DNA of 64,000 bases from Pyxidicoccus sp. MSG2 (GTDB taxonomy: Bacteria; Myxococcota; Myxococcia; Myxococcales; Myxococcaceae), in contig NZ_JAPNKC010000001.1 of assembly GCF_026626705.1 (NCBI RefSeq), forward strand, positions 12,773,001-12,837,000. The letters are read 5' to 3'. Within the stretch, counting starts at the first letter, position 1, and each line of letters starts with the position of its first letter. The notes beneath the pieces were generated by a model that was not told where the DNA came from, ran no database searches, and saw only the letters and a program-made list of their open reading frames with translations. Position numbers and translations under genes: made by a program. This document shows positions 1-64,000 of this stretch, one piece after another.

Positions 1-2649
1 CTGGCGCTCGAAGGGGTACGTCGGCAGCGACAACCGCCGACGCTGCTCGTGCGCGTACACGTCCTGCCAGCGCACCTCCAGGCCCTGCTCCCACAGCGCG
101 CCAAGCGCCTCGCTCAGCGCCTCGTGCTCCGACGCCTTCACCCCCGCGCGCGGCAGCGAAGCCACCGCCCGCCCCGCGTGCCCGCGCAGTCCCAGCCGAG
201 CCAGCGCGGTGAGTGCCTGGTCCGGCCCCACCTCCAGGAACACGGTGCAGCCGTCGGCCTTCAGGGCCTCCAGCCCGTCACCGAAGCGCACCGGCGCCCG
301 CATCTGCCGCGCCCAGTACGCCGGGTCCGTCGCCTCCTCCGCGCGAATCCACGTGCCGGTGACGCTGGACACGTACGGCACCTGGGGCGCGGACAGCCGC
401 AGCCCCGACACCACGCGCTTCAGCTCGTCCATCAGCGGCTCCACGTCCGCCGAGTGGAACGCGTGCCCCGCCGGAAGCCGCAGCACGCCGAGCCCTCGCG
501 ACGTCAGCTCGCGCTCCAGCGCGTCCACCTCGGACGTGGGCCCGGACACCACGCACCGCTCCGGCCCGTTCACCGCGGCCAGCGCCAGCCCACCCGTCAG
601 CAGCGGACGCACCACCTCCTCCGCCGCGCCCACCGCCGTCATGCTCCCCGCGGGCAGCCGCGCCATCAGTCGCCCGCGCGCCGTCACCAGCGCCAGCGCG
701 TCCTCCAGCGGCATCACCCCCGCGAGGCACGCCGCCGTGTACTCACCGAAGCTATGCCCCAGCAGCGCGTACGGCTTCACGCCATACGCCTCCCAGAGCC
801 GGGCCAGCGCGTACTCCACGGAGAACAGCGCCGGCAGCGCGAAGCGCGGGTCCGCCAGCGTGTCGCGCGCGGCCGTCTCCGTTCCAGGCGCTGGCAGCAG
901 CACGCCGCGCAGCGCTGTCTCCAGCTGCGGCCCCAGCCCCGCCAGGCACGCATCCAGCGCCTCACGGTACGCCGGCTCCGCTGCGTACAGCTCGCGCCCC
1001 ATGCCCACCGACTGCGCGCCCTGCCCCGGAAGGAGGAAGGCCACGCGCCGCTCGCGCGCCGCCGCCACGTCCTCCAGCACCTGCGCCTTGCCCGGAGCCC
1101 GCAGCTTCGCCAGCAGGTCCGCCCGGTCCTTCGCCACCACGGCGCGCCGGTGCCCGAAGCCGCGCCGCCCCACGTTGCGTGTGAAGGCCACGTCCGCGAG
1201 CGCCACGTCGGAGGGCGCGGACTCCAGCCAGTGCGCCAGTTGCCCCGCCGTCGCGTCCAGCGCTCCCGCCGTGCGGGCGGACAGCGTCACCACCTGCGTG
1301 GGCCGGGCGCTCGGCGCGGGCGGCGGAGGCAGCGGCGCCTCTTCCAGCACCGCGTGCGCGTTGGTGCCGCCAATGCCGAACGAGCTGACACCCGCGCGCC
1401 GGGGCACGTCCCCCCGAGGCCAGGGCCGCCGCGAATCCACCACGAAGAAGGGGCTGTTCGCGAAGTCGATGGCCGGATTGGGCCGCTCGAAGTTGAGGCT
1501 GGGCGGCAGCTCTTCATGGTGCAGCGCGAGCGCCGCCTTCATCAGTCCGGCCAGGCCCGCCGCCGTGTCCAGGTGGCCGATGTTCGTCTTCACCGAGCCC
1601 AGGCCGCAGTAGCCCTTCCGGTCCGTCTGCCGCCGGTACGCCCGCGTGAGGGCCGCGACTTCAATCGGGTCACCCAACGCGGTGCCGGTGCCGTGCGCCT
1701 CCACGTAGCCGATGTCCCCCGCCTCCAGCCCCGCGTACGCCAGCGCCTCGCCGATGACGTCCGCCTGCCCCTCCACGCTCGGCGCCGTGTAGCCCACCTT
1801 CAGGCCACCGTCGTTGTTCAGCGCGGAGCCGCGGATGACGGCGTACACGTGGTCACCGTCCCGCAGCGCGTCCTCCAGCGGCTTGAGCACCACCGCCGTC
1901 ACGCCGTTGCCCGGCACCGTGCCGGCCGCCTTCGCGTCGAAGGCGCGGCAGTGTCCGTCCGGGGAGAGAATCATCCCGTCCTGGAAGAGGTAGCCCGTGC
2001 GCTGCGGCAGCGACAGGCGCGCCGCTCCAGCGATGGCCATGTCGGACTGGCGCAGCAGCAGGCTCTGGCAGGCCATGTGCACGGCCACCAGGCCCGTGGA
2101 GCAGGCGGTGTAGACGGCCAGGCTCTCGCCGCGCAGCTTCAGCTTGAAGGACGCCTTCGTCGCGAGGTTCTCACCCGTGGTGCCCAACAACTCGAAGAGC
2201 GAGGCCGGGTCCAGCTTCCCCTGCCCCAGCAGCGACAGCGTGTGCAGCGACGGTCCCGCGCCCGCGTAGAGGGAAATCTTCCCCGCGTAGCGCTCCGGGT
2301 CATACGCCGCGTCCTCGAGCGCGGACCACGCGCACTCCAGGAAGACGCGCTGCTGCGGGTCCATCCATTTCGCCTCGCGCGGCGGCACGTCGAAGAAGCC
2401 GGCGTCGAAGGACTCGCCCTCGTCCAGCACCGATGCCGCGGGCACGAAGTCGGGGTGCTTGCGCACCGACTCGGGCACCAACGGTGACGCCTCCAGCACC
2501 TCGGGCTTCAGGCGGGAGATGGACTCCACGCCCTCACACAGGTTGCGCCAGAAGGCGCGCAGATCCGCGGCGCCGGGAAAGCGCCCGGCCATGCCGATGA
2601 TAGCGATGTCGTTGCCACCAACGCCCGTCGTCGTGTCCTGTTCAGTCAT
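1..2649 (-). CDS. Type I polyketide synthase, KS-AT portion (3' end outside window)
   Basis: This is the first 883 codons of a modular polyketide synthase that extends a chain with an acyl unit. The ketosynthase fills about residues 12-430. Its active cysteine is C183 in YTACSTGL, and its two histidines are H319 (EAHGTGT) and H359 (NIGHLD). The acyltransferase follows at about 540-840, with the nucleophile S633 in GHSFGEY and a HAFHS motif at 732, which is typical of malonyl-CoA selectivity. The last visible residues are the usual post-AT linker ending in PTYPFERQ, so reductive domains, ACP or thioesterase lie beyond base 1. The ATG at 2649 overlaps the stop of the upstream NRPS (ATGACTGA), so the two are probably translationally coupled. 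The long plus-strand frames here are antisense artefacts of high GC. Confidence 0.95.
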   Translation of the reverse strand, partial: MTEQDTTTGVGGNDIAIIGMAGRFPGAADLRAFWRNLCEGVESISRLKPEVLEASPLVPESVRKHPDFVPAASVLDEGESFDAGFFDVPPREAKWMDPQQRVFLECAWSALEDAAYDPERYAGKISLYAGAGPSLHTLSLLGQGKLDPASLFELLGTTGENLATKASFKLKLRGESLAVYTACSTGLVAVHMACQSLLLRQSDMAIAGAARLSLPQRTGYLFQDGMILSPDGHCRAFDAKAAGTVPGNGVTAVVLKPLEDALRDGDHVYAVIRGSALNNDGGLKVGYTAPSVEGQADVIGEALAYAGLEAGDIGYVEAHGTGTALGDPIEVAALTRAYRRQTDRKGYCGLGSVKTNIGHLDTAAGLAGLMKAALALHHEELPPSLNFERPNPAIDFANSPFFVVDSRRPWPRGDVPRRAGVSSFGIGGTNAHAVLEEAPLPPPPAPSARPTQVVTLSARTAGALDATAGQLAHWLESAPSDVALADVAFTRNVGRRGFGHRRAVVAKDRADLLAKLRAPGKAQVLEDVAAARERRVAFLLPGQGAQSVGMGRELYAAEPAYREALDACLAGLGPQLETALRGVLLPAPGTETAARDTLADPRFALPALFSVEYALARLWEAYGVKPYALLGHSFGEYTAACLAGVMPLEDALALVTARGRLMARLPAGSMTAVGAAEEVVRPLLTGGLALAAVNGPERCVVSGPTSEVDALERELTSRGLGVLRLPAGHAFHSADVEPLMDELKRVVSGLRLSAPQVPYVSSVTGTWIRAEEATDPAYWARQMRAPVRFGDGLEALKADGCTVFLEVGPDQALTALARLGLRGHAGRAVASLPRAGVKASEHEALSEALGALWEQGLEVRWQDVYAHEQRRRLSLPTYPFERQ

Positions 2650-5600
2650 GGCCTCGGGTGTTCCTTCCGCGCCGCTGGAGGACCTGCCTGCGGGCCTCCG
2701 CGCGCTCCTGGTGCTTGACGCCTTCCGTCTCGGGCTTCGCCTCGGCGGACAGCCTCCGGGCGAGCGCGTGGACGGTGGGATGTTCGAAGAAGTGGGTGAT
2801 GGGGACGTCCCGACCGAGCGACTCGCGCAGCCGCGAGCACGCCCGCACCGCCGCCAGCGAGCTGCCGCCCAGGTCGTCGAAGAAGTGTGCGTGTACGCCG
2901 ACGGACGGGTGGCCCAGCACTTCGGCCCACGCGCGGGCGATGGACTCCTCCAGCGGCGTGCGGGGCGCACCATCCGGCGCCGCGGCCCTCGCGGGAGGAG
3001 GCAGCGCACGCGGGTCCACCTTGCCGCTCGCCATCAACGGCAGCGTGCCGAGCGGGATGATGTCCGCGGGCACCAGATGCTCAGGCAGCCGCGCGCGCAG
3101 CAGGGATTTCACCTCGCCCGGCGCGAGCGGCTCAGCGGATGCGGGCACCACGTAGGCCACCAGCCGGGGCTCTCCGCCCGCGGGAGGCCGCCACACGGTG
3201 ACATGGGCCTGCCGCATGCCGGCGACTTCGCGCAGCGCCACCTCCACCTCGCCCGGCTCGATGCGGAAACCGCGCAGCTTCACCTGCGCGTCCGCGCGGC
3301 CCACGAAGTCGAGCCGCCCGTCCGCGCGCCACCGCACCACGTCGCCCGTGCGGTACAGCCGCGCACCGGGCTCGCCACCGTACGCGTCCGGCACGAAGCG
3401 CTCGGCGGTCAGGTCCGGCCGGCCCAGGTAGCCGCGCGCCACGGACGGCCCGCCCACGTACAGCTCTCCCGCCACGCCCAGGGGCACGGGTTGCAGCGCC
3501 TCGTCCAGCACATACGCGTCGATGTGCGGCAGCGGCCGGCCGATGGGTGGCGGGCCCACGTCTCCCGGCGAGCAGCGCTCCCAGGTGGCGCACACCGTGA
3601 CTTCGGTGGGGCCATACGCGTTGACGAACGTCCGGCCGTTCGCGAAGCGCGTCACGAGGTCCGCCGGGCAGGCTTCGCCCGCGGACATGAGCATCGTCAA
3701 CTCCGGGAGCGGCGCCTCCGGCAGCAGCGTGGAGACGGACGGCGGCAGCGTCACCGCGGTGATGCGCTGCTCCTTCAGCACGCGGTGCAGCGCTTCGCCA
3801 GCGAGCAACTCACCCGGCGGAGGCAGGTGCAGCGTGGCGCCGGTGGTGAGGGCCTGGACGTACTCCGCCACCGAGGCATCGAAGGATGGCGAGGAGAACT
3901 GGAGCACCCGCGCGCCCGGGCCGAAGGGAAGGCCCGCGCCCATGGACTCGGACAGGTGCACCGCGCCCCGGTGTGTCACCGCCACGCCCTTGGGCCGCCC
4001 CGTGCTGCCCGACGTGTAGATGACGTAGGCCGCGCAGTCCGAAGACGGCACCGACGTGCCAGTCACGACGGGTTCCTCGGCGGCCTGACCCGGAGCGCCG
4101 TGTTCTTCCCAGAGCAGGGCTCGCACGCCCTCCGGCAGGGTGATGCGCTGCGCGAGCCGCCCATGCGCCAGCAACACCCGCGCGCCCGCATCCGCGAGCA
4201 TCCACGCCACGCGCTCGGGAGGGTGTGCCGGTTCGAACGGAACCACCGTTCCGCCCGCCTTGAGCACTGCGAGGAAGGCCACTACCGCCTCCGGCCCACC
4301 GCGCTCCAGCAACGTGCCCACGCGCACCTCGGGCCCCACGCCATGACGCCGCAGCCGGGCCGCGAGCCGTCCGGCCCACGCATCCACCTCGCGATACGTC
4401 CACCGGGTGGCGCCGGCCACGAGCGCCACGGCATCGGGAGTCCGCGCGGCCCAGGCCTCGAACAACGTATGCAGCTCCGCGCCGGCAGCGTGCTTCGGAG
4501 CCTCCGCTCGACGCCCCAGGTCCAGCAAGCCGCGCCGCTCGTCCGCATCCAGCAGCGACAGCTCCACCAGCGGGACGTCAGGTGCGGAGGAAGCCGCCTC
4601 CAGCAGCGCGCGCAGGTGACGGGCCATGCGCGCGGCGGCGTCCGCGTCGAAGAGGTCCGCGCAGTACTCCAAGCTGGCCGAGAAGCCGCCGTCCACCTCC
4701 GCCATCATCAGCGTGAGGTCGAAGGCGGAGGCGCGGTGGCCCAGGGGGAAGGACTCCAGCTCCAGCGCCCCCAGGCGGGCCCGTGCGCCCGGCTCTCCGA
4801 GGGCGAACGCGCCCAGCGCCTCGCGCCCGGGTCGGCCGGACTGCAGCGCGAACATCGCCTGGAAGACGGGCGCGCGGGACGCGTCCCTCCGGGGATGGAG
4901 CCGCTCGACGAGCCGGGCGAAGGGCAGCTCCTGGTGCTCCAGCGCCTCCAGCACGGTGCCACGCACCTGCGCCAGCAGTCCGGAGAAGGACAGCGCGCGG
5001 GGCATGCGTGCGCGCAGGGCCACGGGGTTGACGAAGTAGCCCACCTGCCGCGACAGGTCCGCGCGCGTGCGGCCCGCAGTGGGCGTGCCCACGATGACGT
5101 CCTCCTGGCCTGTGTAGCGACGCAGGAAGGCGACGTACCCCGCCAGCAACGTCATGAACGGCGTGGCGCCATGCGCGTGCGCCAGTGCCTTCAGGCGCGC
5201 GGCCGTCGGGGGCTCCACGCGGAACGACACCGTGGCGCCCCGGAAGGACTGGAGCCGGGGACGAGGCCGCGACGTGGGCAGATCCAGCGCCGGCAGCTCG
5301 CCGCCCAGCCGCTCGCGCCACCAGGCCTGGAGCGCGTCACCGGCAGGCCCCGTGTAGCGCGGATCCTGGGCCTGGAGGATGGCCGGTGCGGGAGGAGGCG
5401 GCGGGAGCAGCGCGGCGGATGTGCCCTGGACCTCGGCGGTGTAGAGCGCGCCCAATTCCTCGGCCAGCACCTCCAGCGACCAGAAGTCGGTGACCAGATG
5501 GTGCAGCACGAACAACAACACGGACCCGCCTGGCACCCCGGTGAACAGCCGCGCGCGGACGAGCGGCCCGTGCTCCAGGTCGAAGGGCCGATGCGCCTCG

Positions 5601-7993
5601 GCATCGAGCCGCTCACGCAAGACCTCCACCGTCATCGCCGAAGCGTCCTCCAGCTCCAGCGACGGCACGGACGCCGAGGGCCGCAGCACGGGCTCCCCGC
5701 GCTCCTCGGGGAACGCGCAGGCCAGGGCCGGGTGTCGCGTAACGAGCGTCGAGAACACGCGCGCGAGCACCGCGGCATCCACGGACGAGGTGAACCGCAG
5801 CGCGCGGGCCACATGGTACGCCGTGCTCCCGGGAGCCATGCGCTGGAGGAACCACAGCGCGCGCTGACCATCGGACACGTACGTCGCGCCATTCGCGGGA
5901 GTGGACGGCACCGCCTCCGAACGCACGGACGCGTCACCGCGCCGTTGCTCCACCCAGGCCGTGACTTCGCGCAGGCTCGGTCCCTGGAGCAGCAGCGCGG
6001 GCGGCAGCGACACGCGCCACCCCTCCTCCACCGCGTGCAGCACCTCCAGCGCGCGCAGCGAGTCGAGTCCGAAGTGGGTGAGCGGCGCATCCACGTCCAG
6101 CGCGCGCGCGTCCACACCGAGCAGCCCCGACACGCGCGACACGAGCCACGAGAGCACCTCGCCCTGCCCTGCCGCGGACACCTCGGAGACCCGGGGCTCG
6201 TCCCGCGTCCCCGACCCCGCCGCGTCCTCCACCTGTCCCTCGCGCCACTCCCGCACCACGTCCAGCGTGCCGGCCAGGAAGGCCTCGCGGCACGCGCGCC
6301 GCTGCACCTTCCCGCTGGACGTCTTGGGCAGCGCGCCCGCGGAGATGAGCACCACCGCATGCGCGGCCACGCCATGCTCCTCGGCCAGCGCCGCGCGGAT
6401 GCGCGTGAGCACCGTGTCCACGTCCCCCGCCACCTTCGCGGAGACCTCCTGCACCAGCGTGAGCCGCTCCTCCCCGTCCACCTCCACGGAGAACGCAGCG
6501 CCGCAGCCGGGGCGCAGGCCCGGGTGGCAGCGCTCCACGGACAGCTCCAAATCCTGCGGGTAGTGGTTCCGCCCGCGCAGCACCAGCACGTCCTTCAGCC
6601 GCCCGGTGACGAAGACCTCGCCGCCTTCGACGACGCCCAGGTCGCCGGTGCGCAGGTACGGCCCGTCCCCTGAGCCCGCCAGCCGACCGTGGAACGTGCG
6701 CGCGGTCTCCTCCGGCCGCTGCCAGTACCCATCCGCCACGCTGGGGCCACGCACCCAGAGTTCCCCCACCCGCCCCGGCGCGGACGGCACGCCCGTCTCC
6801 GGGTCCACCACGCGCAACTCCTGCCCGCCCAGCGCCGCGCCGCACCCCACCAGCACCGCCTCCACCTCGCCGTCCACCGGCGCCCGAGCCTCGCCGTGCC
6901 TCAGACCCTCGCGAGCGAAGCGCCGCACCACCGGGGCCTCCGCGCGCCGGCCACCAGTGACGATGAGCGTCCCCTCCGCCAGCCCGTAGCAGGGATAGAA
7001 CGCCTCGCGCCGGAAGCCCGAGGGCGCGAAGGCCTCCGCGAAGCGCTCCAGCGTCTCCTCGCGCACCGGCTCCGCGCCGCAGAACGCCACCTCCCAGCGG
7101 CTCAAGTCCAGCGCGGCCCGCTCCTCCGGTGTGCTCTTGCGCACACACAGGTCGAACGCGAAGTTGGGCCCGCCGCTCACCGTTCCGCCGAAGCGAGACA
7201 CCGCCTCCAGCCACCGCATGGGCTGTTGCAGGAAGAACAGCGGCGGCAGCAGCACGGTGGGGATGTCCCGGAACAGCGGCTGGAGGATGCCGCCAATCAG
7301 CCCCATGTCGTGGTACGGCGGCAGCCAGATGACGCCCACCGGATTCGGGGCCGCGTCGAAGCCGCGCGCGATCAGCCCCGAGTTGTGCAGCAGGTGCCGG
7401 TGCCGCAGCACCACGCCGCGCGGCGTCCCCGTGGAGCCCGACGTGTACTGGAGGAACGCCACCGCGTCGCCGTGCAATTCCACCGGCCGCCACGCCTCCG
7501 CTTCCTCCGCCGCCACCGAGTCCGTGGCCAGCCAGCGCAGCGCGCGCAGGTCCGGCGCGTCCTCCGTGAGCGGCTCCACCATCGCCGAGATTCCGGACGT
7601 GGTGAGCGCCACCCGCGCCCCGCAGTCCGCCACCAGCGCCTGGAGCCGGGGCAGCGTGCGCCCCAGCCGCATCGGGTCCGGCGGATACGCGGGCACCGCC
7701 ACCACGCCCGCGTACAGGCAGCCCAGGAAGCCGAGCACGTACTCGCGGCCGGGCGGGTACAGGAGCAACGCTCGGTCGCCCGGTGCCAGGTGCCGCCGCA
7801 GCAGTGCCGCCACCGCCCGCGCGCCCGCGTCCAGTTCCGCGTAGGTGACGGTGCGCTCCCCTTCCTCATCCAGGAAGGTGAAAACGTTCTGTCCCCCCTG
7901 CGCCGAGGCCCGGGCGCGGCAGAGGTCTACGAAGGTCAGGTCCTCGGGACAGACGAATTCGGAGGCGGGGTCGGCGCGCGTCGGCAGGTGCAT
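2642..7993 (-). CDS. FAAL-ACP-C-A-PCP lipopeptide-initiating NRPS
   Basis: This 1783-residue protein should activate a fatty acid as acyl-AMP, load it on its own ACP and condense it with one amino acid before handing over to the downstream PKS. Domains in order: fatty-acyl-AMP ligase (about 20-580; core YTSGSTGTPRG at 183-193, YHDMGLIGG, FAAL-type insertion around 280-310); ACP with FGLDSL (S645); condensation domain with HHLVTDFWS at 831-839; adenylation domain with YTSGSTGRPKG at 1326-1336 and NAYGPTE; PCP with LGGSSL (S1712). By my alignment to GrsA the pocket residues read D-A-V-T-M-A-A-V-C-K, suggesting a hydrophobic substrate. I chose ATG 7993; a TTG at 8065 would add 24 poorly FAAL-like residues. 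Confidence 0.95.
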   Translation of the reverse strand: MHLPTRADPASEFVCPEDLTFVDLCRARASAQGGQNVFTFLDEEGERTVTYAELDAGARAVAALLRRHLAPGDRALLLYPPGREYVLGFLGCLYAGVVAVPAYPPDPMRLGRTLPRLQALVADCGARVALTTSGISAMVEPLTEDAPDLRALRWLATDSVAAEEAEAWRPVELHGDAVAFLQYTSGSTGTPRGVVLRHRHLLHNSGLIARGFDAAPNPVGVIWLPPYHDMGLIGGILQPLFRDIPTVLLPPLFFLQQPMRWLEAVSRFGGTVSGGPNFAFDLCVRKSTPEERAALDLSRWEVAFCGAEPVREETLERFAEAFAPSGFRREAFYPCYGLAEGTLIVTGGRRAEAPVVRRFAREGLRHGEARAPVDGEVEAVLVGCGAALGGQELRVVDPETGVPSAPGRVGELWVRGPSVADGYWQRPEETARTFHGRLAGSGDGPYLRTGDLGVVEGGEVFVTGRLKDVLVLRGRNHYPQDLELSVERCHPGLRPGCGAAFSVEVDGEERLTLVQEVSAKVAGDVDTVLTRIRAALAEEHGVAAHAVVLISAGALPKTSSGKVQRRACREAFLAGTLDVVREWREGQVEDAAGSGTRDEPRVSEVSAAGQGEVLSWLVSRVSGLLGVDARALDVDAPLTHFGLDSLRALEVLHAVEEGWRVSLPPALLLQGPSLREVTAWVEQRRGDASVRSEAVPSTPANGATYVSDGQRALWFLQRMAPGSTAYHVARALRFTSSVDAAVLARVFSTLVTRHPALACAFPEERGEPVLRPSASVPSLELEDASAMTVEVLRERLDAEAHRPFDLEHGPLVRARLFTGVPGGSVLLFVLHHLVTDFWSLEVLAEELGALYTAEVQGTSAALLPPPPPAPAILQAQDPRYTGPAGDALQAWWRERLGGELPALDLPTSRPRPRLQSFRGATVSFRVEPPTAARLKALAHAHGATPFMTLLAGYVAFLRRYTGQEDVIVGTPTAGRTRADLSRQVGYFVNPVALRARMPRALSFSGLLAQVRGTVLEALEHQELPFARLVERLHPRRDASRAPVFQAMFALQSGRPGREALGAFALGEPGARARLGALELESFPLGHRASAFDLTLMMAEVDGGFSASLEYCADLFDADAAARMARHLRALLEAASSAPDVPLVELSLLDADERRGLLDLGRRAEAPKHAAGAELHTLFEAWAARTPDAVALVAGATRWTYREVDAWAGRLAARLRRHGVGPEVRVGTLLERGGPEAVVAFLAVLKAGGTVVPFEPAHPPERVAWMLADAGARVLLAHGRLAQRITLPEGVRALLWEEHGAPGQAAEEPVVTGTSVPSSDCAAYVIYTSGSTGRPKGVAVTHRGAVHLSESMGAGLPFGPGARVLQFSSPSFDASVAEYVQALTTGATLHLPPPGELLAGEALHRVLKEQRITAVTLPPSVSTLLPEAPLPELTMLMSAGEACPADLVTRFANGRTFVNAYGPTEVTVCATWERCSPGDVGPPPIGRPLPHIDAYVLDEALQPVPLGVAGELYVGGPSVARGYLGRPDLTAERFVPDAYGGEPGARLYRTGDVVRWRADGRLDFVGRADAQVKLRGFRIEPGEVEVALREVAGMRQAHVTVWRPPAGGEPRLVAYVVPASAEPLAPGEVKSLLRARLPEHLVPADIIPLGTLPLMASGKVDPRALPPPARAAAPDGAPRTPLEESIARAWAEVLGHPSVGVHAHFFDDLGGSSLAAVRACSRLRESLGRDVPITHFFEHPTVHALARRLSAEAKPETEGVKHQERAEARRQVLQRRGRNTRGHD

Positions 7994-8255
7994 GTCGTGA
8001 GTCCCGGGGGGCCTTCCCAGGAGGGCGCCATAGACGGAAACCCCACGCGCGCACCCCACCCGCAATCCAGGGGGGCCCGCCCGACGGCTCCGCTCAGCGA
8101 CCCCCTCGGATTCCCCGTACGTTTAGCGGAATCTGGGCAATCAGAAAAGACACCCGTTCATGAAAGACCCACCCGCCCGGAGTATGACGCGAGGGCTCCA
8201 GGGAGAGGGGCGTGCAAGCGTCCCCTGAACCCCGGCTCGACGGAGGAATCAACCG
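7994..8255. promoter_or_regulatory. Divergent intergenic region between NRPS and aldo/keto reductase
   Basis: This 262-bp stretch must hold the promoters of the minus-strand assembly line and the plus-strand reductase. It contains a spaced inverted repeat, GATTCC (8109-8114) and GGAATC (8128-8133), which could be an operator but is short enough to be chance. A GGAGG ribosome binding site lies at 8242-8246 before the reductase. I see no confident -35/-10 pair. Confidence 0.4.
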
Positions 8256-9236
8256 ATGAAGTACACCAACCTGGGTCGCACCGGCCTGCGCGTGTCCCGC
8301 ATCTGCCTGGGCTGCATGAGCTACGGCACGCCTACCTGGCGCCCATGGGTGCTGGACGAGGAAGCAGCGCAGCCCTTCTTCCGCCGTGCGGTGGAGCTGG
8401 GCATCAACTTCTTCGACACCGCGGACATGTACTCGATGGGTGTGAGCGAGGAAGTCACCGGCCGAGCACTGCGCCGCTACGCGCGCATGGACGAGGTGGT
8501 GATTGCCACCAAGGTCTACTTCCCCATGGGCGACGGGCAGAACCTGCGCGGCCTGTCGCGCAAGCACATCGTCCAGGGCTGCGAGGCGAGCCTGAAGCGG
8601 CTGGGCGTGGAGGCCATCGACCTCTATCAAATCCACCGCATGGACCCGAACACGCCGCTGGAGGAGACGCTGTCCGCGTTGGATCAGCTCGTGCGCCAGG
8701 GGAAGGTGCGCTACCTGGGCGCGTCGTCCGCGTACGCGTGGCAGTTCGCACGGGCGCTGGGCGTGGCGGACCTGCACGGCTGGTCGCGCTTCGTCTCCAT
8801 GCAGGGCCACTACAACCTCGTCTACCGCGAGGAGGAGCGGGAGATGCTGCCCCTGTGCGAGTCCGAGGGCATCGGCGTCATCCCCTGGTCTCCGCTGGCG
8901 CGTGGCCTGCTCGCGGGCTCGCGCAAGTCGCTGGACGACCGCAGCTCCACGGCCCGCGCGAAGTCGGACACCTTCTCCGGCCAGCTCTATGACCAGCCCG
9001 GAGACTGGGAGGTGGCGGAGGCCACGCAGAAGGTGGCCGCCGCGCGCAACGTGCCGCCCGCGCAGGTGGCGCTGGCGTGGCTGCTGTCGCGGCCGCAGGT
9101 GACGGCGCCCATCATCGGCGCCACGAAGCCCGAGCACCTGGAGGACGCCGTGCGCGCGGTGGACCTCAAGCTGGCCCCCGAGGAGCTGAAGGCGCTCGAG
9201 GCGCCCTACAAGCCCCACGAGGTGCGCGGCATGTGA
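8256..9236 (+). CDS. Aldo/keto reductase
   Basis: This is a 326-residue NAD(P)H-dependent oxidoreductase of the AKR superfamily (TIM barrel, cytoplasmic). The catalytic tetrad is visible: D54 and Y59 in FFDTADMY, K86 in ATKVYF, and H127 in YQIHRMD. The C-terminal cofactor signature (APIIGATKPEHLEDA) is also present. The start is supported by GGAGG nine bases upstream. Its sequence is closest in style to the YajO/tas-like general carbonyl reductases. It is transcribed away from the NRPS; a tailoring role for the lipopeptide is possible but nothing in the sequence proves it. Confidence 0.93.
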   Translation: MKYTNLGRTGLRVSRICLGCMSYGTPTWRPWVLDEEAAQPFFRRAVELGINFFDTADMYSMGVSEEVTGRALRRYARMDEVVIATKVYFPMGDGQNLRGLSRKHIVQGCEASLKRLGVEAIDLYQIHRMDPNTPLEETLSALDQLVRQGKVRYLGASSAYAWQFARALGVADLHGWSRFVSMQGHYNLVYREEEREMLPLCESEGIGVIPWSPLARGLLAGSRKSLDDRSSTARAKSDTFSGQLYDQPGDWEVAEATQKVAAARNVPPAQVALAWLLSRPQVTAPIIGATKPEHLEDAVRAVDLKLAPEELKALEAPYKPHEVRGM

Positions 9237-9296
9237 CGCACGCGGAGGTCCCTCCCGGGACTGAGCTAGAGTCCAGCGCTCATCCCGGAGAACTCC

Positions 9297-10208
9297 ATGA
9301 AGCGGCTCCTGCGCGTCACCCTGCTCGCCGTGCTGATGGTGGGAGCGGCCTCCTGCCGTCGGAGCGGGTCGGCGCTGCGTCATGCGCCGGAGCGCACGTG
9401 TGTGGTGCTCTCCGTGGGGGCGGCGCGCGGGCTGGCGCACCTGGGAGCGCTGGATGCGCTGATGGAGCGCGGCGTGCGCATCGACTGCGTGGTGGGCAAC
9501 AGCATGGGCGCGCTGGTGGGCAGCCTCCATGCCTCCGCGCCCGGGGAGGACATGCGGACCCGCTACCGGGCGTTCTTCCGCCAGTACGCGCACGAGACGG
9601 AGCACGAGGCGAAGAAGCGCGGCGCGGTGGGAGCGGCGGTGGGGCTGCTCGCGGTGCTCATCTCAGGCGGTGCGCTGGCGCCGGCGCTCGCGGCGGGGGC
9701 GCTGGGCGCGGCGGGAGGCGCGGCGTCGGTGCCCGAGCTCAGCCATGAGCGCTTCACCCAGGTGCTGGAGCGCTTCCACCATGGGGCGCGCATCGAGGAA
9801 CTGCCGGTGCCCTTCGCGACATTCTACCAGGAGCCCACGGGCGAGGGCCTGCACCGGGTGGCGGCGACGCAGGGCTCCGTCGCGGAGGCCGTGGCCTCCA
9901 GCGCGGCGAACCCGTTCCTGTTCGAGGACGCAACGCTGCAACGCATCGACCCGGGGGCAGACCGGGTGTCCGCGGTGCCGGTGCACGACGCCTGCGAGCT
10001 GTTCCCGCGCTCGCGGCTCATCGCCATCAACGTCACCGACGAGCCCGCCTTCTACCGTTCCGACCTGGACTGCGAGGTGCGGGAGATTCGCGTGGACATG
10101 ACCGGCACGCCCGTCGAGGCGTTCCAGGGCGCGGGCGAGGCGTTTGAATCAGCATGGCGCGCGGGCCATGACGCCGTTATCCGCGCGCTCGACGACGGGC
10201 AGTGGTGA
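9297..10208 (+). CDS. Patatin-like phospholipase lipoprotein
   Basis: This 303-residue protein looks like a patatin-family lipid acyl hydrolase exported as a lipoprotein (hydrophobic N-terminus, putative acylated C20 in GAASC). It has the oxyanion-type glycine/arginine loop GAARGLAHLG and the nucleophile elbow GNSMG (S69). The catalytic aspartate normally sits in DGG/DGA followed by N-x-P-V; here the matching place reads IDPG (D218) followed by SAVPV. The dyad may therefore be kept but with an altered loop. A hydrophobic stretch at about 110-145 is an insertion in the family core. Weak GGAGA ribosome binding site at 9284. Substrate unknown. Confidence 0.8.
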   Translation: MKRLLRVTLLAVLMVGAASCRRSGSALRHAPERTCVVLSVGAARGLAHLGALDALMERGVRIDCVVGNSMGALVGSLHASAPGEDMRTRYRAFFRQYAHETEHEAKKRGAVGAAVGLLAVLISGGALAPALAAGALGAAGGAASVPELSHERFTQVLERFHHGARIEELPVPFATFYQEPTGEGLHRVAATQGSVAEAVASSAANPFLFEDATLQRIDPGADRVSAVPVHDACELFPRSRLIAINVTDEPAFYRSDLDCEVREIRVDMTGTPVEAFQGAGEAFESAWRAGHDAVIRALDDGQW

Positions 10209-10246
10209 AGGTTGCCCGTCTGTCTTCACGAATTTGAGGAACACAG

Positions 10247-10888
10247 ATGCCAACTGTGCTCGAAGAACTCGCCAGACCTGTCATTTTCGGCCGCTCCAGC
10301 TCCCACTTCACGCGCATCACCCGCATCTTCGCCGCGGAGCTGGGCGTCGATTACGACCTCCGCGTGGTGCGAGACCTCATGTCCTCCAACGTGGAGGACT
10401 ACGGCGGCAACCCCGCGCTCCGGATACCGAGCCTTCAGACGTCCCGAGGTGTCTGGTTCGGTGCGCTCAATATCTGTCGCGAGCTGTGGCGGCAGTCGGG
10501 CCGCAAGCCCCGCGTGGTCTGGCCGGAGGACCTCGACGTACCGGTGCTGGCCAATGCGCAGGAGCTCGCATCGCAGGCCATGGCGACGGAGGTGTCGCTG
10601 GTCATGGCCAAGGTGGGGGGCGGCGGGGACGGTGCGCATCAGGCGAAGATGCGCACCGCACTGCTCAACATGATGGCGTGGCTGGAGGAGAACGTGGGGG
10701 CCGTCCTCGCCGCGCTCCCGCCGCAGCGGGACCTGAGCTTCCTGGAGGTCACGCTGTACTGTCTGGTGACGCATCTGGAGTTCCGGGAGGTCCTGCCGAC
10801 GGCCCCCTACTCCGAGCTGACCCGGTTCTGTCAGCAGTTCGCGACGCGGGCATCTGTCGGTGCGACTGCGTTTCGATTCGACCCTTGA
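10247..10888 (+). CDS. Glutathione S-transferase-like protein
   Basis: This is a 213-residue cytoplasmic protein whose N-terminal 80 residues look like the thioredoxin-fold domain of the GST superfamily. A Ser-rich first turn (GRSSSHFTRITRI) lies where GSTs bind glutathione, and the cis-proline segment RIPSL follows. The C-terminal half is alpha-helical as in GSTs. It lacks an obvious catalytic Tyr or Cys, so glutathione use is uncertain. It starts 38 bases after the patatin gene and may be co-transcribed with it. Its stop codon lies in the loop of a short hairpin. Confidence 0.65.
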   Translation: MPTVLEELARPVIFGRSSSHFTRITRIFAAELGVDYDLRVVRDLMSSNVEDYGGNPALRIPSLQTSRGVWFGALNICRELWRQSGRKPRVVWPEDLDVPVLANAQELASQAMATEVSLVMAKVGGGGDGAHQAKMRTALLNMMAWLEENVGAVLAALPPQRDLSFLEVTLYCLVTHLEFREVLPTAPYSELTRFCQQFATRASVGATAFRFDP

Positions 10889-10895
10889 GGGTCGA
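10878..10895. terminator. Short hairpin over the GST stop codon
   Basis: A perfect 7-bp stem (TCGACCC / GGGTCGA) closes a TTGA loop that includes the stop codon of the GST-like gene. It lies between two convergent genes and could end transcription in both directions. No U-tract follows on either side. Confidence 0.45.
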
Positions 10896-10925
10896 TGAGG
10901 CAGCGCCCTCTGACTGCCCGCGCCT

Positions 10926-12263
10926 TCACTCCGCGGTATACACGCGGGGCTGTTCACCTCCTCCCAGGTAGACGGCGTCGATCGGCCCGGAAGCCGGGGT
11001 CCCGGTCGCCATCCTCGTCCAGCTGCCATTCATGACGGCGGTCTGGTACAGGTTCCCGGCTTCAGCGGTGAACACCTGCGGCCACCCTCCGCCCATGTTC
11101 AGTGCCGACAAAGTCGCGCCGGGCGCAATCACGATACCCGTCGACATCGTCACCCACTCCGTGCTCGTGGCCCAGATCTGATGGAGTTGCCCGTTCATCA
11201 CGGTCATCACCTGAGGTGCGCTGCCCCCCATGTACACCGCCTCGAACGCGTCGCCGACCGGCTTTCCGGTGGACGCGATGTGCCACGCGCCGCCGCCGGT
11301 CCACACCTGGTACAGCGTCCCACCCTGATTGATCATCGCCTGGATCGTGTTGTTCGCCATCACGACAGCGGAGACCTTGCCCGTCGTGTTGATGCCGGTC
11401 CAACCCTTGTGCCATCCGTTCGAATCGCCCCAGACGTGCATGAGCCGGGCATCCTCCACCGCGAGGATCTGCGGCGAAGCCTGCCCGACATCCACAGCGG
11501 ACATGCTCGTGGCGTTCAAGGAGAGCCCGGAGTTGAGGGTGACCCACCGTCCACCGCTCACGAGCGTGTGCCAGAGGTAGCCGCCGGAGCTGCTGAGGAT
11601 GTCACCCCATCCCGTCCCCATTTTCACGGTCGTGAAGACACTCGAGGAGATCTGCTGCCCCGTGCTCAGCTTCTTCCACGCGTCACCGTGTACCGCCGTC
11701 TCGTGGATCGTCCTTGTCGTGTTGGACTGGAGCCCGGGAAAGTCCATGGGGATCGCATAACCCCTCGTGACTGTCTGGCCGCACGAGTAACCCTGGTTCG
11801 CGATGTTCGCCCCGTTCCGCTTGAGCTCGAAATGCAGGTGATCTCCGAAGGAGTTACCGGTGTGGCCGACGAGGCCGATCGTCTGGCCCTTCGTCACGGG
11901 CTGGTTCAATGCGACGGCCGGAGCCTGCTGCATGTGCCCGTAGAGCGTCGTGTAGCCGGACGGGTGTGTGATGATCACATGGTTTCCATAGCCTGACGTG
12001 CCGAAGTCGACGACGCGCGTGGTGACGACGCCGTCGTACGCGGCCACGATGGGCGCGCCCCCCGGGCCCGCGATGTCGATTCCCATGTGCGTCGGCCTGG
12101 GGTCGGAGGGACAGCCGCCAACGACATACGAGACCCTCCCCGAGGCCGGCTGCATCATCGCCGCATGGTCGGCCCGAGCCGGCGACGCGCCAAAGAGCGT
12201 CGTCGCGATGATCCCGAGCACTGCCAGGGTCTCCATGAAGCGCCTACGTATCGCCAGGTGCAT
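10926..12263 (-). CDS. Secreted M23 peptidase with C-terminal beta-propeller repeats
   Basis: This is a 445-residue exported protein, with a signal peptide of about 31 residues ending SPARA. Residues about 40-170 form an M23 (LytM-type) zinc endopeptidase: H59 and D63 in THMGID, and H142/H144 in DHLHFEL are the expected metal and catalytic residues. The C-terminal 250 residues consist of repeats of roughly 45 residues (for example AVDVGQASPQIL, AVYMGGSAPQVM, ALNMGGGWPQVF) ending mid-repeat. The linker (HGDAWKKLSTG) seems to supply the missing strand, as in velcro-closed propellers and fucose-binding-type lectins. It may cut peptidoglycan crosslinks after carbohydrate binding. ATG 12263 has a GGGAG site; an earlier in-frame start would bury the signal peptide. 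Confidence 0.88.
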   Translation of the reverse strand: MHLAIRRRFMETLAVLGIIATTLFGASPARADHAAMMQPASGRVSYVVGGCPSDPRPTHMGIDIAGPGGAPIVAAYDGVVTTRVVDFGTSGYGNHVIITHPSGYTTLYGHMQQAPAVALNQPVTKGQTIGLVGHTGNSFGDHLHFELKRNGANIANQGYSCGQTVTRGYAIPMDFPGLQSNTTRTIHETAVHGDAWKKLSTGQQISSSVFTTVKMGTGWGDILSSSGGYLWHTLVSGGRWVTLNSGLSLNATSMSAVDVGQASPQILAVEDARLMHVWGDSNGWHKGWTGINTTGKVSAVVMANNTIQAMINQGGTLYQVWTGGGAWHIASTGKPVGDAFEAVYMGGSAPQVMTVMNGQLHQIWATSTEWVTMSTGIVIAPGATLSALNMGGGWPQVFTAEAGNLYQTAVMNGSWTRMATGTPASGPIDAVYLGGGEQPRVYTAE

Positions 12264-12581
12264 ACGAACTCCCGTCTCGATGAATTCAATAAATTCATGG
12301 ACAATATGGAGTTCACGGAGGTCGCTCAAGGCCTGACCCGAGCGGCGACCCAGGCATGAATCCCAGACCTGGCTAGCGCGCCATCGGCACGAGTTCCTGC
12401 TCCAAGGGAGACGCCGCAGCATCGCCCATTGCCAGCCGTTGACCCCGACCGGTTCGAGCGCACGGTCGTAGATCACCTACGCCCGGCGGGCCGTCACCCG
12501 CAGGCTGGTGCAGGAGCACTCCGTTTCCATATTGCGAGTATCTACACGCAATCGCCGCACTCCGGAGGTAAGGTCCCATCC
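12264..12581. other. Intergenic region, divergent
   Basis: This 318-bp gap separates the M23 peptidase start from the alpha/beta hydrolase start. It is locally AT-richer around 12270-12310, which fits promoter sequence, and has GGAGGT at 12563-12568 before the hydrolase. No gene is convincing here. Confidence 0.4.
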
Positions 12582-13304
12582 ATGCACTTCACCACCGAGC
12601 GACGCCTCGACGACGGTGTTCTCGAGCGCGAGTTCGTGGTCGGTGACGTTCCTGGCATCCTCTGGACACCGGCATCCGTACCGGCTCCGCTGATCCTCAT
12701 GGGCCATCCGGGCGGACTGCGCAGAATGCATCCGCGACTTGTCGGGCGAGCCCGGCGCTCGGCCGTGGACGGATTCGCTTCGGCCGCTATCGAGCTTCCC
12801 GGCGGCGGTGACCGCGCCCCGCTCGCTGATCTCGAAAAGGCACGCGCCGACCTGCACCAGGCGTTGGCGAACCAAGCACCGGTCGACGAGATTGTCGACC
12901 GGCTGGTCCTCCCCCTGGTCGACAGAGCTGTCCCGGAATGGCAGTCCACCCTCGACTCGCTCCTTGCGCAGCCTGAACTCCGCGGTCCTGTCGGGTTCTC
13001 GGGAGGACCCGCCGCGATCGCCGTGCGACTGGCGCGGGTCGATCCGCGCATCGCGGCAGTGAATCTCTTTGCCGGCAGTTACGTACCCCGCGCCATGTTC
13101 GAGGAGGCGCGGCGGATAACGGTGCCGCTCCATGTGTTGCTCCAATGGGACGACGCGGGAAACGACCGGCAGTTGGCGCTGGACCTGTTCGACGCGTTCG
13201 GGTCGCCGGAGAAGACATTGAGCGCCAACATGGGCGGACACACCGGGGTCCCGGCATTTGCCGGCGAAGAGGTTGCCCGATTCTTCACCCGACACCTGAG
13301 GTGA
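12582..13304 (+). CDS. Alpha/beta hydrolase
   Basis: This 240-residue protein has an alpha/beta-hydrolase fold. The oxyanion region is GHPGG near residue 45, the nucleophile elbow is GFSGG, an acidic candidate lies in LLQWDDAGND, and the histidine is in MGGHTGVP near the C-terminus. There is no signal peptide, so it should be cytoplasmic. I chose ATG 12582, which follows GGAGGT; the longer open frame upstream lacks a good start. Its style, rich in Val, Asp and Arg, resembles actinobacterial hydrolases, which fits the idea of a transferred segment, but that is an impression. Substrate unknown. Confidence 0.82.
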   Translation: MHFTTERRLDDGVLEREFVVGDVPGILWTPASVPAPLILMGHPGGLRRMHPRLVGRARRSAVDGFASAAIELPGGGDRAPLADLEKARADLHQALANQAPVDEIVDRLVLPLVDRAVPEWQSTLDSLLAQPELRGPVGFSGGPAAIAVRLARVDPRIAAVNLFAGSYVPRAMFEEARRITVPLHVLLQWDDAGNDRQLALDLFDAFGSPEKTLSANMGGHTGVPAFAGEEVARFFTRHLR

Positions 13305-13339
13305 TGAGCGCGGCGAGGCCTGGATGCTTCCCGCTTCGC

Positions 13340-13432
13340 GGCGTGGCGACCTACAAAGACATCTACAAGCTCACCTACGTGCGCGGTCCCAGCGGCATCC
13401 TCGTCATGTTCGCCGAAAACCCCAGGAAGAAG
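13340..13432 (+). pseudogene. Remnant of a glyoxalase/VOC-family gene (C-terminal end)
   Basis: The translation in frame with 13340 reads GVATYKDIYKLTYVRGP and continues SGILVMFAENPRKK. This matches the typical C-terminal strand pair of VOC-family proteins (YxDxYxLxYVRGPxGI). No N-terminal VOC domain lies upstream; that space is taken by the hydrolase gene. It is therefore most likely the surviving end of a lost gene. Downstream residues in this frame are not VOC-like. Confidence 0.55.
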
Positions 13433-13480
13433 CCGGGCCAGGGCGTGTCGCCGAGCACGAGGGCCACCCCAGGCGCTCAA

Positions 13481-13624
13481 TCAGTTCTTGAAGATCAGGA
13501 CGCGCAGGTCGCGGTCGGGCCGCCATTGGGTGCGCACCATCTCGAAACGTGTCGGTGAGAGCTTCCGGATGCCCGAGCTGCCGGCGGGCTGTACCCATTC
13601 TCGCCACCCGCTGCCACGCCTTCA
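13481..13624 (-). pseudogene. Possible C-terminal remnant of an unidentified gene
   Basis: A short open frame without a start codon reads GSGWREWVQPAGSSG and continues RKLSPTRFEMVRTQWR to RVLIFKN and a TGA stop at 13481. The composition is protein-like rather than a random high-GC frame. It faces the VOC remnant. I do not recognise the family. The neighbouring 13433-13705 bases contain no complete gene. Confidence 0.3.
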
Positions 13625-13705
13625 ACGTCAGCCCCGCGGCCTGAGAAGGGGAACGACCAGGGGCTGACGGTGCCGCCGTGGCCTGGCCCTGTCCCCTTTT
13701 GCTCC

Positions 13706-14542
13706 TCAGGGAACCAGCGCGACGAGCTGGTTGTTCGTCGAGGGCGTGAACTTGAGGGACTGGAAATAGAACGCCTGGTAGCAACCGCCCGAGGCGCCGC
13801 AGTTGCCGGACGCGTCGGCGCCGTTCAGGAACGGCGAGTTGTCGGGCGTCCAGCCCTGCCAGAAGCTGATGAAGGCGTAGCACAGCGACTCGTCGTAGGA
13901 GCCGACTGTCGACATGTCCTGGCTCCGGATGACGACGTAGTTGTTGCCCGTGCCCGTGAGGTCGACCGACCAGGTGACCGTGTTCGGCTCCCAGTCGATG
14001 CGGTAGCGGTACACCGACGCGCCCCAGCCGGAGGTCGTGTCGGGCAGCGGGTTCGGCGGGGTGCCGGTCCACAGCGGCGTCGCGGTGTCCACGTACTGCT
14101 TTCCCTGCCACCAGACGTTGGTCGACACGCTCTGCGTGCCACACGGCGTGGACCCGGCGGTGCAGTGGCCGGCGAACTCGAAGTCGATCTCCTGCTGCTG
14201 GTCCTGATTGAATTCGCTCAAGTAGAAGGTCGTGGTCACGCCGCTCCCGGCGCCCACCTTGATGGACAGCTCGTACTGGCCAAAGCCGAGCGCGACGCCG
14301 AGCCGCATCTTCGCCGAGTACCAGTTGCCCGCCCCGCCCCAGTTCGCCATGTTCATCGTCGCCAGCTCGATGTTCGGCCCACCCCCGGCCGGCGGCGGCG
14401 AGTAGCTGTAGGTCGCGGACGCGTACGGCCCGCCCGTCAGGTTGGTCCAATCCGGCGAGCCGAGGCTGTAATAGACGCTCTGCCCGGCGACGGTGAGCCC
14501 GCGAGCGGGGTCGGTCTTCAGTTCGCGACGTGCTTTGTCCAT
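13706..14542 (-). CDS. Glycoside hydrolase family 16 (beta-glucanase-like)
   Basis: This 278-residue protein is a GH16 jelly-roll enzyme, the family of laminarinases, lichenases and related glucanases or galactanases. The catalytic signature EIDFEF is present at about residue 118 (nucleophile and acid/base glutamates four residues apart). Trp-rich substrate-side strands follow (NVWWQGK, IDWEPNTV, SFWQGW). Such enzymes are normally secreted, but no signal peptide is seen from ATG 14542 or the GTG at 14554. The in-frame region upstream is open for only about a dozen further codons without a start. The 5' end may have been lost, or export uses another route. Confidence 0.82.
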   Translation of the reverse strand: MDKARRELKTDPARGLTVAGQSVYYSLGSPDWTNLTGGPYASATYSYSPPPAGGGPNIELATMNMANWGGAGNWYSAKMRLGVALGFGQYELSIKVGAGSGVTTTFYLSEFNQDQQQEIDFEFAGHCTAGSTPCGTQSVSTNVWWQGKQYVDTATPLWTGTPPNPLPDTTSGWGASVYRYRIDWEPNTVTWSVDLTGTGNNYVVIRSQDMSTVGSYDESLCYAFISFWQGWTPDNSPFLNGADASGNCGASGGCYQAFYFQSLKFTPSTNNQLVALVP

Positions 14543-14720
14543 GGCCCACTCCACGGTGGTGACAGATGATGAAGAATATCCAGCCCGCGAGTGAACCCTC
14601 GCAGGTGGGCGGCGTCACCGCATCATTGAGACGAACCGGGGCGCTCGGTGTGACGCGCCTCGGGCGATGACGCGGCGCGCGACTGGAACCTCTGGAGCGC
14701 CGATTTCGATACGAGCAGCG

Positions 14721-16217
14721 CTACGCCGGCGTGGGCGGTCCGAACCACCGGGTGAGCGCGTCCCGCAGCCCCGAATCCGTGCCGTCTCCCACCCACGCGA
14801 CATGGCCATCGGGCCGAACCAGAACGGCCGAGGGCGCGGCGACCGCACCGAACACCGGGAGCTCCCACGCGCCCGTGTATCGGGCATCGACCCGCCGAAC
14901 CCGCTCCGCCCACGGAGTGAGGTCGAAGGCGCCCGGCCCGCCGAGGTTGAGGAAGACCGGCCGCGCCTCGTGCAGCAGCGAGAACACGCGCTTCGGACCG
15001 CTCTCGGTGCTCAGCTCGAGGTCGGGCATGCGACGCCCGAGCAGCGGGTGCCCCGCACCAAGGTCGTAGTGGACGTCGAGGCCCGACATCATCGCGGCGT
15101 ACTGCTTGCGAGGCTGCTCCATCTTCAGCAACTCGGCCATGTTCTCGCGCAGGGCCTCGGTGCGATCGTCACCGCGGCCGAGCGCGATCTGGGCCATCGT
15201 CAGGCGGAGCACGCGGGCACCGATGGGGTGCCGCTCGGCGTGGTAGGTGTCGAGGAGGGTCTCCGGCGAGAAGCCCTTCACCACCTGCGCGAGCTTCCAG
15301 CCGAGATTCACTGCGTCCTGCACGCCGATGTTGAGCCCCTGTCCGCCCGTGGGGGCATGCACGTGCGCCGCGTCGCCGGCGAGGAGCACCCGTCGCTCCC
15401 GGTAGGACGCCGCCTGCCGAGCCATGTCGGAGAATCGGGAGAGCCAGGTCGGATTGCGAACACCGAAGTCGGTCCCGTAGACCGCAATCAGCGCCGCGCG
15501 CAGATCCTCCAGGGTCGGCTCGATTCTGTCGCCGACCTGTGGCTCGACCAGCACGACACCGGCGCGCTTCCCGTCGTCGACCTTGCCGATGGCGTTGACG
15601 CCCTTCTCTCCACGGCGGATGCCCCATGCGGGCTCCTCGGCCATCTCGACCTCGGCGATGAGGAAGCTGGTCGACGCGTCCCAGCCGGGGAACTCGATCC
15701 CGGCCTGCTTGCGAATCAGGCTCCGACCTCCGTCGCACCCGACGAGGTACGTCGCCCGGAGCGAGGCGCCGTCCGACAGCTCGACGTCGACGCCGGTGTC
15801 GTCCTGCGCGAACCCCGTCACCTCACGCCCTCGATAGAACGTCACCGGCAGCTCGGCGACCCACTCGGCCATGATGCGCTCGATGCGAGCCTGCCTGAGC
15901 GCGAGCCCGTGGTTGTGGCGCGTCGGGAAGTCGCTGATGTCGAGCGGGATGAACGAGAAGCCCGCAACCTGCATGATCTGCCCCTGCGAGAGGAAGCGCT
16001 CGGCGACACCCCGCTGATCGAACACCTCGATCGTTCGGGCGTGCAGGCCGCCAGCGCGTGACCCGGGGAGCTCCTGGTTCACCCGACGCTCGACGACGGC
16101 GACGTCGATCCCCGCCAACGCCAGCTCTGCTGCCAGCATCAGGCCCGTCGGGCCGCCTCCGGCGATCAGCACTGCATGGTTGTGCGTGGCCACACCGCGT
16201 CCGGATTCGTTGTGCAT
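14721..16217 (-). CDS. FAD-dependent aromatic monooxygenase (rifampicin monooxygenase-like family)
   Basis: This 498-residue protein is a class A flavoprotein hydroxylase (FAD_binding_3). It has the dinucleotide motif IAGGGPTGL (18-26), the DG motif GCDGGRS (160-166) and the GD motif LAGDAAHVHAPTGGQGLN (279 onward), followed by a thioredoxin-like C-terminal domain. This layout is shared by phenol-type hydroxylases, tetracycline and rifampicin monooxygenases, and polyketide-tailoring oxygenases. The substrate cannot be set from sequence. A strong GGAGGAA site precedes ATG 16217. The next gene upstream on the same strand is a TetR regulator 169 bp away, which may control it by read-through. Confidence 0.9.
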   Translation of the reverse strand: MHNESGRGVATHNHAVLIAGGGPTGLMLAAELALAGIDVAVVERRVNQELPGSRAGGLHARTIEVFDQRGVAERFLSQGQIMQVAGFSFIPLDISDFPTRHNHGLALRQARIERIMAEWVAELPVTFYRGREVTGFAQDDTGVDVELSDGASLRATYLVGCDGGRSLIRKQAGIEFPGWDASTSFLIAEVEMAEEPAWGIRRGEKGVNAIGKVDDGKRAGVVLVEPQVGDRIEPTLEDLRAALIAVYGTDFGVRNPTWLSRFSDMARQAASYRERRVLLAGDAAHVHAPTGGQGLNIGVQDAVNLGWKLAQVVKGFSPETLLDTYHAERHPIGARVLRLTMAQIALGRGDDRTEALRENMAELLKMEQPRKQYAAMMSGLDVHYDLGAGHPLLGRRMPDLELSTESGPKRVFSLLHEARPVFLNLGGPGAFDLTPWAERVRRVDARYTGAWELPVFGAVAAPSAVLVRPDGHVAWVGDGTDSGLRDALTRWFGPPTPA

Positions 16218-16385
16218 GTGTTCCTCCGCGCCCGCTGTTTTTCGCGTGCGGCCGGCGTCTGTGCCTCACAGAGGGGGGCTTGTGGCAATCCCCCGGTCCT
16301 GGCATACCGCTGGAAGTAGCAAGGGGGAGATGTCGCGTCCGCATGCGCCTCCCCGAAGCGAAACAAGCCTCCCCCCGGGCACACC

Positions 16386-16979
16386 CTACTCCGCCCAACC
16401 CGCCGCTTCGCTCGCCGTCGCCCTCGCCAACCGGGCGGCCGCCGCCGGATCCACCCGCGCCGTGACGAGCACGCCAATCACCGCGCCCACCAGCAACTCC
16501 ACGCGGCGGGCCACCGTCTTCCGCGGCAGCGTCCCCGCCCGCGCAGCGCCCTCCAACGCCCGCGTCAGGTGTCCGTGCAGCAGGGTGCGGTAGTCCTCCA
16601 CGGCCTGGTGCGCGGCCTCGTCATGCGGCGCCAGCTCCGTGGCGGTGTTGACGAGCAGGCACCCCCGCCGCGTCAGGGCCGGCGGCGCGGTCGCCATCGT
16701 CGTCGCGAGCGCTTCGAAGTAGGTCGTCACCTGCTCCAGCCCGGGCGCGCCCGAGGCGAAGACACCCAGCCGGGGCGTGATGACCTCCCGCAGGTACAGC
16801 GCGACCGCCCGCGAGAACAACGCCCGCTTGCTCTCGAACGCCTGGTACAGGCTGGAGCGGTTCAGCCCCGTCGCCGCCTCCAGGTCCGCCAGCGACGTGG
16901 CCTCGTAGCCACGGGACCAGAACACCCCCAGCGCCGCACGCACCGCCACTGTCTCGTCGAACGCACGCGTGCGAGCCAC
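16386..16979 (-). CDS. TetR family transcriptional regulator
   Basis: This is a 197-residue regulator with an N-terminal TetR helix-turn-helix (residues about 8-55; signature YEATSLADLEAATGLNRSSL then YQAFESK). The C-terminal domain resembles TetR_C of the YxaF/AcrR group and carries a cysteine (RRGCLL) common in that group. It starts at GTG 16979 with GGAGG upstream. It is divergent from the DUF1304 membrane protein, and the 91-bp gap between them holds an inverted repeat overlapping a promoter, so it most likely represses that gene and itself. Confidence 0.93.
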   Translation of the reverse strand: MARTRAFDETVAVRAALGVFWSRGYEATSLADLEAATGLNRSSLYQAFESKRALFSRAVALYLREVITPRLGVFASGAPGLEQVTTYFEALATTMATAPPALTRRGCLLVNTATELAPHDEAAHQAVEDYRTLLHGHLTRALEGAARAGTLPRKTVARRVELLVGAVIGVLVTARVDPAAAARLARATASEAAGWAE

Positions 16980-16989
16980 GTCACCCTCC

Positions 16990-17045
16990 TTGACAATTCT
17001 GAACCGAACGTTCCAATATCAATTCGGAACTGATTGGTTCAGAAT
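16990..17045. promoter_or_regulatory. Promoter and nested inverted-repeat operator between tetR and DUF1304 genes
   Basis: TTGACA at 16990-16995 could be a -35 box, with an AT-rich CAATAT about 18 bp downstream. Three nested dyads cover it: ATTCTGAACC (16996-17005) with GGTTCAGAAT (17036-17045), exact over 10 bp; GTTCC (17010-17014) with GGAAC (17026-17030); and the palindrome GAACGTTC (17006-17013). This is the layout expected for autoregulated TetR binding. Confidence 0.65.
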
Positions 17046-17070
17046 AGCCGCAACCCGGAGGGGAGTCACC

Positions 17071-17448
17071 ATGTCGCTGTTGGCCCAGGTCTTCGCGCTC
17101 ATCGCCGCCGCCATCCATGTGCTGTTCTTCGTGATGGAGAGCATCCTCTTCTCGCAGCCGAAGGTGTGGCGGCGCTTCGGGCTGAAGTCGCAGGCGGACG
17201 CGGACGTGATGCGGCCAATGGCTCTCAACCAGGGCTTCTACAACCTGTTCCTCGCGCTGGGCGTCTTCGTGGGCGTGGCGCTCACGTACACCGGAGCGGT
17301 CGCCTCGGGCGTGGCGGCCGTCGTCTTCGGTTGCGCGTGCATGGCGCTGGCGGCCCTGGTGCTGGTGGCGTCCAATCGCCGCTTCTTCACCGCAAGCCTC
17401 GTCCAGGGCGCGCTGCCGCTGCTGGCGCTCCTGCTCATCGCCTTTTAA
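17071..17448 (+). CDS. DUF1304 family inner-membrane protein
   Basis: This 125-residue protein has four hydrophobic helices and the family pattern of DUF1304: an N-terminal helix with H and E (AAIHVLFFVMESILF), then a short loop with KVWRRFGL and NQGFYN before helix 2. Function is not established for the family. ATG 17071 is preceded by GGAGGGGAG. It is divergent from a TetR gene, and its promoter lies inside the inverted repeats there, so expression is probably controlled by that repressor. Confidence 0.85.
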   Translation: MSLLAQVFALIAAAIHVLFFVMESILFSQPKVWRRFGLKSQADADVMRPMALNQGFYNLFLALGVFVGVALTYTGAVASGVAAVVFGCACMALAALVLVASNRRFFTASLVQGALPLLALLLIAF

Positions 17449-17626
17449 AGCAGGAAACGTTGCCCTCGGGTCCACACCTCCAGCGCAGCTGTTGCTCTCG
17501 GTTCTACACGTGACGAGGTGCCTCTCTCGGAGAGCACCCTGGCCTCGATGTTGCTCAGGCCCTCTTCCCGCATGGAGCGCATCGCTCCATGTCATCCCCG
17601 AAGAGCTCACGACCTGCTGGAAGCGT

Positions 17627-18265
17627 ATGACCGCTCACACCCCTGATGCAGCCCCACCGCCGGAGCTGGAGTCCGCTGTTCGCATCCGCGCGCACAAGCA
17701 GTTCTTCCGCCGAACCCTCCAGGCCTTCGACGAACAGGACGCCGACTTCCAGCCCCGCCCGGGGATGCTGAGCGTGGTGGGCCACGTCCACCATGTCACC
17801 GCGGGGTTGGAGCTGTTCCTCGCGGGCGTCTTCCCGGCCATGGAGCGCTTCAAGGGGCGGGAGTGGAAGAGCCGCCGGGGCGAGGGACAGGCCTGGCTCG
17901 GGCTGGGCCCGGGATTCACCAGCATGGAGTGGACGAAGGTCTCCAACGACAACCTGTCGGGTGGAAGCGACACGGAGAGCCCGCTGGCCTTCGCGCTCCG
18001 CGCCTTCGACGAGACGATGGACCTGGCCGCGGAGCTGTATGGCCAGCTCACCCGGGAGGAGCAGCTGCTACCGCTTCCGGAGAACCCCATCCGCCTCAGG
18101 ACCCCACAGGAGGCGCTGGAAATCATGATTGACCACACGGCGCACCACCGCGGCGCCCTCGCGCAGTACGCGCGCCTGCTCGACCGGGAGCCCAAGATTC
18201 CCTACTTCGAGATGAGCGAGGCCATGCACGAGGCCCAGCTCCTCGCCGGCGGACACGCGCCCTGA
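17627..18265 (+). CDS. DinB-family putative metal-dependent protein
   Basis: This 212-residue protein is predicted to be a four-helix bundle of the DinB/YfiT type. Candidate metal ligands are a histidine in GHVHHVTAG (53-56) and H170/H174 in IDHTAHHRGALAQY, the usual three-His arrangement. Members act as thiol transferases or hydrolases with divalent metal, but the function of most is unknown. I chose ATG 17627, which follows GGAAG; a longer frame from 17492 adds residues that do not look like the family. Confidence 0.78.
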   Translation: MTAHTPDAAPPPELESAVRIRAHKQFFRRTLQAFDEQDADFQPRPGMLSVVGHVHHVTAGLELFLAGVFPAMERFKGREWKSRRGEGQAWLGLGPGFTSMEWTKVSNDNLSGGSDTESPLAFALRAFDETMDLAAELYGQLTREEQLLPLPENPIRLRTPQEALEIMIDHTAHHRGALAQYARLLDREPKIPYFEMSEAMHEAQLLAGGHAP

Positions 18266-18459
18266 CCGAGACTGTCCCAGGGCGTGTGACCTGCCACGCT
18301 ACACGAAGGGCCATTCTGTAGCCTGTCCCGCTACAGCGGACCTGTCGCAACGGGCCTCTCCGTCTCCAGGTGCCTGTGATTACACGCCAGGACATCCTGG
18401 CATTCCCGGTGCAGCCCGAATGAGGGCAGTCCCCTCGCGGTACCATCTCGGACGGTGTC

Positions 18460-19080
18460 ATGAAGACCCAATCCCTCAAGGTCGTTGGATTCGTCGCGGC
18501 AATGCTGTTCGCCTCATCGGCGTTCGCCGGTGAGAACACGCGGCTCGGGACGTATCTGGCCCGTGCGGACATCCAGCAGCCGGCCTCCGCCCCGCAGTGC
18601 TCCGACCCCAAGGCCCAACTGATTGAGGCTGCCGACAAGGCCGGCGTGAAGCTCAACGTCGAGCAGATCGTCACCGCCAGCTCCGAGGACGTCAACTTCG
18701 TGGGCACGAGCATCCAGGGGTTCGAGCAGGTTCCGGCGACCGACCTCCCCAAGGGTGTGGATGCCGGCTTCGTCTACCTGGACGCCCCCCGGAGCGGCAT
18801 CCCCGCCGGCTTCTACCGGCTGAACGCGCACGCCGATGAAAAGGACATCCAGAAGGGGACCTACCAGGGCACCGTCGGCCTCATCGGCGCGGACGGCAAG
18901 GAAGTCACCCGGCTGGCCGCCACCATGGAGACGTCCTCGTTGTCGGTCCCCAACCCGCTGCCCTACGCGCGCACGCGCCTCGAGACCCGCATCGGGACCC
19001 ATAATCCCGAGCGGCAGGACATCATCATCATCATCATCCACTGCCCGAACGGGACGACCATCATCATCGTCATCTGGTAG
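18460..19080 (+). CDS. Secreted protein with an isoleucine-rich C-terminal tail
   Basis: I do not recognise a family in this 206-residue protein. It has a clear Sec signal peptide (cleavage after SAFA, residue 23). The middle is soluble, predicted beta-rich, with one cysteine (APQCSD). The last 20 residues are extraordinary: six isoleucines in a row, HCPNGTT, then IIIVIW. The six isoleucines come from six ATC codons (19021-19038). The tail is too short and too near the end for an ordinary membrane protein but could insert in a membrane or aggregate. No operon partner is evident. Confidence 0.7.
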   Translation: MKTQSLKVVGFVAAMLFASSAFAGENTRLGTYLARADIQQPASAPQCSDPKAQLIEAADKAGVKLNVEQIVTASSEDVNFVGTSIQGFEQVPATDLPKGVDAGFVYLDAPRSGIPAGFYRLNAHADEKDIQKGTYQGTVGLIGADGKEVTRLAATMETSSLSVPNPLPYARTRLETRIGTHNPERQDIIIIIIHCPNGTTIIIVIW

Positions 19081-19300
19081 GCGACGCCTGAGCGGCCGCC
19101 TTCGCGCGGCCCCTCTCGACGTCACCTGACCGGCCAGCGCGCCGGGCGGAAATGGGGCTCGGGACCTTCGAGGTGCATCCTCGGGGTTCCGGGCCCCTTG
19201 TCGTTTCCAGGTCCAACCGTAGGCATTGGAGCCCGAGAGGAGTGCGATTGTTGAGGGTGCGGGCTCGGGCTAGAAACCTCCGAGGAGTCAGGAGGAGTCC
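19081..19300. other. Intergenic region
   Basis: This 220-bp gap precedes the flavoenzyme gene. I see a ribosome binding site (GAGGAG just before 19301) but no clear promoter boxes and no gene. Confidence 0.3.
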
Positions 19301-20749
19301 ATGTCGAGTCGAGTCGTCTCCCGGAGGACGTTGCTCCAAGGTGCGTTGGCCGCAGTGGCATTCAATCCCATGAGCCGAAGCTGGGCCTCCACGATGGAGG
19401 CTGGCGCGGTCCCCCTGCCACCACTGGATGGCGAGCTGCTGATGGACGCGGCGTCGCGGACCGCGGCGGCGGAGGACTTCGGTCACATCATCCACCGCAC
19501 GCCGTGGGCGGTGCTCGTCCCCGGCTCGGTGAAGGACATCGTGGCCATGGTCCGCTTCGCGCGGCGCCAGGGCCTGAAGATTGCCGCCGCTCGGGGCCTC
19601 GGTGAGAGCCACAGCACCTTCGGCCAGTCCCAGGTGGCGGCGGGCATCGTCATCGACATGTCCACGCTGTCCACCATCCACGAGATTTGCGAGGACAGTG
19701 CCTGGGTGGATGCGGGCGTCCGGTGGCACGAGCTGCTGCAGGCCTCGCTTCCCTCCGGCAGGAGCCCGCCGGTGTTCACCGACTACATCGAGCTGAGCAT
19801 CGGTGGGACGCTGTCGGCGGGAGGCATCGGCGGGCAGGCGTTTCGCCACGGCCTCCAGGTGGACAACGTGCTGGAGCTGGACGTCGTCACGGGCCGGGGT
19901 GAGCTCGTGCGGTGCTCACGCTGGCGTGAGCGGCCCCTGTTCGACGCCGTGCGCTCGGGCCTGGGCCAGTTCGGCATCATCGTGCGAGCCCGGGTGCGGC
20001 TCGTCGACGTGCCGCCCCGTGCGCGGACGTACACCGCCCTGTACAACGACCTCCACCGCTTCATGGAGGACCAGCGGATGCTCATCGACGACGGTCGCTT
20101 CGACTACGTCGAGGGCTTCGCCGTCACCTCCAACGGAGGCCGGGCGTATCAGCTCGAGGTGGTGAAGTACTTCACTCCGGGCTCGGAGCCGAACGATGCG
20201 CGGCTGCTCGCGGGCCTGGGCTTCCAGCCCGGGACGCTCCAGGTGAACGACGGCAGCTACTTCGACTTCGTCAACCGGCTCGCGCCGCTGATCGAGCTGC
20301 TCAAGCAGCTCGGCATCTGGGGCTTCCCCCACCCGTGGCTGGACATGTTCGTCCCCGCCCGGGCCGCGGAGGCCTTCATCCAGGAGATCCTCGCCCAGAC
20401 CACCGAGGCGGACATGGGTCAGGGGCCCATCATCATCTACCCCTTCCGCTCCTCCGAGCTGACCACGCCCTTCCTGCGCACGCCCACGGACCGGCACGTC
20501 TTCCTCTTCTCGCTGCTGCGCACCGCCATTCCCCCGACGCTGGAGAATGTCGCGTCCCTGCTGCAGAAGAACCGCGCCATCTTCGACCGGCTCACCGCCA
20601 TTGGCGGGAAGATCTACCCCGTCGATGCCGTGCCCTTGAGCCCCGCCGACTGGCGCCGCCACTTCCACCCCTACTGGGAGCGCTTCGAGCACGCGAAGCG
20701 GCGCTACGACCCGGACCGCATCCTCACGCCGGGCCAGGGCATCTTCTGA
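19301..20749 (+). CDS. Tat-exported cytokinin-dehydrogenase-like FAD oxidoreductase
   Basis: This 482-residue flavoenzyme belongs to the VAO/p-cresol methylhydroxylase superfamily and resembles plant cytokinin oxidase/dehydrogenases along its length. A twin-arginine signal is present (SRRTLLQGALAAVAF). H104 in SHSTFGQ matches the histidine that carries FAD covalently in CKX. The segment TDYIELSIGGTLSAGG with GGQAFRHG matches the catalytic loop, and D161 aligns with the CKX catalytic aspartate. LDVVTGRGELVRCS, GLGQFGII and HPWLDMFVP are also CKX hallmarks. It should act in the periplasm or outside, removing side chains from N6-substituted adenines or oxidising a related amine or alcohol. The substrate is inferred. 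The gene stands alone. Confidence 0.85.
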   Translation: MSSRVVSRRTLLQGALAAVAFNPMSRSWASTMEAGAVPLPPLDGELLMDAASRTAAAEDFGHIIHRTPWAVLVPGSVKDIVAMVRFARRQGLKIAAARGLGESHSTFGQSQVAAGIVIDMSTLSTIHEICEDSAWVDAGVRWHELLQASLPSGRSPPVFTDYIELSIGGTLSAGGIGGQAFRHGLQVDNVLELDVVTGRGELVRCSRWRERPLFDAVRSGLGQFGIIVRARVRLVDVPPRARTYTALYNDLHRFMEDQRMLIDDGRFDYVEGFAVTSNGGRAYQLEVVKYFTPGSEPNDARLLAGLGFQPGTLQVNDGSYFDFVNRLAPLIELLKQLGIWGFPHPWLDMFVPARAAEAFIQEILAQTTEADMGQGPIIIYPFRSSELTTPFLRTPTDRHVFLFSLLRTAIPPTLENVASLLQKNRAIFDRLTAIGGKIYPVDAVPLSPADWRRHFHPYWERFEHAKRRYDPDRILTPGQGIF

Positions 20750-20760
20750 TCGCAGCCCCC

Positions 20761-20791
20761 TGAAGGGGCCCGGTGAAGCCGAGCCCCTTCA
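20761..20791. terminator. Bidirectional hairpin between convergent genes
   Basis: TGAAGGGGC (20761-20769) pairs exactly with GCCCCTTCA (20783-20791). The right arm includes the stop codon of the minus-strand lipoprotein gene. It could end both convergent transcripts; there is no long U-tract. Confidence 0.5.
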
Positions 20792-21937
20792 CTTCTGGAT
20801 CTTCACTTCCTCGTAGTCGTCGGGATTCAGGCCGAGGCCGCGCAAGGCGTCCAGGTCCATGCGCGTGTCGCCGCCGATGTATGTGTGATCCCGCTTGTGC
20901 ATGAAGTACCGCTGGTAGCTGTTGTCGACCTGGAACGTCTTGCCGCTCGCGCCGACCACCGTGTTCTCGTCATTGATGTAGTTCAGGAAGTTGCGGTGTT
21001 GGGCGTCGCCAGCGGCCATGCGGTCGTAATACCCCTTCATGCTGGCGTCACCCTGCTGCTGGATGGCCTCCATCCGCTGCTGGTGTCGCTGGGCGCTCTG
21101 CTGGATGGCTGCCATGTTCCGGTGGTGTTGGGCGGTCATCTGCCGCCCGAACTCCTGGATCTGTGCCATGCGCGCCTGGTGCTTCTGGTTCTGCTCCGCC
21201 TGCCAGGCAGGGTTTGCCTGATAGGAGCGCCCCATGGCTTCGATCATCGGGATGTATTGCTTCGGGTCGCCCGAGGTGGTGATTCCCGTGACGGTGACAA
21301 TCCAGAACGGCCCGCTGTCGGTCGTCGTTCCCATCAGCAGCGCGTTCATGGGACGGCCGCCATCCGTGTAGCTGAAGGCCACCTGCACGGCGGTCGCATG
21401 CACACGGTGCCCCGCCTCGGCGAACCGCTTCTGGAGCTTCTGCTCTCCTTCGGCATCCACCTCGGTCGAGACGAGCTTGAAGTCCGACAGCTTGCCGAAC
21501 TTCCGCTTCACGTAGGCGGGGAAGTATTCCGTGGCGGGTACGAACGGCTCGATCTTCATCCGGGGATGGACCCGGGCCATGTCGTAGTGGATGGGTGTCG
21601 CCGCGGCCGGACTCCAGTACTGGGGGAGGCTCGGATCGCCACTGAAGATGAGGACGCTTCCATCCGGGCTGACCGTATTGACCACGATGCTGTGGATGTC
21701 GAACACCCGGGCCGAGTAGGTCCGGTTGTGCCAGCCCTTCGGCATTCCCATCGTGAAGGCGTTCTCGACCGGGTCGCGCATCATCACGAGGTCGGTGGTG
21801 GGCGGCGTGCTTTGCGGAGCGGTCTTCATGGCGGGCTTCTTCGGGTCGCTCCCCCCGACTGGAGCGGCCTCATTGGGTTTGGAGCAGGCAGTCGTCAGGG
21901 CGAGCGCGAGGACGGCGAGATGACTGCTCGAACGCAT
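20789..21937 (-). CDS. Putative lipoprotein with Gln/His-rich coiled coil
   Basis: This 382-residue protein has a lipoprotein-type N-terminus (hydrophobic segment then ALTTAC, acylated C18). The central 150-residue part (ENAFTMGMPKGW onward) resembles a folded periplasmic domain found in conserved hypothetical proteins. It is followed by a strongly charged, Gln/His-rich helix (about 250-320; QNQKHQARMAQIQEFGRQM and similar), likely a coiled coil. The C-terminal end contains IGGDTRMDLDALRGLGLNPDDYEEV. I do not know a function. The minus-strand frame is open far upstream through the SulP gene, but ATG 21937 is the natural start. Confidence 0.75.
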   Translation of the reverse strand: MRSSSHLAVLALALTTACSKPNEAAPVGGSDPKKPAMKTAPQSTPPTTDLVMMRDPVENAFTMGMPKGWHNRTYSARVFDIHSIVVNTVSPDGSVLIFSGDPSLPQYWSPAAATPIHYDMARVHPRMKIEPFVPATEYFPAYVKRKFGKLSDFKLVSTEVDAEGEQKLQKRFAEAGHRVHATAVQVAFSYTDGGRPMNALLMGTTTDSGPFWIVTVTGITTSGDPKQYIPMIEAMGRSYQANPAWQAEQNQKHQARMAQIQEFGRQMTAQHHRNMAAIQQSAQRHQQRMEAIQQQGDASMKGYYDRMAAGDAQHRNFLNYINDENTVVGASGKTFQVDNSYQRYFMHKRDHTYIGGDTRMDLDALRGLGLNPDDYEEVKIQK

Positions 21938-22059
21938 GGCATGGACTCCTTGAAAGTCATTTAATCCTACCGCCGGCAACGAGGGAACCTCTGGCGTGGG
22001 TGCCGTCCGATATCCTGGCGCTGAGATACCTCTACAGCTGCTGAGCGCGGCGGCCCCCA

Positions 22060-23820
22060 TCAATGCACGGCGGGAGGCGTCGGCGAGACGCCTCCATGCG
22101 GCTGTCCCGCTGCCCCGGCCCGAAGCTCCAGGAAGCTCCGCACCGCCGCTCCCACGGTCGGGTGGAGGTTCTCCCTTCCAATCCGCTCCCCCAGCCCCGT
22201 GCGCCTCAACATCCGGCGCATCGGGGCACGGGCCTCGGCGATGCCCAGCACCACGCCCTCCTCCTCGAACTCCCTCCGCAGCTTCTCCAGCCCCTCCGCC
22301 GCGGTGACGTCGAGGTCGAACACGGCCGACGCATCCAGCACGAACCACCGCACCGGCGTTTGAGCCCCCGCCACCAGCGCGCGGGCCTCCTCCCTCAAGT
22401 GCCGCGCATTCGCGAAGAAGATCGGCGCGTCGAAGCGATAGATGACCAGCCCCGGAACCGTCTCCGCATCCTCGTGCCGCTCGATGTCGTGGTAGCCCGG
22501 CACCCCTTCCCTCGTGCCGAGCACCGCGTCGTGCGGCCGGGCCGCCCGGCGGATGAGGTCGCCCAGCGCCAGCGCCACCGCGACGAGGATGCCCTGCAGG
22601 ATGCCCAGCACCAGCACCCCCACCATCGTCACCACCGCGAGCACCGCCTCCACCGGCCGGACGCGCCACAGGTCCACGATGGACCGCACCTCCATCAGGT
22701 ACACGGCGGCCACCATGACGATGGCCCCCAGCGTCACCATGGGGAGGTTGCGCAGCAGCGGCGTCAGGAACAACGCGAAGACGAGCACCACCACCGACGC
22801 CATCACCCCCACCCACTGCGTCTTTCCCCCCATGGACGCATTGACCGCCGAGCGCGAGTCGCTCCCCGTGACGGGGAACCCCTGAGTGAAGGCCGTGGCG
22901 AAGTTCGCGACGGCCTGCCCGATGAACTCCTGATTGGAATCCAGCGGGTAGCGGAACTTGTCCGCGTAGATGCGTCCGGTGAGCACCGAGCTGGCGTAGT
23001 TGACGAGCGCCAGACTGAAGGCCGCTGGCAGCAGCGCGCGTACGTCTCCGAACTGGACGGAAGGCAGTCCGAAGCCAGGCGGCGCCGCGGACAGCTCGCC
23101 CACCACCTTGACGCCTCCGTGCGCCAGTTGGAACAGCTGACCCGCCAGCGTGGTCAGGACCACCAGGATGAGCGGGCCGGGCGCTCTCGGAAGGAAGCGC
23201 CGCAGCAGCACCAGCACTCCGATGATGCCCACGCCGAGCAGCAGCGTGGGCAGATGGGCCCGCTGCACGTTCGCGCCCACCTCGTACACCTGACCGGCGA
23301 AGTCGTCCGCCTTGCGCTCCAGCCCGAAGAGCCGCGCCAGCTGGCTGCCGATGATGATCAGCGCCGCACCGTTGATGTAGCCGAGCAGAATCGGCCGGGA
23401 CAGGAAGTCCGCGAGCGCGCCCGCCTTCAGCAAGCCCCCCACGAGGCTCAGCACGCCCACCATCAGCGCGAGCAGCGCCATCAGTGACGCATAACGCGCG
23501 GGGTCCGCCCCCGCCGCCAACGGGGCCACGGCCGCCGCGGCGAGGATGGCCGCCCCCGCCTCGGGCCCGATGATGAGGTGCCGCGAGGGCCCGAACAGCG
23601 CGTAGGCCAGCATCCCCGCGATGCCCGCGTAGAGCCCCGCCGCCGGGCGCACGCCGACAATCTGCGCGTAGGCGAGCCCCTGGGGGATGAGCATCGCGCC
23701 AATGGTGAGCGCGGACAGCAGGTCCGCCCGGAACCACCGGCCCGAGTAGCCCTCCGCCAGCCGCAGCCCGGGCACCCCGCGCCGCACCGCCTGCCACATC
23801 TTCGCCGCCGACAGCTTCAT
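22060..23820 (-). CDS. SulP-family anion transporter with STAS domain
   Basis: This 586-residue inner-membrane protein is a SLC26/SulP transporter, the family that moves sulfate, bicarbonate or dicarboxylates. The transmembrane core (about 25-430) carries the SulP pattern IPQGLAYAQIVGVRPAAGLYAG and the later GFPVTGSDSRSAVN. The cytoplasmic STAS domain (about 450-570) includes WFVLDASAVFDLDVTAAEGL. I chose ATG 23820 after a GGGGG site; the open frame further upstream is not SulP-like. A second SulP gene lies 15 kb away. Which anion it carries cannot be read from sequence. Confidence 0.92.
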   Translation of the reverse strand: MKLSAAKMWQAVRRGVPGLRLAEGYSGRWFRADLLSALTIGAMLIPQGLAYAQIVGVRPAAGLYAGIAGMLAYALFGPSRHLIIGPEAGAAILAAAAVAPLAAGADPARYASLMALLALMVGVLSLVGGLLKAGALADFLSRPILLGYINGAALIIIGSQLARLFGLERKADDFAGQVYEVGANVQRAHLPTLLLGVGIIGVLVLLRRFLPRAPGPLILVVLTTLAGQLFQLAHGGVKVVGELSAAPPGFGLPSVQFGDVRALLPAAFSLALVNYASSVLTGRIYADKFRYPLDSNQEFIGQAVANFATAFTQGFPVTGSDSRSAVNASMGGKTQWVGVMASVVVLVFALFLTPLLRNLPMVTLGAIVMVAAVYLMEVRSIVDLWRVRPVEAVLAVVTMVGVLVLGILQGILVAVALALGDLIRRAARPHDAVLGTREGVPGYHDIERHEDAETVPGLVIYRFDAPIFFANARHLREEARALVAGAQTPVRWFVLDASAVFDLDVTAAEGLEKLRREFEEEGVVLGIAEARAPMRRMLRRTGLGERIGRENLHPTVGAAVRSFLELRAGAAGQPHGGVSPTPPAVH

Positions 23821-24113
23821 CGCCCCCACCACGCCCACGCCTACTGGCGGGCCATCGCCATGCGGAAGTTCTTCATGGTGACCTGTCGTCCTGCGTGCCA
23901 CAGCCTGCGTTGCTGGGAAGCTAGGCTGCCCGCGACTCCAGGCCAGTGCCCCACGGGAGTGACCCCGCACAGGCTTCAGGACGCTTCCACGGATGCGGCG
24001 ATGGTCCACTGACGGCGAGCCCCCGAGGGCAGGACGGAGGTCCGGGCCGTGACGAACAGCACCGCTCCCCGTCCAGTGGCCACCGTGGAAAGGCTCTCCC
24101 AGGTTGGAAGCCC
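23821..24113. other. Divergent intergenic region
   Basis: This 293-bp gap lies between the SulP and barrel-protein starts. No coding sequence is convincing; promoters for both genes must be here. Confidence 0.3.
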
Positions 24114-25163
24114 ATGAAACCGACGACCGTGGGGCTGCTCCTGCTGCTGAGCGCGGCACTTCCTGAAAACGCGTCCGCCGCTGAAGCGCCCGAGTGCCAT
24201 ACCGCTGCTGACAGCCGGAAGCTGGGCGGACACACCTTCCAGTTCCCCATCCTCCAGCAGAGCGCTTTCGTGACGACGAACGTGGGCCTCCGCGAGGGCC
24301 TTGCGCGCTACGACGTGCCGGACCTGCCCATCGGCAGTGTGGGCGCGACGGACGTGCTGCTCACGGGCGTCCAGCAGACGCTGGACCTGAGCTTCTCCAT
24401 CACGGACTGGCTGGGCGTGGCGGGCTTCGCTCGAGGCACCATCATCACCGGTGCGAACGCGCGCTCCCTGCTGGTGGACGGCGCGTCGGTGGAGCTGATC
24501 GGCCAGGCGGGCGCCATCGTGCGCGTGTGGCGCAACGAGCGCAGCGGGACGCAGGTCTCCGTGCGCGGCAACTTCGGCTACCAGAACGGCAAGGAGGTCA
24601 CCGTCCTCCCGCTCGTCACCAGCGTCCTGAACTCGCCGGGGCTGACGCTCGAGGAGCTGATCCTGGGCAATCTGGGCCGGTTCCTCCTCGTGCCCGCGAC
24701 GGAGACCTCGGTGAACGGCGGCGCGTACCTGGCCCAGTCCTTCAGCCGTACGTTCTCACTCCAGGCCTCCGCGAATGGCGAGTACGCGTGGCGAGAGCGG
24801 AATCCCTTCGACTCGGAGGCCGGCGACCGCCTCACCCAGAAGACCCACGCGGCGCGCGTCAACCTCGGGGCCGCGCTCACCGCGGACTTCGCGCCCCACG
24901 GGGTCCCCGTGGCCGTCATGGGTGAGTACCTGTTCACCACCGGGCAGGAGACCGAGGCGCGCCTGCCCGACAGGACCTTGAAGTCGAGCACCGTCGCGCT
25001 CGGCGTCTACTACTCCGGCCGGCCCAACCTGCAGGTCGGCCTGGGCGCCGTGACGACCCTGAATGCCGCTCCCCGCATCGGATTCGACGCGGATGGCAAC
25101 CCGCTCGAGTCCGACACGCCCACGCTCAGCTACGGCCAGCTCATCCTCCGCTACATCTGGTGA
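24114..25163 (+). CDS. Putative outer-membrane beta-barrel protein
   Basis: This 349-residue exported protein has a signal peptide of about 27 residues (ENASAA). The rest alternates polar and hydrophobic residues in beta-strand style. It ends in LILRYIW, and a C-terminal aromatic is the usual signal for outer-membrane insertion. No known substrate family is recognisable. The stop codon overlaps the GTG start of the next gene by 4 bases (GTGA), so the two products are probably made together. Confidence 0.7.
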   Translation: MKPTTVGLLLLLSAALPENASAAEAPECHTAADSRKLGGHTFQFPILQQSAFVTTNVGLREGLARYDVPDLPIGSVGATDVLLTGVQQTLDLSFSITDWLGVAGFARGTIITGANARSLLVDGASVELIGQAGAIVRVWRNERSGTQVSVRGNFGYQNGKEVTVLPLVTSVLNSPGLTLEELILGNLGRFLLVPATETSVNGGAYLAQSFSRTFSLQASANGEYAWRERNPFDSEAGDRLTQKTHAARVNLGAALTADFAPHGVPVAVMGEYLFTTGQETEARLPDRTLKSSTVALGVYYSGRPNLQVGLGAVTTLNAAPRIGFDADGNPLESDTPTLSYGQLILRYIW

Positions 25164-26956
25164 GCCCCCGCGCGCGCGGGCGGCGGTGGCCGCGCGTCCT
25201 CGCCTGGGCGCTGGGCGCGGCGCTGCTCCTGGAGGGGCTGCTCAACCTCGCGCTCAACACGCCGCTCGTCCCGGCGCTCATCCACCGCGTCACGCCGCGC
25301 ACGAAACTGGGATGGCGCCTGGCCTGGTGGCCATGGCCGGGCCAGCTCCATGCCCGCGACTTCTTCCTGGAGCAGCGTGACGCGCACGTGCGCTGGCGCG
25401 TCGAGGCGGATGAAGTGGAGGCGAAGCTGTCCCTGGCCGCCCTCTTCCGCCGCCAGGTCGCGGCCGAGGGAGGCCGGGCCCGGGGAGTGCGCGCGCGGGT
25501 GGAGCCCCTGCCGCCCGAGGAGCGCACTCCGCCGAGGCCCCCCAAGCCCCATCCGTGGCAGGTGGTGCTGCGCGGCCTGGAGGTCCGGGACGCACGCGAG
25601 CTGGCCTTCGGCACCACGCGCTATGTCGGGCCCGCGGACGCACGAGGCAGCGTGCACATCGTCGCCGGCCAGCGGCTCACGGTGGAGGCAGGGCAGTTGC
25701 ATCTGGAGCGAGGCTTCGTGGAGGTCCAGGGTCAGCGGGCCGCGCGGCTGTACATGCTGTCCACCGACTTCTCGCTCGAGGCCACCCGGCGGAGCCCCGA
25801 AGAGGGCTGGGACGTCCTCGGCGGGCTGAGCGGTCGGCTCCAGGCGAAGGCGGACCTGGTGCCACTGGACTGGCTCGAGACGCACCTGTCCCCGCACGGA
25901 CAGGTAGGCCTCCACGGCGGTGCCGGCACGCTCGAAGTGGACCTGCGCGTCCAGCAGGGCCTGCTGGAGCCGGGCAGCTTCCTGGAGGGCACCGGTGCAC
26001 CGCTGCACCTGCGGCTCGGGCCCGCGCACGTGCGGACCTCATGGCACGTGAGCGGCACCGTGGAGGGGGATGCTGACGCCGCACCACGAGGCCGGCTGAA
26101 GCTCGCCTTCTCCTCCGTCCGGATGGAGGGCCCTCATGCGCGGTTGCTGGAGCTGCCCGAGGTGGCGCTCACCTTCCATGCGGAGCCGCGCCTGGGGCTC
26201 CCGTCGCCGGCCGTCCAGCATGAGCTGCGCGTGGCACCCAGCAAGCCGGTGGACCTGCGGATGCTCAACGCCTGGACGGGTGAGGCGTTCCGGGTGGACT
26301 CCGGCAACGTCACCCTGAAGGCCACGGGCCACGGTGACTCCGAGCACGACCGCAGGTCGATGCGCCTCACGCTGGACACCGACCTGGTCGAGGCCCGGAC
26401 CGGCGACAACCGGTGGCTCGGGCGCGCCTCCGTGGAGCTCGACACGCGAAGGCTCGCGTTGCATGGCAGGGCCGTGGGGCTGGATGGGACGATGCTGCGG
26501 CTGAGCCAGGTGTCCGCGGACCTGGACACCGCGAAGGTGCGCGGGTGGAGCGGCACCTTCTCCCTCCCCCACGCCACGCTGACGTTGGCTCCTCCGGGAC
26601 TGGAGGCCCGGTTCTCCTCCAGCTTCTCCACCGCGGCCCCCATCGTCGCGGTGCTCTCCAGCCACGAGAAGCTGCCCCGCTTCCTCACCCCGCTGCTCGC
26701 GGCGCGGGACCTCGAGGTCTCCGGACAGGTGCTGATGGGCCCTCCGGGCATCCAGGTGAGGGAGCTGCGCATCAAGGACGAGAACCTGGAGCTCGAGGGC
26801 CGGATGGACCTGTCCCGTGGCGCCACCCACGCCCTGGTGCTGGCCACGATGGACGGCATCACCGGCGCCGTGGAGGTGACGCCCGAGGACACCCACGTCC
26901 AGCTCGGGGATGCGCGGCACTGGTACGAGGAGCGGCTGGCGAAGCCGTCCCCCTGA
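25160..26956 (+). CDS. AsmA/DUF748-like periplasmic protein
   Basis: This 598-residue protein has one N-terminal membrane anchor (about 12-34, VLAWALGAALLLEGLL) and a long periplasmic region of repeating beta-strands. Segments such as LHARDFFLEQ, QVVLRGLEVRDA and VRELRIKDENLELEGRM are typical of AsmA-like/DUF748 proteins. Members are thought to form a hydrophobic groove that bridges the envelope and carries lipids. It starts at GTG 25160 inside the stop of the upstream barrel gene, which suggests joint work at the outer membrane. The exact subfamily is uncertain. Confidence 0.65.
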   Translation: MSPRARGRRWPRVLAWALGAALLLEGLLNLALNTPLVPALIHRVTPRTKLGWRLAWWPWPGQLHARDFFLEQRDAHVRWRVEADEVEAKLSLAALFRRQVAAEGGRARGVRARVEPLPPEERTPPRPPKPHPWQVVLRGLEVRDARELAFGTTRYVGPADARGSVHIVAGQRLTVEAGQLHLERGFVEVQGQRAARLYMLSTDFSLEATRRSPEEGWDVLGGLSGRLQAKADLVPLDWLETHLSPHGQVGLHGGAGTLEVDLRVQQGLLEPGSFLEGTGAPLHLRLGPAHVRTSWHVSGTVEGDADAAPRGRLKLAFSSVRMEGPHARLLELPEVALTFHAEPRLGLPSPAVQHELRVAPSKPVDLRMLNAWTGEAFRVDSGNVTLKATGHGDSEHDRRSMRLTLDTDLVEARTGDNRWLGRASVELDTRRLALHGRAVGLDGTMLRLSQVSADLDTAKVRGWSGTFSLPHATLTLAPPGLEARFSSSFSTAAPIVAVLSSHEKLPRFLTPLLAARDLEVSGQVLMGPPGIQVRELRIKDENLELEGRMDLSRGATHALVLATMDGITGAVEVTPEDTHVQLGDARHWYEERLAKPSP

Positions 26957-27017
26957 AGCACCCGGCCCACTTTGCCCGAGCACCATGGCTCCGACGTGGC
27001 GCTCGTGAGCCGCGAGG

Positions 27018-27779
27018 TCAAGGCGCTGAGCGCCCGCCGATCTCCGGGAAGCGCTCGTAGGCCCGAAGGAGCGCGTCCAGGTGGGCGGGGTTGTCGAGCT
27101 CGAGTGGCGCCTCCGTGAGCCGAACAACCCACCCGCCCGTCGCGGTGCGCCGTGAGCGCGAGAGCAGGTCCGTGTCGCGCGCTGAGTCAGGGAACCCGAT
27201 GGCACGTGCAGCAGCGGCAGACCAATAGTTCAGCCACCCCAGTCGATGCGGAATTTCAGGTGAGCGCATGGCACCAGGGGACTTGATCGCCGGCAGCCCC
27301 CGAGGAGGGGGGGCCAGGTCGTCGGGCAGATTCTTCGTCTGACGTGCGATGTCCCAGGCCGCGCTGATCGGCGTCGCGTGCCCCCAGAACGCGCGTCCAT
27401 TCTCCGCCACGGCTTCCAGCAGAACCTCCGCAGCCGAGATGCCGTCAGCGGACAGCGGCAGCGCCACATGAAATTCAAACTGAGCCCGACCGTCAGGACA
27501 AAGACCCGCCGGTATTCCCCACCCTGTTACGCTCACTCGAAAGTTGTCATCAGTGCTGCGCAGCGGCGGCATTTCTCCACGACTGCTTTCATGGGCAACG
27601 AATCCATCTCGATCCGGCAACGGGAGCAGTTGACCTTCGTCAGAAATCATCATCCCGATGCGCAAGCCTGGTCGTGCGCGCTCCATCCCATGAACAACAG
27701 CCAAAGTGCGGCCATCATCCTCTGCAAGCGCAGGCGCGTAGACAATCATGCTGATTTGGTTTCGCTGCGTGGCAGGCAT
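27018..27779 (-). CDS. DUF5953 family protein (probable immunity partner)
   Basis: This 253-residue cytoplasmic protein matches the DUF5953 family, widespread in myxobacteria: the N-terminus has IVYAPALAEDDGRTL and VVHGMERA, and the C-terminus has PEIPHRLGWLNYWSAAAARA and RTATGGWVVRLTEAP. ATG 27779 lies one base after the TGA of the DUF6310 gene, so they are translationally coupled. Given that partner's nuclease-like domain, I infer an immunity or accessory role. That function has not, to my knowledge, been shown. Confidence 0.85.
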   Translation of the reverse strand: MPATQRNQISMIVYAPALAEDDGRTLAVVHGMERARPGLRIGMMISDEGQLLPLPDRDGFVAHESSRGEMPPLRSTDDNFRVSVTGWGIPAGLCPDGRAQFEFHVALPLSADGISAAEVLLEAVAENGRAFWGHATPISAAWDIARQTKNLPDDLAPPPRGLPAIKSPGAMRSPEIPHRLGWLNYWSAAAARAIGFPDSARDTDLLSRSRRTATGGWVVRLTEAPLELDNPAHLDALLRAYERFPEIGGRSAP

Positions 27780-27780
27780 T

Positions 27781-28695
27781 TCAGCACCAATCCATGAGAA
27801 CGATAACGCCCTTGAGTCGCGGCTCTTGTGTTTCCAACATGGCCTTGTGCGTGGCGCTTCGCACGCCGACCCGGAAGTCGAATCCGCATGCTCGCGCAAG
27901 TTCTCGCTCGACCAAGAAATCACGCACATTCTTTCTGAGCACGATGTCTTGAAGCTCCTGCGGGTAGGAGTCGAAATTATCTGTCTTCACCTCCCAAAGC
28001 ACACCCGCGACAACCTGCAGAGCATCGAACGCCTTGCCATTGACAAGCGCATTGGCTCCGCGAAAGGCATTGAACGGAACGTTGTCAGCACACCAGTTGT
28101 GCAAGGCGTTTCCGCCCTTGGGGGGAACGCGCTTGGGAACGCACTCTGGGCGGCGCTCTCGCTCCATTGGCTCGGCCGGCACCGGGGGGAACCCGTCTTG
28201 CCCTGATGGCTCTGGCTTGAGCTTTCGATTCGCTGAGGGTGCCTGCGGACCGGGCTTCGTTTGGGGCGCGGACTCGATCTCCTCCGGACTACTCCCGCTC
28301 AGCTCGTGCGCATCCAGTGCTTCCTTGATGGCGATTCCCACCACCACCGCGCCAACGACAATCACTGCGCCCACAGCGAGCTCGGGCGCCGCCAAGACAC
28401 AGAGGCCGATTCCCAAGGCAGCCGCGCCCGCCGAGGCAACCGCGCACCTTCTCGTGGGGTCGTGGAACCGGATCCGGTCATGGTCGAGGGCATGAAAGCA
28501 CCGCTCCGCCAGCACGGGCCAAGGCTGGGAAGCCTCACGGACGACACACTGACCCCCATCTCTCCATGGCAACTCCGCCGCTCTCTGGAGGTTGGCGCGC
28601 CTTGGATTCCGGGCCGCTGGCTCTCTCGGACTCTGCGCTGGCGTCGCACAGGCCAGGAGAAGAAGCAGAAGCGCGCTGCCAGCGCGGAAACGCAA
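27781..28695 (-). CDS. DUF6310 protein, putative PD-(D/E)xK-type toxin lipoprotein
   Basis: This 304-residue protein starts at TTG 28695 with GAAAGGA upstream. Its N-terminus is a lipoprotein signal (LLLLLLAC, C16). A glycine/alanine/valine-rich hydrophobic region follows at about 85-127, then a proline-rich linker. The C-terminal domain contains GGNALHNWCAD and VNGKAFDALQ, then LWEVKTDNF: D224, E235 and K237 fit a D-ExK nuclease centre. Residues ACGFDFRVGVRS follow. This is the DUF6310 family. The layout of signal, membrane-active region and C-terminal nuclease, followed by a coupled small partner, resembles contact-delivered toxin/immunity pairs. The toxin role is inference. Confidence 0.8.
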   Translation of the reverse strand: MRFRAGSALLLLLLACATPAQSPREPAARNPRRANLQRAAELPWRDGGQCVVREASQPWPVLAERCFHALDHDRIRFHDPTRRCAVASAGAAALGIGLCVLAAPELAVGAVIVVGAVVVGIAIKEALDAHELSGSSPEEIESAPQTKPGPQAPSANRKLKPEPSGQDGFPPVPAEPMERERRPECVPKRVPPKGGNALHNWCADNVPFNAFRGANALVNGKAFDALQVVAGVLWEVKTDNFDSYPQELQDIVLRKNVRDFLVERELARACGFDFRVGVRSATHKAMLETQEPRLKGVIVLMDWC

Positions 28696-29189
28696 TGACC
28701 ACGTCCTTTCAATCGAGCCAGGTCGTCGCGGGCCAAGGCTGGCTTGTTGCGGAGTATGCCAGCACGCTCGGACGACGAGGCAGAGAGCTGCGCCAGTACA
28801 TGCAGGAGCGACTGTCGGGTATGCACACCCCTACTGACGGGACGGGCCACCGCGGTGGCAGTGCTCGTGGGTACGCGAGGATGCACGGGATGACCGACCA
28901 GATAGGCGCTCAGCCCATCTACTGGCCGCGTTTCTTCCAACCGTCTCCAGGGTGAACGGATCGCCGCCCCAACTGCTCCGGACTGCGATCCGCTTGGCCG
29001 ACCCCGCTACGAACAGCTTGGGTGACCCGTCTGCGCTCCATTGCCCCGGCCCGTTGCACGGCGCGGCGCCGCCGTCCGCCCGGGACCACCGAGGGAGACC
29101 CAATCGTTGCGCTCCAACTCTCATTTTCTTGGTACTTGAGCCCGCAAAACCAGCGAAGCTGGCAAAGCAGCTCTTGAGGGAGGACGCAC
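28696..29189. other. Intergenic region without a convincing gene
   Basis: This 494-bp stretch lies between divergent genes. Open frames exist on both strands but none has a good start, ribosome binding site or protein-like composition. The base composition drops around 29125-29185, where the promoter of the endonuclease gene should be. Confidence 0.35.
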
Positions 29190-29960
29190 ATGAACAAGCT
29201 GTCGGTCACGATGGTTGTGGGCCTGCTGCTCGGCGGTTGCGGAGCGACGCAATCCGACCTTGGAGGCGAAGGCGTCGCCAGTCAGATGGAGCAGGACTTC
29301 GGTGGCCCGAGCGGCCTCCTGGACTTCTTCGAGAGCCACTCGGAGGAGGAGATCCGGGAGGCGATGACGCAGTACGGCGTGGGGTACGTCGTCCACGGGA
29401 ACGTCAACGAAGCGCTCATCAGCGACTGCCCGAAATACTTCCCGTCGAGCGACCGGAACATCTGGCACACCTTCGACGGCGAGTACTACTTCATCGACAC
29501 CGCAGGTCGTCCGAATCGGGCGTACAAGTTCCTGCCGAAGATCACCGCCGCGCCGCGCGTCGACGCCTGTCAGACGAGCGTGGGGCAGTGGGGCGACGCG
29601 GAGAACCCCAGCAACGACTATGACGGGGGACACCTCATCGGCTCGCAGCTCGGGGGCTGGGGGGGCCGGGCGAACCTGGTGCCCCAGGATGTCAACTTCA
29701 ACCGTGGCAACTGGGCTCAGCTCGAGAACAAGATGGCCACGTGCGGGGGCCTGCCGAGCAGCCGGCTGCGCTACTACATCGGTGCGAACTACCCGAATTC
29801 CACCGCGCTCATCCCCAACAACCTGACGATGGAGATCAAGAACCAGTCCACGGGGAGCACCGTGTCCATGTCCTTCTCGAACGTGGACCTCGGCGGCTCG
29901 AACGGGACGAGCGAGCGGACCCGTGGCGTCAACTGGCTGTCCAGCCAGGGCTGCAACTGA
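29190..29960 (+). CDS. DNA/RNA non-specific endonuclease, lipoprotein
   Basis: This 256-residue protein has a lipoprotein signal (LLLGGC, C17). Its C-terminal half is a beta-beta-alpha-metal nuclease domain of the Endonuclease_NS_2 type: YDGGHLIGSQLGG (catalytic H148), then NLVPQDVNFNRGNWAQLEN with the metal-binding asparagine region near N171 and conserved E179. It should degrade nucleic acid at the cell surface or outside, for nutrition or attack. GGGAGGA lies just before the start. It is divergent from the DUF6310 gene. Confidence 0.85.
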   Translation: MNKLSVTMVVGLLLGGCGATQSDLGGEGVASQMEQDFGGPSGLLDFFESHSEEEIREAMTQYGVGYVVHGNVNEALISDCPKYFPSSDRNIWHTFDGEYYFIDTAGRPNRAYKFLPKITAAPRVDACQTSVGQWGDAENPSNDYDGGHLIGSQLGGWGGRANLVPQDVNFNRGNWAQLENKMATCGGLPSSRLRYYIGANYPNSTALIPNNLTMEIKNQSTGSTVSMSFSNVDLGGSNGTSERTRGVNWLSSQGCN

Positions 29961-30150
29961 GCTGAGGTTCGCGCCCCGGCCGGGCCACGCCTCCACCCGT
30001 TGGCGTGGTGTCGAGCCCCACGGGCGGAGGCAGTCGTCCACTTCCAGTGCTCGCCTCCGCCCGTGAGGGCCAGTGCCTTCGTCCGCCGTCGCGTCCAGCT
30101 TGCCTCCGGCGGAGTGCGCGTCCACCGACGCCTTCCCGGAGGAGCCAGGC

Positions 30151-31167
30151 ATGAGCACGGACATGAGCAGCGAGGCCATGAAGCTGGAGCCGGAGCCCTC
30201 CCCGACTCCCGAGCCCCCGCCGGGCGAGGCGCCCTTCCCGGACATGACGTGGGTCCCGGGCGGGACGTACTGGATGGGCTCGGACCGCCACTATCCCGAA
30301 GAGGCGCCCGCGCACCAGGTGACGGTCACCGGCTTCTGGATGGACCGCTTCACGGTGACGAACATGCAGTACGCCCGCTTCGTGGATGCCACGCGCTATG
30401 TCACCGTGGCCGAGCGCCCGCTGAATCCCGCGGACTACCCGGGCGCGCTCCCGGAGCTGCTGGTGCCCGGCTCGCTCGTCTTCCAGAAGGCCATCGGGCG
30501 CGTCGACCTGCGGGACTACTCCCGCTGGTGGGCGTACGTGCCAGGCGCGTGCTGGCGGCACCCGGAGGGGCCCGGCAGCAACCTCAAGGGGCGCGGCAAG
30601 CACCCCGTGGTGCAAATCGCCTTCGAGGACGCGGAGGCCTACGCCGTCTGGGCCGGCAAGGCACTGCCCTCGGAGGCCGAGTGGGAGCGCGCCGCGCGCG
30701 GCGGGCTGGACCGCCAGGAATACTGTTGGGGGGACGAATTCACGCCCGGCGGCAAGCACCTGGCCAACACCTGGCAGGGAGAGTTCCCCTGGCAGAACCT
30801 GCGCGAGGACGGCCACGAGGGCACCTGTGCCGTGGGCAGCTTCCCGCCCAACGGCTTCGGCCTGCACGAGATGGCCGGCAACGTGTGGGAGTGGACCACG
30901 GACTGGTTCCAGGCGCGCCACACGGGCAACAAGGGCAAGGCCTGCTGCATCCCCGTCAACCCGCGCGGGCCCGCCGGGGCGGACGGCAGCAAGGACCCCG
31001 GCATGCCCCGGGTGAACATCCCCCGCCGCGTGCTCAAGGGCGGCAGCCACCTGTGCGCGCCCAACTACTGCCTGCGCTACCGCCCCGCGGCGCGCTCGCC
31101 CCAGGCCGTGGAGAGCGGCGCCAGCCACATCGGCTTCCGCTGCATCGTGCGCCCCGCGGCGCGCTGA
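30151..31167 (+). CDS. Formylglycine-generating enzyme (sulfatase-modifying factor)
   Basis: This 338-residue protein belongs to the FGE-sulfatase family and appears to be a true FGE. In the C-terminal segment KGGSHLCAPNYCLRYRPAARS it keeps both redox/copper cysteines (C302 and C307), which many family relatives lack. Other hallmarks are MTWVPGGTYWMGSD, LPSEAEWERAARGG, EMAGNVWEWTTDWF and the final IGFRC. It would oxidise a cysteine in sulfatases to formylglycine using oxygen. No sulfatase lies in this window, so its clients are elsewhere. GGAGGAG supports ATG 30151 over a start 78 bases upstream. There is no signal peptide. Confidence 0.92.
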   Translation: MSTDMSSEAMKLEPEPSPTPEPPPGEAPFPDMTWVPGGTYWMGSDRHYPEEAPAHQVTVTGFWMDRFTVTNMQYARFVDATRYVTVAERPLNPADYPGALPELLVPGSLVFQKAIGRVDLRDYSRWWAYVPGACWRHPEGPGSNLKGRGKHPVVQIAFEDAEAYAVWAGKALPSEAEWERAARGGLDRQEYCWGDEFTPGGKHLANTWQGEFPWQNLREDGHEGTCAVGSFPPNGFGLHEMAGNVWEWTTDWFQARHTGNKGKACCIPVNPRGPAGADGSKDPGMPRVNIPRRVLKGGSHLCAPNYCLRYRPAARSPQAVESGASHIGFRCIVRPAAR

Positions 31168-31179
31168 GGACGGGCGGCG

Positions 31180-32061
31180 TCAGGTGGGTACGCTGCCCGG
31201 AGGTACCCGGTCCGTCCGCTCCCGCCGCTTCGCCCAGATCTTGTAGGGAATCAGCGCGAGCAGCCGGACCAGGATGAAGGCGCCCACCACCGCCGCCACC
31301 TCCAGCGCCTGCAGGCTTGGGTAGCTCTGGATGATGATGGTCATCGTCAGCGCCGGGTGGGCCAGCGCGGCGGCCAGCGCCACGGCCTTGCGGTCCTCGG
31401 GCCGGGGGCCGCCCGCTTGATGTCCCAGGAAGTCCGCGACGGACACGAGCACCACCAGCGCCAGGATCGTGGTCACCCCGAGGTCCATCAACCGCGGCGC
31501 CGCCAGGATGACGACCACCGCCGCGACCGCCAGCAGGAGCACGTTGAACACGCGGTCGACCCACACGGCCAGCACCGGTGCCACGCGCGGGAAGAAGTAG
31601 TTGACGGCCATGCCCGCCAACATCGGAGGGAGGAGCTTCACGAGCAGCGTGCGCAGCACCAGCCCGGGCGTGGCATGGAACTGGAATCCCGACACGCGGC
31701 TCAGCACGTCGACCCAGAGGGGCACGGTGACGATGGCGCACAGGGCCAGCAGCAGCAGCAGGTTGAGCGAGGTCGTCGCGCTGGCCTTCAGCGACTTCGC
31801 CTGGTTCACCTGCAGGGGCGCCCCGGGACAGATGGCCGTGAGCATGATGGCGGCAGCCGCCACCGGGGGAAGCCTGAAGAGCCGCACCAGCACGTATGCC
31901 ACCAGCGGCACCGCCACCAGCACCACGGCCAGGGCCCGCGCGTAGAGCCCCGGGCGCTGGAGCACGTGCCGGATGTCTCCCGGGCGCCGCATCAGCCCGG
32001 CGGAGAACATGGCCAGGACGATGACGTTGGACATCGCGAACATGACGATGGATTTCAACAT
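31180..32061 (-). CDS. BASS-type (bile acid:sodium symporter-like) transporter
   Basis: This 293-residue inner-membrane protein has about nine or ten hydrophobic helices. The segment AIMLTAICPGAPLQVNQAKSL resembles the conserved crossover region of the BASS/SBF family, and AAALAHPALTMTIII matches the second half-repeat. The family moves organic anions with sodium. It begins 14 bases after the stop of another membrane-protein gene, so the two form an operon. ATG 32061 has AAGGGG upstream. The substrate is unknown. Confidence 0.7.
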   Translation of the reverse strand: MLKSIVMFAMSNVIVLAMFSAGLMRRPGDIRHVLQRPGLYARALAVVLVAVPLVAYVLVRLFRLPPVAAAAIMLTAICPGAPLQVNQAKSLKASATTSLNLLLLLALCAIVTVPLWVDVLSRVSGFQFHATPGLVLRTLLVKLLPPMLAGMAVNYFFPRVAPVLAVWVDRVFNVLLLAVAAVVVILAAPRLMDLGVTTILALVVLVSVADFLGHQAGGPRPEDRKAVALAAALAHPALTMTIIIQSYPSLQALEVAAVVGAFILVRLLALIPYKIWAKRRERTDRVPPGSVPT

Positions 32062-32075
32062 GGCCCCTTCCCCTT

Positions 32076-33224
32076 TCAGGGCAGCCCGTCGTGGATTGCC
32101 TTCAAGACCGAGATGAACTCCCGGTCCATGATCAGCAGGATGGCCAACGGCGCGAGCGCCGCGGCGGCGAGGCCCATCAGCGAGCGCGGCTCGAACGGGA
32201 ACAGGCGCATCTTCCGGGCGATGATGAAGGAGCTGCCCAGGTCGGCCAGGGAGGAGAAGTCGGGCGCGCCCAGCACCTCTCCGCTGGCATCGTCGCGAAA
32301 CCACTTCCGTTCGAACCGCCGCGAGTGCCAGGCAGCGAGCGCGGAGAACCGGATGTCACCCCGCCGCTTGGCCTTCACGAGCTGGGGGGTGAAGAACCCC
32401 AGCGGGGCATAGACAGCGAGCGCCAGGATTCCTCCGAGCACCACCTGGGGAATGGCGTAGGTCAGCGGATCATTCACGACGCCGTGGGGCTGGAGCCTCC
32501 ACTGGTACGCCGCCAGCCCCGCGGACAGCGCGAACACCACCGGCGCGAAGCTGGACTGGCTGATGGCCAGGAACCCCAGGCCGCCCGACATGTCCGGATG
32601 CGTGGGCACCAGCGCGAGCGGCAGCCGCGAGACGCGGAACAGGAAGCGGGCCCACACGACGGCGCGCCACATCCACCGCAGCGCCAGGAACCGGACCAGG
32701 GGCTGGCTCACGGTCATGTACCACCAGCCCGCCGGGGAGGGCGCGCCCCCCGTCTCGTTGAACATCCACGTCCTGGAGTGGTCGTGCGGTGTCACGAGCA
32801 CGAGCGCGAAGGAGGCCAGCAGCAGGCAGGCCTCGGCGAGGCTGTTGTCCCGCCACCGCATCGCCGCACGGGAGGCGTCCTCCAAGGCGGGCCGGCTTCC
32901 CACCCCCACCAGATGTGAGACGCGGAACTGGCGCGCGGCCAGGGCGGTGTGCCTGTCGACGTAGGGCTCGGCCGCGATGAGCACCGTCAGCGCCACCAGC
33001 AACTGGGCGTGGACCTGCATCTCCGAGAACAGGGCGTGCGGCGCCGTGCCACCTTCGGCCAGCGCGAGGAGGGGGATGGGCAGCCAGGTCAGGATGATGA
33101 AGGCGAGCATGCACCGGCGCCTGCTCGCACGGTCGGGATGGACGAGATGGAGCCTGCTCTCGCACTTGAAGAGCGGCCCTCCCTGCACGAGCGAGAAGTC
33201 GGTGGATGGGGAGGATTTGACCAT
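32076..33224 (-). CDS. Multi-pass membrane protein of unknown function
   Basis: This 382-residue protein has about six to eight hydrophobic helices (for example LAFIILTWLPIPLLALAEG and LLIAEP-type segments near the N-terminus, and LMGLAAAALAPLAILLIM at the C-terminus). It also has a long charged cytoplasmic loop near 270-330 (KRRGDIRFSALAAWHSRRFE). I do not recognise a named family. It is followed after 14 bases by the BASS-type transporter, so a transport-related role is likely. I chose ATG 33224; another ATG sits seven codons upstream. Confidence 0.7.
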   Translation of the reverse strand: MVKSSPSTDFSLVQGGPLFKCESRLHLVHPDRASRRRCMLAFIILTWLPIPLLALAEGGTAPHALFSEMQVHAQLLVALTVLIAAEPYVDRHTALAARQFRVSHLVGVGSRPALEDASRAAMRWRDNSLAEACLLLASFALVLVTPHDHSRTWMFNETGGAPSPAGWWYMTVSQPLVRFLALRWMWRAVVWARFLFRVSRLPLALVPTHPDMSGGLGFLAISQSSFAPVVFALSAGLAAYQWRLQPHGVVNDPLTYAIPQVVLGGILALAVYAPLGFFTPQLVKAKRRGDIRFSALAAWHSRRFERKWFRDDASGEVLGAPDFSSLADLGSSFIIARKMRLFPFEPRSLMGLAAAALAPLAILLIMDREFISVLKAIHDGLP

Positions 33225-33520
33225 GGCTTGGCGGCATCCAGGCATTCACGGGGTGCCAGCCCACGGGCCGGCCACGGGCGGGCATGCGCGGGCGCCCTCC
33301 ACTCCACGGTGTGCCCGCGCCCCGGGATTGACAATCCAGGCGACCAGCGGGGCGCCGCTCCTCCGGAGCGCACGGGACAGGCGGGGCGGGAGGCCGTCCG
33401 TCCGGGGGCTCGCGCGCTCCCGCATGGGAAGGATGACAGCCCCTCCGCCCGGGCAGAGCTTCACGGCATCCGCGGAGGGCGGCCCACGACGACCGGCCGG
33501 CTCCGCTCCGGGAGGTCCCC
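33225..33520. other. Divergent intergenic region
   Basis: This 296-bp gap lies between the membrane-protein operon and the ThrE-type exporter. Overlapping open frames occur on both strands but look like high-GC noise. I see no clear promoter boxes. Confidence 0.3.
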
Positions 33521-34780
33521 ATGCGTGACACCGCCGCTCCCTCGCCCCCGGCCGACGAGGACCGGGCCGTGGCCTTCCTGCTCGACCTCGCGCGGGCACT
33601 CCACCTCGCCTACCTGCCCGCCCACGTGCTCGAGGCCCTCATGAAGGGGGCCGCGCGAGGCCTGGGCCTGCGCCTGGAGCTGTTCACGCTGCAGAGCTTC
33701 GTGGCGACGGAGATCACCTCGGGAGCACGGCGGCGGGTGGACATCGAGCGCCTGCCCTTCAACCCCCACTGGAACCTGCGTCGGACGTCCGGCGTGCTCC
33801 TGCTCACCCGCGCGGTGGCGGCGGGACGGCTCACGCTCCCGGAGGCGCGCGCCGAGCTGGACCGCGTCGTCCAGCAGCCCTCGGCATACCCGCACTGGCT
33901 CGTGTTCCTCGCCTATGGCGTGTACAGCGCCGTCGTCGGCGCCCGCGTGGGCGGAGCGTGGCGGGAGATGGCCGTGGCGGGCCTCATCGGCGTCGTGGCG
34001 GGCGTCATCCATTACGGCACGCTCAAGTCGATGCGCATCGACCTGCAGAAGAGCTTCCTCGCCGCGTTCCTGGGGACGCTGCTGGTCTGTGTCCTCTCCC
34101 TGCTGCTGCCGCCCTTCGACCTGGCCAAGGCCCTCTTCGGCGGGGCGACGCTGCTCATCCCCGCCATGGTGGTGACGCTGGGGGCCGACGAGCTGGTCAG
34201 CGAGTCCGTCGAGGCGGGGATGACGCGCCTCACCTACGGGCTGCTGCGCTTCCTGCTGGTGGGCGTGGGCATCACCGCCGCAGCCCGGCTCTGGAGCTTC
34301 TTCCTCCCGCTTCCCGCCCACCTCCCGGCCCATGCGATGCCCGAGCCCGTGGTGCTGGCCCTGGTCGCGCTGGGTGGCGTGGCGCTGACGGTCTGCATGG
34401 GCGGCCGGCAGCGCGAGCTGCCGTGGATTGTGGGCGCCGTGCTGCTGGCCTTCGGAACCCAGGAGCTGACGAAGCTCTTCGTCGGAGGACGCGGCAGCCC
34501 GCTCGTGTCCGCCTTCGTGCTGGGCGTCGCCGGGCTCCTGTATGCCCGGCTCCCGGGGAGGACCGCGACGACCATCATCATGCCCGGGCTGCTCCAGCTC
34601 GCTCCCGGCTTCATCGGCACCCAGGTCATCCTGGCGCTGCTCCATCCGAGGGCCTCCTCCTCCGGAGACAGCTTCTTCGAACTGCTCCTGGTGTCGGGGC
34701 AGCTCGTGATGGGCCTGGTGTTCGCCTCCGCCGTCGTCCAGCCCCGCGTCCCGACGCCTGCGGGGGAGGCGCCGGCGTGA
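33521..34780 (+). CDS. Threonine/serine exporter (ThrE) family protein
   Basis: This 419-residue protein has the ThrE layout. A soluble N-terminal domain (about 1-125; HLAYLPAHVLEALMKGAARGLGL, TLQSF) is followed by two sets of five hydrophobic helices (about 125-260 and 280-410). The second set resembles the ThrE_2 domain, with GRTATTIIMPGLLQLAPGFIG. Family members export small amino acids; that substrate is an extrapolation. It ends 6 bp from the convergent HAD gene. GGGAGG lies just upstream of the ATG. Confidence 0.82.
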   Translation: MRDTAAPSPPADEDRAVAFLLDLARALHLAYLPAHVLEALMKGAARGLGLRLELFTLQSFVATEITSGARRRVDIERLPFNPHWNLRRTSGVLLLTRAVAAGRLTLPEARAELDRVVQQPSAYPHWLVFLAYGVYSAVVGARVGGAWREMAVAGLIGVVAGVIHYGTLKSMRIDLQKSFLAAFLGTLLVCVLSLLLPPFDLAKALFGGATLLIPAMVVTLGADELVSESVEAGMTRLTYGLLRFLLVGVGITAAARLWSFFLPLPAHLPAHAMPEPVVLALVALGGVALTVCMGGRQRELPWIVGAVLLAFGTQELTKLFVGGRGSPLVSAFVLGVAGLLYARLPGRTATTIIMPGLLQLAPGFIGTQVILALLHPRASSSGDSFFELLLVSGQLVMGLVFASAVVQPRVPTPAGEAPA

Positions 34781-34786
34781 GGCACG

Positions 34787-35791
34787 TCAGCGCGTCCCGC
34801 CGAAGATGGTCTTCCAGTCGTCGCGCATGCTGACGACGTTCCAGCCGCCCTCCTTCGCCGCCCGGAGCGAGGCCCCGTCCTTCTCCTGGTAGGCGAACTC
34901 CCTGGTCGCGTCGTCGTGGTTGATGAGGAGCTGGAAGGAGGGCCCGCGCCGCTGCGCGGAGGCGCCCAGCATGGCGATGTCCCCACCGCTGCGGACATTG
35001 CCCGCGACGAACACCGGGGACCTGCCGATGTGCAGGTCGTTGCCCACCGGCTTGCCCTCCTTGTCGTTGAGATGGTCCGGGCGGGGCTCGCGCCACAACA
35101 CGTAGCGGCCGCCGCGCTTCTCGTACTTCTCCGCCAGGCTGCTGCCGATGACGCGCTCCGGAGGAATGCCATACACCTCCTCGGAGAAGACGCGCATGAA
35201 GTCCATGCCCCCGCCCGAGCTGATCCACGTCTGGAAGCCGTTGTCGCGCAGGTACTGGAGCAACTCGAGCATCGGCTGGTAGGCGAGCTGGGTGTAGGGC
35301 ACGCCGAGCTTCGGGTGACGCGCCGTCTTCAGGAACTGGCTCACCTCGGCCTGGAACTGTTCCTGCGTCATGTTCGCGTGGGTGGCGGCGAACAACTCCA
35401 TCAGCGCCTTCTCGCCTCCCTCCATCAGGGCGTCGACGTCCCCTTCCAGCACGGCCTTGAAGGGCTGCCGCTGCCGGAGCGACGGGTCCTTCGCGGCCAG
35501 CGCCTTGACGCGCTCCACCAGGAAGGCGCCCTGGACCACCGGTTTCTCCTGCCACAGGGTGCCGTCGTTATCGAAGACGGCGACGCGCTCCTCCTCCGGG
35601 AGGAAGTCCGGGCTGCCCTCCGTCGTCACACGGGCGACGAAGCCGAGGATGGCCTGCTTCACCGGCCCGTCGTTCCATGACGGTAGCGGGTCCGCCTTCG
35701 CGGCCTGCGCATGGGCCGCGGCCGGGAATACCAACCCGAGCACGAGCACCAGCGCGACGGGAAGGGCGTGACGGTGGGGACATGGAGCCAT
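34787..35791 (-). CDS. Secreted HAD-superfamily phosphatase
   Basis: This 334-residue protein has a signal peptide (cleavage near AAHA, residue 28) and a haloacid-dehalogenase-type phosphatase domain. Motif I is FDNDGTLW (D74, D76), motif II is the SSGGG segment after QTWI, and motif IV is in GNVRSGGDIAML. An alpha-helical cap lies between. It should remove phosphate from small molecules in the periplasm. ATG 35791 is preceded by a very strong GGAGGAGGT. The gene is divergent from a large lipoprotein gene. Confidence 0.85.
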   Translation of the reverse strand: MAPCPHRHALPVALVLVLGLVFPAAAHAQAAKADPLPSWNDGPVKQAILGFVARVTTEGSPDFLPEEERVAVFDNDGTLWQEKPVVQGAFLVERVKALAAKDPSLRQRQPFKAVLEGDVDALMEGGEKALMELFAATHANMTQEQFQAEVSQFLKTARHPKLGVPYTQLAYQPMLELLQYLRDNGFQTWISSGGGMDFMRVFSEEVYGIPPERVIGSSLAEKYEKRGGRYVLWREPRPDHLNDKEGKPVGNDLHIGRSPVFVAGNVRSGGDIAMLGASAQRRGPSFQLLINHDDATREFAYQEKDGASLRAAKEGGWNVVSMRDDWKTIFGGTR

Positions 35792-35970
35792 GGGGGCACC
35801 TCCTCCGCCACACGCTGGGACCGCCGGGCCTGGTTCGCAACGCACGTGTCACACCCGGGAAGGGCTCCGCCAGCCATGCGCCACCCCGCATGGCACGGAG
35901 CGTCTTGACCCTCGTCGTGCTGCAACCGTACCGTGATTACAGTTCTTCCATTTCTCTCTGGAACAATCCC

Positions 35971-38262
35971 ATGCATGTCCCTGAAAGCAGTACTCGCGCC
36001 CTGGGCGTCCTCGCCCGGGTGTGGCTGGGCCTCGCGCTGTCCGCCTGTGGCGTTGCACCGGAGCCGTCGGCCACATCCGTGGACCAGCAGCGCGCGGCGG
36101 TGCTGCCCACGAATGGCGTCTGCCCCGGGCTGGACGGGGGCTCGCTCTCCATTCCCCACCACTACTGCCACGTGCGGATTGCGCAGCTTGCCTACTACGG
36201 CGTCCCCACGGACGCGTACATGGACGACCAGCTCCAGAACGACGTGGACCTGGTCGTGGCCAATGACCCCGCCGTCCGCGCGCACATCGACACCCTGGCG
36301 CCGAACACGCCGCAGCTCGTCTACTCGAATGCGAGCAACCTGTATGGCAACTGGAATGGCAACTCGCTGGGCAACGGCGGGCTGCTGGTCCACTGGCTCA
36401 ACTACGCGGACGCATACGTGGCGGCACCCGAGAATCGCGAGAGCGGCTTCTTCCACTGCGACTCCACGCTGCTGAATACCTCCAACAGCAAGTACGGCTG
36501 CCAGTTCAGCGCGGTGGGCCAGTCCACGGTGCCCGTCTCGCGCTTCTGGCAGGTGAAGACGGGGCCGCTCACCGGCACCGCAGGCTTCACCGACTACACG
36601 GCGGCGGCACACACGACGAGTACCGCCGTGCAGTTCGGCACCCCGGGCAACGCGCTCTACATCGGGCACACGGACAAGTTCCGCCAGGTCATCGTCACCG
36701 TCTCCACGGTGGCGAGCGGCTGGACGTACCAGTGGCAGTACTGGAACGGCACCGCGTGGACGGCCCTCACCGTCTCCGAGCCCGCGGGCACGTGGACGAC
36801 CACCGGCACCGCCCGCATCCTCGCCTTCCATCCGCCGAGCGACTGGAAGGCCACGGGCATCGCCGGGGCCAGCTTCGGGGACCGCTTCTTCTACGTCCGC
36901 GTCCAGACGACGGCGGGCACGCCCCCGGTGGCGGAGACGATTTCGAGCGAGGACTTCGTCTTCACCAGCGGCAACGTCGTCACCATCCCCTCCTTCGACG
37001 GCGCGGCGGACACCAACGGCGACGGCTACCTCAACGACACCGAGTGGGCGGCCCGCTCCGTGGGCAGGGACGCGCGGCTCAAGTGGTGGAGCCGCATGTT
37101 CTCCACCTATGGCCAGATGCGCTACGCGACCAACCCCAACTCGTATGCCTTCCGGCTGTGGTCCGCCTGGTACCACCGCAACTGGCTGCCCACCAACGCG
37201 CAGGCGGACGCGGTGTTCATGGACAACTCGGGGGCCACGGACCCCTACCCCAACTGGCCCAAGGCGGGCGCGGCCTTCCCGTTCCCCACCCTGGAGTGCG
37301 CCGTCCCGTGCACCGGCACGGGCTGCCTCTGCAACAACTACGGGACAGACTACGGGAAGCTCATCCAGAAGGTGGACGAGCAATACCTGACGTCGTCGGC
37401 CTTCACCGTCCTCAACACCTCCGGCTACATCGCGGGCCCCAACGCGGCGCTGGCGCAGGTGCAGAAGGGCATCACCTACGAGGAGAAGTACCCGCGGCCC
37501 GTGCAGTTCATGGCCAACAAGTGGAAGGAGGCCCTCCAGCTCACGAGGGACCGGGCCAGCGTGACGCCGCGCCCGCACGTCATCTACGACGTGCTCGTGG
37601 CGCCGCCGACCACCGAGGCGTACTGCAAGACGTGCGGCACCGGCACCGGCTGCCCCACCACCTGCGCGTCGTCGTACCCGACGGGCCTGGGCGGAGTGAC
37701 GGACACGCGGACGCTGATGGCCGTCCTCGCCTCTCACTACACGCTGCAGGACCCGGAATTGTCCTTCCTCGACGTGAATGGCGGCGCCGCCCCGGCCTCC
37801 TCGTGGCAGTACCACTTCATCCCGGCTTGGCGGTACGACATCGGCACGCCCGACGTGGACCAGCTCACCTGGCTGACCCAGGCGCTGGACGACACGGCCG
37901 GCAACGACGCCGTCATCGTGGGCAATGACCCGTCGCCGTACAACAACTGGGATGCGTCCGGCTGCGGCGTGAAGACGCCCGCGAAGTACCGGCTCTACAA
38001 GCGCGTGTACACGAAGGGCACGTCGAAGGTCATCGTGCTCTTCAAGTCGCTCTCGTACCACACGGTCTGCACCGGCTTTAACGGCGACTACAAGCAGACG
38101 CACGTGGGCCCGACGACGGCCACGACGTTCACCTGGGGCAGCCCGCTACCGGCCACGTGCCGCAAGCTCAAGCCGGACGGCACGGTGGACACGGTGAACA
38201 TCAGCGGCACCACCGGCGTGCCCATCGAAAACGCCGAGGGCGTCATCCTCGTCTGCCCCTGA
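35971..38262 (+). CDS. Large lipoprotein, possibly a glycosidase-like enzyme
   Basis: This 763-residue protein has a good lipobox (LALSACG, acylated C26) and no long transmembrane segment afterwards. Residues about 180-340 look like a beta-sandwich insertion (TYQWQYWNGTAW, FFYVRVQTTAG), followed by a dockerin-like acidic loop (DTNGDGYLNDTEW). Around the middle, QADAVFMDNSG and RYATNPN resemble barrel strands of putative glycosidases of the GHL type, with D-x-N at a strand end. A cysteine-rich loop follows (CTGTGCLCNN). The enzyme assignment is a guess from style. ATG 35971 was preferred over an earlier frame start because it gives the lipoprotein signal. Confidence 0.65.
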   Translation: MHVPESSTRALGVLARVWLGLALSACGVAPEPSATSVDQQRAAVLPTNGVCPGLDGGSLSIPHHYCHVRIAQLAYYGVPTDAYMDDQLQNDVDLVVANDPAVRAHIDTLAPNTPQLVYSNASNLYGNWNGNSLGNGGLLVHWLNYADAYVAAPENRESGFFHCDSTLLNTSNSKYGCQFSAVGQSTVPVSRFWQVKTGPLTGTAGFTDYTAAAHTTSTAVQFGTPGNALYIGHTDKFRQVIVTVSTVASGWTYQWQYWNGTAWTALTVSEPAGTWTTTGTARILAFHPPSDWKATGIAGASFGDRFFYVRVQTTAGTPPVAETISSEDFVFTSGNVVTIPSFDGAADTNGDGYLNDTEWAARSVGRDARLKWWSRMFSTYGQMRYATNPNSYAFRLWSAWYHRNWLPTNAQADAVFMDNSGATDPYPNWPKAGAAFPFPTLECAVPCTGTGCLCNNYGTDYGKLIQKVDEQYLTSSAFTVLNTSGYIAGPNAALAQVQKGITYEEKYPRPVQFMANKWKEALQLTRDRASVTPRPHVIYDVLVAPPTTEAYCKTCGTGTGCPTTCASSYPTGLGGVTDTRTLMAVLASHYTLQDPELSFLDVNGGAAPASSWQYHFIPAWRYDIGTPDVDQLTWLTQALDDTAGNDAVIVGNDPSPYNNWDASGCGVKTPAKYRLYKRVYTKGTSKVIVLFKSLSYHTVCTGFNGDYKQTHVGPTTATTFTWGSPLPATCRKLKPDGTVDTVNISGTTGVPIENAEGVILVCP

Positions 38263-38263
38263 G

Positions 38264-38282
38264 CGTGAGGGGTTGCCTCACG
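38264..38282. terminator. Bidirectional hairpin
   Basis: CGTGAGG (38264-38270) and CCTCACG (38276-38282) form a perfect stem with a 5-base loop in the 15-bp gap between convergent genes. The right arm includes the stop codon of the minus-strand gene. Confidence 0.5.
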
Positions 38283-39162
38283 GCGGCCCCTTCTTCTTCG
38301 GCCCTTGCGGGAACAGGAACGCGAGCTGGAGGCGCAGCTGCCAGTCGGCGCTGCCTTCCGGACGGACTGCGTTGTAGTACGCGCTCACCGAGCCGTTCAG
38401 GGCCTGCCCGCCCACCTTGAAGACCCTGCCGGCGCCCGCGCCAAAGGGGATGACCCACGGGTCCTCATCCGCCTCCCAGTTGGCGGTGAGGATGGGCGCC
38501 GACGTCACGTACCAGCCCCCGGGCAGGTTGCAGGTGATGAAGTACTGCAGGAGCAGCTGGTTCACCGACGCCCGGTCATCGCTTCCAAAGACGGACCACA
38601 CGTTGTTCGCCAGTACGCCCAGGGACCAGGGCTCGGGCTGGACGAGCAGCACGACCGAAGGACCGGCACTCCACTTCCCCGTGCCGAGGACGTCGTCCGT
38701 CGCCGTGGGCAACAGCAGCGCCGGCCCCACGCCCCAGATGAGCTTCCCGGGCTTCGCGGGCGCCACGAAGAAGGTGACCGACGTGTCCCCCAGCCCGAAC
38801 GTCCCCCCGCTGTCCGCCGCCACGTCTGGTTGATACACGATGGGCAGGATGACGCGGGTGATGAGGTTCCAGTCCAGCGTCAGCGACACCGGTATCACCG
38901 GCTGGATGTTGAGGGTGTTGCGCGTCCGGTTGGACGCGCCGATGCCGAAGTCCACGTTGTCCTGCAACGGCACGCTGATGAGGTTGGCGACCGGGTTCTG
39001 CACGGCCTTCGCCAGGTCCTGCTCGCTCGCCTCCCCGCCCTCGCCCGCCGGCTGCTCCTCGGCGGCGGGTTCCTCCGGCGCCTGAGCCAGCGAGGCCGGC
39101 GCCCACGCCAGCAGTCCCAGCACTCCCGCCCACCCGCAAGCGCTCCGACACCCCGAGCCCAT
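38278..39162 (-). CDS. Outer-membrane protein of the 'neuromedin U'-annotated family
   Basis: This 294-residue protein has a signal peptide (ending ASLAQA) and an acidic Pro/Glu-rich spacer. The segment NPVANLISVPLQDNVDFGIG with SNRTRNTLNIQPVIP is the hallmark of a bacterial beta-barrel family often misnamed neuromedin U or MetA-pathway phenol-degradation-like. The C-terminal half is beta-rich with repeated glycine and aromatic residues. It probably forms an outer-membrane channel. GGGAGGGGG supports ATG 39162. It sits divergent from a SulP transporter gene, and both may act in anion uptake. Confidence 0.82.
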   Translation of the reverse strand: MGSGCRSACGWAGVLGLLAWAPASLAQAPEEPAAEEQPAGEGGEASEQDLAKAVQNPVANLISVPLQDNVDFGIGASNRTRNTLNIQPVIPVSLTLDWNLITRVILPIVYQPDVAADSGGTFGLGDTSVTFFVAPAKPGKLIWGVGPALLLPTATDDVLGTGKWSAGPSVVLLVQPEPWSLGVLANNVWSVFGSDDRASVNQLLLQYFITCNLPGGWYVTSAPILTANWEADEDPWVIPFGAGAGRVFKVGGQALNGSVSAYYNAVRPEGSADWQLRLQLAFLFPQGPKKKGPP

Positions 39163-39371
39163 CACGCCCCCTCCCGCCACACGCCTGACACGCAAAGCTG
39201 GGCAGCGCGCTCCGCGAGGTCCAGGGGCCACGGGTCGCACCCCGCTGGGGGCTGGCTCACAGCGCGTCCACCCTACCCCGGAGTCCGGGAGCCTCGGGCA
39301 GGCCATGGCCAGGCCTCCTGCCTCTCGAGGATTTGCGTGGGGGTGGCGCCGTCCACACCCCTTATCGCACC

Positions 39372-41261
39372 ATGCCCCCCTCTCCAGCGAAGCCCACGGT
39401 CTCCTGGCTCGCCCGAGCCATGCCCTTCGTCGCGACGGTGCGCGGCTACCAGCCCGCCTGGCTGAAGCGGGACCTGGTGGGCGCGCTCACCGTCACGGCC
39501 CTCCTCATCCCGGAGAACCTGGCGTACGCGGGGCTGGCGGGCATGCCGCCAGCGGCGGCCTTCTACGCGGCGCCCGCGGCCCTGGTGCTCTATGCCCTGT
39601 TCGGCAGCTCACGCCAGCTCATCTCCGCGGCGTCCGCCGCGGTGGCGGTCCTCTCCGCCGCCACCGTGAGCGCCATGGCGCCGGTGGGCTCGCCCCGGTT
39701 CGTCATCCTGACCACGGCCCTGGCGCTGATGGCGGGACTCGTCTCGGTGCTCGCGGGCGTGCTGCGGCTGGGGCGCATCGCCCAGTTCTTCTCCACCTCC
39801 GTCCTCACCGGCTTCGTCTTCGGCCTCGCGCTCATCATCGCAATCAAACAGGTGCCCAAGCTCTTCGGCATCGAAGGGAGTGAGGGCAACTTCTTCGAGC
39901 GGCTGTGGTTCCTCGTCACGCACCTGAAGGCCACGCACCTCGTCACGCTGCTGGTGGGTGCCGGCAGCCTGCTCCTGCTGCTGGGATTGGAGCGGGTATC
40001 GAAGCGGCTCCCGGCGGCCCTGCTGGTGCTGGCGGCGTCCATCATCGTCACGGCGCTGCTGGGGTTGGACGCGCGTGGCGTGCACGTGGTGGGCAAGGTG
40101 CAGGCGGGGCTCGCCGCGCCCCGGCTGCCGGACGTGGGCCTTCGCGACCTGCTGGGCCTGCTGCCCGGCGCGTGCGGCATCGCGCTGGTGGCCTTCGCCG
40201 AGGCCATTGGACCCGCACGCATGCTGGCGGCCCGCCATGGCTACGAGGTGGATGCCAACCGGGAATTGGTGGGACTGGGCGCCGCCAACATGGGCGCCGG
40301 GCTCTTCCGGGGCTTTTCCGTCGGCTCCAGTCTGTCCAAGTCCGCGGCCAACGACGCGGCGGGGGCCCGCACGGAGGTGTCCGCGCTGCTGGCGGCCGGC
40401 TTCACGGTGCTGGTCGCCCTGTTTCTCATGCCCCTCATCCGCCTGCTGCCCGAGGCCACCCTGGCCGCCATCGTGGTGTTAGCCATCTCCGGGATGATGG
40501 ACGTCCGCGAGTTGCGGCGGCTGTACCGCCTGCGGCGGGAGGACTTCATCGTAGCGATGGTGGCGCTGGTCGGCGTGCTCGCCCTGGACGTGCTGCCGGG
40601 ACTGCTGGTGGCGGTGGGCCTGTCGATCTTCCTGATGGTGTACCGCGCCAGCGTGCCCCGCATGAGCGAGCTGGGACGCACGCCGGGCACCCTCGCCTTC
40701 AGCGACCTGCGCCACATGCCGCGCCCGCTGACGGTGCCGGGCATGCTCATCCTCCGCCCCAACGAAGGCATCTTCTTCGCCAACGCCACGTCCCTGCGCG
40801 ACGAGGTCATCGACCGGCTGCGCCGCTCCCCACGCCCCTGTCAGGCCCTGCTGTTGGACCTGGAGGTGACCGCGGACCTGGACGTCCCCGGCGCCGACAT
40901 GCTGGCCAGCCTGCGCGACGACCTGAAGCAGCGAGGCGTCACGCTGATGCTGGCGAGGATCATGTCCCCCACGCGGCGGATGCTGGACCGCACCGGCGTG
41001 ACAGCGAAGGTGGGCGACGCCAACCTCCACGCCCAGGTGCTGGACGCGGTGGTGGAGCACCTGTCCCACTCCCCGGCGATGACGCCGGAGGAGCAGGAGC
41101 TGCTGCGAGATGGCATGCACCGGCTGCGCGCCCTGGTGGAGGAGGCCGGCTCCACGCTCGATGAGAGCGAGGGCGCGGACCGGGAGAGGCTCCAGGACCT
41201 GGGCCAGCGCCTGGGCCGAGCCGAGTCCGTGTTGCAGGGTCCTGGAAGCACACCGCACTGA
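39372..41261 (+). CDS. SulP-family anion transporter with STAS domain (second copy)
   Basis: This 629-residue inner-membrane transporter has the SulP core (LLIPENLAYAGLAGMPPAAAFY; later GLFRGFSVGSSLSKSAAND) and a C-terminal STAS domain (about 430-560, LLLDLEVTADLDVPGADML). A charged helix of about 60 residues follows. It is only distantly similar to the other SulP protein of this window, so it is not a recent duplicate. ATG 39372 lacks a good ribosome binding site; the start may be slightly off. The divergent neighbour is an outer-membrane channel, suggesting a two-membrane uptake route. Confidence 0.9.
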   Translation: MPPSPAKPTVSWLARAMPFVATVRGYQPAWLKRDLVGALTVTALLIPENLAYAGLAGMPPAAAFYAAPAALVLYALFGSSRQLISAASAAVAVLSAATVSAMAPVGSPRFVILTTALALMAGLVSVLAGVLRLGRIAQFFSTSVLTGFVFGLALIIAIKQVPKLFGIEGSEGNFFERLWFLVTHLKATHLVTLLVGAGSLLLLLGLERVSKRLPAALLVLAASIIVTALLGLDARGVHVVGKVQAGLAAPRLPDVGLRDLLGLLPGACGIALVAFAEAIGPARMLAARHGYEVDANRELVGLGAANMGAGLFRGFSVGSSLSKSAANDAAGARTEVSALLAAGFTVLVALFLMPLIRLLPEATLAAIVVLAISGMMDVRELRRLYRLRREDFIVAMVALVGVLALDVLPGLLVAVGLSIFLMVYRASVPRMSELGRTPGTLAFSDLRHMPRPLTVPGMLILRPNEGIFFANATSLRDEVIDRLRRSPRPCQALLLDLEVTADLDVPGADMLASLRDDLKQRGVTLMLARIMSPTRRMLDRTGVTAKVGDANLHAQVLDAVVEHLSHSPAMTPEEQELLRDGMHRLRALVEEAGSTLDESEGADRERLQDLGQRLGRAESVLQGPGSTPH

Positions 41262-41294
41262 GCGGTTGGACGGGAGAGGCCCGGCCTGCCTTCC

Positions 41295-42437
41295 TCACGC
41301 GCGCCGCCAGGCCCTGGCCACCAGCACCACCAGGACGAGCCCGCCCACGAGCCCCAGGGCCACCAGCGCCAGCAGCCACAGGAAGACCCGGTCCACCAGG
41401 TGCCCCGCCCGGTCGAAGGCATGGTCCACCCAGCCCCGGGCCAGGCCGTCGACCTGCTGGAGCGTCGCCACGCGCTCGGCGTGCAGGGCGTCCACCACCG
41501 CCGCGCGCTCCTGCCCCACCCCCGCCATGACGGCCTGCCGCTCACCCGCGATGAAGTCCTGGAGCGAGCGCCGCTCCATGTCCAGCGCCTCCAGCACCGC
41601 CGCGCGCTCCCGGGCCACCAGCGCGGGCGTGTTCGCGACCATGCCTCCCACGCGGTCGAGGATGTCCACCGTGCGCGCCAGCTCGGCCATGGCGGAATGG
41701 AGGGCCGGGGCATTCATGGCATCCGCGGCCACCAGCTCCGCCTGCCAGCGCGCCTGGCGCGGGAGGCTGGCCGCGTAGAGGTCCACCCGCGCGGTGAGGT
41801 CGCGCGTGTCCTCCAGCAGTCCGGCCGCCTTCGTCCTCAGGCCCCCACCCGAGGCCCTCGTCACGGAAGCCAGCAGGGGCGCGGTGGACTCGCGCGAGAC
41901 GAGTGTCCCCGTCAGGGGGTGCTCGGCGGCCCACTCGTGCACTCGCGCCCGTGCGGAGGACACGTCCTCGCTTCCGGTGATCTCCCGCCACACCGCCTCC
42001 ACCTCTGACTCCATGTCCCCCAGCGAGCGCTGGGCCTTGGCCAGCAGCTCCGGTTTGGCACCCACCGCGGTCCTGGGCAACGCCTCCTGGAGCTGGGCCA
42101 GCAGCGCCCACGCATCCACCAGCGCGGCCACCGGGTCCGGCTGGAAGAGCGCGCCCTGCATGGTGGGCACCGCATTCGCCTTGAACGTGAGCATCGCCCG
42201 CGCCGTCTCGGGCGAGTCCGAGGCCGCGGCGAGGTCGTCCGCCGCCACCTCCAGCAGTCCGGAGAAGCGCCGGGCCAGGTCGCGCACGCGGACGCGCAGC
42301 GCGCTCACGTCCAGGTCCGAGCGCCCCACGCGCTCGGCCAGCTCCGAGCGGGGCGGATTCAGCGTGGCACATGCCGGGAGGAGTGCCGCGAGCACCACCA
42401 CGAACACCCGAAGCCTGGAGCGAAGAACCGGAGACAT
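41295..42437 (-). CDS. Lipoprotein with helical body and C-terminal membrane segment
   Basis: This 380-residue protein has a lipobox (LLPACAT), a long alpha-helical and partly coiled-coil body with repeated Ala, Glu and Arg, and a C-terminal transmembrane helix (about 355-377; LLALVALGLVGGLVLVVLV). Anchoring at both ends is unusual: the lipid anchor and the helix could link two membranes or stay in the inner membrane. No family is recognised. The start is divergent from the DUF2252 gene, with 153 bp between. Confidence 0.72.
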   Translation of the reverse strand: MSPVLRSRLRVFVVVLAALLPACATLNPPRSELAERVGRSDLDVSALRVRVRDLARRFSGLLEVAADDLAAASDSPETARAMLTFKANAVPTMQGALFQPDPVAALVDAWALLAQLQEALPRTAVGAKPELLAKAQRSLGDMESEVEAVWREITGSEDVSSARARVHEWAAEHPLTGTLVSRESTAPLLASVTRASGGGLRTKAAGLLEDTRDLTARVDLYAASLPRQARWQAELVAADAMNAPALHSAMAELARTVDILDRVGGMVANTPALVARERAAVLEALDMERRSLQDFIAGERQAVMAGVGQERAAVVDALHAERVATLQQVDGLARGWVDHAFDRAGHLVDRVFLWLLALVALGLVGGLVLVVLVARAWRRA

Positions 42438-42590
42438 GAGCCCGGCGCAAGCTGCGCATGCCTGCCCGCTCCGCCGACCCTCCCCTGCAACGGGTGGGCG
42501 CGTCCCGCTCCGGACAGTCCCGCTGCCGCGGGAGCAGGCCGAAACCCGGCGGCGCCCTTCCGAGATAACCTTCCAGCCAGGTCCTCCCCC

Positions 42591-43907
42591 ATGCGAATTC
42601 CTCCCAAGCCGCCCGCGTCCTCGCGCCCCACTGCCGCCGGGCCCACGACCCGCGCCACCACCGCGAAGGCCGGGTCGGGCGCCGCCACCCGCCGCGAGCC
42701 CCAGCAGGCGGTGGCCTTCATCCAGGACTTCCACGCGCGGCTGGACCTGCCCCCGGCACGGCTGAAGGAGAAGCTGGCGCTGATGCGCGAGCGCCCGTCC
42801 TCCCTCTTCCGGATGATGCCGGCCCTCTTCCATGCGGACGTGCGAGGCCCCCTGGCAGCGGACGCCCGGCTGCTGGAGCGGCCCGCGCCGCGCATCCGCG
42901 TGGTGGGCGACGCGCACGTGGGCAACCTGGGCACGCTCCGGGGGCCGGAGGGAAAGGTGGTGTGGGGGCTCAACGACTTCGACCAGGCGGGCCGCGGCTC
43001 GCCGGAAGTGGACCTGACCCGCATGGCCACCAGCGCCGTGCTCACCGCGCGCGAGGCGGGACTGTCCGCCAGGGAACAGGGCGACGTCGTCCGCGCCTTC
43101 GCGAAGGCGTACTTCTCCACGCTGGAATCACTCGCCGGAGGCGAAGAGAACCCGGGCGCCTTCCTCACGAAGAAGGAGGCCACCGGCGAGGTGGATGACC
43201 TCATCGCGCAGGCGGGAGACACCTCACGCAAGGAGCTGCTCGAGCAGTACGCCCGGCTGGACGGCCCGGGGGCGCCGCGCTTCCGCACCACGGACACGCT
43301 GCGCCCGGTCCCCGCCGCGCAGCAGCGCGCGGTGCGCTCCGCCCTCGCCTCCTACGAGACGCAGCTCCGCGGCACCGAGGGCGTGGCACTGCCGCTGCGC
43401 GTGCTGGACCAGGCCCAGCGGCTGGACGCGGGCGGCAGCAGCTACGGGCTGGAGCGCTACTACGCGCTGGTGCAGGCGGCGGACCCGAAGCAGCCCCCGG
43501 TGCTGCTGGAGCTGAAGGAGCTGCTGGCCTCCAGCCTGGAGTCACCGCCCCGGCCCGCGGATGGCGCGGCGGTGGTGAGCGCACAGCGCGGGCTCGCGGG
43601 CCACGCCAACCCGCTCACCGGGGCCACCCAGCTGGGAGGCCGGGCCTTCCTGGTGCGCGAGTTGGAGCCGGAGAAGGCGAAGCTGGAGGGCGGCGCGCTC
43701 ACCGGGAAGAAGGATGTGGTGTCCGCCTTCGCCCAGGCCGGGGTGGTGCTGGCGCGAGCCCATGGCGCCACGCGTGCGCAGGCGCAGAAGCTGGCGGCCT
43801 GGGTGGGCCCGGATGCAGGGGAGGCCACCACGCGCCTGGCGGCCTTCGCCCGGACCTACGCGGACCAGGTCCAGGCGGACTGGCGTGCACTGCGTGACGC
43901 GGCCTGA
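42591..43907 (+). CDS. DUF2252 family protein
   Basis: This 438-residue cytoplasmic protein belongs to DUF2252, whose fold is related to aminoglycoside-phosphotransferase-type kinases. Recognisable motifs are VVGDAHVGNLGT, GLNDFDQAGRGSPEVDLTRMATS (metal-binding-like acidic residues) and LDQAQRLDAGGSSYGLERYYAL. The first 35 residues are low-complexity and basic. The substrate is unknown for the family. The gene is alone on its strand. Confidence 0.88.
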   Translation: MRIPPKPPASSRPTAAGPTTRATTAKAGSGAATRREPQQAVAFIQDFHARLDLPPARLKEKLALMRERPSSLFRMMPALFHADVRGPLAADARLLERPAPRIRVVGDAHVGNLGTLRGPEGKVVWGLNDFDQAGRGSPEVDLTRMATSAVLTAREAGLSAREQGDVVRAFAKAYFSTLESLAGGEENPGAFLTKKEATGEVDDLIAQAGDTSRKELLEQYARLDGPGAPRFRTTDTLRPVPAAQQRAVRSALASYETQLRGTEGVALPLRVLDQAQRLDAGGSSYGLERYYALVQAADPKQPPVLLELKELLASSLESPPRPADGAAVVSAQRGLAGHANPLTGATQLGGRAFLVRELEPEKAKLEGGALTGKKDVVSAFAQAGVVLARAHGATRAQAQKLAAWVGPDAGEATTRLAAFARTYADQVQADWRALRDAA

Positions 43908-44180
43908 AGCGCCGCTTCCCACCCCGCGACCCCCAACAGGGCGCCGCGCGCAGTACCTCACCGGCGCGCTCCACCCGAAGTCCACCGGCCCCATGTTCCA
44001 GGCGCTGACTGCCCTGGAAGGCGTCGGAAGGACAGCGTAAGCCAATGTAGACAATCAGTATGTCTTCATAGCAATCATACAATACAGCTGCTTGCCCCCA
44101 TACTGCCCGCGTTGATATCCCACCCTTCGCGTGAATTGCGCGTTCAGCAGGACTGACTGTTCTCACCTCGGGGTAAGCGC
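43908..44180. promoter_or_regulatory. AT-rich intergenic region before the CARDB lipoprotein
   Basis: This 273-bp gap contains an unusually AT-rich core (about 44040-44125) for this genome, a likely promoter/regulatory site for the following repeat lipoprotein. GGGGTAAG lies just before its ATG. No open frame here is convincing. Confidence 0.4.
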
Positions 44181-46919
44181 ATGAATCGACGAAGCAGCAG
44201 GGTTGGAAGTCTTCTTGGCGCGGTGGTGTTGCTGGCGGCGGCTGGGTGCGAGCGCCCGGCGGAGAGCGACCCGGCAGTTGAAGTGGGCGCCACGAGGCAG
44301 GGCGCCGTATCCGGCCCGGACTTCATCGTGTCCGCGGTCACGGGGCCGGCCAGTGCCATGTCCGGACAGCAGATCTCCGTCTCCGTGACGGTGTGCAACC
44401 AGGGCACCGTCGGTGGCAGCGCTCCGGTGGAGGTGTACCTGTCGGCGGACGCAACCATCACCCCCAACGGCCCATCGGGGCCCTCGCCGGACTTCTTCGT
44501 GGGCTACGCAGGCTCGCCGTACCTCAACGCCGGCCAGTGCCAGGCGCTGACGGTGCAGGGCCCGGCGTACGCTTCCACCGAGGGCGCCTACTACCTGGGC
44601 GCCGTGGTGGATCCGCAGAGCTCCATCTCCGAGCTGATTGAGAACAACAACACCCTGACTGGCAGCCGCATCGGCGTGGGCAACAGGCCCGACTTCATCG
44701 TCTCCGCGGTCACCGGACCGGCCAGCGCCACGTCCGGACAGCAGATCTCCGTCTCCGTGACGGTGTGCAACCAGGGCACCGTCGGTGGCAGCGCTCCGGT
44801 GGAGGTGTACCTGTCGGCGGACGCAACCATCACCCCCAACGGTCCGTCGGGGCCCTCGCCGGACTTCTTCGTGGGCTATGCAGGCTCGCCGTACCTCAAC
44901 GCTGGCCAGTGCCAGGCGCTGACGGTGCAGGGCCCGGCGTACGCTTCCACCGAGGGCGCCTACTACCTGGGCGCCGTGGTGGATCCGCAGAGCTCCATCT
45001 CCGAGCTGATTGAGAACAACAACACCCTGACTGGCAGCCGCATCGGCGTGGGCAACAGGCCCGACTTCATCGTCTCCGCGGTCACCGGACCGGCCAGCGC
45101 CACGTCCGGACAGCAGATCTCCGTCTCCGTGACGGTGTGCAACCAGGGCACCGTCGGTGGCAGCGCGCCGGTGGAGGTGTACCTGTCGGCGGACGCAACC
45201 ATCACCCCCAACGGCCCGTCGGGGCCTTCACCGGACTTCTTCGTGGGCTACGCAGGCTCGCCGTACCTCAACGCTGGCCAGTGCCAGGCGCTGACGGTGC
45301 AGGGCCCGGCGTACGCCTCCACCGAGGGCGCCTACTACCTGGGCGCCGTGGTGGATCCGCAGAGCTCCATCTCCGAGCTGATTGAGAACAACAACACCCT
45401 GACCGGCAGTCGCATCGGCGTGGGCAACAGGCCCGACTTCATCGTCTCCGCGGTCACCGGGCCGGCCAGCGCCACGTCCGGACAGCAGATCTCCGTCTCC
45501 GTGACGGTGTGCAACCAGGGCACCGTCGGTGGCAGCGCTCCGGTGGAGGTGTACCTGTCGGCGGACGCAACCATCACCCCCAACGGCCCGTCGGGGCCCT
45601 CGCCGGACTTCTTCGTGGGCTACGCAGGCTCGCCGTACCTCAACGCTGGCCAGTGCCAGGCGCTGACGGTGCAGGGCCCGGCGTACGCTTCCACCGAGGG
45701 CGCCTACTACCTGGGCGCCGTGGTGGATCCGCAGAGCTCCATCTCCGAGCTGATTGAGAACAACAACACCCTGACTGGCAGCCGCATCGGCGTGGGCAAC
45801 AGGCCCGACTTCATCGTCTCCGCGGTCACCGGGCCGGCCAGCGCCACGTCCGGACAGCAGATCTCCGTCTCCGTGACGGTGTGCAACCAGGGCACCGTCG
45901 GTGGCAGCGCGCCGGTGGAGGTCTACCTCTCGGCGGACAGCACCATCACCCCCAACGGCCCGTCGGGGCCCTCGCCGGACTTCTTCGTGGGCTACGCAGG
46001 CTCGCCGTACCTCAACGCCGGCCAGTGCCAGGCGCTGACGGTGCAGGGCCCGGCGTACGCCTCCACCGAGGGCGCCTACTACCTGGGCGCCGTGGTGGAT
46101 CCGCAGAGCTCCATCTCCGAGCTGATTGAGAACAACAACACCCTGACCGGCAGCCGCATCGGCGTGGGCAACAGGCCCGACTTCATCGTCTCCGCGGTCA
46201 CCGGACCGGCCAGCGCCACGTCCGGACAGCAGATCTCCGTCTCCGTGACGGTGTGCAACCAGGGCACCGTCGGTGGCAGCGCGCCGGTGGAGGTCTACCT
46301 CTCGGCGGACGCAACCATCACCCCCAACGGCCCGTCGGGGCCCTCGCCGGACTTCTTCGTGGGCTATGCAGGCTCGCCATACCTCAACGCCGGCCAGTGC
46401 CAGGCGCTGACGGTGCAGGGCCCGGCGTACGCTTCCACCGAGGGCGCCTACTACCTGGGCGCCGTGGTGGATCCGCAGAGCTCCATCTCCGAGCTGATTG
46501 AGAACAACAACACCCTGACCGGCAGCCGCATCGGCGTGGGCAACAGGCCCGACTTCACCGTGTCCGCGGTGTCGAGCGCGAGCAGCGTGAGGCTGAGCCA
46601 GACGCTCACGGTCTCGGTAACGGTGTGCAACCAGGGCACCGTCGGTGGCAGCGCGCCAGTGGAGGTGTACCTCTCGGCGGACAGCACCATCACCCCCAAC
46701 GGCCCGACGGGGCCCTCACCGGACTTCTTCGTGGGCTACGCAGGCTCGCCGTACCTCAACGCCGGCCAGTGCCAGGTGCTGTCGGTGTCGGGCCCGGCGT
46801 CCGTGCCCACGACAGGCTTGTACTACGCGGGGGCCGTGGTGGATCCGCAGAACTCCATCGCGGAGCTGATTGACGACAACAACACCCGGGCGGGCACGCG
46901 GGTCTCCGTCACGCCCTGA
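44181..46919 (+). CDS. Lipoprotein made of seven near-identical CARDB units
   Basis: This 912-residue surface lipoprotein (LLAAAGC, C23) consists of seven tandem immunoglobulin-like CARDB-type units of 124 residues. Each runs from PDFIVSAVTGP through VTVCNQGTVGGSAPVEVY to LIENNNTLTGSR. Units begin at 44319, 44691, 45063, 45435, 45807, 46179 and 46551, exactly 372 bp apart. Units 1-6 are almost identical at base level, with a few mostly silent changes. Unit 7 differs in its first 20 residues and last 40. The paired cysteines in each unit may form a disulfide. It probably acts as an adhesin or spacer on the cell surface. Copy number may vary between strains, and short-read assemblies could misjudge it. 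Confidence 0.92.
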   Translation: MNRRSSRVGSLLGAVVLLAAAGCERPAESDPAVEVGATRQGAVSGPDFIVSAVTGPASAMSGQQISVSVTVCNQGTVGGSAPVEVYLSADATITPNGPSGPSPDFFVGYAGSPYLNAGQCQALTVQGPAYASTEGAYYLGAVVDPQSSISELIENNNTLTGSRIGVGNRPDFIVSAVTGPASATSGQQISVSVTVCNQGTVGGSAPVEVYLSADATITPNGPSGPSPDFFVGYAGSPYLNAGQCQALTVQGPAYASTEGAYYLGAVVDPQSSISELIENNNTLTGSRIGVGNRPDFIVSAVTGPASATSGQQISVSVTVCNQGTVGGSAPVEVYLSADATITPNGPSGPSPDFFVGYAGSPYLNAGQCQALTVQGPAYASTEGAYYLGAVVDPQSSISELIENNNTLTGSRIGVGNRPDFIVSAVTGPASATSGQQISVSVTVCNQGTVGGSAPVEVYLSADATITPNGPSGPSPDFFVGYAGSPYLNAGQCQALTVQGPAYASTEGAYYLGAVVDPQSSISELIENNNTLTGSRIGVGNRPDFIVSAVTGPASATSGQQISVSVTVCNQGTVGGSAPVEVYLSADSTITPNGPSGPSPDFFVGYAGSPYLNAGQCQALTVQGPAYASTEGAYYLGAVVDPQSSISELIENNNTLTGSRIGVGNRPDFIVSAVTGPASATSGQQISVSVTVCNQGTVGGSAPVEVYLSADATITPNGPSGPSPDFFVGYAGSPYLNAGQCQALTVQGPAYASTEGAYYLGAVVDPQSSISELIENNNTLTGSRIGVGNRPDFTVSAVSSASSVRLSQTLTVSVTVCNQGTVGGSAPVEVYLSADSTITPNGPTGPSPDFFVGYAGSPYLNAGQCQVLSVSGPASVPTTGLYYAGAVVDPQNSIAELIDDNNTRAGTRVSVTP
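44319..46919 (+). repeat. Seven direct tandem repeats of 372 bp
   Basis: The coding repeat of the CARDB lipoprotein is in phase and without gaps. The near-identity of units 1-6 over 2.2 kb implies recent expansion or gene conversion. Every unit carries the same short antisense frame, an artefact of the repeat. Confidence 0.95.
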
Positions 46920-47002
46920 GTTGATCCGGTCGACCGCGACCGGCGAGTGGACCCGCTCCGGCATCCCCTCGCTGGACTAACTCTACTGAGAGCTGGCGCG
47001 AC

Positions 47003-47033
47003 AGCCCCCGGGTCCGTTCATGACCCCGGGGGC
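47003..47033. terminator. GC-rich hairpin between convergent genes
   Basis: AGCCCCCGGGTC pairs with GACCCCGGGGGCT (one bulged base) around a 7-base loop. It lies 84 bp after the CARDB gene and 56 bp before the end of the NTF2-like gene and probably serves both. Confidence 0.5.
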
Positions 47034-47088
47034 TCGCTCCTCGCGGGCACCGTCATCCCGGTCCATGTGTGAAAGCCGCTGCGCCCAA

Positions 47089-47556
47089 TCAGTGCCGGGC
47101 GTCGGGCCTGGAGGCCTCCGCCTCCCGGGCGAGGCCGGGCCGGGCGCCGATGCCGAGCTGGGTCATGAAGCTCAGCGCGTCGTAGTACTGGCGCATCTCG
47201 GCGATCTTCCCATCGCGGAGCTCGAAGACCTCGATGAGGCGTATCTCGATGGCGCGGTTCGAGGGCGGAATCGTCACGTCCCCCGGCCCCTTGAAAGGGC
47301 CTTCGTGCGTACCCCGCCCGGTGATTTCCGCGACGACCCGGTCTCCCTGGACGATGAGGTTGGTGACGTCGACCTTCCCGTCCGGCAGAGCGGTGGCCCA
47401 GCTCTCACAGTGGTCGATGAGCTTCTCCGTCTCGTCGAAGGGGATGCTCTGCACGATGGCATCCGCGTGCATCACGGTGCGGACGAGGTCGAGGTCCTTC
47501 TCATTGAAGGCCCGGTAGAACTCCCGGATGACGGCCGCATTGTCGAGGGTTGCCAT
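47089..47556 (-). CDS. NTF2-like/SnoaL-type protein
   Basis: This 155-residue cytoplasmic protein has the cone-shaped NTF2-like fold seen in SnoaL-type polyketide cyclases and ketosteroid-isomerase-like proteins. Visible features are VIREFYRAFNEKDLDLVRTVMHADAI near the start and IEVFELRDGKIAEMRQYYDAL near the end. The catalytic residue is not fixed in this family, so no reaction is proposed. GGAGGA sits before ATG 47556. Confidence 0.82.
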   Translation of the reverse strand: MATLDNAAVIREFYRAFNEKDLDLVRTVMHADAIVQSIPFDETEKLIDHCESWATALPDGKVDVTNLIVQGDRVVAEITGRGTHEGPFKGPGDVTIPPSNRAIEIRLIEVFELRDGKIAEMRQYYDALSFMTQLGIGARPGLAREAEASRPDARH

Positions 47557-47819
47557 GATCGTCGTCCTCCTCCAGACGCCACCGAGCGGAGGACCGTGCG
47601 CCCGGCCGTGCCGTCACACGCTCCGGCTCCGTGCTCCTGAGCCGATTCCCCTCGACTGAGTTCGGGACGAGGGCGCCCGTTTGCAAGGCCCTCTCCCGAA
47701 CCAGCCCGCTCCCTCACGTGGGCTCCTCTCGGGGCCTTCAGCGCCCCCCTCTCAATGCAGGCAGCTGGCGCAGGGGCCAGGTGCACGCGCCATCCACGAC
47801 AGACGGCGGCGATGATGCA
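47557..47819. other. Intergenic region with an 8-bp dyad
   Basis: This 263-bp gap lies between two minus-strand genes. GTTCGGGA (47660-47667) and TCCCGAAC (47694-47701) form a dyad with a 26-base spacer, possibly an operator or a terminator of the pectate-lyase-like gene. No gene is convincing. Confidence 0.3.
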
Positions 47820-49385
47820 TCAGTAGTTCCATGCGACGCAGTCCGTCGTCGTGCGCGTGACGAACTCGGCCAGCGTGCGCATGTTCCTGACGAACGTGCT
47901 CGTGTCGAGATAGTCACCGGCGGTGGCGCCGCTTCGCGGGCCACCCGGGCTGTACGTCGTGATCCACTTCTCGTTGTTCACCGTCGTGTCGACGGCTTGC
48001 GCCGTGTCGGCGCGGAGCTTCTGGCACGAGCGCTTCATCACGGTCGTATCGCTCGCCAGCCGGTCGTACTCCGCATGGATCGCGGCGAGCTGCGACGGGA
48101 CCTCCCAGGCGTAGTTCTGGTAGGTCGGCGGCGCAGGAGAGAACTGGACCGGGTAACCGCCTGGCTTCACCGTGTAGAAACCGATGTTCGACGGCGAGGT
48201 GTCGTCGAGCTCGATGTAGCGGTGGATGAGCGTGTTGCCCGCGGAGTCGACAGTCTCGAGGTACGCGAGCGCAGTCCCGACCGCGTCGCGGTTCGCCGGC
48301 ACGCTCGGGTCGAGCTGGTAGAGGCGAAGGAGCGCCCACATGACGTCCTGACTCTCCTGGCCCGCGATCGCCGGAGCCTCCCAGTTGCGCGCCCAGCGAG
48401 GCTGCATCTGGATGTCGTACTGCTGCGCCCAGGCAGGCTGTGGCTGTGGCATCTGCGCATGGCGAAGGAAGTCACCGAACGCGGTGAGCATGGCCTGATA
48501 GGTCGTGGCCCGCGCGGGATATATCTCCCTTGCCCAGTACAACATCTCCACGAAGGCCGACGCGAGGTTGTCGTTCAAGGTCGGGTCGTCCCAGTACTCT
48601 TGGGTGTAGGCGTTCGCGTAGCAATTGGCGAGGCCACACGAGGTCCCGATCGAGGGCGGATAGCCCGCCGCCAGCGCCGGGCGCGCGGCGACGGGACCGG
48701 CGAACCCCTGTGGGAAGCCGCCATGCGTCGGAAACTGCGAGGTCTCCACCCGCGCGCGGGCGTAGGTGGAGGAGCCGGAGATCGCCGTGTTCGCGAACCC
48801 GAGGAGCTGGTCCGTGCGCATCATCGCAATGAGCGCATTCTGTGTGGCCTGGTCGTCGTAGGTCGTCGTCGTACAGCCGCCGCAGCTGCAGCTTGCCGTG
48901 GTGTTGAGGTAGCACGCCTTCAACGTCGGCGTCGGTTTGAAGTCCGCGTAGAGGCGCCAGCCCCCCGACTTTATCTGCCCGTGACGCAGCGCCATCGCCG
49001 CGTCCGCCGCGTAGGTCTTGAGCACCGGTGTTGCCGGGTCGGCGAGTGCAGCTTCGACGAACGCGATCGTCACGTCCGACGTGCCCGGCGACTGGATCAT
49101 GATCTGATCGTCGTCGAGCTGGATATCGCCCCAGCGCTCGCTCAGGTTGGCGGCGTTGTGGTGCCACGCATACCCGCCGTTGCGCGCGACCACATCGTGA
49201 AAGTACTTCGCCGCGTTCCGCATGCGTCCGAGCGCCTTCGTGCGGAGCGGAGTCGTGGCCCCCTGCCCCGCCTCGCCGAGCCCGATGGTGGTTTGTGGGC
49301 CATCGCCCTCCAGCTCGGAGTCAGCCGAAACGCAGGCGGACGTCGCGATGGCAGGGAAGAGAACGAGCGCAAAACGTATTCTCAT
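47820..49385 (-). CDS. Pectate lyase family 10-like lipoprotein
   Basis: This 521-residue exported protein has a lipoprotein-like N-terminus (TSAC, C18). The body resembles PL10 pectate lyases, which are alpha/alpha barrel-like: it has ARNGGYAWHH near the start, FPTHGGFPQGF, and AWAQQYDIQMQPRWARNWEAPAI with the sort of Asp and Arg residues used for Ca2+ and base catalysis. A cysteine cluster (SCSCGGC) and an extra cysteine pair (SCGLANC) are unusual additions. It would cleave polygalacturonate or a related acidic polymer outside the cell. The substrate is inferred. Confidence 0.72.
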   Translation of the reverse strand: MRIRFALVLFPAIATSACVSADSELEGDGPQTTIGLGEAGQGATTPLRTKALGRMRNAAKYFHDVVARNGGYAWHHNAANLSERWGDIQLDDDQIMIQSPGTSDVTIAFVEAALADPATPVLKTYAADAAMALRHGQIKSGGWRLYADFKPTPTLKACYLNTTASCSCGGCTTTTYDDQATQNALIAMMRTDQLLGFANTAISGSSTYARARVETSQFPTHGGFPQGFAGPVAARPALAAGYPPSIGTSCGLANCYANAYTQEYWDDPTLNDNLASAFVEMLYWAREIYPARATTYQAMLTAFGDFLRHAQMPQPQPAWAQQYDIQMQPRWARNWEAPAIAGQESQDVMWALLRLYQLDPSVPANRDAVGTALAYLETVDSAGNTLIHRYIELDDTSPSNIGFYTVKPGGYPVQFSPAPPTYQNYAWEVPSQLAAIHAEYDRLASDTTVMKRSCQKLRADTAQAVDTTVNNEKWITTYSPGGPRSGATAGDYLDTSTFVRNMRTLAEFVTRTTTDCVAWNY

Positions 49386-49489
49386 GAATTGCACGTTTAG
49401 CACAGCTTGCCCGGTCGCGACGCGTGGCACCGGGAGGCTGAAGGATGTGGCCTGGCACCAGCCCCGGGCCAGAGCTGCCCAGGGGCCAT

Positions 49490-49520
49490 GCCCATGGGAG
49501 GAAGCAGCCCTCCCATGGGC
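49490..49520. terminator. Perfect 12-bp hairpin
   Basis: GCCCATGGGAGG (49490-49501) pairs fully with CCTCCCATGGGC (49509-49520) around AAGCAGC. It lies 24 bp past the stop of the small minus-strand lipoprotein gene. No U-tract follows, so it may act as an RNA 3'-end stabiliser or a protein site rather than a classical terminator. Confidence 0.5.
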
Positions 49521-49543
49521 CTTCGCCCATCAACCTGAAGTGA

Positions 49544-50056
49544 CTAGAAGCCCACGCGCGTCATGGTGAACGGCACCGGCGACACGCTGCCGCCCTTCAC
49601 CAGGACGATGCCGGTGATCTTCCCGGTGAGGGTGCTGCGCTGGATCTGGCTGATGGCGTAGAAGTCCCGCTCCGCGCCCGTCGGAGTCTTGAAGACGATG
49701 AGCGCGCCCGTCGCCGGGTTGTTGGGCAGCGCCCAGAAGGTACCCGTCTCCGTGTTGCAACCGTAGATGGGACACGCGCGGCTCACCGTGCGGACGTAGC
49801 TCCCCTCCACGTGGTCCACGTACTCCACGCCCGTCAGCGTCATGGAGGTGAGCTCCTCCGCGGCCGCCGGCGGCCAATAGCGCGTGTAGGTCCCCAGCAG
49901 CCCGGAGAGGCTGTCCGGCGACTCGTACACCGCGGACTCCGCCGTCTCCAGCGACTCCGCGCCCTCGGGCGCGGGCACCCGCGGCTCCTGACCGCCACAG
50001 CCAACGAACAGCCCAAACCCGACGAGCAGCCCTCCAAGACGTCCAATCGAATGCAT
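49544..50056 (-). CDS. Small lipoprotein of unknown function
   Basis: This 170-residue protein has a clear lipobox (LFVGCGG, about C20). The mature part starts with an acidic, Pro-rich spacer and then a compact beta-rich domain (TGTFWALPNNPATGALIVFKTP, STLTGKITGIVLVKGG). No family is recognised. ATG 50056 has AGGGGAA upstream; an alternative ATG lies nine codons earlier. It is divergent from a Ser/Thr kinase gene. Confidence 0.72.
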   Translation of the reverse strand: MHSIGRLGGLLVGFGLFVGCGGQEPRVPAPEGAESLETAESAVYESPDSLSGLLGTYTRYWPPAAAEELTSMTLTGVEYVDHVEGSYVRTVSRACPIYGCNTETGTFWALPNNPATGALIVFKTPTGAERDFYAISQIQRSTLTGKITGIVLVKGGSVSPVPFTMTRVGF

Positions 50057-50314
50057 GTGTTCCCCTGAGGTGTGGTTGTGCAACGCGCCCCTGAACTGAA
50101 TGATGATTCAGGTTTCATGAAAACTACCGGCGCATCACGGGTCGGTCCAGAACCATCCGGGTCACGGCAACGCTGGAAATGGGCGCCAGTCGTTCTTGCT
50201 GAGCCTGACCCGCTTCGGCGGTGAGCAGCCGAGCACGCCGCAGGGCCCGCGCGTCCTGGCCGCGCGGCCGGCCCTTTGTGTGCCGCCCGCGACCGGGGTG
50301 GTAGGGTTCCTGCC
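50057..50314. other. Divergent intergenic region
   Basis: This 258-bp gap lies between the small lipoprotein and the kinase. AT-richer bases at 50095-50125 probably hold the promoter of the minus-strand gene. No gene is seen. Confidence 0.3.
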
Positions 50315-52180
50315 GTGAGAGCGGAAAAGGTGTACTCGGTCGTCAAGACGCTGGGCCAGGGAGGGATGGCGAAGCTGTTCCTCGCCTACTCGCACCTCCG
50401 CCGCGAGAACGTGGTCCTCAAGCAGATGACGCTGAAGGCCGACGAGGCCGGCCGCCGGAGCTTCCTCAACGAGGCGCTCCTCAGCCTGAAGCTCACGCAT
50501 CCCAACATCGTCCGCGTCTACGACGTCTTCGAGAGCCAGGGCCAGCTCTTCATCGAGATGGAGTGGATTCCGGGCCGGAGCCTGGAGCAGCTCCTCCGGG
50601 CCCGCGCGGCCTCGGGGCTCCCCGCCAACATCGTCTGCCGGGTGATGTACGACGTGTGCCAGGCGCTGCATGCGGCGCACCACGCCACGGACTCGCATGG
50701 CCGGCGGCTGGAGGTGGTGCACCGGGACGTCAAGCCGTCGAACGTAATGGTGGGCCTGGGCGGCGTCACCAAGGTCATCGACTTCGGCATCGCCTGGTCC
50801 GCGCGGGCGACGGCGCCGGCCGCGCATGAGCTGTTCTTCACGCCGGGCTACCTCGCGCCGGAGCGGGCGGTGGAGCTGCTCAGGTCGGTGCCCGGGAGCG
50901 ATGAGGGCCTTCCGTCGGAGCCGATACCGGTGGATGGCCGGAGCGACCAGTTCTGCGCGGGCGTGCTCCTCTTCGAGATGCTGACGGGCCGGCTGCCCAT
51001 TCCTCCGCCCGCGGATGTCTCCGTCTCCGTTCCCAGCCAGGTGGCGCACTGCCAGCAGCTCGCACGGTGCCAGGTGGACGTGTCGGCGCTGCCGCCGGGG
51101 CTGGCGGACGTCGCCGCGAAGGCCCTCGCGCGCAGGCCGGAGGACCGCTACGGCTCGTGTCAGGAGATGGCGGAGGCCCTGGCGCGGGCCTGTCCCCTGG
51201 CGAGCCCGGAAGAGGTGGGACGTTTCCTGCGCGAGTGCTTCCCCGAGGCGCAGCGGGAGGCGGAAGAGGGCCAGCGGGTGCCGGATGCGACCGCGGAGCT
51301 CCGCACCCTGGCCATTGGCGCCATGCCCGGACCCGCCGTCCTGGAGCCGCGAAGGGCGCCGCACGTGCCTTCACTGCCCGGTGCCCGCGGAGAGCCCGCC
51401 TGGGCCACCGCGGGGGCACTGAACGGCGGGAGCCAGGACCTCCCGGCACCGCCGCCCGAGCGCAAACCGTCGCGGTGGGGATGGGGCCTGGCCTTCGTCC
51501 TGGTGCTCGGTGCGGCCGGAGCGGTGATGCTCCGAGAGGATGGATGGCAGTCGGTGGAGGCGGTGCTCCGTGAGCACGGGGGGCCCGTGCTGGATGCGGT
51601 GCTCGGTGGGAAGGAGGCGCCGCCGGGGGAGCCGGTCACGCCGGTGCCCGCGCCCGCCGAGGTGCCACCTGCGAGTCCCGTGGCGCAGCCGGAGACAGCT
51701 CCGGAGGTGCCGGCCCGCGAAGCCCCCTCCGTCCCGGCCCCGCCGAGCAGGAAGAAGGAAGGACGGCATGGCACGGGGGCCGCCGCCATGGCCGCCGGGG
51801 TGCAGCCGATGGAGCCACCGGTCATGGGCAGCGTGGACGCGGGCAGCCCCACCCAGGCGGAGCCTTCCCTGAACACGGAGGCCGGAGGCACCCTCGTGGA
51901 CGACGCGGCAGGTGGAGGCGCGCCTCGCCTGGAGAAGCAGGCGGAGCCCGAGGATGCAGCCCCGGGCGACGGCTCCCCGGCGGGAGCGCTGGAAGCGGAC
52001 ACAGGCCGGGCCGAGGCGCCCGTCTCCGGCGAGGTTCCGCCGCCGCCCTCGGATGAGCCCCGGCCTTCGAGTCCGGCGACGGAGGGCGGCGCGCGCGATG
52101 CGGAGGCCGCTCCGCCGTCAGGGGCCGTGGCTGCGCCCGATGCCGGTGTGGAAGCCGCGCCCGGCCCCCAGGAGCCCTAG
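50315..52180 (+). CDS. Eukaryotic-type Ser/Thr protein kinase with proline-rich tail
   Basis: This 621-residue membrane-linked kinase has all the main catalytic motifs: glycine loop LGQGGMAKLF, ATP lysine K36 (VVLKQM), helix-C glutamate in NEALLSLKL, HRDVKPSN with D138, and DFG with D156. A single transmembrane helix lies near 388-407 (WGWGLAFVLVLGAAGAVML). Beyond it is a 200-residue, Pro/Ala/Glu-rich, apparently disordered segment that would face the periplasm. No PASTA or other sensor domain is seen. It starts at GTG 50315. Myxobacteria use many such kinases in development; targets here are unknown. Confidence 0.9.
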   Translation: MRAEKVYSVVKTLGQGGMAKLFLAYSHLRRENVVLKQMTLKADEAGRRSFLNEALLSLKLTHPNIVRVYDVFESQGQLFIEMEWIPGRSLEQLLRARAASGLPANIVCRVMYDVCQALHAAHHATDSHGRRLEVVHRDVKPSNVMVGLGGVTKVIDFGIAWSARATAPAAHELFFTPGYLAPERAVELLRSVPGSDEGLPSEPIPVDGRSDQFCAGVLLFEMLTGRLPIPPPADVSVSVPSQVAHCQQLARCQVDVSALPPGLADVAAKALARRPEDRYGSCQEMAEALARACPLASPEEVGRFLRECFPEAQREAEEGQRVPDATAELRTLAIGAMPGPAVLEPRRAPHVPSLPGARGEPAWATAGALNGGSQDLPAPPPERKPSRWGWGLAFVLVLGAAGAVMLREDGWQSVEAVLREHGGPVLDAVLGGKEAPPGEPVTPVPAPAEVPPASPVAQPETAPEVPAREAPSVPAPPSRKKEGRHGTGAAAMAAGVQPMEPPVMGSVDAGSPTQAEPSLNTEAGGTLVDDAAGGGAPRLEKQAEPEDAAPGDGSPAGALEADTGRAEAPVSGEVPPPPSDEPRPSSPATEGGARDAEAAPPSGAVAAPDAGVEAAPGPQEP

Positions 52181-52200
52181 AGAAGCCGCCGCATCACTGA

Positions 52201-53127
52201 CTACGGACTCGAGGTCGACAGGTTGGGCATGGCAATCCAGCCCCAGTGACCGGACTGGACATAGCCATACAGGAAGCTGAGGCGGGTCGAGACCTGCACC
52301 GCGCTGCCGGAGCTGCAGTCGTAGAGCGGCAGCGAGACGGAGTGCTGGACCTGCGCGCGCTTGAAGTTGAGCCCCGTGTTGTTCGGGTAGACGGCCTTCG
52401 TCGGGGACCCCTTCCCTGGCAGGTTGGTGATGAGGTTGATGCGGCCATTGCGCCCCAGGTAGTGGACGGCCAGGTTGTTGGCGGGGCAGTTGTCGGTGAT
52501 GTGCAGCCCGTCGTAGGGCACGTTGTTCGACGGGATGATGTACCAGTCGCTGTACGTCCCACCCGGGTCGGGGGCCGGCCGGTAGTTCTGGGTCAGCCAG
52601 TTCATGATGTTGGTGTAGCCCGCGTCCAGCTGGTCGGGACGAATCCAGCCGCTGATGCCGCCGTTGTTCGTCGGGGCCGAGAAGGCCATGGCCAGGTAGT
52701 TCGGAGAGACGGTGGAGATGGTCCTCCGCGTCCCCAGGTTGATACGGACCTGCTGCCCCGCGGCCACGGTGCCCATCACATTCCCGAGGCTGTCGTAGAC
52801 ATTCGCGGCCGAGGTGGTCTTGAAATAGAGCGTCTTCGAGTTGCGATTGCACAGGCGCGGCCGGGGATCACACTTCATGCCTCCCAGCTCGCAGTTGTTG
52901 GGTGTGTTGGGTGAGTCCACACCGGGGCTCCCGGTTCCGCAGGCCGCGGAGTCCGCGACGGAGCACGGGTTGGCGGCCCAGTCCGCCGTGCACTCGCCAT
53001 CCAGCTCCTGCTCCGCGGAGGCGACTTCGTCCCGTCCCTCCACCGCCGCGGGCGGCGTCACGTCCGCGCCGCAGGCCGTGAGCACGGAGACCAACACCCC
53101 CAATCCCCAGTGACGAGTGAGAGTCAT
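52201..53127 (-). CDS. Cysteine-containing lipoprotein with SH3-like region
   Basis: This 308-residue lipoprotein (VLTACGA lipobox) has a Cys-rich first part (CTADWAANPCSVADSAACG, NNCELGGMKCDPRPRLC) that suggests disulfides. A bacterial SH3-like region follows (KTTSAANVYDSLGNVMGTVAAGQ) with a later GWI motif. The C-terminal part is beta-rich (GLHITDNCPANNLAVHYLG). The function is unknown; cell-wall or surface binding is plausible. I chose ATG 53127 over an ATG 24 bases upstream because it gives a standard signal. Confidence 0.72.
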   Translation of the reverse strand: MTLTRHWGLGVLVSVLTACGADVTPPAAVEGRDEVASAEQELDGECTADWAANPCSVADSAACGTGSPGVDSPNTPNNCELGGMKCDPRPRLCNRNSKTLYFKTTSAANVYDSLGNVMGTVAAGQQVRINLGTRRTISTVSPNYLAMAFSAPTNNGGISGWIRPDQLDAGYTNIMNWLTQNYRPAPDPGGTYSDWYIIPSNNVPYDGLHITDNCPANNLAVHYLGRNGRINLITNLPGKGSPTKAVYPNNTGLNFKRAQVQHSVSLPLYDCSSGSAVQVSTRLSFLYGYVQSGHWGWIAMPNLSTSSP

Positions 53128-53360
53128 CCGCGTGTTTTCAATGATTGACATGGTGCCGGATCCTTTATTCGAGCCTCACTCCAGTACGACAGGGCAATCC
53201 TAGCGATAGCAGCTTTACAGGAAAAGCATGACTGCCTCCCTGGTGAGGTCGTCAACAACCTCCACATGGGCCACCGGGCACCGCGGAGCTCTGGCGCGGC
53301 GCCCAGCGTTGAGGGCGGGCGCGGTTTCACAGGCGAGGGGCCCCGGGCGTCCTGCTGTCC

Positions 53361-54389
53361 ATGGACGACTCGACGAAGGCCTCCTCGCGGACCCACGCGT
53401 GGACCCAGGACCCGCTGGTGGCCGAGGGCGAGGGATTCATCCAGCCCCAGCAGCGCCCCCTGGCCCAGCTCCCCGTCTTCTCTCATCCCTGGGCCCTCGC
53501 GTTCAGCGCTTCCGGGCCTGGTGACACGGGCCTCCTGCTCATGCAGGAGAGCGCCGAATTCGACGCACAGCTCCAGGTCCTGCCGGGCTTCCTGCCCCAG
53601 GCCCTCGGGGTCCACCGGATGGGCGACTACGACGCCGAGCTCGTCATGCGCGCGGCGGATGACCCGGACCGGCCCGCCTCCCTCCCCGCCGACGCACAGC
53701 TCCAGCTGGGCGTCGTGCGCGGGAGCCCGTTGCTCCACTTCACGGCGTTCAAGCTCCCCAGGGTTGCCTTCAAGTTCACGAATGGCTCGCCGCGAATCAG
53801 CTTCGGCACCCTCGACGTCGGCGGCACGAAGATCTCTTGCTGCGTGCAGCAGAACACGGTCCTGTTCTTCCCGAGCGGCGCGGCCCGCTACCAGAGCGCT
53901 TCGACCTCCGACTCGATGCTGACCTTCGACGACGCGACGGCCAGCAACTATTTCGTCCTGGGCACGCTGCCCGACAACTGGTTCGACGATGGCTCCGCGC
54001 TCACGCAACTGGCCGAGGCCGCGTTCTCCTACCCCACCGGCTCCACCGTCACGTACACGTACGACTCCACCGGACAGACGGTGGACGTGACGTACACGCT
54101 GACGACAGCCAACGTGCTGGGCTTGCCGGTGAACACGGCGGTTCACGGCCTCCTGCCGGGGCACTACCTGCCGAGCCCGATGCAGGACAACACCCCCGTG
54201 CTGCAGGGGAACCCGGTACCGGTCCGGAGCAAGGCCGGCAAGCCGATGCGCTTCCTCACCGTGCGCGGAGAGCTCAGGGTCTTCGCCGCCAGCAGCTTCA
54301 CCTGCCGCTACGCACACCCGGGCATCCCCTCCTGGGTGCCGCCCCTGGACGCGGGCGACCCGCAAGGAAGGGCCCCGTTCGAGAAATGA
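53361..54389 (+). CDS. Beta-rich protein of unknown function (possibly GH81 N-domain-like)
   Basis: This 342-residue protein has no signal peptide or membrane helix. Segments such as SHPWALAFSASG, ASNYFVLGTLPDN and GSTVTYTYDSTGQTVDVTYTLTTA are reminiscent of the N-terminal beta-sandwich of GH81 beta-1,3-glucanases. The catalytic domain that would follow is absent and the protein ends in charged residues. It could be a truncated relative, or an unrelated beta protein. Two adjacent cysteines lie at KISCCVQ. The ribosome binding site is weak. Confidence 0.5.
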   Translation: MDDSTKASSRTHAWTQDPLVAEGEGFIQPQQRPLAQLPVFSHPWALAFSASGPGDTGLLLMQESAEFDAQLQVLPGFLPQALGVHRMGDYDAELVMRAADDPDRPASLPADAQLQLGVVRGSPLLHFTAFKLPRVAFKFTNGSPRISFGTLDVGGTKISCCVQQNTVLFFPSGAARYQSASTSDSMLTFDDATASNYFVLGTLPDNWFDDGSALTQLAEAAFSYPTGSTVTYTYDSTGQTVDVTYTLTTANVLGLPVNTAVHGLLPGHYLPSPMQDNTPVLQGNPVPVRSKAGKPMRFLTVRGELRVFAASSFTCRYAHPGIPSWVPPLDAGDPQGRAPFEK

Positions 54390-54390
54390 G

Positions 54391-55191
54391 TCAGCGTGCG
54401 TGCGCTTCCAGCCAGGCCACGCCGCACTTCACCAGGTGGCGTGCGTCGAACAGATGGGACAGCCCCTGCGCGACCCGGCCCGCGCGGCCGCCCCCCTCCG
54501 CGAGGCACTGCTCCGCGATGGCCGTGAAGTAGTCCTCTCCGGAAGCGAGCAGCGCGTCCGTCACCGGCTCGCGGGTGTCGAACTCCTCGAAGTCCACCCA
54601 GCGCCGCTCGCCGTCCACCCACATGGGCCGCTGGTACCGCGTGATTCGTTTGCCGGGGATGTTCGCCACGTGCTCCGCGTGATGCAGCACCGTCAGCGTG
54701 TCGAGCGGCGCGCCGAGCATCAACACCTTGCCGCCCGCCTCCGTCAGCTTGTGCAGCGGAGAGCCCGCGCCATACCCGTACTGCAGCGGGTGGTCCGCGC
54801 AGAGCCACTCCGCGCGCGCACCTATCGCCGCCACGCCGGCATCCGGGTGGTCGCTCCGGACCGCCCCGGGCCAGGTGCGAATCGTCTCCGCGAGAATCCC
54901 ATGGTCCCGGCTCGCTCGCGCGATGCGCTTGTCGAACGTGGGAATCTCCTCACGCAGGCGCGCGTCCTCGAAGTCCTCCGGTTCGACCCCCATCTCCCAG
55001 TCCATGTACGCCATCACCGTACCGTCGGCGCCCACCGTGTCGAGCAGCGCCTGCACCACGGCATTCACACCGCCGAGCACGGGGCCCAGGCTCCGGAGGC
55101 CGGCATGAACCATCACCCGCTCGCCAGCACCCAATCCCATGCGGCGCAAATCGTCCGTCAAGCTCGTACGCGTCGCGGGCGTCCTCGTCAT
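54391..55191 (-). CDS. AAC(3)-family aminoglycoside N-acetyltransferase
   Basis: This 266-residue cytoplasmic enzyme belongs to the AAC(3) antibiotic acetyltransferase family. Conserved patches are VMVHAGLRSLGPVLGG (acetyl-CoA site), the segment SDHPDAGVAAIG with its histidine, QYGYGAGSPLHKL and KVLMLGAPLDTLTVLHHAEH. It transfers acetyl from acetyl-CoA to the 3-amino group of aminoglycosides or, in some members, to other amines, so resistance is plausible but not certain. It is divergent from a P450 gene, with a palindrome in the shared promoter. Its stop codon is one base from the convergent neighbour. Confidence 0.9.
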   Translation of the reverse strand: MTRTPATRTSLTDDLRRMGLGAGERVMVHAGLRSLGPVLGGVNAVVQALLDTVGADGTVMAYMDWEMGVEPEDFEDARLREEIPTFDKRIARASRDHGILAETIRTWPGAVRSDHPDAGVAAIGARAEWLCADHPLQYGYGAGSPLHKLTEAGGKVLMLGAPLDTLTVLHHAEHVANIPGKRITRYQRPMWVDGERRWVDFEEFDTREPVTDALLASGEDYFTAIAEQCLAEGGGRAGRVAQGLSHLFDARHLVKCGVAWLEAHAR

Positions 55192-55222
55192 GGTCCTCCA
55201 GGCCTCCTACCTCGGGAACATA

Positions 55223-55234
55223 GAACGAGCGTTC
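55223..55234. promoter_or_regulatory. Palindrome GAACGAGCGTTC in the AAC(3)/P450 divergent promoter
   Basis: GAACG-AG-CGTTC, flanked by AT-rich bases (CATA to the left and ATATTG to the right), lies in the 92-bp gap between the two starts. It has the form of a TetR-family operator. No TetR gene is within several kilobases, so its regulator would be elsewhere. Confidence 0.5.
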
Positions 55235-55283
55235 ATATTGAACTCCAGTGAATCCAGTGAAGCGTGTGTTCTATGATCGAGGC

Positions 55284-56537
55284 ATGACCAGTCAGAATGC
55301 GCGCGCCGGAGATGCCGTGGCCGCCTTCAACCCGATGGCGCCGGACCAGATTGAGAACCCCTACGCGCTGTACGCGCGGCTGCGCCGCGAGAACCCCGTC
55401 TTCCACAGCCCCATGTTCGACCTGTGGGTCGTCACCCGCTACGAGGACATCGCCGAGGTGGAGCGGGACACGGCGCGCTTCTCCTCGGTGGGAGCGCTCG
55501 ATGCCCGGGCCGAGCCGCACCCCGAGGTGCGCAACATCCTCAAGCAGGGCTACTCGCAGTTCCTCTCCCTCGTGCAGAGCGACCCGCCGGACCACACGCG
55601 CATCCGCGCCGTGTTCGGCCGGGCCTTGAGCGCCCAGCGTATCGCCGCGATGGAGCCCTCCATCCGGGCGACGACGAACGGGCTCATCGACGGCTTCGTG
55701 GACGACGGCCAGGGGGACCTGGTGCAGCAGTTCGCGTATGCGCTGCCCGCCTTCGTCATCTGCGACCTGCTCGGCGTGCCGCGCGCGGACATGCAGCAGC
55801 TCAAGGGCTGGTCCGACGACAAGACGCTCTTGATGTCGGCGACGGCTCCCGTCGAGCAGCAGGTCGAGAGCGCGCACGGCTTCATCGCCATGGAGCGCTA
55901 CTTCAAGGAGAAGATCCACGAGCGCAGCCGCAAGCCGCGCGAGGACCTGCTCACGCTCCTGGTTCCGCAGTCGATGGGAGGCACCGCGCCATTGAGCGAG
56001 CAGGAGGCGGTCTGCAACGCCATGGACCTGTTCTCCGCCGGCCACGAGACGACGACGGGCCTCATCGGCAACGGCGTGTGGCTGCTCCTCAACTCCCCCG
56101 AGCAGCTCAAGGAGGTGAAGGAGGACCCGAGCCTGCTGCCCGGCGCCATCGAGGAGATTCTGCGCAAGGAGCCGCCCGTGCGCGGCTTCTTCCGCCAGGT
56201 GACGGCGGACACCACGCTCGGCGGTGTCTCGCTTCCGAAGGGCTCGCGGCTGTTCATCCTGTACGAGTCCGGCAACCACGACGAGACGCAGTTCCCCGAG
56301 CCGGACCGCTTCGACATCCGCCGCGCGGACGCGAAGAAGCACATGGCGTTCGGCAAGGGCATCCACTTCTGCGTGGGCGCCCAGCTCGCGAAGCTGGAGG
56401 GGCGGATTGCCTTCGAGCAGCTCCTGAAGCGGCTGCCCAACCTGCGGCTGCGCACGGATGAGCCCACGGTGCGACGGCCGTACCTCATGCTGCGCGGCTT
56501 CGAGCACCTGCCCATCGCCTGGGACGTGCCGGCGTAG
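55284..56537 (+). CDS. Cytochrome P450
   Basis: This 417-residue soluble bacterial P450 has the oxygen-binding I-helix motif AGHETTTG (252-259), the ExxR motif (EEILR) and the haem loop FGKGIHFCVGAQLAKLEG with the thiolate cysteine C363. It would hydroxylate a hydrophobic substrate using an external ferredoxin system, which is not encoded nearby. ATG 55284 follows GAGG; a start 12 codons upstream is possible. The divergent AAC(3) gene shares its promoter region. Confidence 0.95.
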   Translation: MTSQNARAGDAVAAFNPMAPDQIENPYALYARLRRENPVFHSPMFDLWVVTRYEDIAEVERDTARFSSVGALDARAEPHPEVRNILKQGYSQFLSLVQSDPPDHTRIRAVFGRALSAQRIAAMEPSIRATTNGLIDGFVDDGQGDLVQQFAYALPAFVICDLLGVPRADMQQLKGWSDDKTLLMSATAPVEQQVESAHGFIAMERYFKEKIHERSRKPREDLLTLLVPQSMGGTAPLSEQEAVCNAMDLFSAGHETTTGLIGNGVWLLLNSPEQLKEVKEDPSLLPGAIEEILRKEPPVRGFFRQVTADTTLGGVSLPKGSRLFILYESGNHDETQFPEPDRFDIRRADAKKHMAFGKGIHFCVGAQLAKLEGRIAFEQLLKRLPNLRLRTDEPTVRRPYLMLRGFEHLPIAWDVPA

Positions 56538-56577
56538 GGCTCTCGTCAGGGAGGCGGGCTCGAGGGTGTTGACCCGC

Positions 56578-56604
56578 GCCGCTTCGAGGAGGACTCGAAG
56601 CGGC
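56578..56604. terminator. Perfect 11-bp hairpin between convergent genes
   Basis: GCCGCTTCGAG (56578-56588) pairs fully with CTCGAAGCGGC (56594-56604) around GAGGA. It lies 40 bp after the P450 gene and 36 bp from the end of the minus-strand lipoprotein gene. Probable bidirectional terminator without a U-tract. Confidence 0.6.
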
Positions 56605-56639
56605 CGAGCCACGTCAGGCGCCTGGCCCGCGTGGCGGAA

Positions 56640-56999
56640 TCAGAGTGGCGAGCAGGTGGAACAGACGGGCTTGATGAGCTTCCAGCTCCCGCACGTCGTC
56701 GGGCCGTCGCCGCTGCGGGGCTGCTGGCAGCACCGCTCGTAGTACGTGCCCGGGAGCCCGAAGCCTCCTCCGGCAACCGTGGCGCAGTTGCCACAGGCCG
56801 CGGCCCACTCCGTCTTGCCCTGGATGAAGCCCACCACGGTGGTGGAGCTGGTGCACAGCGGCGTCGAGCCGATGCTCTGCTCGACTTCATCCACCGTCGA
56901 AGGCGTCTCTTCCTGGGTCTGGGGCTCCGCCGGACCACAGGCCGCGAGCGCCAGCACGAGGCACGAAGCCGACGCCCAGAGAATCATCTTCCGATGCAT
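56640..56999 (-). CDS. Small cysteine-rich lipoprotein
   Basis: This 119-residue protein has a strong lipobox (LALAACG, C21). The mature part has a Gln/Glu-rich spacer and then eight cysteines in patterns CGNC, CC and CSTC, which look like a disulfide-rich or metal-binding surface domain. No family is known to me. AGGAG lies before ATG 56999. The minus-strand open frame extends far upstream, but that part is antisense to the FIST gene. Confidence 0.78.
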   Translation of the reverse strand: MHRKMILWASASCLVLALAACGPAEPQTQEETPSTVDEVEQSIGSTPLCTSSTTVVGFIQGKTEWAAACGNCATVAGGGFGLPGTYYERCCQQPRSGDGPTTCGSWKLIKPVCSTCSPL

Positions 57000-57209
57000 G
57001 ACAGGTCTCCTGAATTGGGTGAGCCGGGCCCTGGACCGGGTGTCCTCAAGGTTCCGGTGTTTCTCACTATACCGAAAGGGAGGGGCCAACTGAGCCAGCG
57101 TGGGCCATGTCGCGTGGCCCCCGAGCGCTCTCACGATTGCGTGCCGTCCCGGAGGTGCGCACCTGCATGAAGAGGGGCGGTAGCCCCCGCGACGGGGGGA
57201 GCGGCAGGG
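57000..57209. other. Divergent intergenic region
   Basis: This 210-bp gap lies between the small lipoprotein and the FIST gene. It contains an AT-richer patch (57048-57075). No gene is seen. Confidence 0.3.
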
Positions 57210-58379
57210 ATGGGAGTGGCACTGCATATCGGGGCGAGCGACGCCCTGGAGCCACGCCTCGCGGCCGAGACGGCGGTGTGCCAGGCACTGGAAGGCACGG
57301 AGGCTCCCGTGCTGGCGCTCGCCTTCTGCACGGAGCAGTACGACTCCGCGGCCCTCGCGGGCGCGCTCGGACATGAGTTGGGGAGCATTCCGTGGGCCGG
57401 GTGCTCGGCGGCCGGTGTCATCGCGGGGGAGCGGCTGCTCTGGCAGGGCCTGGTGGTGGGAGTCCTCGCCGGGGACGTGCGGGCGGGCGTGGGCGTGGCG
57501 GGGCCGGTGAGCCGCAGTCCCTTCGAGTCCGGCCGCAAGGCGGTCGAGGACGCCCTCATGGGCTTCGGCGCTCCTCCTCCCGAGCGCCGCCGCGCGGTCA
57601 TCCTCCTGCCGGATGCCTTCAGCGCCAACGGGTGCCAGGTGGTGCAGGGCGCCACCCGCGAAGCCGGGGCCGGGGTGGCGTGGGCGGGCGGCGGCGCGGG
57701 CGACAACCTGCACTTCGTCCGGACCGCGCAGTTCGCCTTCGGCCACACCTACCAGGACCATGTGGTCGCGGTGGTGCTCGATGCCGACCGTCCCTTCGGC
57801 GTGGGGCTGCAACACGGATGGAGCCCCTATGGGCCTCCGGTACTGGCCACCCAGACGCGAGGCCCGGCCGTGGTGGACCTCGACTTCTCCAACGCCTTCG
57901 ACGTGTACCGCAGCACCGCCGCGCACCGGGGGGACGCGGTGGGCCGCGACGACTTCAGCCACTTCGCCATGCTGCACCCGCTGGGCATCCCCGGCGCCGC
58001 GGGCAGCTATGCCATCCGAGACCCCCTCTCCGTGGAGGCGGATGGCGCCCTGCGCTGCCTGGCCGAAGTCCCGGACGGCACCCTGCTGCGGGTGATGGAA
58101 GGCGACCCCGAGGCCCTCATCGCCGCCGCGGCCCTGGCGGCGACGGAGGCCCGGGAGCGTGTCGGCGGGGAGCCGGCCTTCGCGCTGGTGTTCGACTGCG
58201 TCTCGCGTGCCCGCGTGCTGGGCCCGCGCATCATGGAGGAGCTGCGCGCGATGCACACCGCGCTCGGAAGGAAGGTGCCGATGATGGGGTGCCTCACCTT
58301 CGGTGAGGTGGGCTCCTTCGGGGTGTCCCTGCCCCAGTTCCACAACAAGACCTCCGTCCTGCTGTCGCTGCCGGCATGA
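57210..58379 (+). CDS. FIST-domain sensory protein
   Basis: This 389-residue cytoplasmic protein has a FIST_N domain (about 25-230; WAGCSAAGVIAGE near 62-75) and a FIST_C domain (about 230-375; DFSHFAMLHPLGIPG, RVMEGDPEAL, GCLTFGEVG). FIST domains are thought to bind small ligands such as amino acids. The stop codon overlaps the ATG of the histidine kinase that follows (ATGA), so the pair is coupled, and the FIST protein is probably the ligand sensor for that kinase. Confidence 0.92.
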   Translation: MGVALHIGASDALEPRLAAETAVCQALEGTEAPVLALAFCTEQYDSAALAGALGHELGSIPWAGCSAAGVIAGERLLWQGLVVGVLAGDVRAGVGVAGPVSRSPFESGRKAVEDALMGFGAPPPERRRAVILLPDAFSANGCQVVQGATREAGAGVAWAGGGAGDNLHFVRTAQFAFGHTYQDHVVAVVLDADRPFGVGLQHGWSPYGPPVLATQTRGPAVVDLDFSNAFDVYRSTAAHRGDAVGRDDFSHFAMLHPLGIPGAAGSYAIRDPLSVEADGALRCLAEVPDGTLLRVMEGDPEALIAAAALAATEARERVGGEPAFALVFDCVSRARVLGPRIMEELRAMHTALGRKVPMMGCLTFGEVGSFGVSLPQFHNKTSVLLSLPA

Positions 58380-60646
58380 GTGTCAGTCCTTCCACGCCCT
58401 CCTTTCAATCCAACCCGGGAGTGACGCCCAGCCCTCCGGTGGACGCCGTCTCACTGGCGAGCGTGATGCAGGAGTTGACCCGGGCCGCGCTCGACCTGTT
58501 CGACGAGGCGGGCGACCTGGATGGCTTCCTGCAACACCTGGCCACCCGGCTGGGCTGCCTCGTCGTGCTGTGGCTGGAGCAGTCCCCCGAGGGAGCGGTG
58601 CGGCTGCTGGGCTCCGCGGGACTGTCGCGCACCTCGCGCGCGCTCCCCCTCACCGCGGGGACGGAGGCAGGGCCCGAGCGCGCCCAGGCGGTGGTGCACT
58701 GGGGAACCGTCGACCTTCCCTACCCCGAGCTCACGTCGTCCTCGCTGACCGTGTGGCAGTTCCCGTTCCAGCAGGTGCCCGAAGGAGGCCCGCCCTCGGA
58801 GTTCCTCCTCTTCTTCGAGTCCTCCCGGCCACTCTTCGCGCAGTACTTCGGGCTGGTGCAGCGCCTGCTCCGGGTGGCGGAGAAGGCGCTGGACCACCGG
58901 TGCCTCGATGCGCGCCTGAGACAGAGTGAGCACCGCCTCTCCGAGCAGATGCTGCTCCTCGAATACGAGAACGAGGCGACACTCGACGGCATCCTCATCG
59001 TCTCCGCCGACGGGCGCATCGTGAGCCGCAACCGGCGCCTGCTCGAGCTGTGGGGGCTGACCGAGGACGAGGTACGGCGCGGGGGCTCGGCCCGCACACT
59101 GCTGCTGGTGTCCGCCCAGCACGTGCGGGAGCCGGCGCGCTTCTTCAGCCTGGTGCGCCAGCTCCTGTCCGCGCCGGAGGGGACCTTCACCGACGCACTC
59201 ACCCTGCGGGACGGACGCAGCCTGGAGCTCTTCAGCGCTCCGCTGCTGGACCAGGCGGGCCGGGTCTTCGGCCGCGGCTGGTACTTCCGCGACATCACCC
59301 AACGCAAGCAGGCCGAGGCGGAGCGGGCGGGACTGCTCGCCCGTGAGCAGGCGGCACGGCAGGCCGCGGAGTCCGCGCGCCAGCGCTCGTCCTTCCTGGC
59401 CGAGGCCAGCCGCCGGCTCGCGAAGCACCTGGACGCGGACAAGGCGCTGGCGCAGGCGACCGGGCTGGCCGTTTCGTTCCTGTCCGACTGGTGCGTCGCC
59501 CTGCTGGTAGAGGACGACGCCCTCTGCGTGCGCGCCGCCGCCCACCACTCGCCCGAGGGCGTGGAGCAGGTGGGCGCCTTGAGACAGCTGCGGGTGCCGC
59601 TCGACGTGCCCGAAGGCGCGCCGCTGGTGGCGCATACGGGCCGCTCGGCGATGGTGCGCGGCGGAGACGCCACCGTGCCACCCCTGGCGCCCCTGGGCCT
59701 GCGGGAGCCCGCGCACCTGGAGCTGCTGCGCGAGCTGGGCGTCTCCGCGTGGCTGTCGGTGCCGCTGGTGGCGCGCGGACGGACGCTGGGGGTGCTGACG
59801 CTCGTCTCCACCGGGGAGACGCACCGCTGGAGCCCGGAGGACGTGGAGCTCGTCGAGAACCTCGCCGCGCGCGTGGCGCTCGCGGTGGACAATGCGCGCC
59901 TGTACGAAGAAGCGCAGCGGGCCATCCGCGTGCGCGACGAGTTCCTCTCGGTGGCGGCCCACGAGCTCTTCACGCCGTTGACGTCGCTCCGCCTCACCGT
60001 GCAGGGATTGCAGCGCGGTGCGGGGGTCGCTCCGACACCGCCCTCGCCGGCCGTGCTGAGAATCGTGGACCGGCAGACGCACAAGCTGATGCGCCTGGTG
60101 TCCGAGCTGCTCGACACCTCTCAGCTCCGGACGGGACGTCTCAACCTCCACCTCGAGGACGTGGACCTGGGCCAGGTGGTGCGGGATGTGGCCGAGCAAC
60201 TGGGTCCGGAGCTGGAGCGGACCGGCACGACGCTGACGCTGGACGTGGCCCAGGGCGTGGTGGGGCGGTGGGACCGGCTGCGGCTCGAGCAGGTGGTGCA
60301 GAACCTGCTCTCCAACGCGGCGAAGTACGGCGAACGCAAGCCCGTGGAGCTGCGGGTGATGGCGGATGAGGGGCTCGCCCGACTGGTGGTCATCGACCAT
60401 GGGATGGGCGTCCCACCCGAGGACCAGGAGCGCATCTTCGCCCCCTTCGAGCGTGCGACTTCCTCCCGCCACTTCGGGGGGCTGGGCCTGGGGCTGTACA
60501 TCGTCCAGCGCATCGTCCAGCAGCTCGGGGGGAACATCCGCCTGAGGAGCGAACCCGGCCAGGGCTCGACGTTCGAGGTCGAGCTGCCGCGAACGCCCCT
60601 TCCCTCCTCCCGCGCGCCGCCTTCCGAGGCGCGGCAACTCCACTGA
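58376..60646 (+). CDS. PAS-GAF sensor histidine kinase
   Basis: This 756-residue kinase has no membrane helix. After an N-terminal region that looks GAF-like (about 25-190), a PAS domain follows (about 195-310, IVSADGRIVSRNRRLLELWGL), then a GAF domain (about 340-510), HisKA and HATPase. The phosphorylated histidine is H529 in AAHELFTPLTSL; a phenylalanine replaces the common lysine or arginine after HEL. The N box (QNLLSNAAKYG), G1 (IDHGMGVPPED) and G2 (GGLGLGLYI) are intact. No response regulator is adjacent. It begins inside the stop of the FIST gene. Confidence 0.93.
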   Translation: MSVSPSTPSFQSNPGVTPSPPVDAVSLASVMQELTRAALDLFDEAGDLDGFLQHLATRLGCLVVLWLEQSPEGAVRLLGSAGLSRTSRALPLTAGTEAGPERAQAVVHWGTVDLPYPELTSSSLTVWQFPFQQVPEGGPPSEFLLFFESSRPLFAQYFGLVQRLLRVAEKALDHRCLDARLRQSEHRLSEQMLLLEYENEATLDGILIVSADGRIVSRNRRLLELWGLTEDEVRRGGSARTLLLVSAQHVREPARFFSLVRQLLSAPEGTFTDALTLRDGRSLELFSAPLLDQAGRVFGRGWYFRDITQRKQAEAERAGLLAREQAARQAAESARQRSSFLAEASRRLAKHLDADKALAQATGLAVSFLSDWCVALLVEDDALCVRAAAHHSPEGVEQVGALRQLRVPLDVPEGAPLVAHTGRSAMVRGGDATVPPLAPLGLREPAHLELLRELGVSAWLSVPLVARGRTLGVLTLVSTGETHRWSPEDVELVENLAARVALAVDNARLYEEAQRAIRVRDEFLSVAAHELFTPLTSLRLTVQGLQRGAGVAPTPPSPAVLRIVDRQTHKLMRLVSELLDTSQLRTGRLNLHLEDVDLGQVVRDVAEQLGPELERTGTTLTLDVAQGVVGRWDRLRLEQVVQNLLSNAAKYGERKPVELRVMADEGLARLVVIDHGMGVPPEDQERIFAPFERATSSRHFGGLGLGLYIVQRIVQQLGGNIRLRSEPGQGSTFEVELPRTPLPSSRAPPSEARQLH

Positions 60647-60696
60647 GGCAGAGGACGTTCACCTCCAACCCACGCCCGTACCGGGCGCACCCAATG

Positions 60697-60727
60697 AAAA
60701 GGGCCGGAGGCTTTCGCACCCGGCCCT
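60697..60727 (-). terminator. Rho-independent-type terminator of the graspetide precursor gene
   Basis: Read on the minus strand, AGGGCCGG and CCGGCCCT form an 8-bp stem (60700-60727) with a 12-base loop, directly followed by TTTT. It lies 25 bp after the stop codon of the repeat peptide gene and is the best classical terminator in the window, which supports that strand as the transcribed one. Confidence 0.7.
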
Positions 60728-60751
60728 CGGACAGCTGAATCGACGGTAGCG

Positions 60752-61597
60752 CTACTTCGCGCCGCCCTCTTCGCCCACGGCGAGCGTGGTCACGGGGCCC
60801 GTCGGCTTGGTGCCGCCCTCTTCGCCCACGGCCAGGGTGGTCGTCGGAGGAGGCTTGATGCCGCCCTCCTCACCGAGCGCCTTGGTGGTCATCGGAGGAG
60901 GCTTGATGCCGCCTTCCTCACCGACGGCCAGCGTCGTCGCGGGGCCGGAGGGCGGAGGAGGCTTGATGCCGCCCTCCTCACCGAGCGCCTTGGTGGTCAT
61001 CGGGGGAGGCTTGATGCCGCCCTCCTCACCGACGGCCAGCGTCGTCGCGGGGCCGGAGGGCGGAGGAGGCTTGATGCCGCCCTCCTCACCGAGCGCCTTG
61101 GTGGTCATCGGGGGAGGCTTGATGCCGCCCTCCTCGCCCACGGCCATGGTGGTCGTCGGAGGGGGCTTGGTGCCACCCTCCTCGCCCACGGCCATGGTGG
61201 TCGTCGGAGGAGGCTTGATGCCGCCCTCCTCACCGAGCGACTTCGTGGTCATCGGAGGAGGCTTGATGCCACCCTCTTCACCGACGGCCAGCGTCGTCGC
61301 GGGGCCGGGGGGCGGCTTGGTGCCGCCCTCCTCACCGAGCGACTTCGTGGTCATCGGAGGAGGCTTGATGCCGCCCTCCTCACCGACGGCCAGTGTCGTC
61401 GCGGGGCCGGGGGGCTTGCTGCCACCCTCCTCACCGAGCGACTTCGTGGTCATCGGAGGAGGCTTGATGCCGCCCTCTTCACCAACGGCCAGCGTCGTCG
61501 CGGGGCCAGGCGGCCTGGTGCCGCCCTCCGGCCGGGTCGGCGGCCTGGGCGTCTCGTACTTGATGAACGGCGGTGCCTTCGGAATCTTGGTGGTCAC
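60752..61597 (-). CDS. Multicore graspetide (plesiocin-type) precursor peptide
   Basis: This 281-residue repetitive peptide looks like a RiPP precursor for omega-ester crosslinking. A leader of about 33 residues (KIPKAPPFIKYETPRP) is followed by fifteen copies of TTxxxxEE: TTLAVGEE, TTKSLGEE, TTKALGEE or TTMAVGEE. They lie from T34 to E277, on average 17 residues apart. Linkers are rich in GGIKPPP, GGTKPPP or PSGPA. TTxxxxEE is the core motif of plesiocin, whose Thr and Glu side chains are joined by an ATP-grasp ligase; one such ligase gene lies divergently 104 bp away. The start GTG 61597 has AGGGAGAG upstream. The opposite-strand reading (GGGLMPPSSP repeats) is an artefact. Confidence 0.85.
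   Translation of the reverse strand: MTTKIPKAPPFIKYETPRPPTRPEGGTRPPGPATTLAVGEEGGIKPPPMTTKSLGEEGGSKPPGPATTLAVGEEGGIKPPPMTTKSLGEEGGTKPPPGPATTLAVGEEGGIKPPPMTTKSLGEEGGIKPPPTTTMAVGEEGGTKPPPTTTMAVGEEGGIKPPPMTTKALGEEGGIKPPPPSGPATTLAVGEEGGIKPPPMTTKALGEEGGIKPPPPSGPATTLAVGEEGGIKPPPMTTKALGEEGGIKPPPTTTLAVGEEGGTKPTGPVTTLAVGEEGGAK
60786..61500. repeat. Direct repeats encoding the graspetide cores
   Basis: Units of about 45-60 bp recur fifteen times, with long identical stretches such as the segment coding for GEEGGIKPPP. Larger units pairing an LAVGEE core with a K(S/A)LGEE core repeat several times, so the array probably grew by duplication of two-core blocks. Confidence 0.85.
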
Positions 61598-61700
61598 GAA
61601 ACTCTCCCTGCGAACACCAGGATTGTCGGCAGTAGGTATTTGTAGTTGCCTGAGAAAAAGCGATACCTCCGGAAACACCCGGTGGCCTGGGGGCACGGCC
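61598..61700. promoter_or_regulatory. Divergent promoter of the graspetide precursor and ligase
   Basis: This 103-bp gap separates the two starts and is AT-richer than its flanks. It carries the spaced dyad AGGTAT (61634-61639) / ATACCT (61663-61668). A poly-A stretch (61654-61658) lies between the arms. It could hold two back-to-back promoters under one regulator. Confidence 0.45.
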
Positions 61701-62651
61701 TTGAGAATTGGCATCTTCGGTGACGGCAATGACCCGCAGTGCGCGGCGGTGGCGCACGAGGCGGGAGTCCTCGGAGCGGAAGCGGTCATCATCGACAGTG
61801 AGGCCCTGGAGCACGGCTGGCCGCTGTCCATGAAGGACGACGAGACCTGGTACCTCGGCCAGCGCGTGGACGACCTGCGGGGCTTCTACCTGCGCTTCGT
61901 CCCCGCCCCCTTCGTCCCGGCCCTGGAACAGAACGGAGAGCTGGTGCTCTACCAGGACTGGCACGACCACTTCATGCAGACGCGCGAGCGCGCCTCCTAC
62001 TTCGTGGCGTGGCTGCTGAAGCTGGCCCACCAGGGCGCCACGCTGGTCAACGGCCCGCACGCCGCCAGCGTCATGCAATACAAGCCCTTCCAGCTCCACG
62101 CGCTGCGCAGCCTCGGTGCGCGGGTGCCGCGCACGCTCATCTCCAATGACCCGGCCGCCATCCGCGCCTTCCACGCCGAGGTGAAGGACGTCATCTTCAA
62201 GCCCATCATGGGCGGCGCCATCACGCGCACGCTCGATGCCGAGGCGCTGGAGCGACTGGAGGCCGTCACGGCCTCGCCCGTCATCTTCCAGGAGCGGGTG
62301 CGTGGCGACGACCTGCGCATCATGCTCGTGGGTGACGAGGTCGTCTCGTGCGTGGCCATCGAGACGCCCGAGCAGCACCTCGACTTCCGGGCGGACCCCA
62401 TCTACAGCGAGGGCCAGGCCAGCTACCGCGAGGTGCCGCTGCCCGAGCCGGTGAAGGACTTCTGCCGCCGGGCGGCGCGCGCGTGCGGCCTCACGTTCGC
62501 CGGCATCGACATCAAGCACCACGGAGACGACTACGTCTTCCTGGAGCTCAACAGCTCGCCCATCTACCTCGACGTGGAGGTGAAGCTCGGGCACCCCATC
62601 AGCCGCACCATCGCGAAGGCCGTGGTGGAAGGTGCGCGCACCGCGCGGTAG
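61701..62651 (+). CDS. ATP-grasp ligase for graspetide maturation
   Basis: This 316-residue cytoplasmic enzyme has an ATP-grasp fold of the RimK/MvdD-like type. ATP/Mg motifs are visible: VIFKPIMGG with K167, FQERVRGDDLRIMLVG, and GIDIKHHGDDYVFLELNSSP with D270, E282 and N284. Its size fits graspetide ligases that form ester (or amide) links between Thr/Ser/Lys and Glu/Asp side chains by acyl-phosphate chemistry. I chose TTG 61701 (LRIGIFGDG) with GGGGG upstream; the longer open frame continues into sequence antisense to the precursor. The adjacent TTxxxxEE peptide is the obvious substrate. Confidence 0.88.
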   Translation: MRIGIFGDGNDPQCAAVAHEAGVLGAEAVIIDSEALEHGWPLSMKDDETWYLGQRVDDLRGFYLRFVPAPFVPALEQNGELVLYQDWHDHFMQTRERASYFVAWLLKLAHQGATLVNGPHAASVMQYKPFQLHALRSLGARVPRTLISNDPAAIRAFHAEVKDVIFKPIMGGAITRTLDAEALERLEAVTASPVIFQERVRGDDLRIMLVGDEVVSCVAIETPEQHLDFRADPIYSEGQASYREVPLPEPVKDFCRRAARACGLTFAGIDIKHHGDDYVFLELNSSPIYLDVEVKLGHPISRTIAKAVVEGARTAR

Positions 62652-62736
62652 TGACCACTCCCCCCCATCGCCGAAGTCGACGATATGCGACTCGAAGGGC
62701 GTACCGTTCTCGTAGAAGCGGCAGCGAGGCAAGAGC

Positions 62737-63621
62737 ATGGACCTGGAAGAGCTGCGGGCCTTTCTCGATGTCGCGGAGACGGGCTCGTTCCTGGCCGCCG
62801 CGGACTCCCTGGGAGTGTCGCGCACGACGTTGAGACGCCGCGTCGAGGCGCTCGAGGCTCGCGCCGGCGTACCGCTCCTCAAGAGCACCCGGTCGGGCAT
62901 CGTCCTGACAGAGGCCGGCACGGTGCTCGCCCAGCGCGGGCGCATCATGATGCAGGAGACGAGCGCGTTGCTGGCGTCCATCCGCGAGGTGGGCCAGGAC
63001 CCGACGGGCCTGCTGCGGGTGGTGCTGCCCGTCGGGCTCCCGCCGCACCTGCTCACCCCGCTCTTCGGCGCGCTGCGCACCACGTACCCGCAACTGCGCG
63101 TCCACGCCCGCTTCAGCAACGACCCGCTGGGCGAGCCCCTGGACGACGTGGACATGGCGGTCCACTTCGGCGAGGCGCTGCCCAGGGGGCCGTGGCTGTC
63201 GCACGAGGTGCTGCGGGTCCGTGAAGGGTTGATTGCCAGCACGGAGTACCTGGAGCACCGGGGCGTCCCCCGCTCCATGGAGGACCTGAAGGGCCATGAG
63301 CTCTTCTCGTGGGAGGCACCGGGAGAGGACGCTCGCCTCTGGCCCTCGCTCCGTGGAGCGCTGTTCAGCGTGGAGCCAGCCCTCATCACCCCGGACATCC
63401 ACTTCATCCGCTCATGCTGCATCGCCGGGCAGGGCATCGGCCTGGTCCCCAGCGTGGAGCTGGCCGACCCCGGCGGTGCCGGAGAGGTGCTGGTGCCCGT
63501 TCTGCCCGACGTCGTGGGGCGAGAGCGCCCGCTCCGCATCAGCGTGCCCGAGGCGCTCTCCGAGATTCCCAAGGTCAAGCACGTGCTCTCGCACATCCGA
63601 GGCTTTCTCGACCCACTGTGA
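62737..63621 (+). CDS. LysR family transcriptional regulator
   Basis: This 294-residue regulator has the LysR winged helix at residues 1-60 (LRAFLDVAETGSFLAAADSLGVSRTTLRRRVEALEARAG). A type 2 periplasmic-binding-like ligand domain follows (about 90-290). It lies 85 bp after the ATP-grasp gene on the same strand and may be transcribed with it. It is a candidate regulator of the graspetide locus, though LysR genes more often control divergent neighbours. Confidence 0.92.
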   Translation: MDLEELRAFLDVAETGSFLAAADSLGVSRTTLRRRVEALEARAGVPLLKSTRSGIVLTEAGTVLAQRGRIMMQETSALLASIREVGQDPTGLLRVVLPVGLPPHLLTPLFGALRTTYPQLRVHARFSNDPLGEPLDDVDMAVHFGEALPRGPWLSHEVLRVREGLIASTEYLEHRGVPRSMEDLKGHELFSWEAPGEDARLWPSLRGALFSVEPALITPDIHFIRSCCIAGQGIGLVPSVELADPGGAGEVLVPVLPDVVGRERPLRISVPEALSEIPKVKHVLSHIRGFLDPL

Positions 63622-63746
63622 GCCCTGGCGTCACGGAGCTTACGCGGCGCGTTGCGAGATAACGGCCATCGCCTGTCCACCTTCGGCCATCACCCACGGC
63701 CGGCCCGGGCTACTCCTGGGGTGCTCATTCCGCGCTGGAGCCCGCC

Positions 63747-64000
63747 ATGCACATGCCGACGCGTCTCGCCCTCACGGTTGCCCTGCTGACCCTGTCCGCC
63801 CACGCCAAGGAGCCCTCGGTCGGGGCGACGACCTTCACCGTCTACGAGGCCTTCCTCAGCCCCGCGCAGGAGCCCGGTGAGGAGTCGGAGACGCCGAAGC
63901 TGCTGGAGAAGAGCCTGGGGGCCACGGCGCCGTCCACGCCGCGCGAGAGTCGCAAGTCCCGGGGCTGGGGACAGGTCCGGTTCGCCAAGGACCTGAGCCG
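63747..64000 (+). CDS. Secreted protein, 5' part only
   Basis: The first 84 codons of a gene cut by the window end. A signal peptide is present (LALTVALLTLSAHA, cleavage near residue 20). The mature part begins KEPSVGATTFTVYEAFL and is acidic, then basic. GGAG precedes the ATG. The family cannot be told from this part. Confidence 0.65.
   Translation, partial: MHMPTRLALTVALLTLSAHAKEPSVGATTFTVYEAFLSPAQEPGEESETPKLLEKSLGATAPSTPRESRKSRGWGQVRFAKDLS

Follow-up and report, generated by a model that had tools for sequence, protein, structure and literature searches.

How many cyclised motifs can a single ATP-grasp ligase serve on one precursor, and what would such a product do? The question is raised by two divergent genes in the window (the whole stretch of 64,000 nucleotides of DNA from the soil myxobacterium Pyxidicoccus sp. 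MSG2 that we analysed), one encoding a protein with fifteen TTxxxxEE cores and the other an ATP-grasp ligase. We regard it as probable that the two genes make up a group 2-like (plesiocin-like) graspetide system, in which up to 30 omega-ester links would turn the precursor into a multivalent protease inhibitor. The features involved are the following.

60752..61597, minus strand: precursor gene, GTG start at 61597, 281 residues, 15 TTxxxxEE cores
61499..61597, minus strand: leader, residues 1-33, from the translation and the alignment to orthologous leaders
61556..61570, minus strand: PFIKY leader recognition motif, residues 10-14, from the leader alignment
60767..61498, minus strand: core array, 15 cores with GG-x-K-P/G-rich linkers between them (cores from the translation)
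61475..61498, minus strand: core 1, TTLAVGEE
61427..61450, minus strand: core 2, TTKSLGEE
61376..61399, minus strand: core 3, TTLAVGEE
61328..61351, minus strand: core 4, TTKSLGEE
61274..61297, minus strand: core 5, TTLAVGEE
61226..61249, minus strand: core 6, TTKSLGEE
61178..61201, minus strand: core 7, TTMAVGEE
61130..61153, minus strand: core 8, TTMAVGEE
61082..61105, minus strand: core 9, TTKALGEE
61022..61045, minus strand: core 10, TTLAVGEE
60974..60997, minus strand: core 11, TTKALGEE
60914..60937, minus strand: core 12, TTLAVGEE
60866..60889, minus strand: core 13, TTKALGEE
60818..60841, minus strand: core 14, TTLAVGEE
60767..60790, minus strand: core 15, TTLAVGEE
61598..61700, no strand: divergent intergenic region of 103 bp, partly conserved in three near relatives (block TTGTAGTTGCCTG)
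61701..62651, plus strand: ATP-grasp macrocyclase gene, TTG start, 316 residues, from model, structure, fold and tree comparisons
62316..62318, plus strand: codon of ligase R206, aligned to PsnB Arg213, a residue kept in all 18 orthologues

The preliminary description had reported a 281-residue ORF with 15 exact TTxxxxEE matches next to an ATP-grasp gene. Translating the minus strand (61597 to 60752) bore this out, as well as its assignment of the cores to the group 2 type (exact in 15/15). The cores (seven TTLAVGEE, three TTKSLGEE, three TTKALGEE, and two TTMAVGEE) are spaced 16-20 residues apart, and each is followed by GG-x-K and then by a Pro-rich linker, which core 15 lacks. The GTG start has a GGGAG-type ribosome site just upstream and lines up with the ATG starts of the orthologues, and the GC content of the three codon positions (0.66/0.63/0.85) matches the expectation for true coding in this frame. 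A plus-strand ORF (60786-62651) was rejected as one long protein because it reads antisense through the core array. Sequence searches of the PDB with the 281-residue precursor matched no chain.

The array carries the mark of selection. Between its repeats, the T, T, G, E, and E codons differ synonymously but never in residue (pS 0.556, pN 0.000), so that purifying selection acts on these positions; at loop positions 3-5, pN is 0.312. Nine other arrays follow the same pattern, with pN of 0.000 to 0.102 in the conserved columns. A scan of 195 genomes for the DNA pattern encoding TTxxxGEEG gave 17 matches in the precursor's genome, all on the reverse strand, versus 2 and 2 matches for the reversed control. 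The fifteen-core array is not a chance product, because its 15 exact motifs stand in register, its conserved positions vary only synonymously, and the pairing of precursor and ligase is repeated in orthologous loci. Recent homogenisation of the cores is not supported, since the 24-nt cores are no more similar within genomes than between near relatives.

What kind of enzyme is the ligase? In Pfam, it matches only RimK, ATP-grasp_3, and GSH-S_ATP. Its top NCBIfam model is TIGR04187 (ATP-grasp ribosomal peptide maturase), which it matches with 113 bits, short of the cut-off of 350; the microviridin maturases follow, and RimK and glutathione synthase come lower. It reaches the cut-off of none of the NCBIfam maturase models. 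In all 18 orthologues, the same models come out on top, the best E-value of the graspetide maturases lying ahead of those of RimK and glutathione synthase. The preliminary description had proposed a comparison with PsnB and the microviridin ligases, and among solved structures the sequence search places PsnB first (E 3.4e-43, 35% identity; runner-up 9.7e-21). A fold search with the AlphaFold model (mean pLDDT 82.9) also gives PsnB as the best match (E 1.7e-26), and every PsnB chain among the matches listed precedes MdnC, AMdnB, CdnC, PruB, MdnB, and RimK. Neither among models nor among structures was RimK or glutathione synthase the best match, graspetide maturases scoring higher, and the earlier view of the enzyme as a graspetide macrocyclase rather than a glutathione synthase or RimK therefore stands. 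As Song et al. are said to have reported in 2021, the active-site Arg213 of PsnB recognises the ring-forming acidic residue. Its counterpart here is R206, and K167, E282, and N284 are also identical to the aligned PsnB residues (PsnB numbering is the chain number minus a 20-residue tag, a length that we assumed).

The enzyme can safely be called a divergent graspetide ligase. In the tree, it groups with myxobacterial relatives and with two from cyanobacterial MAGs, in a clade apart from PsnB and its orthologues. An AU test speaks mildly against uniting PsnB with this clade to the exclusion of the microviridin ligases (p 0.026, with partial microviridin rows and a long outgroup branch). Orthology with PsnB was rejected: the clades are separate, and the genome's PsnB orthologue is another protein, encoded elsewhere in the genome (L002, G000:C1:4876052-4879966) and 51% identical to PsnB, unlike the 15-core ligase with its 35%.

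In the leaders of orthologous precursors, F[ITV]x[YF]x[LMT]P recurs, and PFIKY is consistent with Phhx(1,2)h, the motif published for graspetide leaders (PMC8939145). What characterises a graspetide, a linked precursor with such a leader motif and a core rich in donors and acceptors, is thus found at this locus. A hydrophobic export signal is absent from residues 1-33. Between the two genes, the blocks GGATTGTCG and TTGTAGTTGCCTG are identical across four related genomes, and they are a possible shared promoter or operator.

We found close orthologues of the ligase (about 60% identity or more) in 26 of the 195 Myxococcota genomes, and a TTxxxxEE precursor is paired with it in 25 of these 26 (one copy frameshifted), a count that includes one fragmented assembly where the precursor lies on the contig with the N-terminal piece of the ligase. 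The frameshifted copy (L034/L047) is decaying: an in-frame TGA interrupts the ligase, and in the precursor the leader is out of frame with the cores (TTMALGEE, TTLAVGKE). No precursor was found for a second ligase copy present in one genome (L045). The pairing holds across genera and extends to the cyanobacterial-MAG relatives, whose precursors have 2 and 4 cores. Exact cores number between 1 and 17, or up to 18 under a relaxed motif. Archangium species have a single core, and several other lineages, Hyalangium among them, have one or two. There are 12-15 exact cores in the Pyxidicoccus/Myxococcus relatives, and complete precursors of metagenome-assembled lineages have 9-17 (at most 18 when the motif is relaxed). 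Given these differences across lineages with orthologous ligases, the number of cores has shifted on more than one occasion. The initial impression of unusually many cores is right when 15 is set against the 4 of plesiocin and the 5 of corallotide, but fifteen is not unique, because the relatives run up to 17.

The conserved unit consists of the two genes. Beyond synteny among the nearest relatives, no other gene is conserved around the pair, nor does a gene for a transporter, peptidase, or protease accompany it consistently. In the window, its neighbours (55248-63621) encode a cytochrome P450, a FIST-domain protein, a PAS/GAF histidine kinase, and a LysR regulator, none of them conserved around orthologues beyond the nearest relatives. 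In a Cyanobium MAG (L055:4994-5923, minus strand), two TTxxxxEE cores continue in frame into a C-terminal part with a weak match to RTX calcium-binding repeats (19.9 bits, under the Pfam cut-off of 23), which hints that the modified protein might leave the cell by type I secretion. A distant relative (L037:2478-3065, minus strand) has a variant repeat, VTTLPAGGAEEAGGCAPGGTG, with a longer spacing from TT to EE and then a Cys.

A feature that the preliminary description had not mentioned is that the array alternates between two types of core, TT-K-[AS]-L-GEE and TT-[LM]-A-V-GEE, residue 3 reading L K L K L K M M K L K L K L L. The 178 cores that we compared show hardly any variation at positions 1, 2, 4, 6, 7, and 8; they differ most at position 3 (L, M, K, Q, A, R, E; 2.1 bits) and next at position 5. 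The two are coupled: L5 occurs in 35 of 41 cores with K3 versus 22 of 137 with other residues at position 3 (Fisher p 4e-16, cores within an array being non-independent). Position 3 is likely to be the residue setting the specificity of an inhibitor loop. The alternation itself could be a by-product of the duplication of the array.

How might the system work? The ligase would bind the short leader through the PFIKY motif and use ATP to phosphorylate Glu side chains of each core, and the neighbouring Thr hydroxyls would then attack to form two omega-esters per core, the number reported per repeat of plesiocin (PMC12291112). The product would string together as many as fifteen bicyclic hairpins with Gly/Pro-rich linkers between them, and full closure would release as many as 30 water molecules (540.3 Da), taking the calculated monoisotopic mass from 27570.23 to 27029.91 with the initiator Met kept. 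What the analysis shows directly are the cores and the selection on them, the leader motif, the family of the ligase, and the conserved pairing; the ester chemistry, how far it goes, and the function are inferred. A processive product, as once suggested, is not supported because PsnB is reported to act distributively (PMC5934393). The inner loop of a hairpin would be either basic (TTK[AS]LGEE) or hydrophobic (TT[LM]AVGEE), and the chain would most likely be a multi-headed protease inhibitor with two kinds of specificity. According to the 2026 RODEO survey of graspetides (PMC13097080), plesiocin inhibits serine proteases, and does so more potently the more of its motifs are cyclised, and the title of a work that it cites describes an engineered bifunctional plesiocin. 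Taken alone, the inhibitor role seems to us slightly better than an even bet. More tentatively, and with chances a little short of even, the product may be a bispecific polyvalent inhibitor, with hairpins directed at trypsin-like proteases and others directed at chymotrypsin- or elastase-like ones, interleaved up to fifteen-fold and evolving by gain, loss, and shuffling of repeats under one ligase.

Three other explanations have to be weighed against this. The repeat protein might have nothing to do with graspetide chemistry and be a low-complexity protein encoded next to an amino-acid ligase of the RimK kind, as the Pfam matches and the curated maturase cut-offs that the ligase does not reach would allow. 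We find this very improbable in view of PsnB being the nearest structure in both sequence and fold, the retention of its Arg213, the purifying selection on the core residues, and a pair kept together across genera and in the cyanobacterial-MAG relatives. A less radical alternative accepts the chemistry but supposes that modification is partial, e.g., one ester per core or only the cores near the leader, leaving the real product far below 30 links. There are precedents: PsnB and AMdnC are distributive, AMdnC leaves partly modified intermediates and prefers N-terminal cores (PMC5934393), and the group 2 graspetide Gra-5, made in E. coli, had one dehydration despite at least two conserved donors and two acceptors (PMC9576775). 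Yet the T, T, G, E, and E residues are equally conserved in 15/15 cores, with no decay towards the C-terminus, which argues for the use of every core, and we regard partial modification as rather unlikely.

The remaining alternative concerns function. Esters could form in a structural or matrix protein, a hairpin-stiffened rod rich in Gly, Pro, and Lys in spore, slime, or cell-surface material. Its composition (Pro 20%, Gly 19%) and the regularity of its GGxKPPP linkers fit such a role, neither a protease nor a transporter is conserved nearby, and the 2026 survey ascribes collagen-like properties and no antibacterial activity to corallotide, a five-repeat product of Corallococcus (PMC13097080). 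On the other hand, relatives in the same clade have one or two cores on precursors of 52-72 residues, which are therefore too short for a fibre, and the variability of loop position 3 (2.1 bits) within a fixed frame is what inhibitor loops would show. A structural role is, in our judgement, unlikely.

In the literature that we covered, characterised multicore graspetides have three (thuringinin, AMdnA), four (plesiocin), or five repeats (corallotide). The closest to the present system is plesiocin (PsnA2-PsnB, group 2, Plesiocystis pacifica), which also combines tandem TTxxxxEE cores with one ATP-grasp ligase, and whose PsnB is the best sequence and fold match and shares the Arg213 equivalent. 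It differs in having four cores and GDPSAG linkers, where the Pyxidicoccus precursor has fifteen cores of two alternating types and GGxKPPP linkers. An NHLM-type transporter, frequent but not defining in group 2 loci (PMC13097080), is not conserved beside the pair. Corallotide (group 15, Corallococcus exercitus) is likewise myxobacterial with a large multi-repeat precursor, but its five KxxxD motifs give lactams that an oxygenase later hydroxylates, and it needs partner proteins, none of which was seen at the 15-core locus. Like the latter, Anabaena AMdnA has several cores on one precursor served by one ATP-grasp ligase (the lactone-forming AMdnC); its three cores are of the microviridin type, with another leader motif and ring pattern. 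The three repeats of thuringinin carry another motif. Graspetide groups with long repetitive precursors were already reported in the 2026 survey, where the uncharacterised groups 34 and 35 have repeating linkage motifs and group 35 often consists only of synthetase and precursor (PMC13097080), as does our locus. It may or may not belong to one of these two groups.

If our reading is correct, this would be the graspetide with the most cores of any characterised, as far as the literature that we covered shows: a protein of 27 kDa carrying as many as 30 esters, compared with the 4 cores of plesiocin. The orthologous ligases that serve 1, 2, or 9-17 cores in the relatives would then provide a natural series in which core number can be related to the order and completeness of modification and to inhibitor strength, a question for which the multi-core studies that we covered relied on engineered substrates. 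The interleaving of two core types would look like nature's version of the engineered bifunctional plesiocin.

The same genome encodes a second system, of the PsnB type. Upstream of the PsnB orthologue (L002), a short ORF has a single TTMMVGEE core near its end, with no chain matched in PDB sequence searches, and an M43-family metalloprotease adjoins the two. Similar sets recur in related genomes (L030-L033; the M43 assignment was tested for L002 and L030). The one-core precursor and the metalloprotease are a possible protease-inhibitor pair. Away from the clade's ligase, three TTxxxGEEG-encoding sites, 12-13 codons apart, lie at G005:C240:133295-133398 and at G007:C1:3820934-3821034, and these clusters are probably another group 2-like precursor.
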